Assembly (NCBI GenBank): GCA_030043175.1
Contig: JASHYD010000369.1
Span: 1-16,704 of the forward strand
Reading direction: 5' to 3'
DNA: 16,704 bases
Source of the DNA: Xanthobacteraceae bacterium
GTDB lineage: Bacteria; Pseudomonadota; Alphaproteobacteria; Rhizobiales; Xanthobacteraceae
Every line of letters begins with the position of its first letter. The first letter of the stretch is position 1. The notes beneath the pieces are model-generated. The model did no database searches and was not told where the DNA came from. It was given only the letters and a program-made list of their open reading frames with translations. Positions 1-16,704 of this stretch are shown in pieces. The position numbers and the translations under genes are program-made.

Positions 1-953
1 GCGAAGTGAAATATCTGAAGTACGATAGGGTTGACGGCAGGGGCGCCTCCACTGCTCACGGCCTCACTCGGGACGCCAACGGCGACCTCTGGTTCGATGT
101 CAATCCCGGCCGCCGCAGTCTCGGTAAGCTTGAGGCCAAGACCGACACCTTTAAGGTCTACGAGACTCCGCCTCCCATGTCGCCGCTTGGCGGCGCCGTG
201 ACGATGGACGTGGACGGCAAGGGCAAGATCTGGGCCTCGGCGCCTGATGGCGTCGTGATGTTCGACCCGGTGAGCGAGAAGTTCACCGACTTCAAGTCGA
301 AGACGCCATACCAGAACACCAAGGGCACTAACATGACCTACGGTGCCGCGGGCGACCGCGACGGCAACGGCTGGTGGGCACAGATGGCCTTCGACACCAT
401 TGGCAAGGCCGACGTGGGGACCCACTCGACCTCGGAAGTCGTGCTGCCATCGCTCAAGGACGAGATAGCGCGCATCCCGGCCCCGGCCAAGGCGTTCTAC
501 GACAGCTTCAACCAGCTGACCGTCAACAACCCGCTGCCGTGGTCGGAAGGGCCGCGTCGCATGGGCACGGACAAGAACGCCGACGTTCTGTGGGTCGGCA
601 ATTCGTGGGGCTCTTCGCTCGCCCGCATCGATACCAAGACGCTGCAGGCGACGATCGTGCCGTTCCCCGATCCTGCCTATCAGCCGTACCATATCGCGGT
701 CGACAAGACCCACGACGTGTGGTCCAACATGTGGACGACGGACCGCATCGCTCGCTACAACCCCACCACTGCGCAGTGGACGTTCTTCGACACGCCGGTT
801 CGCGGGACCGAAATCCGCCACGTCTCGCTGCTCGAGCTGCCCGGTGAGGACACCAAGGTCACCGTGCCGCTGTACCGCAACAGCAAAATGGGCGCGATGA
901 CGCTGCGCACGGAGGCCGAAATCGCGGCCCTCAAGGCGCAGGCATCGAAGTAG
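1..953 (+). CDS. Virginiamycin B lyase-like (Vgb/NHL) beta-propeller protein, 5' partial
   Basis: The frame is open from the first base, so the gene begins outside the window. The GTG at 6 is probably internal rather than a true start. The 315 visible residues carry spaced propeller-blade motifs of the form 'D-x-x-G-x-L/I-W': near residues 24-31 (DANGDLWF), 68-78 (DVDGKGKIWAS), 117-126 (DRDGNGWWAQ), 190-200 (NADVLWVGNSW) and 233-243 (KTHDVWSNMWT). These are typical of streptogramin lyase-like and SMP-30/NHL propellers. Proteins of this kind are often periplasmic. The signal peptide and any N-terminal domain are not visible, so location and substrate cannot be judged. True Vgb opens cyclic streptogramins, but most chromosomal relatives have no known substrate. 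The C-terminus (AEIAALKAQASK) looks natural, and an intrinsic terminator follows 45 bp after the stop. Confidence 0.75.
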   Translation, partial: EVKYLKYDRVDGRGASTAHGLTRDANGDLWFDVNPGRRSLGKLEAKTDTFKVYETPPPMSPLGGAVTMDVDGKGKIWASAPDGVVMFDPVSEKFTDFKSKTPYQNTKGTNMTYGAAGDRDGNGWWAQMAFDTIGKADVGTHSTSEVVLPSLKDEIARIPAPAKAFYDSFNQLTVNNPLPWSEGPRRMGTDKNADVLWVGNSWGSSLARIDTKTLQATIVPFPDPAYQPYHIAVDKTHDVWSNMWTTDRIARYNPTTAQWTFFDTPVRGTEIRHVSLLELPGEDTKVTVPLYRNSKMGAMTLRTEAEIAALKAQASK

Positions 954-997
954 CGCGAAACGCTGCCGGCGGCTTCAAGCCGTCGGCACAAGAAATT

Positions 998-1031
998 GCC
1001 GAGCCCTGGCGACGACGGGGCTCGGCTTTTT
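998..1031 (+). terminator. Rho-independent terminator of the propeller gene
   Basis: A 9-bp perfect stem, GCCGAGCCC (998-1006) with GGGCTCGGC (1018-1026), is followed by TTTTT (1027-1031). It lies 45 bp after the stop at 953. The right arm can instead pair with a third arm, GCCGAGCCCC at 1039-1048, giving a competing 10-bp hairpin (1017-1048). Confidence 0.85.
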
Positions 1032-1063
1032 CATGTGTGCCGAGCCCCATCGGTAGCTGATAG

Positions 1064-1530
1064 GTGCAAGCCCTCTATCCGCCTGACGGCGGCGAAGGAT
1101 TAAGGCAGCGCAAGGGCGTCGCCGTAAGCCGGGGTCTGAAACAAGCGTGGTGCAAAACGCGCGGCCCGATGGACAACAGCCGTATAATGAGGCCCACCGG
1201 CGGGACGAGCGAGCATGTGAATCGCGAAGTCCACTGCCATCAAGGGCCGGGGTGGTAAATCCGGCAGGCGTGCGATTAAGGATGAAGGCGATCTTGCCTC
1301 GGGAGATCTCTGCCATGTCCCGGCAACCGGACTGAACGAGTCGCCGAGGGCATAAGCGTAGCAACCCGTTGAGGGCGTGGGAGCAGGTCCTGCGCAACAA
1401 GGGCGGTGCCCGGCGTCGATGTGGCATGACCCATCGCCAAGCTCCCGCCTGACCGAGCACTGGCCTGCGATCCCGGTTCAACTGCTTGAGGGCAGCTACA
1501 AACTGCGGCGTGCCGAGACACTGAAGGCAT
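1064..1530 (+). mobile_element. Group II intron remnant (5' ribozyme part plus start of the maturase)
   Basis: The segment starts with GTGCA (1064-1068), close to the group II 5' consensus GUGYG. The following 250 bp contain RNA-like pairing: CCT-CT-ATCC (from 1071) pairs with GGAT-TA-AGG (about 1097-1105) around an inner GCC/GGC hairpin. This fits ribozyme domain I. A reverse-transcriptase reading frame with its own Shine-Dalgarno then begins at 1315. Sequence resembling the rest of the RT, maturase domain and domains V-VI is absent, so the element is cut off after about 470 bp and cannot splice or move. It sits just downstream of a terminator hairpin, an insertion context well known for some group II introns, especially class C. 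The class of this copy is not determined. The intron call rests mainly on the RT fragment; the exact 5' boundary is less certain. Confidence 0.6.
1315..1530 (+). pseudogene. Group II intron reverse transcriptase/maturase, N-terminal fragment
   Basis: ATG 1315 follows a good Shine-Dalgarno (GGGAG, 1301-1305). Reading across frames recovers the RT domain-0 pattern. First comes NPLRAWEQVLRNKGGA (from about 1360), then a frame-disrupted G-V-D-G-M-T (about 1405-1430), then LTEHWPAIPVQLLEGSYK (about 1449-1502), then RRAETLKA, matching the family's RRVEIPKP with a few codons lost. Intact proteins of this family are roughly 400-600 residues; only about 65 remain. At least one in-frame stop (TGA 1333-1335) and two small indels near 1410 and 1425 break it. 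The RT catalytic motif (F/YADD) is not present. It is non-functional. The family call is firm because the HWPAI..LLEG(S/T)Y pattern is highly characteristic. Confidence 0.7.
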
Positions 1531-1794
1531 CGGTCGACACAGCGCGCGCGGCATTTTGATGCCCGCGCATAATGAACCTCAAACGGTTTGCGTTGGGGAT
1601 ATATGTCAGGAGTCTGCCACCCATACTGCGATGCTGGGACTTGAGCGGTCTCAAGGCGCCCCCGGATGTGCAGCGAGTCCTGTCGAAGTCGCCACATAGT
1701 TGGATTCGGTCTGTTTTTCGGCTCAAATTGAAAGGCGTCCAGTATCCAGTTGCTCGTCGAGACGTATTGTACCCCTATCGGCGGTATTTAGGCC
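1531..1794. other. Intergenic stretch without a recognisable gene
   Basis: The stretch between the broken intron and the small gene on the minus strand holds a 91-residue plus-strand frame (1572-1847), which overlaps the 3' end of that gene. It shows no recognisable family, no convincing Shine-Dalgarno and no signal or membrane segment. I see no repeats or RNA gene here. Confidence 0.4.
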
Positions 1795-2199
1795 TTACGG
1801 ATAAGGTTCTTCTTCGGGCACACAAGGGGCTCCGTCGAACCGTGTGAAGCATCCTTCGGCGGTCAGAGCGTCACGCCCGGCAGCGGTGATGCGCACGCTG
1901 CCGATATCGATCAACCTGCTGCCCGTGCGAAGCTTTTCGCGCGTCAAGGCGGCGAATCCACGTTTGATCAGCCCGGCGATCATGCTGATGCAAAATCCGT
2001 GTGCCATGAGTGAGGTTTGCGCGGAGCCATTGAGGCCCGCTCTCGCGAGCTCGGCCAACGCGCGGCGTTGCTCTGGGGTCAGGCTCATCGCCGCGTCTCT
2101 GGTAGGTTTCCCCGCACCAAAACGGAATATAGTCCTGTCGATTGCAACTGCTAAGTGCTCATCTGATGAAGGGCTTGCAGGCTTTTCGATCGCCGCCAT
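1795..2199 (-). CDS. Small hypothetical protein, possible winged-helix-like fold
   Basis: The 134-residue product starts at the second in-frame ATG (2199). That start has a Shine-Dalgarno GGGAGA at 2212-2207 with 7-nt spacing; the upstream ATG at 2214 overlaps this site and lacks one of its own. The core runs SLTPEQRRALAELARAG, then LMAHGFCISMIAGLIKRGFA, then RLIDIGSVRITAAGRDAL. This helix-helix-strand order, with a terminal 'VRITxAGRxAL', resembles small winged-helix-type hypothetical proteins that are common in Bradyrhizobium and relatives. Their role is unknown. The first 30 residues look disordered. There is no signal peptide or membrane segment. It is transcribed divergently from the large regulator, with 193 bp between the start codons, so the two could share control. 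The function is not assigned. Confidence 0.65.
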   Translation of the reverse strand: MAAIEKPASPSSDEHLAVAIDRTIFRFGAGKPTRDAAMSLTPEQRRALAELARAGLNGSAQTSLMAHGFCISMIAGLIKRGFAALTREKLRTGSRLIDIGSVRITAAGRDALTAEGCFTRFDGAPCVPEEEPYP

Positions 2200-2392
2200 A
2201 CCGCGTTCTCCCATAAGTGTCTGTGCATACTACGTAATTCCTCCGACTCGATGGGTCGGGCATCTTCAGATCAAGTCATTTAAAGCACTGCAGACTAGGT
2301 TACCGTCGTAATCGACTCGTGGTGAGCAGCGTGATAAATTCGTGAAAATCGACTGATCGACCGATCTGCGCTGCGGGGCAACGTGGGAGCGA
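2200..2392. promoter_or_regulatory. Divergent intergenic region between the small gene and the large regulator
   Basis: This 193-bp region must hold the promoters of both divergent genes. The regulator's Shine-Dalgarno GGGAG is at 2385-2389, only 3 nt before its ATG, which is unusually tight. I could not settle on -35/-10 boxes or a clear operator. Confidence 0.4.
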
Positions 2393-5300
2393 ATGGAGAG
2401 GCTATACCTTCGACTTTTCGGGACCTTCCAGCTTGAAAGCGAAGGCGGAAGGGTCTTTTCATTACCAACCAAAAAGATCAAGGCGCTGCTGGCGTATCTT
2501 GCGTTCTACGGCGGACAAGCGCATGAACGGGCCAAGCTCGCTGCTCTGCTTTGGGAAGACAGTAGAGAGATGCAAGCGCGTGAAAGCTTGCGCCAGTCTC
2601 TCAGCCTACTGCGCAAAGCTTTACCCCATCACGTGCAAGCACTGACCAGCCGTGGAGACACGGTCGAACTAAAGTCCGGATCTCTGTTGGTCGATGCCGT
2701 TGAGTTCGAGCGCCTCGCGGCAAGCGCTGATATCGTGAGCCTCGGTCAGGCTGTGCAGCTCTATCAAGGCAGATTTCTGCAAGGCTTTGATCTGCGTGCG
2801 TCCGAGTTCGAAGGCTGGGTGTCATTGGTTCGCCAGCAGCTGAACGAAAAGGCCATCAGCGCGCTGAACAAGCTGCTCTGTTATGACGTTCAGGCAGGCA
2901 ATGTCGAGCGAGGCATCACTATCGCCACCCGGCTATTGTCCCTCGATCCGCTTCAAGAAAGTGCGCATCGATCTTTGATGACGCTCTATTCTAAGCAGGG
3001 CCGATATGCAGCCGCGCTTCAACAGTATCGATTGTGCTGCGACGCCCTGTCGAAAGAACTCGCCGTGGAGCCGGAAGCTGCGACGAAAGCCCTCTATCGC
3101 GAGATTCGTGAGCAAAGAAATAGACCACATGACGAGGGGATAATTCCTGCACGAGCGAAAGCCCAGGATCGAAGAGCGCGCATTGCTGCTTTCGGGGCCG
3201 GTTATTCTGGGGCTTTTGAGAGACGGCAAATAACGATTATGGCCTGCGACTTGTTCGGATTGGATGCGCTTTCGATGCAATTCGATGCCGAGGACCTGCA
3301 GCCCGTCCTCGTCGCCTTCAGGCAAACCTATGGCGAGATCGTCTCCAACTTCGGCGGGCTGATCCGAGAGTTCTCAGGCGGCAGCATGAGGGTCTGCTTC
3401 GGCTATCCGCACGCGCATGAGCATAGCGCGGAGCAGGCGGTTCGTGCGGCCCTCGCGCTGGTCAATGCGGCGCCTCGATTGGACAGCGGCCGGGCCTCGC
3501 AAGTCCGTATCCGGGTGGGGATCGCAACCAGTAATGTGGTGATCGGCGACTTGGCCGACGAAGCTCAATCGACTCTGGCGTTGGTGGGTGAAGCGCCCAA
3601 CATCGCGATGTTACTGCAATCCGTGGCGACCCCTGGTACCGTGGTGATTTCCCAATCAACCCGTGAACTCGTCGGTGACCTTTTCGAATATGAACCTGTG
3701 GAGGCGACGGTCCGGGGGGCATTGGACTTACGGTCGGCGTGGCGTGTGCTCGGCGAACACAATAACACAAGCCGATTCGACGCGCTCCGCGGATCAGCAA
3801 CATCGACGCTCGTAGGACGCCATGCTGAAGTTGAACTGTTGGTAGCTCGCTGGCAGCGGGCCAAGGCGTCGGCAGGTCGTATAGAACTGATCAGGGGCGA
3901 CGCTGGCATCGGCAAGTCGCGCCTTGTCCGTTCCTTTCAGGAACGAATCGGGCGTGAGAGGCATCTGTGGCTACAATATCAGTTCTCACCGTTTCACACC
4001 AACAGTCCGCTCTATCCCATTGTCCGGCATATCGAACGAGCGACGGGCTTCGCGTCAGAGGATACGCCCGAGCAAAAAGGTGACAAACTTGAGGTCATGC
4101 TGGCGACGGCGGCCATGAATCTGTCGGAGACTGTTCCTCTCTTCTCGGAGCTCCTATCAATTCCGACGTTACAACGTTATCCTCCGCTGGCGCTCAATCC
4201 GGCGCAGCAGCGCCGAAAGACTCTGGAAGCCTTACTTACCCACGTTGAACGTCTGACTCGGCGCGATCCAGTGGTTATGATGTTCGAGGATGCGCATTGG
4301 GCTGACGCGAGCACCCTCGAATTCCTCAATCTTCTCGTTGAGCGCGTGCGTCGGCTCCCTGTCCTGGTATTAGCAACCCATCGGCCTGGGTTTGAGGTAG
4401 CGTGGAGCTGTCTTGACCACGTCGGCGTCATATCCCTGGCAGGCCTCAACGAAGCGGATATTCGTTCAATCATTCACGAGCTCACTGGCGAGCGCCGCCT
4501 TCCGTCGGAGCTCATCGCGCAGATCGTTCGCAAAACGGATGGCATTCCGCTTTTCGTCGAGCAATTGACAAAGACCGTCCTGGAATCGGCCGCTCTCGAG
4601 GGAGTCTCCGATCGAGCGAGCGTTCCGTTGTGGGGAATTGCAATTCCGGCAACCTTGAGGGACTCGCTGATGGCGCGGCTGGACCGCTTGGCATCAGCCA
4701 GAGATATTGCACAAGCAGGAGCGGTAATCGGCCGCGAATTTTCATTGAGGTTACTTGAGGCAACTGTCGAAGTGCCGCGCGAGCAACTCGAGGAGAGCCT
4801 CAGCAGGCTGACGGAAGCGGGTCTTCTCCATGCGCGCGAGTCGTCCGCGGAAAAATGTTATGCCTTCAAACATGCTCTTATTCAAGATGCAGCTTACGAA
4901 ACCATAGCACGGAGCAGACGACAGAATTTGCATGCCGCGGTCGCACGAGCGATCATGGAGAAATCTCCTGATGTGGTGGAACGTCAACCCGAAATCCTCG
5001 CCCATCACTACACTGAAGCCAGAATGACGGCAGAGGCTTTGGACTTCTGGTTAAAAGCCGGGAAAATGGCTGCCGGTCGCTCTGCGAATAAGGAGGCAAT
5101 TGCTCATCTGGAGAAAGGACTTGCTGTCCTCAAAGGCGCATCAATCGAGTCTCATGAACGAATGCGCTGGGAGCTGTTGTTTTTGGCAGCCGTTGGCCCT
5201 TCGGTGATGGCAATCCATGGATATGGAGCTGCGGAAAGTCAAAATGTCTTCCAAAGCGCCTACGAGCTTATAGATGAGACGACGCTCGCCCCCGAGAGAC

Positions 5301-6451
5301 TGCGCATTCTTTGCGGTCTTTGGAACGTTCGCTTTCATCGCGTAGAGCTTGGGTCTGCGCTTACTCTGGCGCAACAGTGTCTCAAGCTTGCTCAAGGCGC
5401 AGGATTTGGCGCCGATTTGGCGAATTGCCTGATGGGCCAAACGCTTTCGTCGATGGGCGAGTTCGTCATGGCACATCGCCATTTTCAGGTGGTCATCGAC
5501 AAATTCCGCGCCGGGATGCGGGATGTTGGAGGTCTATTTTCGGTTGATGAGCCTGTTTTGGCTCTGTCGTACATGGCTCGGATTCTCTGGGCCTTCGGTT
5601 ACCTGGAACGAGCAGGTGCCGCGGCGGATGAGGCGATCGCGCTCGCCCGGAAGGGGTCGAACGCGGTCACCGTCGCGGCGGCCCTCGTCGCACGCATGTA
5701 TACGGCTCTCCATGGAGCGCCGTTGCAGGAACCCATTTCTCACGCCGACGAAGCCATCGCTTATTGCAAGGAACACGAGTTATCACTTTTCGAACACTGG
5801 ATCCGTTTTGCGCGCGGCGGGTTCCTGGTTCGCGAAGGCGACACGGCCGCCGGAATCGAGGCGATGCGGGCCGCTATCGTGGGTGCGGAGTTGCGGCAAA
5901 GCCACCAATTTCGTCCGTTTCAGCTCGCCTGCTTAGGCGCGGCATACGAGCAACTTGGTAATTCCAGCCAGGCTGTTGCAACGCTCGACGAGGCACTCTC
6001 CACGGCTGAAGCGGGAGGCGAAAAGCAGTCGTTGGCGGCGATACATCGGCTTCGCGGCGAAGTTCTTTTCAACCTGGGACAAAGTAGCGAAGCACGGCAT
6101 GCGCTCAGTCGCGCTTTAGAGATTGCGCGCCGTCAGGGAACGCGCCTTGAAGAACTTCGCGCGGCGATGGTACTGGCGCGACACGCGGTGGACTTGGATA
6201 GTGAAGATACGCGCCAAGTACTGATCAACGTCTATTCTACATTCGAAGAAGGGCACAGTTTGCCTGACCTACGCGCCGCGCGCGATCTCCTCTATCTACT
6301 AGGCGATCAAAGGTGCCGCTCTGGACCCGCCCAGCTTCACCGGACGCCGACAGACCTTGATAACCGTGCGATGGCGAGCGCGGGTGCCAACAACTCCGGA
6401 GGACCAGCTCAGAAATTCAACGCCAGAACACAGCGTCCCCCTGAGGTATGA
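2393..6451 (+). CDS. Large BTAD / cyclase-like / AAA-type ATPase / TPR regulator
   Basis: The product has 1352 residues. Residues 1-245 match the SARP/BTAD arrangement: a winged-helix-like head (LYLRLFGTFQ, then KIKALLAYLAF) followed by the helical BTAD region (DPLQESAHRSLMTLYSKQGRYAAALQQY lies within 185-212). Residues 277-450 are a class III nucleotide cyclase domain opening ERRQITIMACDLFG. It keeps the first metal Asp (D286), but the second is replaced (SGGS at 328-331 where GDG is expected) and the transition-state Arg is Leu (L407 in NIAMLLQ), so it is probably not catalytic. Residues 470-860 are a STAND/AAA-like ATPase with Walker A GDAGIGKS (502-509) and Walker B VVMMFED (627-633). Residues about 862-1300 are TPR-like helical repeats, and the last 45 look disordered. 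No signal peptide or membrane segment is seen, so it is likely cytoplasmic. The start is supported because the BTAD head begins at once. Probable role: a signal-integrating transcription factor; target unknown. Confidence 0.85.
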   Translation: MERLYLRLFGTFQLESEGGRVFSLPTKKIKALLAYLAFYGGQAHERAKLAALLWEDSREMQARESLRQSLSLLRKALPHHVQALTSRGDTVELKSGSLLVDAVEFERLAASADIVSLGQAVQLYQGRFLQGFDLRASEFEGWVSLVRQQLNEKAISALNKLLCYDVQAGNVERGITIATRLLSLDPLQESAHRSLMTLYSKQGRYAAALQQYRLCCDALSKELAVEPEAATKALYREIREQRNRPHDEGIIPARAKAQDRRARIAAFGAGYSGAFERRQITIMACDLFGLDALSMQFDAEDLQPVLVAFRQTYGEIVSNFGGLIREFSGGSMRVCFGYPHAHEHSAEQAVRAALALVNAAPRLDSGRASQVRIRVGIATSNVVIGDLADEAQSTLALVGEAPNIAMLLQSVATPGTVVISQSTRELVGDLFEYEPVEATVRGALDLRSAWRVLGEHNNTSRFDALRGSATSTLVGRHAEVELLVARWQRAKASAGRIELIRGDAGIGKSRLVRSFQERIGRERHLWLQYQFSPFHTNSPLYPIVRHIERATGFASEDTPEQKGDKLEVMLATAAMNLSETVPLFSELLSIPTLQRYPPLALNPAQQRRKTLEALLTHVERLTRRDPVVMMFEDAHWADASTLEFLNLLVERVRRLPVLVLATHRPGFEVAWSCLDHVGVISLAGLNEADIRSIIHELTGERRLPSELIAQIVRKTDGIPLFVEQLTKTVLESAALEGVSDRASVPLWGIAIPATLRDSLMARLDRLASARDIAQAGAVIGREFSLRLLEATVEVPREQLEESLSRLTEAGLLHARESSAEKCYAFKHALIQDAAYETIARSRRQNLHAAVARAIMEKSPDVVERQPEILAHHYTEARMTAEALDFWLKAGKMAAGRSANKEAIAHLEKGLAVLKGASIESHERMRWELLFLAAVGPSVMAIHGYGAAESQNVFQSAYELIDETTLAPERLRILCGLWNVRFHRVELGSALTLAQQCLKLAQGAGFGADLANCLMGQTLSSMGEFVMAHRHFQVVIDKFRAGMRDVGGLFSVDEPVLALSYMARILWAFGYLERAGAAADEAIALARKGSNAVTVAAALVARMYTALHGAPLQEPISHADEAIAYCKEHELSLFEHWIRFARGGFLVREGDTAAGIEAMRAAIVGAELRQSHQFRPFQLACLGAAYEQLGNSSQAVATLDEALSTAEAGGEKQSLAAIHRLRGEVLFNLGQSSEARHALSRALEIARRQGTRLEELRAAMVLARHAVDLDSEDTRQVLINVYSTFEEGHSLPDLRAARDLLYLLGDQRCRSGPAQLHRTPTDLDNRAMASAGANNSGGPAQKFNARTQRPPEV

Positions 6452-6649
6452 TCAACATCTGTGAGTGTGGCGAGAACCTGGAGAAGCTCGCGTTGATTAG
6501 CCGAGGAAGCAAGGACCTGAACCGCTCGGTACGGGTCGTTTGTTCATGAGCGCAAGATCTCAGAAGAGTTATGGCGGCGTCTGACTGTCATTCTGCTGGT
6601 CGATATACATATAGTCAGTTCCCCTATTATATACTATACGTGGGTAACC
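6452..6649. other. Intergenic stretch downstream of the large regulator
   Basis: No gene is recognised. From about 6600 the sequence turns AT-rich (TATACATATAG, ATTATATACTATA), unlike the rest of the window, and leads into the candidate sRNA promoter. No intrinsic terminator for the large regulator is obvious directly after its stop. Confidence 0.4.
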
Positions 6650-6700
6650 GTTTCATTTGATGAAAACCACTTTGACATGGGCGATCTAGTATGCTCTGAT
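6650..6700 (+). promoter_or_regulatory. Sigma-70-type promoter with an adjacent inverted repeat
   Basis: A perfect TTGACA -35 box (6672-6677) is separated by 17 nt from TCTGAT (6695-6700), a 4-of-6 match to TATAAT. Start of transcription would be near 6706. A perfect inverted repeat, TTTCAT-TTG-ATGAAA (6651-6665), ends 6 nt before the -35 box and could be an operator. An AT-rich stretch just upstream could act as an UP element. Boxes were read by eye. Confidence 0.5.
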
Positions 6701-6705
6701 AGAAC

Positions 6706-6797
6706 TCAGTGTGAGGTTCTCCTCCACCGTCTTCACAGTTACGCCTACCTTCTCCAACTTCAGACACTTCTAGGTTAAGCCTAGAGGTGTCTTTTTC
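6706..6797 (+). ncRNA. Candidate trans-acting small RNA with an anti-Shine-Dalgarno loop
   Basis: A promoter (6672-6700) and an intrinsic terminator (6763-6796) bracket about 90 nt with no start codon followed by a sensible frame. Near the 5' end, TGTGA (6710-6714) can pair with TCACA (6733-6737), holding TCTCCTCC (6718-6725) in the loop. A second pyrimidine-rich stretch, CCTTCTCCAAC, follows at about 6748-6758 in a single-stranded linker, then the terminator stem. A loop showing CUCCUCC next to a strong 3' terminator is the layout of rhizobial sRNAs with anti-Shine-Dalgarno loops (the alpha-r14 or 'cuckoo' type, and the Bjr RNAs of Bradyrhizobium), which act on ribosome-binding sites. I cannot assign it to a named family from sequence alone. 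It lies between the large regulator and the pseudogene debris. Confidence 0.55.
6763..6796 (+). terminator. Strong rho-independent terminator of the sRNA candidate
   Basis: GACACTTCTAGG (6763-6774), loop TTAAG (6775-6779), CCTAGAGGTGTC (6780-6791), then TTTTT (6792-6796). The stem is 12 bp with a single T-G wobble. No protein-coding gene ends close upstream; the nearest stop is more than 300 bp away, so a short non-coding transcript is the natural client. Confidence 0.85.
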
Positions 6798-7022
6798 TGT
6801 GGTCCATTGCAAAGTGGCTCGCCTTGAGACTTCGCGGTTGATCAGACTCACCGCAAACCTTGATCGCGTGCCGTCGGCTCGAGTCATTCAAGAGGCTGCA
6901 AGTTATTCCAGGCGCTGCGGGAGCGTTATCGATCGCGGCGTGAAACAAATGCATCATCAGCCGCCCACAGACGCGTGAGATCGGCCTTGTGTGCGGTGGA
7001 CCGTTCCGGGAGTTTACTGGGT

Positions 7023-7155
7023 TTAGTCATTGATTGATGGAAGCCCTGCATTACCGAGATGCTCGTCTGCGGGCAGATCAGCCCATGCGTTATCCGATCT
7101 CGCGCGCTGAAGTGCGAGTCCTTCGTAGATCTTCGGATCGGCGAAGGTGTCTGTG
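7023..7155 (-). pseudogene. Tail and leader of a second AhpD-like gene, decayed
   Basis: Read on the minus strand, 7155-7078 encodes DTFADPKIYEGLALQ. This matches NTFADPKIYEGHALQ near the C-terminus of the intact AhpD-like gene at 10468-11085. One base is then missing relative to the intact gene, which shifts the frame away from the expected 'GYxM(S/G)-stop'; the DNA still aligns through the TGA (7080-7078). About 27 bp further on, ATGCAGGGCTTCCATCAATC (from 7051 downward) resembles the leader just before the intact gene (ATGCAGGCGTTCGATCAATC, from 10408), with about 24 of 30 bases alike by hand alignment. So this scar keeps the end of one gene copy and the start of a following one, with the middle gone. 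It is not functional. Confidence 0.6.
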
Positions 7156-7256
7156 GGGATAGCGCGTGCAACGCAGTCGGATTCGGGCGAATCTGGTGCA
7201 ATCAAGATTCGGACCGCCCGACACCATTGGTTTTCAGACGACAGAACGAGGCAGGT

Positions 7257-7929
7257 ATGGGCCGGGAGGATCGGGTTTGGTTCGTTCTGGCGCATCGTCC
7301 GGATTCGGGCGAGCACTGGCGCAAGCGGTGATCGCCCGCGGCGAGCGGGCGGTCGTGACAGCGCGGCGGCGCGGCGCGCTGGCTGCATTGGCGGCAATTG
7401 ACGACGCTCGCATCTTGGCCGTGCCTCTGGATGTCGCGGATGCCGTGGCACGCAAGGCGGCGCTGGTTGCAGCGTTGGCTAGGTTTGGCCGCATCGACGT
7501 GTTGGCGAACATCGCCGGTCGTGGCTCGCGCGGGGCGGTGGAGGAGTTCGCCTCCGAGCAATAATGGAGCTGAACTTCTTCGCGGCGGCGGAACTGACCC
7601 GGGAGGTGCTGCCCCACATGCGCAAGCTGGGCGCGGGCCGCATCCTCAACCTCACCAGCATTGGCGGGTTGATCTCGATCGGCGGCTTGGGTGCATACTG
7701 CGCCTCGAAGTTCGCCCTCGAAGGCTGGAGCGAGGCGCTGGCCGATGAGGTCTCGGCGCTTGGAATAAGCGTCACATTGGTTGAGCCAGGCAACTTCCGC
7801 ACGGAGTTCGCCGGCGACGCCAATATGCGGCCGACCACGCCGCTCGAAGCCTATCGCGGGGTGATTGGGCCGGTCGAAGACTTCCTCTATGGCCAAAGCG
7901 GGCGTCTCGCTCCGATGGCGCGGGCGTGA
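7257..7929 (+). pseudogene. Short-chain dehydrogenase/reductase (SDR), broken by frameshifts
   Basis: ATG 7257 opens MGREDRVWFV. One base is lost near 7284-7290 where the SDR motif TGASSGFG should follow; GASSGFGRALAQAVIARGE then continues in another frame, with the later IDVLANIAG corresponding to the NAG motif. A second lesion at 7561-7566 removes about four codons and shifts the frame, producing TAATG. The next frame reads MELNFFAAAELTREVLPHM and keeps the active-site Ser (NLTSIGG) and YxxxK (YCASKFALEGW). The final part ends early at 7929 and lacks the usual C-terminal helices. Intact relatives are about 270-290 residues and use NAD(P)H to reduce or oxidise carbonyl/hydroxyl groups. At least two frame breaks make a working enzyme unlikely. 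The 8-residue spacing to the original start and the GAGGCAGG before it suggest 7257 was the ancestral start. Confidence 0.8.
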
Positions 7930-8117
7930 CCACATCCGCAGAGGCGGCCTCGTCAAGCCCGAGCGAGCCTTCGCCCCCTTCGCGGTAATTCCGTCTCACT
8001 CGGCCGCACGGGTCGTCGGCAGCATATTCGGAAAGAGCGCGTCACGATTGATGGAAACTGGGTACTACGCGATCGCCGTGAGCGGTATGAGGACGAGTAC
8101 AATGACCGGAGGATCCG

Positions 8118-9188
8118 ATGAGCGCGACGGTGGAACGAGCTGATGCTTTCTGTGCCCGCTTCGGCCTGCGGGTGCCTATCCTGCTCGCCCCTATGGCTGG
8201 CGCGAGTGCGCCCTCCCTTTCGATCGCCGTGGCCAATGCCGGCGGGCTCGGATCGTGCGGGGTGCTGCTGATGCAACCGGACGAAATCATCGCCTGGGCA
8301 AATGAGGTGCGTTCGAACAGCAACAGCGCATTCCAGCTCAATAATTGGATCCCCGACCGTCCACCGCAGCGCGATCGAGCACACGAGGCACGCGTGCGTG
8401 ATTTTCTGGCCAACTGGGGACCATCGGTGCCGCCAGAAGCCGGCGACGCGACACCGCCGGATTTCCCGGCCCAATGCGAGGCGATGCTCGCAGCGGGGCC
8501 ACCGATAATCTCGTCTGTCATGGGTCTTTACCCGCCCGAGTTCGTCGCTCGGCTGAAGGCAAGGAGCATTGTCTGGTTTGCTAATATCTCGACAGTATCG
8601 GAGGCGCGAGCTGCTGAAAGCGCCGGCGCGGATGTGATTGTGGCTCAGGGCTCTGAAGCCGGCGGGCATCGGGGTTGTTTCGATGCCGTCGCGGCTGAGC
8701 GTCAACAGGTTGGCTTGTTCGCCTTGCTACCGGCCGTCGTAGATGCGGTGCGTGTGCCGGTCGTCGCGACAGGCGGCATTGCAGATGCACGTGGCGTCGC
8801 GGCGGCGTTGATCCTTGGCGCTAGTGCAGCGCAAATCGGCACTGGCTTTCTGCGCTGTCCCGAGGCCACGATTCCCCCAGCCTGGGCGGCGGCACTCGCC
8901 GCAACGGCCCCGGAGGACACGATGGTGAGCCGCGTCTTCAGCGGCCGCGCCGGCCGCAGCATTGCCACGGATTATGTCCGAGCCGCGAGCGCAGCCGACG
9001 CACCCTCGCCGGCACCATATCCGGTGCAGAGGGGACTGACAGCGGCGATGCGCTCGGCGGGCCAAAGGCAAGGTGACGTGCACCGTATGCAGGCTTGGGC
9101 CGGCCAATCGGCGGCTCTCGGGAAGGCGGAGCCAGCAGCCGATCTCCTGCAACGAATCTGGAACGGGGCGCAAGCTCTTCTGGCGTAA
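8118..9188 (+). CDS. Nitronate monooxygenase (2-nitropropane dioxygenase family)
   Basis: This 356-residue FMN-dependent TIM-barrel enzyme would oxidise alkyl nitronates (such as propionate 3-nitronate or nitroalkane anions) to carbonyl compounds and nitrite in the cytoplasm. The motifs run in family order: APMAG (24-28), GGLGSCG (42-48), AQGSEAGGHRG (176-186) with catalytic-type H184, ATGGIADARG (217-226) and AAQIGTGFL (237-245), the last two binding phosphate. The length suits the family. The start has GGAGG (8108-8112) 5 nt before ATG 8118. It is complete, while its upstream neighbour (an SDR pseudogene) is broken. No operon partner remains, since an IS remnant lies downstream. A related acyl-carrier-protein enoyl-reductase function (FabK-like) is a less likely alternative. 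No signal peptide is seen. Confidence 0.88.
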   Translation: MSATVERADAFCARFGLRVPILLAPMAGASAPSLSIAVANAGGLGSCGVLLMQPDEIIAWANEVRSNSNSAFQLNNWIPDRPPQRDRAHEARVRDFLANWGPSVPPEAGDATPPDFPAQCEAMLAAGPPIISSVMGLYPPEFVARLKARSIVWFANISTVSEARAAESAGADVIVAQGSEAGGHRGCFDAVAAERQQVGLFALLPAVVDAVRVPVVATGGIADARGVAAALILGASAAQIGTGFLRCPEATIPPAWAAALAATAPEDTMVSRVFSGRAGRSIATDYVRAASAADAPSPAPYPVQRGLTAAMRSAGQRQGDVHRMQAWAGQSAALGKAEPAADLLQRIWNGAQALLA

Positions 9189-9350
9189 AAATACTCAGGT
9201 ATTGCCCGCTATTTGCTAGGGCCTGTCCTACTGAATCGAAACGGCAACGGATCGGAATCGTATGGGGGAATATCTTTTTCGATGCCGGTGCGAATGCGAT
9301 TTCGGGCTCACGAATCATCGATTGTCTGGCTCCTGGCAGGTCGGTTTGAG

Positions 9351-9600
9351 GAGGGCCGACCGACGAAGCGCTTTGGCTTACGCGACGACCAATGGGGAAT
9401 CGGTCTGCCGGGTCGCGAAGGCCATGTCGAAGGGCGGCGCCGGATAACCGGCTGTTCGTTGAAGCTGTTCTGTACCGGTTGAGAACCGGTATTCCGTGGC
9501 GCGATCTGCCGGCGCGCTTCGGCTATTGGAAGAGCGTGCATCAGCGCTTCAGTCGCGGGCGAAGAGCGGGGCTTTGAGCTGATTTTCCAGTGTTGGCGGC
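9351..9600 (+). mobile_element. IS5-family (IS427-type) transposase remnant
   Basis: Conserved pieces appear in order but in different frames. RFGLRDDQW (from about 9369) is followed after a deletion by PGREGHV, then a shift by one base to [38 protein letters not shown] (to about 9556), and in yet another frame the trace of W-A-K-S-G and FQCLAA (to about 9600). This is the N-terminal domain (DUF4096-like) of IS5/IS427-group transposases. The catalytic DDE part is absent. Intact elements are about 800-900 bp; about 250 bp are left. Terminal inverted repeats are not evident; GGGCCTGTCC at 9220 could be a left end but has no partner. Confidence 0.75.
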
Positions 9601-10467
9601 GCCGTCGCATCTGTTGCGGCGCAGTGCACTGGATGCGAAATGCAACTTGAGAAAGGAGAGGCCGAACCGCAAGTGCCACAGCGATACTTCCGCCAACTGG
9701 AAAGCAACGGCCCGATGTCCATAGCGAAGGGGGACCTATCCCGTGTCGGGTGTGCGGCGGACACCTTCACCTTCCCGGTTATATTCGAAGACTCATGGGG
9801 AACTGAGCGTGATTGCAAAAGACAGTAATGGCCCGCCGCTGCGATCCGCTCCAACGCGGTTCACGCCACAGTCGTGAAAATACTTTCAACTCATATCCCG
9901 TTTGGGAGTGGACTGGGCACGAACACGAGAGAAAGCCATTCTCAGCGAAGGATAATTGGAGTGTTACTTCGATTGAGGGGAGCCTTAACGTGCGCTTTAT
10001 CTTGTCTCTACTAGTAACCGGCCTCTTGGCCATAGCGGTGCCGCCGTGTCGCAGATAGCCCCGCGGGTCGGCCTCTACGCACTCCTGGGGACGCTCGCGG
10101 GTGCGGTCGCATCCGGGATGCTGTTGTGGGTCCTGATGCTGCTGTGATGCGGGGCCGAGGGCCTACCACAGTCCTGTCCAGCGACCATTCGATGGGGTGT
10201 CGAGGACGGCGGTGCTCATCATCTGGCTATCAATCTCGCTGGGCGCTGCTTTCGGCTTTTGCTAGAGAAGTGGATCGTTGTCACTCGATGCACGTTAGCC
10301 CGCAAATCTTTGGTTCCGAATCGCGAGAGCGTTGTACGGCTGTGGCAGGCTAAATACCACTCCGAATGTGAATACCTTTACATACGCCGCGCGTGTGTAC
10401 CAACATGATGCAGGCGTTCGATCAATCCATGACTGAGCTTTCTCATCCCAATTCCGGAGCCAACATT
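9601..10467. other. Long stretch of decayed sequence before the AhpD-like gene
   Basis: About 870 bp without an intact recognisable gene. It follows the IS427-type remnant and includes one possible broken small membrane-protein gene (9990-10147, listed separately). From 10207 a short frame reads TAVLIIWLSISLGAAFGFC before a stop, another hydrophobic scrap. The leader of the AhpD-like gene (from 10393) is partly repeated at 7023-7053 on the other strand. I see no tRNA, array or terminator here. Confidence 0.4.
9990..10147 (+). pseudogene. Possible small membrane protein, frameshifted
   Basis: GTG 9990 follows GGGGAG (9977-9982, 7-nt spacing) and opens VRFILSLLVTGLLAIAVP, a clean hydrophobic helix, then stops at 10058. 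In the frame shifted by one base, from 10046, the text continues SQIAPRVGLYALLGTLAG and AVASGMLLWVLMLL to a stop at 10145-10147, a second membrane helix. Together these would make a two-helix protein of about 52 residues, or the tail of a permease. The family is not recognised. The frame break suggests decay, or a sequencing error. Confidence 0.3.
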
Positions 10468-11085
10468 ATGATTACGCTCGCAAACACCGCGCGACGGCAA
10501 GCTGAAAGGGAGGCTCGTTCGAAAGAGGCACCTATCCTGGAAGACCTTCCCGATCTTCCGGGCATCATCTGCGCCATGCAGTTGGCGCCGGGACTGAAGG
10601 AGCACCTTTGTGGTCTGGCGAATGTGCTGCTTACCGATCCCTTTCCTGGGGCGACGATCTCGCGCACCGAGAGGGAGCTGCTGGCGACCGCTGTCTCGGC
10701 CCAAAACGCCTGTTTCTTCTGCGCGGATTCGCACGGCGCCGTTGCCGCCGCTCTGATGCGGCGGGACGGGATCGCTGATTCGGCGGTCATCGCTGACAGC
10801 GTCGCAGGCGGGAGTGTGGCCGCGCTGTCGTCGAAAATGGCGGCCCTTCGCGAGATCGCCGTGACGGTTGCGGTCGACGCACGCCGGCTGTGCGCCCAAC
10901 AGGCGACACAAGCCCTCGCCGTAGGTGCATCTTCCGGCGACGTGAAGCTCGCGATCCTCATCGCATCCGCGTTCAGCATGTATAACCGGATGGTTGACGG
11001 GTTGAAGGCCAATACCTTCGCCGATCCGAAGATCTACGAAGGTCATGCGCTTCAGCTTGCCGAGATGGGCTACCGGATGAGCTGA
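10468..11085 (+). CDS. AhpD-like / carboxymuconolactone decarboxylase family peroxidase-related protein
   Basis: The product has 205 residues from ATG 10468, which has GGAG (10456-10459) 8 nt upstream. A longer reading from 10393 or 10405 is open but lacks a ribosome site. The AhpD core is clear: E70 (TEREL), then C82-F-F-C85 and H89 in ACFFCADSHG. This is the E/CxxC/H proton-relay and thiol centre of the AhpD/CMD fold, and the length fits 'uncharacterised peroxidase-related enzyme' members. Such proteins reduce peroxides or act as thiol-disulfide partners in the cytoplasm. The exact substrate is unknown. A helix with MYNRMVDGLKANTFADPKIYEG closes the protein. Convergent with the aminotransferase 281 bp downstream. 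A decayed inverted copy of its last 80 bp and of its leader occurs at 7023-7155. Confidence 0.85.
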   Translation: MITLANTARRQAEREARSKEAPILEDLPDLPGIICAMQLAPGLKEHLCGLANVLLTDPFPGATISRTERELLATAVSAQNACFFCADSHGAVAAALMRRDGIADSAVIADSVAGGSVAALSSKMAALREIAVTVAVDARRLCAQQATQALAVGASSGDVKLAILIASAFSMYNRMVDGLKANTFADPKIYEGHALQLAEMGYRMS

Positions 11086-11366
11086 TCTTGGTCGCCGCGG
11101 CAGGTGATGCGTTCGGTGGGGGCTATTGGGACGTAAGCGGTGTGACGATTTGTGACGATCCGGGAACGGGAATACGAGCGGCGGCGCATCGCCAGGCCTG
11201 TTATTGCGGCGGTTGCAGTTAAGCCGTCACACGAACCGGCGATTCCAGATACGTAAAGAGCAGCCCGACCATTCCCTGCGCCTTCGAATCGCACGAGATC
11301 ATCTGGCAGGAACCTCGTCGCTATCGCACGACGATGACGCCCAGGAGGACTTCGCCCAGACATGGC
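11086..11366. other. Convergent intergenic region without a recognised gene
   Basis: This 281-bp gap separates two convergent genes. It holds a 10-bp tandem repeat (11141-11160) and an inverted match, CGTCACA, at 11225-11231. No clear bidirectional terminator was found. A minus-strand frame ending in LLFTYLESPVRVTA (about 11219-11260) looks protein-like, but I could not assign it. Confidence 0.35.
11141..11160 (+). repeat. Tandem 10-bp direct repeat
   Basis: TGTGACGATT is followed directly by TGTGACGATC, with one mismatch at the end. CGTCACA, the inverse of TGTGACG, occurs 65 bp further on (11225-11231). This could be a protein-binding array or chance. Confidence 0.4.
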
Positions 11367-12548
11367 CTAAGGGATCCCGGCTAGTTCCTTCTTCTTGTCG
11401 CTGGCGCGGGCGAACACATCGAGCGCCGCATTCACCGCAGCCCCGTCCTCGAACGCGTAGCCCTCCTGTCGGATCACCGTTTCGAACGCTCGGAGGGCGT
11501 CAACCATGTCAGTCTCGGAAAAGGCGCCCATCGTTCCCCAACGCCACATCTTGCCGGCCATCTTGCCCTGTCCGCCGGAGATCACCACGCCGTGCTCGTC
11601 GAGCAATTTCGCCAAGATTGCCCCGTTATTGAGGCCGCGCGGCGTCAAGATGCCCGTGACGGTGACCGAATGCACGCCGTCGCGTGAGAAAACCTCCATC
11701 CCGAGCGCCTTTACGGCTCGTTGGAGCGCGACAGTGTAGCGCGCGTGACGGGCCCAGACGTTGCGGCCACCTTCTCTTTCGTACAGATCGATTGCGACGT
11801 CGAGTGCAAAGGTGACCGAGACCGGAGGCGTCCATGGCGGCTCGCCCTTTTCGAAGAACTCTTTATGCTTCTGTAGATCAAAGTAGAAGCGCGGCGCCTT
11901 GTTCGCTTTGATCTTCTCCCATGCGCGCGCACTCACCGCGACCATGGCGAGTCCCGGCGGGCACGCAAGCGCCTTTTGCGACGCAGCGCAAACGATATCG
12001 AGCCTCCATTCGTCCATCTTGAATTCGCTTGCACCCAAGCCGCTCACTGAGTCGACAACGATGTACGCGGGGTGATCTCCGATCGCACGTGACATCGTTC
12101 CCAAGTCGATTTGCACGCCGGTGGACGTCTCGTTGTGCGTCAACAGGATGCCCGTGATCTTCTTCTCGTGATCGGCCCGCAGCCTCGCAGCCAGGGCTTC
12201 GGCGTCGACCCCGGCGCCCAAGGGCGTCTCGAGCGTCTCGACGGTGCAACCCCACATCTTAGCGATCGCGGCGATTCGCTCGCCGAAGACGCCGGTCGGG
12301 CAGGCGAGAAGCGTGTCGCCAGGACCGAACATGTTCGTTACCGCCGCTTCGAGGCTGCCCGTTCCCGACGCCCCTATCAACAGCACATCGCCGTTCGTCG
12401 CAAAGATCGGCTTCATGCGATCCGCGATACGATGGAGCAGGCGGGCGTATTCGGGGCCGCGATGATTGATCAACGGCTTCGCCATCGCGGCCAGCACGGG
12501 CTCGGAAACTGCAACGGGTCCGGGGATGAACAACAGGCTCTTTGGCAT
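11367..12548 (-). CDS. Class V PLP aminotransferase (alanine/serine-glyoxylate aminotransferase type)
   Basis: This 393-residue fold-type I PLP enzyme would move an amino group from an amino acid (alanine, serine or a ureido/phosphono amine) to a keto acid such as glyoxylate or pyruvate. The N-terminal FIPGPVAVSEPVL is the family signature for this subgroup. SGTGS (61-65) contacts the PLP phosphate, HNETSTG (138-144) precedes D166 (VVDSVSG, PLP-ring Asp), and K192 (CAASQKAL) is the Schiff-base Lys. The start at 12548 is chosen because MPKSLLFIPGP begins the conserved domain; the upstream reading to 12641 adds 31 residues that look non-coding. Its Shine-Dalgarno (GGGAA) is weak and distant. 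A 9-bp inverted repeat lies 22 bp upstream. PucG-like ureidoglycine or 2-aminoethylphosphonate activity cannot be separated from AGAT by eye. Confidence 0.85.
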   Translation of the reverse strand: MPKSLLFIPGPVAVSEPVLAAMAKPLINHRGPEYARLLHRIADRMKPIFATNGDVLLIGASGTGSLEAAVTNMFGPGDTLLACPTGVFGERIAAIAKMWGCTVETLETPLGAGVDAEALAARLRADHEKKITGILLTHNETSTGVQIDLGTMSRAIGDHPAYIVVDSVSGLGASEFKMDEWRLDIVCAASQKALACPPGLAMVAVSARAWEKIKANKAPRFYFDLQKHKEFFEKGEPPWTPPVSVTFALDVAIDLYEREGGRNVWARHARYTVALQRAVKALGMEVFSRDGVHSVTVTGILTPRGLNNGAILAKLLDEHGVVISGGQGKMAGKMWRWGTMGAFSETDMVDALRAFETVIRQEGYAFEDGAAVNAALDVFARASDKKKELAGIP

Positions 12549-12569
12549 AAGTACAAATTCCCGTAAATG

Positions 12570-12615
12570 CACAGATGACGTGCCGGATCTCGCATGCAGC
12601 CTTAGTTCATCTGTG
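12570..12615. promoter_or_regulatory. Inverted repeat upstream of the aminotransferase, possible operator
   Basis: CACAGATGA (12570-12578) and its exact inverse TCATCTGTG (12607-12615) lie 28 bp apart, beginning 22 bp before the aminotransferase ATG (12548). Centres are about 37 bp apart, so the two half-sites are about three and a half helical turns apart. The right arm is also part of a tighter palindrome, TTCA-TCTG-TGAA. This fits a dimer-binding regulator, but none is identified. Confidence 0.45.
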
Positions 12616-13299
12616 AATTGATTGCTATTATTATCACGCACTCATGCAAAGGCTCGCCATCACCGCGATGTGATCAACGTCCGACGTCGATGCACACCGA
12701 CAAATGGTTCAGGTCGGCGATCGAATGGACCCCTGCGGTGCGGCCGTGCGATCTTTGCGTCCGAATCTGGCTTGCAGGAGATATTGGGGCGCAACGGCCT
12801 CAGCGCGAGCACGCACTTGATTGCCCCCAAAGCGCGGTCTCCTGTCGGAGGCGGCCAACGGTCGTTTCTCCTCGTGGCCTGTCCGGGTGGGCGCCCAAGC
12901 GGCCTCGAATGGGCTGACCGCGCCGAGGGCGACCATTGCCGGCGTCCACTCAGTTGGTCCGCATCTCGAACCTGGAGCCCCGAGATCCTGCCACCCTCTA
13001 CAAACTTGGGCTTGTCCGAATCCGCGAATGCACCCAACGCCGCTGTCACCAGTCCCACCCGGGATGGCTGCTATGGCCAATTCCTGGATGTGGCATCCAC
13101 CATATCCCAGTCGCAGCATCTCAGCCCGCTTGGCAAACAGTACCTAGCTCGCGGCGGCTGCCTCCGTCATGTAGTGATAGACTGGCGGGTATATCAACAG
13201 TCGGCCTTTCACGGGCGATAGAAGACCTTCGGCATCAGCTTCAGCACGCCGCGAAGTGCGCTGAAAGCCTTTGAAGCGATCAAGGTGGAGCGAGTTGCG
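12616..13299. other. Intergenic stretch without a recognised gene
   Basis: About 680 bp separate the divergent aminotransferase and amidohydrolase. Open frames of 100-200 codons cross it on both strands (for example 12622-13221 plus, 12709-13119 minus), but none shows a known motif, a convincing ribosome site or a sensible composition. They are probably chance frames in GC-rich DNA or eroded genes. The downstream end holds the amidohydrolase ribosome site. Confidence 0.4.
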
Positions 13300-13314
13300 A
13301 TGTTTGAAGCGATC
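13270..13314 (+). repeat. Short direct repeat around the amidohydrolase start
   Basis: TTTGAAGCGATC occurs at 13270-13281 and again at 13303-13314, a 12-base exact match 33 bp apart. The second copy is inside the coding sequence just after ATG 13300, and the ribosome site lies between them. It looks like a small local duplication. Confidence 0.55.
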
Positions 13315-14832
13315 CCGGCCGGAACCACCTTGCTGTTGAAAGGTGGGCAGGTGCTGACGCCGGACACGGATTGGAACGATCCACCGCGGGCCGACGTTGC
13401 GATCGCCGGCGACAAGATAGTCGGCATTTGTCCAGACTACAGGCCGGACGACGCCCGAAACATGGAGACGATCAACGCCCGCGATCACCTGGTGCTGCCG
13501 GGTTTTGTAAACGCGCACTACCATTCCCATGACGTCCTTGCTAAGGGGACCCTCGAAGAGGTCCCGCTCGAGATGTGGCGGCTTTATGCGCTGCCACCCC
13601 GATTCCCGCCGCGCTCTGTGGAAGAGATTTACGCACGGACACTGTTGGGTGCCCTCGAGTGCTTGCGATCGGGGATGACGACCATCCAAGACATGCTGAC
13701 GCTCTATCCATACGAGGATCGTCACATGGATGCGGTGATGAAGGCCTACGAGGAGATCGGCATCCGCGTGGTGTTCGCCCTGCAATATGCTGATCGCCGG
13801 GGCATCGAAACCATTCCATTCTGGAAGGATACCTTTCCGGCCGATCTTCATCCGTTGTTGTCGACCGCCGCCGAGCCGGAACGCCAGCTCGATCTGATCG
13901 GGCACTTCGAGACGACGCGCCTCAGATCCCCTCCACCGCGACGGGTATCCTGGGCACTTGGACCATCCGCGCCGGAGCGGTGCTCGCCGGCTCTCATGCA
14001 GCGGACCGTGGCCTTGGCACGTCGTTACGACCTGCCGATCTACACCCATATCTACGAATCGCGCGGCATGGCGCTGCAGGCGCGCTTATCCCTGCCGGAA
14101 TACAGCGGTCTTCTCATGCGCCGATTGGACGAGGAAGGCGTTCTCGATCGGCGGTTCAATTTTGCTCACAGCGTCTGGCTCTCGCGCGAGGAGATCGAGC
14201 TCTTGGCCGAGCACGATGCGGGCGTCGTGCTCAATCCTCAAGGCAACTTGAAAATGAAATGCGGCATCGCGCCGATCCGCGCGCTGCAAGATGCCGGCGT
14301 ACGGATTGGGCTCGGCTGCGATAATTGTAGCTGCTCCGATGCGCAAAATATGTTCATGGCAATGAAGCTCTTCGCGTTGCTGGCTGCGGTCATCGATCCA
14401 ATTCCGGGCCCGCCGCAAGCTGTCACAGCCCTGCGTGCCGCCACTGAAGGCGGCGCCGATGGTGCAAGACTGGGCGATGTGCTCGGACGCATTGCTCCGG
14501 GCTTCAAGGCTGACCTGACACTGATCGACTTGCAGGACCCGACATTCTCGCCGATGAACAGTGCGGCGCGCCAGCTCGTTCACATTGAAGCTGGGCGCGG
14601 CGTGCGCCATGTCATTGTCGAAGGCAAGGTCGTGGTGCGGGATGGGCGCCTGACTACGGTCAGCGAATCGACGATCTATGATGCGGTCAAGGCGGTGATG
14701 CCGAAGTTCAGACGCGATTTCGCGACTATCTCGCAAGGCGTCGCCAAGCTGCAGCCCTGGCTCGATCGCGCCCATCGCCAGATCATGGCGGCCGAGCTTG
14801 ATATCGAGCGTCTTCCCTTTGGAAGCGGTTGA
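13300..14832 (+). CDS. Amidohydrolase family protein (deaminase/chlorohydrolase type)
   Basis: This 510-residue metal-dependent hydrolase of the ATZ/TRZ and S-adenosylhomocysteine/guanine deaminase-like branch would hydrolyse C-N (or C-Cl) bonds of amine-bearing ring or chain substrates in the cytoplasm. Zinc ligands are visible in order: H73 and H75 in GFVNAHYHSHD, H250 and E253 in YTHIYES, H290 in NFAHSVWL and D341 in GLGCDNCSCSD. The C-terminal small beta domain (GRIAPGFKADLTLIDL) is intact. ATG 13300 is preferred: GGAG at 13287-13290 sits 9 nt upstream, while the earlier GTG 13285 overlaps that site. The substrate is unknown; triazine, guanine, hydantoin-like or methylthioadenosine-like compounds are all possible. 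It is divergent from the aminotransferase, and a Bug receptor gene follows on the same strand 443 bp later, so the pair may serve one uptake-and-cleavage pathway. Confidence 0.88.
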   Translation: MFEAIPAGTTLLLKGGQVLTPDTDWNDPPRADVAIAGDKIVGICPDYRPDDARNMETINARDHLVLPGFVNAHYHSHDVLAKGTLEEVPLEMWRLYALPPRFPPRSVEEIYARTLLGALECLRSGMTTIQDMLTLYPYEDRHMDAVMKAYEEIGIRVVFALQYADRRGIETIPFWKDTFPADLHPLLSTAAEPERQLDLIGHFETTRLRSPPPRRVSWALGPSAPERCSPALMQRTVALARRYDLPIYTHIYESRGMALQARLSLPEYSGLLMRRLDEEGVLDRRFNFAHSVWLSREEIELLAEHDAGVVLNPQGNLKMKCGIAPIRALQDAGVRIGLGCDNCSCSDAQNMFMAMKLFALLAAVIDPIPGPPQAVTALRAATEGGADGARLGDVLGRIAPGFKADLTLIDLQDPTFSPMNSAARQLVHIEAGRGVRHVIVEGKVVVRDGRLTTVSESTIYDAVKAVMPKFRRDFATISQGVAKLQPWLDRAHRQIMAAELDIERLPFGSG

Positions 14833-14903
14833 AACCGTATCCATTCCCTTTTCGTCGCTCCGCGCTTGCGGGTTCTCGGCCGGATGCAGGTTGCCGAGCT
14901 CCG

Positions 14904-15106
14904 CGCCGACGTCGCAACCACTGGCGGGGGGATGTCGGCGGCAGCGTCAATGATCGGCGCCACGTGCTCGGCAGCGTGAACCGGCCAATCGGGGTTGCAC
15001 ATCCCAACCCAATCGCCTTCCGTAAGATATCCTTCCGCCTTCGATGATCAGCCCACCGCCATGGCTGCAAATCCGCTTCGCGACGAATGCGCTCGGCCAA
15101 CGGCAC
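14904..15106 (-). pseudogene. Old Yellow Enzyme (NADH:flavin oxidoreductase) C-terminal remnant
   Basis: On the minus strand, VPLAERIRREADL (15106-15068) matches the segment of Old Yellow Enzymes before their beta-7 strand. MAVG then appears in another frame, followed by a stretch readable as AEGYLTEGDWVGM and then CNPDWPVHAAEHV (about 15000-14960), the family's 'NPxWPxxAA' signature. PRQWLRRR (about 14927-14904) is the trace of the C-terminal 'PxQYxWWLxR'. At least two frame changes and an in-frame stop lie between the pieces, and the barrel's N-terminal part is absent. Intact members have about 360-400 residues and use FMN to reduce activated alkenes or nitro groups. It is not functional. 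Confidence is moderate because the match is split over three frames. Confidence 0.55.
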
Positions 15107-15275
15107 AGGGCAACGGGAACGCGCGGCACCACGGAGGTCCTTTCGATTCTGCTAGACCTTCGAACCGCGAGCAGCATCACCATCTTCGATGTGGTAGATT
15201 TACCTTGGTGTTTAGCTCGTCCACTTCGTTGCGGGTGTGGCCGGCTCGGGGTGCGCAAGCTTGCGGAGCATCGTT

Positions 15276-16253
15276 ATGACCATATCCCGTCGTCGCGCGT
15301 TGCATCTGACTGCCGGCACGGCCGCCGCCTCAATTGTTTCCGCGGCCGCAAAGGGGCAAGGCTATCCGTCGCGGCCGATTCGTTTCATCGTTCCCTTTCC
15401 ATCCGGCGGCGTGAGCGACATCATCGCGCGCTTGATGGGTCAAAGGCTGTCAGAGCGATTGGGGGAGCCATTCGTGATTGAAAATCGGGGAGGTGCCGGG
15501 AGCAATCTCGGTACGGAGACCGTCGTGAAGGCGCCTCCAGACGGACACACCGTGCTCCTCGATGGTTCGGCGAACGCGGTCAACGCGACGCTCTACACGA
15601 ACCTCAGTTTCAATTACCTTCGCGATATTATGCCAGTGGCCAGCATGTTCCGCGCGCCCCATTTCATGGAGGTCCATCCGTCCTTTCCCGCCGCGACGGT
15701 TCCAGAATTCATTGCTTACGCAAAGGCTCACCCGGGCCGGACTAACATGGCATCCGCCGGCATCGGGACGATATCCCATATGGCAGGCGAACTCTTCAAT
15801 ATGATGACCGGCATCGCGCTGACGCACGTGCCCTATCGTGGGGCCGCGTCCGCGCTGACCGACCTCCTCGGCGGACAGATCCAGGTCATGTTCGACAATG
15901 CGGCCTCCTCGACTGCCCATATCCGCGCGGGCCGACTGCGCGCGCTCGCGGTGACCGCCTCGACGCGCGTCGATGCTCTCCCGGACGTGCCAACCGTGGC
16001 AGAGTTTGTTCAAGGCTACGAGGCGAGCAACGTCAATGGCATCGGCGTGCCTGTGAGGACGCCTGCAGACATCGCCGCCAAGATCAACGCTGAGGTCGAC
16101 GGCATCCTCGGCGATCCCTTCATCAAGGCCCGATTTGCCGAGCTTGGAGGCACAGTGATGGTTGGATCACCGGCTGACTACAGAATATTCCTGGCTGGTG
16201 AAACGCAGAAATGGGCCAGGGTTGTGAAGGCTGCGGGTCTCAAGCCGAGTTGA
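15276..16253 (+). CDS. Bug/TctC-family tripartite tricarboxylate transporter substrate-binding protein
   Basis: This 325-residue periplasmic receptor binds a small carboxylate or related molecule and hands it to a TctAB-type permease. ATG 15276 has GGAG (15265-15268) 7 nt upstream; the longer frame from 15237 lacks that. The first 26 residues form a Tat-like signal (SRRRALHLTAG, then a hydrophobic stretch and AAAKGQG). The family core follows: YPSRPIRFIVPFPSGG (30-45), NRGGAGSNLGTE (70-81), ASAGIGTISHMAGELF (159-174), HVPYRGAASALTDLLGGQIQ (184-203) and LPDVPTVAE (235-243). The length is normal. TctA and TctB are not in the window; orphan Bug receptors are common in beta- and alphaproteobacteria. 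Its ligand may relate to the amidohydrolase upstream. Confidence 0.9.
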   Translation: MTISRRRALHLTAGTAAASIVSAAAKGQGYPSRPIRFIVPFPSGGVSDIIARLMGQRLSERLGEPFVIENRGGAGSNLGTETVVKAPPDGHTVLLDGSANAVNATLYTNLSFNYLRDIMPVASMFRAPHFMEVHPSFPAATVPEFIAYAKAHPGRTNMASAGIGTISHMAGELFNMMTGIALTHVPYRGAASALTDLLGGQIQVMFDNAASSTAHIRAGRLRALAVTASTRVDALPDVPTVAEFVQGYEASNVNGIGVPVRTPADIAAKINAEVDGILGDPFIKARFAELGGTVMVGSPADYRIFLAGETQKWARVVKAAGLKPS

Positions 16254-16445
16254 TCTCAAGCGTTCGCCTGAACGCCGATCGTCTGTTCACGCGCAACCGC
16301 TTTTCCGCCCGTACCACGCCTGCGCCCGATCTCGCCCTTCCGCTCCCCTCTGGGTAAACCGCCGTGCTGGCCGGTGACGCGCGATTGCGCAGGCTCGAAT
16401 GCTGCCGGGCCTTGGCGGTTTGACCGTGGAAGGCGAGGACGTGAG
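16254..16445. other. Short region between the Bug receptor gene and the IS110 remnant
   Basis: The 192 bp hold no recognised gene. On the minus strand an open frame continues past the transposase's stop in another phase without known motifs. This is probably a junction left by insertion or deletion. No terminator for the Bug gene was seen. Confidence 0.35.
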
Positions 16446-16704
16446 CTAGATCCGGCTATGGCGGAGCAGGAATTCCAACAGCTGTTGACGCTTTTTCTTG
16501 AGATCAAGCATCGCCACCTCGCGAGCGCGGATTAGATCCCGCACCACCTCGTGCACGCGATCCGGCACCCAGATCGCGCGCAGTTCCCCAGCGCGCAGCA
16601 ACTTGACCAAGGTTACGGAATCCCGGCGGTTGGTCTTGACCCGATCGCCAGAGCACTTCGGAATCAGCGTCGGCGCAATGACATCGCAGACGTGGCCCAG
16701 ATCG
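16446..16704 (-). mobile_element. IS110-family transposase, partial (runs off the window; ends early)
   Basis: The frame is open to the window edge on the minus strand. It reads DLGHVCDVIAPTLIPK, then SGDRVKTNRRDSVTLVKLLR, then AGELRAIWVPDRVHEVVRDL, then KKKRQQLLEFLLRHSRI and a stop (16448-16446). The DRVKTNRRD motif and 'AGEL..VWVPD' are hallmarks of the DEDD catalytic half of IS110 transposases, with the second acidic residue in RRD. Full-length members have about 340-400 residues and continue past 'LLRHGR' with a second (Ser-containing) domain. Here the frame stops at that point, and the expected continuation is not seen in other frames below 16446. So the element is probably truncated at its 3' side. 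Its 5' end lies outside the window. Confidence 0.85.

What the first reader, a model, noticed from the sequence alone, without database searches (positions are those of the whole stretch)
6650..6797. Candidate rhizobial-type sRNA with anti-Shine-Dalgarno loop, between own promoter and terminator
A consensus -35 box, a 17-nt spacer and a -10-like box lead after about 90 nt to a 12-bp terminator with a T-run, with no gene in between. TGTGA/TCACA can fold to show TCTCCTCC in the loop, and a second pyrimidine stretch follows. This is the layout of rhizobial sRNAs that pair with ribosome-binding sites. A 6-bp inverted repeat next to the -35 box suggests regulation.
Basis: partly seen in the sequence, partly recalled or inferred. 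Interest (0 to 1): 0.75.

Follow-up and report, generated by a model that had tools for sequence, protein, structure and literature searches.

The report
Unproven orphan small-RNA gene candidate
A short stretch between two genes of an uncultured bacterium has a plausible start and a very strong stop signal for a small RNA, but no relative of it was found and it lacks the hallmarks of the known rhizobial families it was compared with, so it stays an ordinary, untested candidate.

Summary
The signals are there. TTGACA-17-TCTGAT (6672-6700, TGn before the -10) is the only promoter-like site of 10/12 or better in the window on either strand; 3.3% of shuffles of the 310 nt before the terminator hold one as good. 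The terminator (6762-6792: 14 pairs, 12 Watson-Crick, then Ts) is far beyond chance (0 of 5000 shuffles). The family reading fails: no Rfam match; the alpha-r14 hallmark, three hairpins each with CCUCCUCCC, is absent; the anti-SD core is about 92% paired in the predicted fold. Conservation could not be shown: no homologue in the genomes sampled, and no genome of the host is held. Best reading: a lineage-specific, independently transcribed ~92-nt sRNA (about 0.5). Main rival: the terminator ends the upstream regulator's transcript and the promoter is chance. One oddity: 6713-6730 is the exact complement of a codon string for TVEENL in Liv-type ABC-transporter ATPases, so most short matches in relatives fall there. 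It may be coincidence, or a seed for ABC-transporter mRNAs.

The parts
6651..6665 (.). 6-bp inverted repeat TTTCAT-TTG-ATGAAA next to the -35 box; meaning untested
   Evidence: sequence
6672..6700 (+). sigma-70-type promoter candidate: TTGACA, 17 nt ending in TGC, TCTGAT
6706..6797 (+). proposed transcript, about 92 nt (start inferred from the promoter, end from the terminator)
   Evidence: inference
6710..6737 (+). weak hairpin that can expose UCUCCUCC (6718-6725); competes with a hairpin that pairs its core
6713..6730 (-). 18 nt whose minus strand equals a codon string for TVEENL of Liv-type ABC ATPases; overlaps the complement of the anti-SD octamer
6762..6797 (+). intrinsic terminator, 14-pair stem (6762-6792) and T-run (6792-6796)
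2393..6451 (+). upstream neighbour: BTAD/SARP - class 3 adenylate cyclase - ATPase - TPR regulator; the conserved part shared with 16 aligned relatives ends near residue 1303 (about 6302), the frame runs on to 6451

Best explanation
The stretch is a small stand-alone transcription unit. A sigma-70-type promoter at 6672-6700 starts an RNA near 6706, which ends at the strong intrinsic terminator 6762-6797. The RNA is about 92 nt, has no evident coding frame and carries a pyrimidine-rich middle (UCUCCUCC...CCUUCUCC) that could pair with ribosome-binding sites of mRNAs. Shown: promoter and terminator sequence signals and absence of an evident gene. Inferred: transcription, end points, base-pairing action and any chaperone. 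It appears to be private to its lineage.
For: Only promoter-like site of 10/12 or better in the window, with an extended -10. Terminator beyond chance: 0 of 5000 shuffles. The two are about 60 nt apart (-10 to stem) on one strand. Transcript fold z = -4.5, which the long terminator stem largely explains. In 20 of 20 distant homologues of the upstream gene no terminator-like stem of 7+ Watson-Crick pairs lies within 600 nt of the stop (the scan does find the window's own), so it is not a fixed part of that gene; the weight is small, as such stems occur only 14 times in 290 kb of those loci. New sRNAs of B. japonicum were mostly genus-specific (PMC5082802, passages), so lack of relatives is usual for such genes.
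Against: No homologue found, so no conservation evidence. The -10 lacks its usual A at position 2 (importance of that base recalled). The anti-SD core is about 92% paired in the predicted full-length fold. No RNA data. The single octamer is common by chance. Duplexes with start regions of six genes of the window are not outstanding: of 10 positions tried the best ranks 43 of 500 random stretches; two of the 10 were not on a start codon.
Confidence: 0.5

Rival explanations
1. The terminator ends the transcript of the upstream BTAD/cyclase regulator (3' UTR of about 310-460 nt), and the promoter-like site is a chance match in an AT-rich gap.
For: It is the only terminator-like stem with 8 or more Watson-Crick pairs on the + strand after the one at 998-1026. 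A promoter match this good occurs in 3.3% of shuffles, and its -10 is imperfect.
Against: Exact TTGACA with 17 nt and TGn. Distant homologues carry no such terminator downstream: 0 of 20, but these 20, taken from 80 loci, are only 36-40% identical and may be paralogues, and the test is weak.
Confidence: 0.3
2. A leader or attenuator of a gene that once lay downstream and has decayed (the broken SDR at about 7190-7930 or lost DNA); the RNA is a by-product.
For: The downstream SDR is split over frames. A 20-codon GTG frame ends inside the terminator stem.
Against: The predicted folds show no antiterminator (not searched further), no ribosome-binding site is seen by eye before the GTG, no Rfam riboswitch or leader matches, and about 390 nt lie between terminator and SDR.
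Confidence: 0.12
3. Debris of a mobile element or decayed gene that happens to keep a terminator.
For: The window holds a group II intron piece, what looks by eye like a transposase remnant, a broken SDR and inverted pieces of a CMD gene at 7025-7148.
Against: 6303-7190 has no match in plasmid records, and 6303-7200 none at E up to 0.001 in 150 related genomes.
Confidence: 0.05

Closest known systems
alpha-r14 / NfeR1 (cuckoo RNA group) of rhizobia
   Same: Short intergenic RNA with sigma-70-type promoter and an anti-SD-like stretch (PMC10746234, passages)
   Different: Lacks the three hairpins with CCUCCUCCC; about 92 nt instead of 123; -10 TCTGAT instead of CTATAT; no Rfam match
AbcR1/AbcR2 of Sinorhizobium (review PMC7143759, passages)
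   Same: CU-rich anti-SD-like stretches; in the bold reading also aimed at ABC-transporter mRNAs
   Different: No Rfam match; AbcR RNAs have three stem loops with two aSD motifs, bind Hfq and lie in tandem between SMc01226 and lsrB; here one unstable hairpin plus terminator beside other genes
Genus-specific BjsR sRNAs of Bradyrhizobium japonicum (PMC5082802, passages)
   Same: Orphan sRNAs, most of them without homologues outside their genus
   Different: Those were detected as transcripts; this one is sequence only, in another and unnamed species

Membership tests
alpha-r14 (NfeR1) | Three hairpins, each with unpaired CCUCCUCCC | tested here: not met
   CCTCCTCCC with up to 1 mismatch has 2 matches in the window (168-176 and 1379-1387), neither in 6650-6797; one weak hairpin plus terminator
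alpha-r14 (NfeR1) | Match to a curated Rfam model | tested here: not met
   Nothing but unrelated chance-level families at 6650-6797 (E up to 5 for the window; E up to 10 for 6580-6830); whether alpha-r14 has a model in the library was not checked
[quoted passage not shown]
   Has TTGACA-N17-TCTGAT, similar -35, different -10; the 29-nt stretch was not compared
AbcR | Partial homology to SuhB RNA (Rfam RF00519) | tested here: not met
   No such match
AbcR | Location beside lsrB | tested here: not met
   Neighbours are a BTAD regulator and a broken SDR
AbcR | Hfq binding | not testable with these tools
stand-alone intergenic trans-sRNA (general) | Own promoter and intrinsic terminator, no evident coding frame | tested here: met
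   Sequence signals only
stand-alone intergenic trans-sRNA (general) | Transcript of the expected size | not testable with these tools
   No RNA data for this contig
stand-alone intergenic trans-sRNA (general) | Conservation of loop and terminator in relatives | tested here: inconclusive
   No homologue in the sampled genomes, and no genome of the host held

The most novel reading that the evidence does not exclude
The RNA is a trans-acting regulator whose seed is not a generic anti-Shine-Dalgarno but the complement of the conserved codons for TVEENL (about 20-28 nt within 6704-6734) in Liv-type ABC-transporter ATPase genes, so that one RNA could silence many amino-acid uptake operons inside their coding sequence.
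Probability: 0.05. Interest if true: 0.6.

Novelty: new member of a known kind. Interest (0 to 1): 0.25.

Why it matters
If transcribed, it adds one more lineage-specific sRNA from an uncultured relative of Bradyrhizobium. If its long match to ABC-transporter ATPase codons is functional, it would be an unusual way of choosing targets, by the codons of a conserved protein motif rather than by ribosome-binding sites, and that can be tested directly by a reporter assay.

Tried and rejected
Homology. Exact 22-mer scan of genome contigs and viral contigs: 0 hits each. blastn of 6655-6800 in 12 genomes: 11 of 12 with weak matches at E up to 1, and 24 of the 26 places listed overlap one short stretch. 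The same in 200 relatives: 3 of 200 at E up to 0.005, all on that stretch. 6640-6810 in 347 genomes of the order: 0 of 347 at E up to 0.001. blastn against plasmid records: 19 of 72,556 records at E up to 10, best E 0.5. Covariance model R1, built on this one sequence, in 150 relatives: 9 of 150 at E up to 1; the best, E 0.008 per genome and so about 1 over 150, aligns without most of the terminator stem and by eye looks like coding sequence. With many genomes per call few first-look candidates per genome were scored (2-4), so weak homologues could be missed.

ABC pseudogene. tblastn of 23 ABC-type frames against 6303-7190 gives around TVEENL only alignments of about 11-35 residues, best E 0.03, so a gene remnant is not supported.

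Chance for the TVEENL word. A reversed copy of the query matches in 3 of 12 genomes against 11 of 12 (a single control). A profile of 11 distinct codon strings finds 6713-6730 as the sole good site (30.4 bits, next 10.7); 0 of 1000 intergenic and 0 of 60 window shuffles reach it. This is circular in part, because some of those strings come from loci fetched for matching this very query, and the profile was chosen after seeing the hit. By database E-values (best 0.007 per genome over 12; 0.001 over 200) the match is near chance.

Others. Local target search with starts of window genes: nothing outstanding (two of its 10 positions were not start codons). Upstream-gene terminator in homologues: none in 20 of the 80 loci, a weak test. 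The terminator scan counted no G-U pairs and missed the stem; one search replaced it. Papers: PMC10746234, PMC7143759, PMC5082802 and PMC4842269 were seen as passages; other papers only as search listings. PMC4615179 (cuckoo RNA) is not held.

Full report
What the window is. No whole genome is held for the window. The upstream protein is listed on a single contig of 16,704 bases, the length of the window, so the window is probably a lone metagenome contig. Its genes resemble those of Bradyrhizobium's family (Xanthobacteraceae in GTDB, name recalled): 2300-14900 matches 32 of 296 genomes of the family of G001 (a Bradyrhizobium, L001) at E up to 1e-20, 65-84% identical, with 2 candidates scored per genome. 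No tRNA was found. Genes, left to right: SGL/Vgb-like lyase (6-953 +), a group II intron piece (1118-1289 +, Rfam E 2e-16), a BTAD / adenylate cyclase / ATPase / TPR regulator (2393-6451 +), a short-chain dehydrogenase split over frames (about 7190-7930 +), nitronate monooxygenase (8118-9188 +), CMD-family protein (10393-11085 +), class V aminotransferase (11367-12641 -), amidohydrolase (13285-14832 +), TctC receptor (15237-16253 +).

The observation. The promoter-like site TTGACA-17-TCTGAT at 6672-6700 is the only one in the window, on either strand, with 10 or more of 12 consensus bases, and it has TGC before the -10. Its -10 lacks the A at position 2, which the tool's own scan requires. In shuffles of the 310 nt before the terminator, 3.3% contain a site as good and 0.9% one with an exact TTGACA; for the whole gap it is 4.3%. 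So the promoter alone is modest evidence. For comparison, the RpoD signature reported for alpha-r14 promoters is CTTAGAC-N17-CTATAT (PMC10746234, passages), and that for B. japonicum is TTG-N(16-18)-TATA (PMC4842269, passages); the -10 here agrees poorly with both.

The terminator is strong: 14 pairs with two G-U, a 3-nt loop and five T (stem 6762-6792, T 6792-6796). Stems with at least 12 Watson-Crick pairs and a T-run occurred in 0 of 5000 shuffles of the gap, and none was counted in 300 shuffles of the whole window. The lax scan shows no general excess of terminators in the window (10 against 14.3 expected); it is the length of this stem that is unusual. The only other terminator-like stem in the window with 8 or more Watson-Crick pairs is at 998-1026.

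The fold. 6703-6797 folds at -30.2 kcal/mol, z -4.5, largely the terminator. TCTCCTCC is expected 0.65 times per shuffled window.

Relatives. Rfam gave nothing relevant for the stretch. The exact 22-mer across the loop is absent from genome contigs and viral contigs. blastn of the unit found only short words: 11 of 12 genomes at E up to 1, 3 of 200 at E up to 0.005, 0 of 347 genomes of the order at E up to 0.001. 6303-7200 gave 0 of 150 relatives at E up to 0.001, and 6303-7190 nothing in the plasmid records. A model built on this one sequence gave matches at E up to 1 in 9 of 150 genomes; the best was looked at and rejected. Because no genome is held in which the unit is known to occur, these empty answers cannot refute it. 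Most of the new sRNAs of one B. japonicum study were genus-specific (PMC5082802, passages).

The unexpected match. In one search, 24 of the 26 places listed overlap the stretch at about 6712-6731. In 24 of the 35 loci fetched for such words the opposite strand there codes for TVEENL or a close variant. By eye, 23 of these 24 have the context of ABC-transporter ATPases, mostly of the Liv type; the exception is L110. The minus strand of 6713-6730 equals the best-scoring of 11 distinct codon strings. The similarity stays local, so a gene remnant is not supported. A reversed query gave 3 of 12 genomes instead of 11 of 12. Since the motif recurs in the genomes, was picked after the fact, and the profile rests partly on loci fetched with this query, coincidence remains the default. 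Known anti-SD sRNAs of rhizobia do target ABC-transporter mRNAs, but through the translation initiation region (PMC10746234 and PMC7143759, passages), so the bold reading is kept at about 0.05.

Neighbouring transcripts. The part of the upstream protein shared with 16 aligned relatives ends near residue 1303 (about 6302), while the frame here runs to 6451. The terminator thus lies about 310-460 nt downstream and could still end that mRNA. Of 20 distant homologues (of 80 loci; 36-40% identical), none shows a terminator-like stem of 7 or more Watson-Crick pairs within 600 nt of its stop. The same scan does find the window's terminator, but it finds only 14 stems in 290 kb of these loci, so this is a weak argument.

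Verdict. A real promoter-terminator layout, confirmed; an sRNA gene, plausible (0.5) and unproven; alpha-r14 or AbcR membership, not met. Interest is low to moderate.

Noticed in passing
window 7025-7148, minus strand: Inverted pieces of the CMD gene at 10393-11085: 7075-7148 matches 11014-11088 at 84%, 7025-7051 matches 10408-10434 at 85%; probably a decayed second copy.
   Followed up: partly
window 9304-9598: Reads by eye like a frame-broken IS5-type transposase start (no Pfam match for two frames there); matched by four related genomes at 71-77% DNA identity.
   Followed up: partly
window 1118-1289: Group II intron D1-D4 domain, Rfam E 2e-16, about 90 nt after a strong terminator at 998-1026; an intron reverse transcriptase was not searched for.
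   Followed up: no
window 7190-7930: Short-chain dehydrogenase split over several frames: pseudogene or assembly error.
   Followed up: no
window 6303-6451: The upstream regulator's frame runs about 50 residues past the part shared with its relatives.
   Followed up: partly
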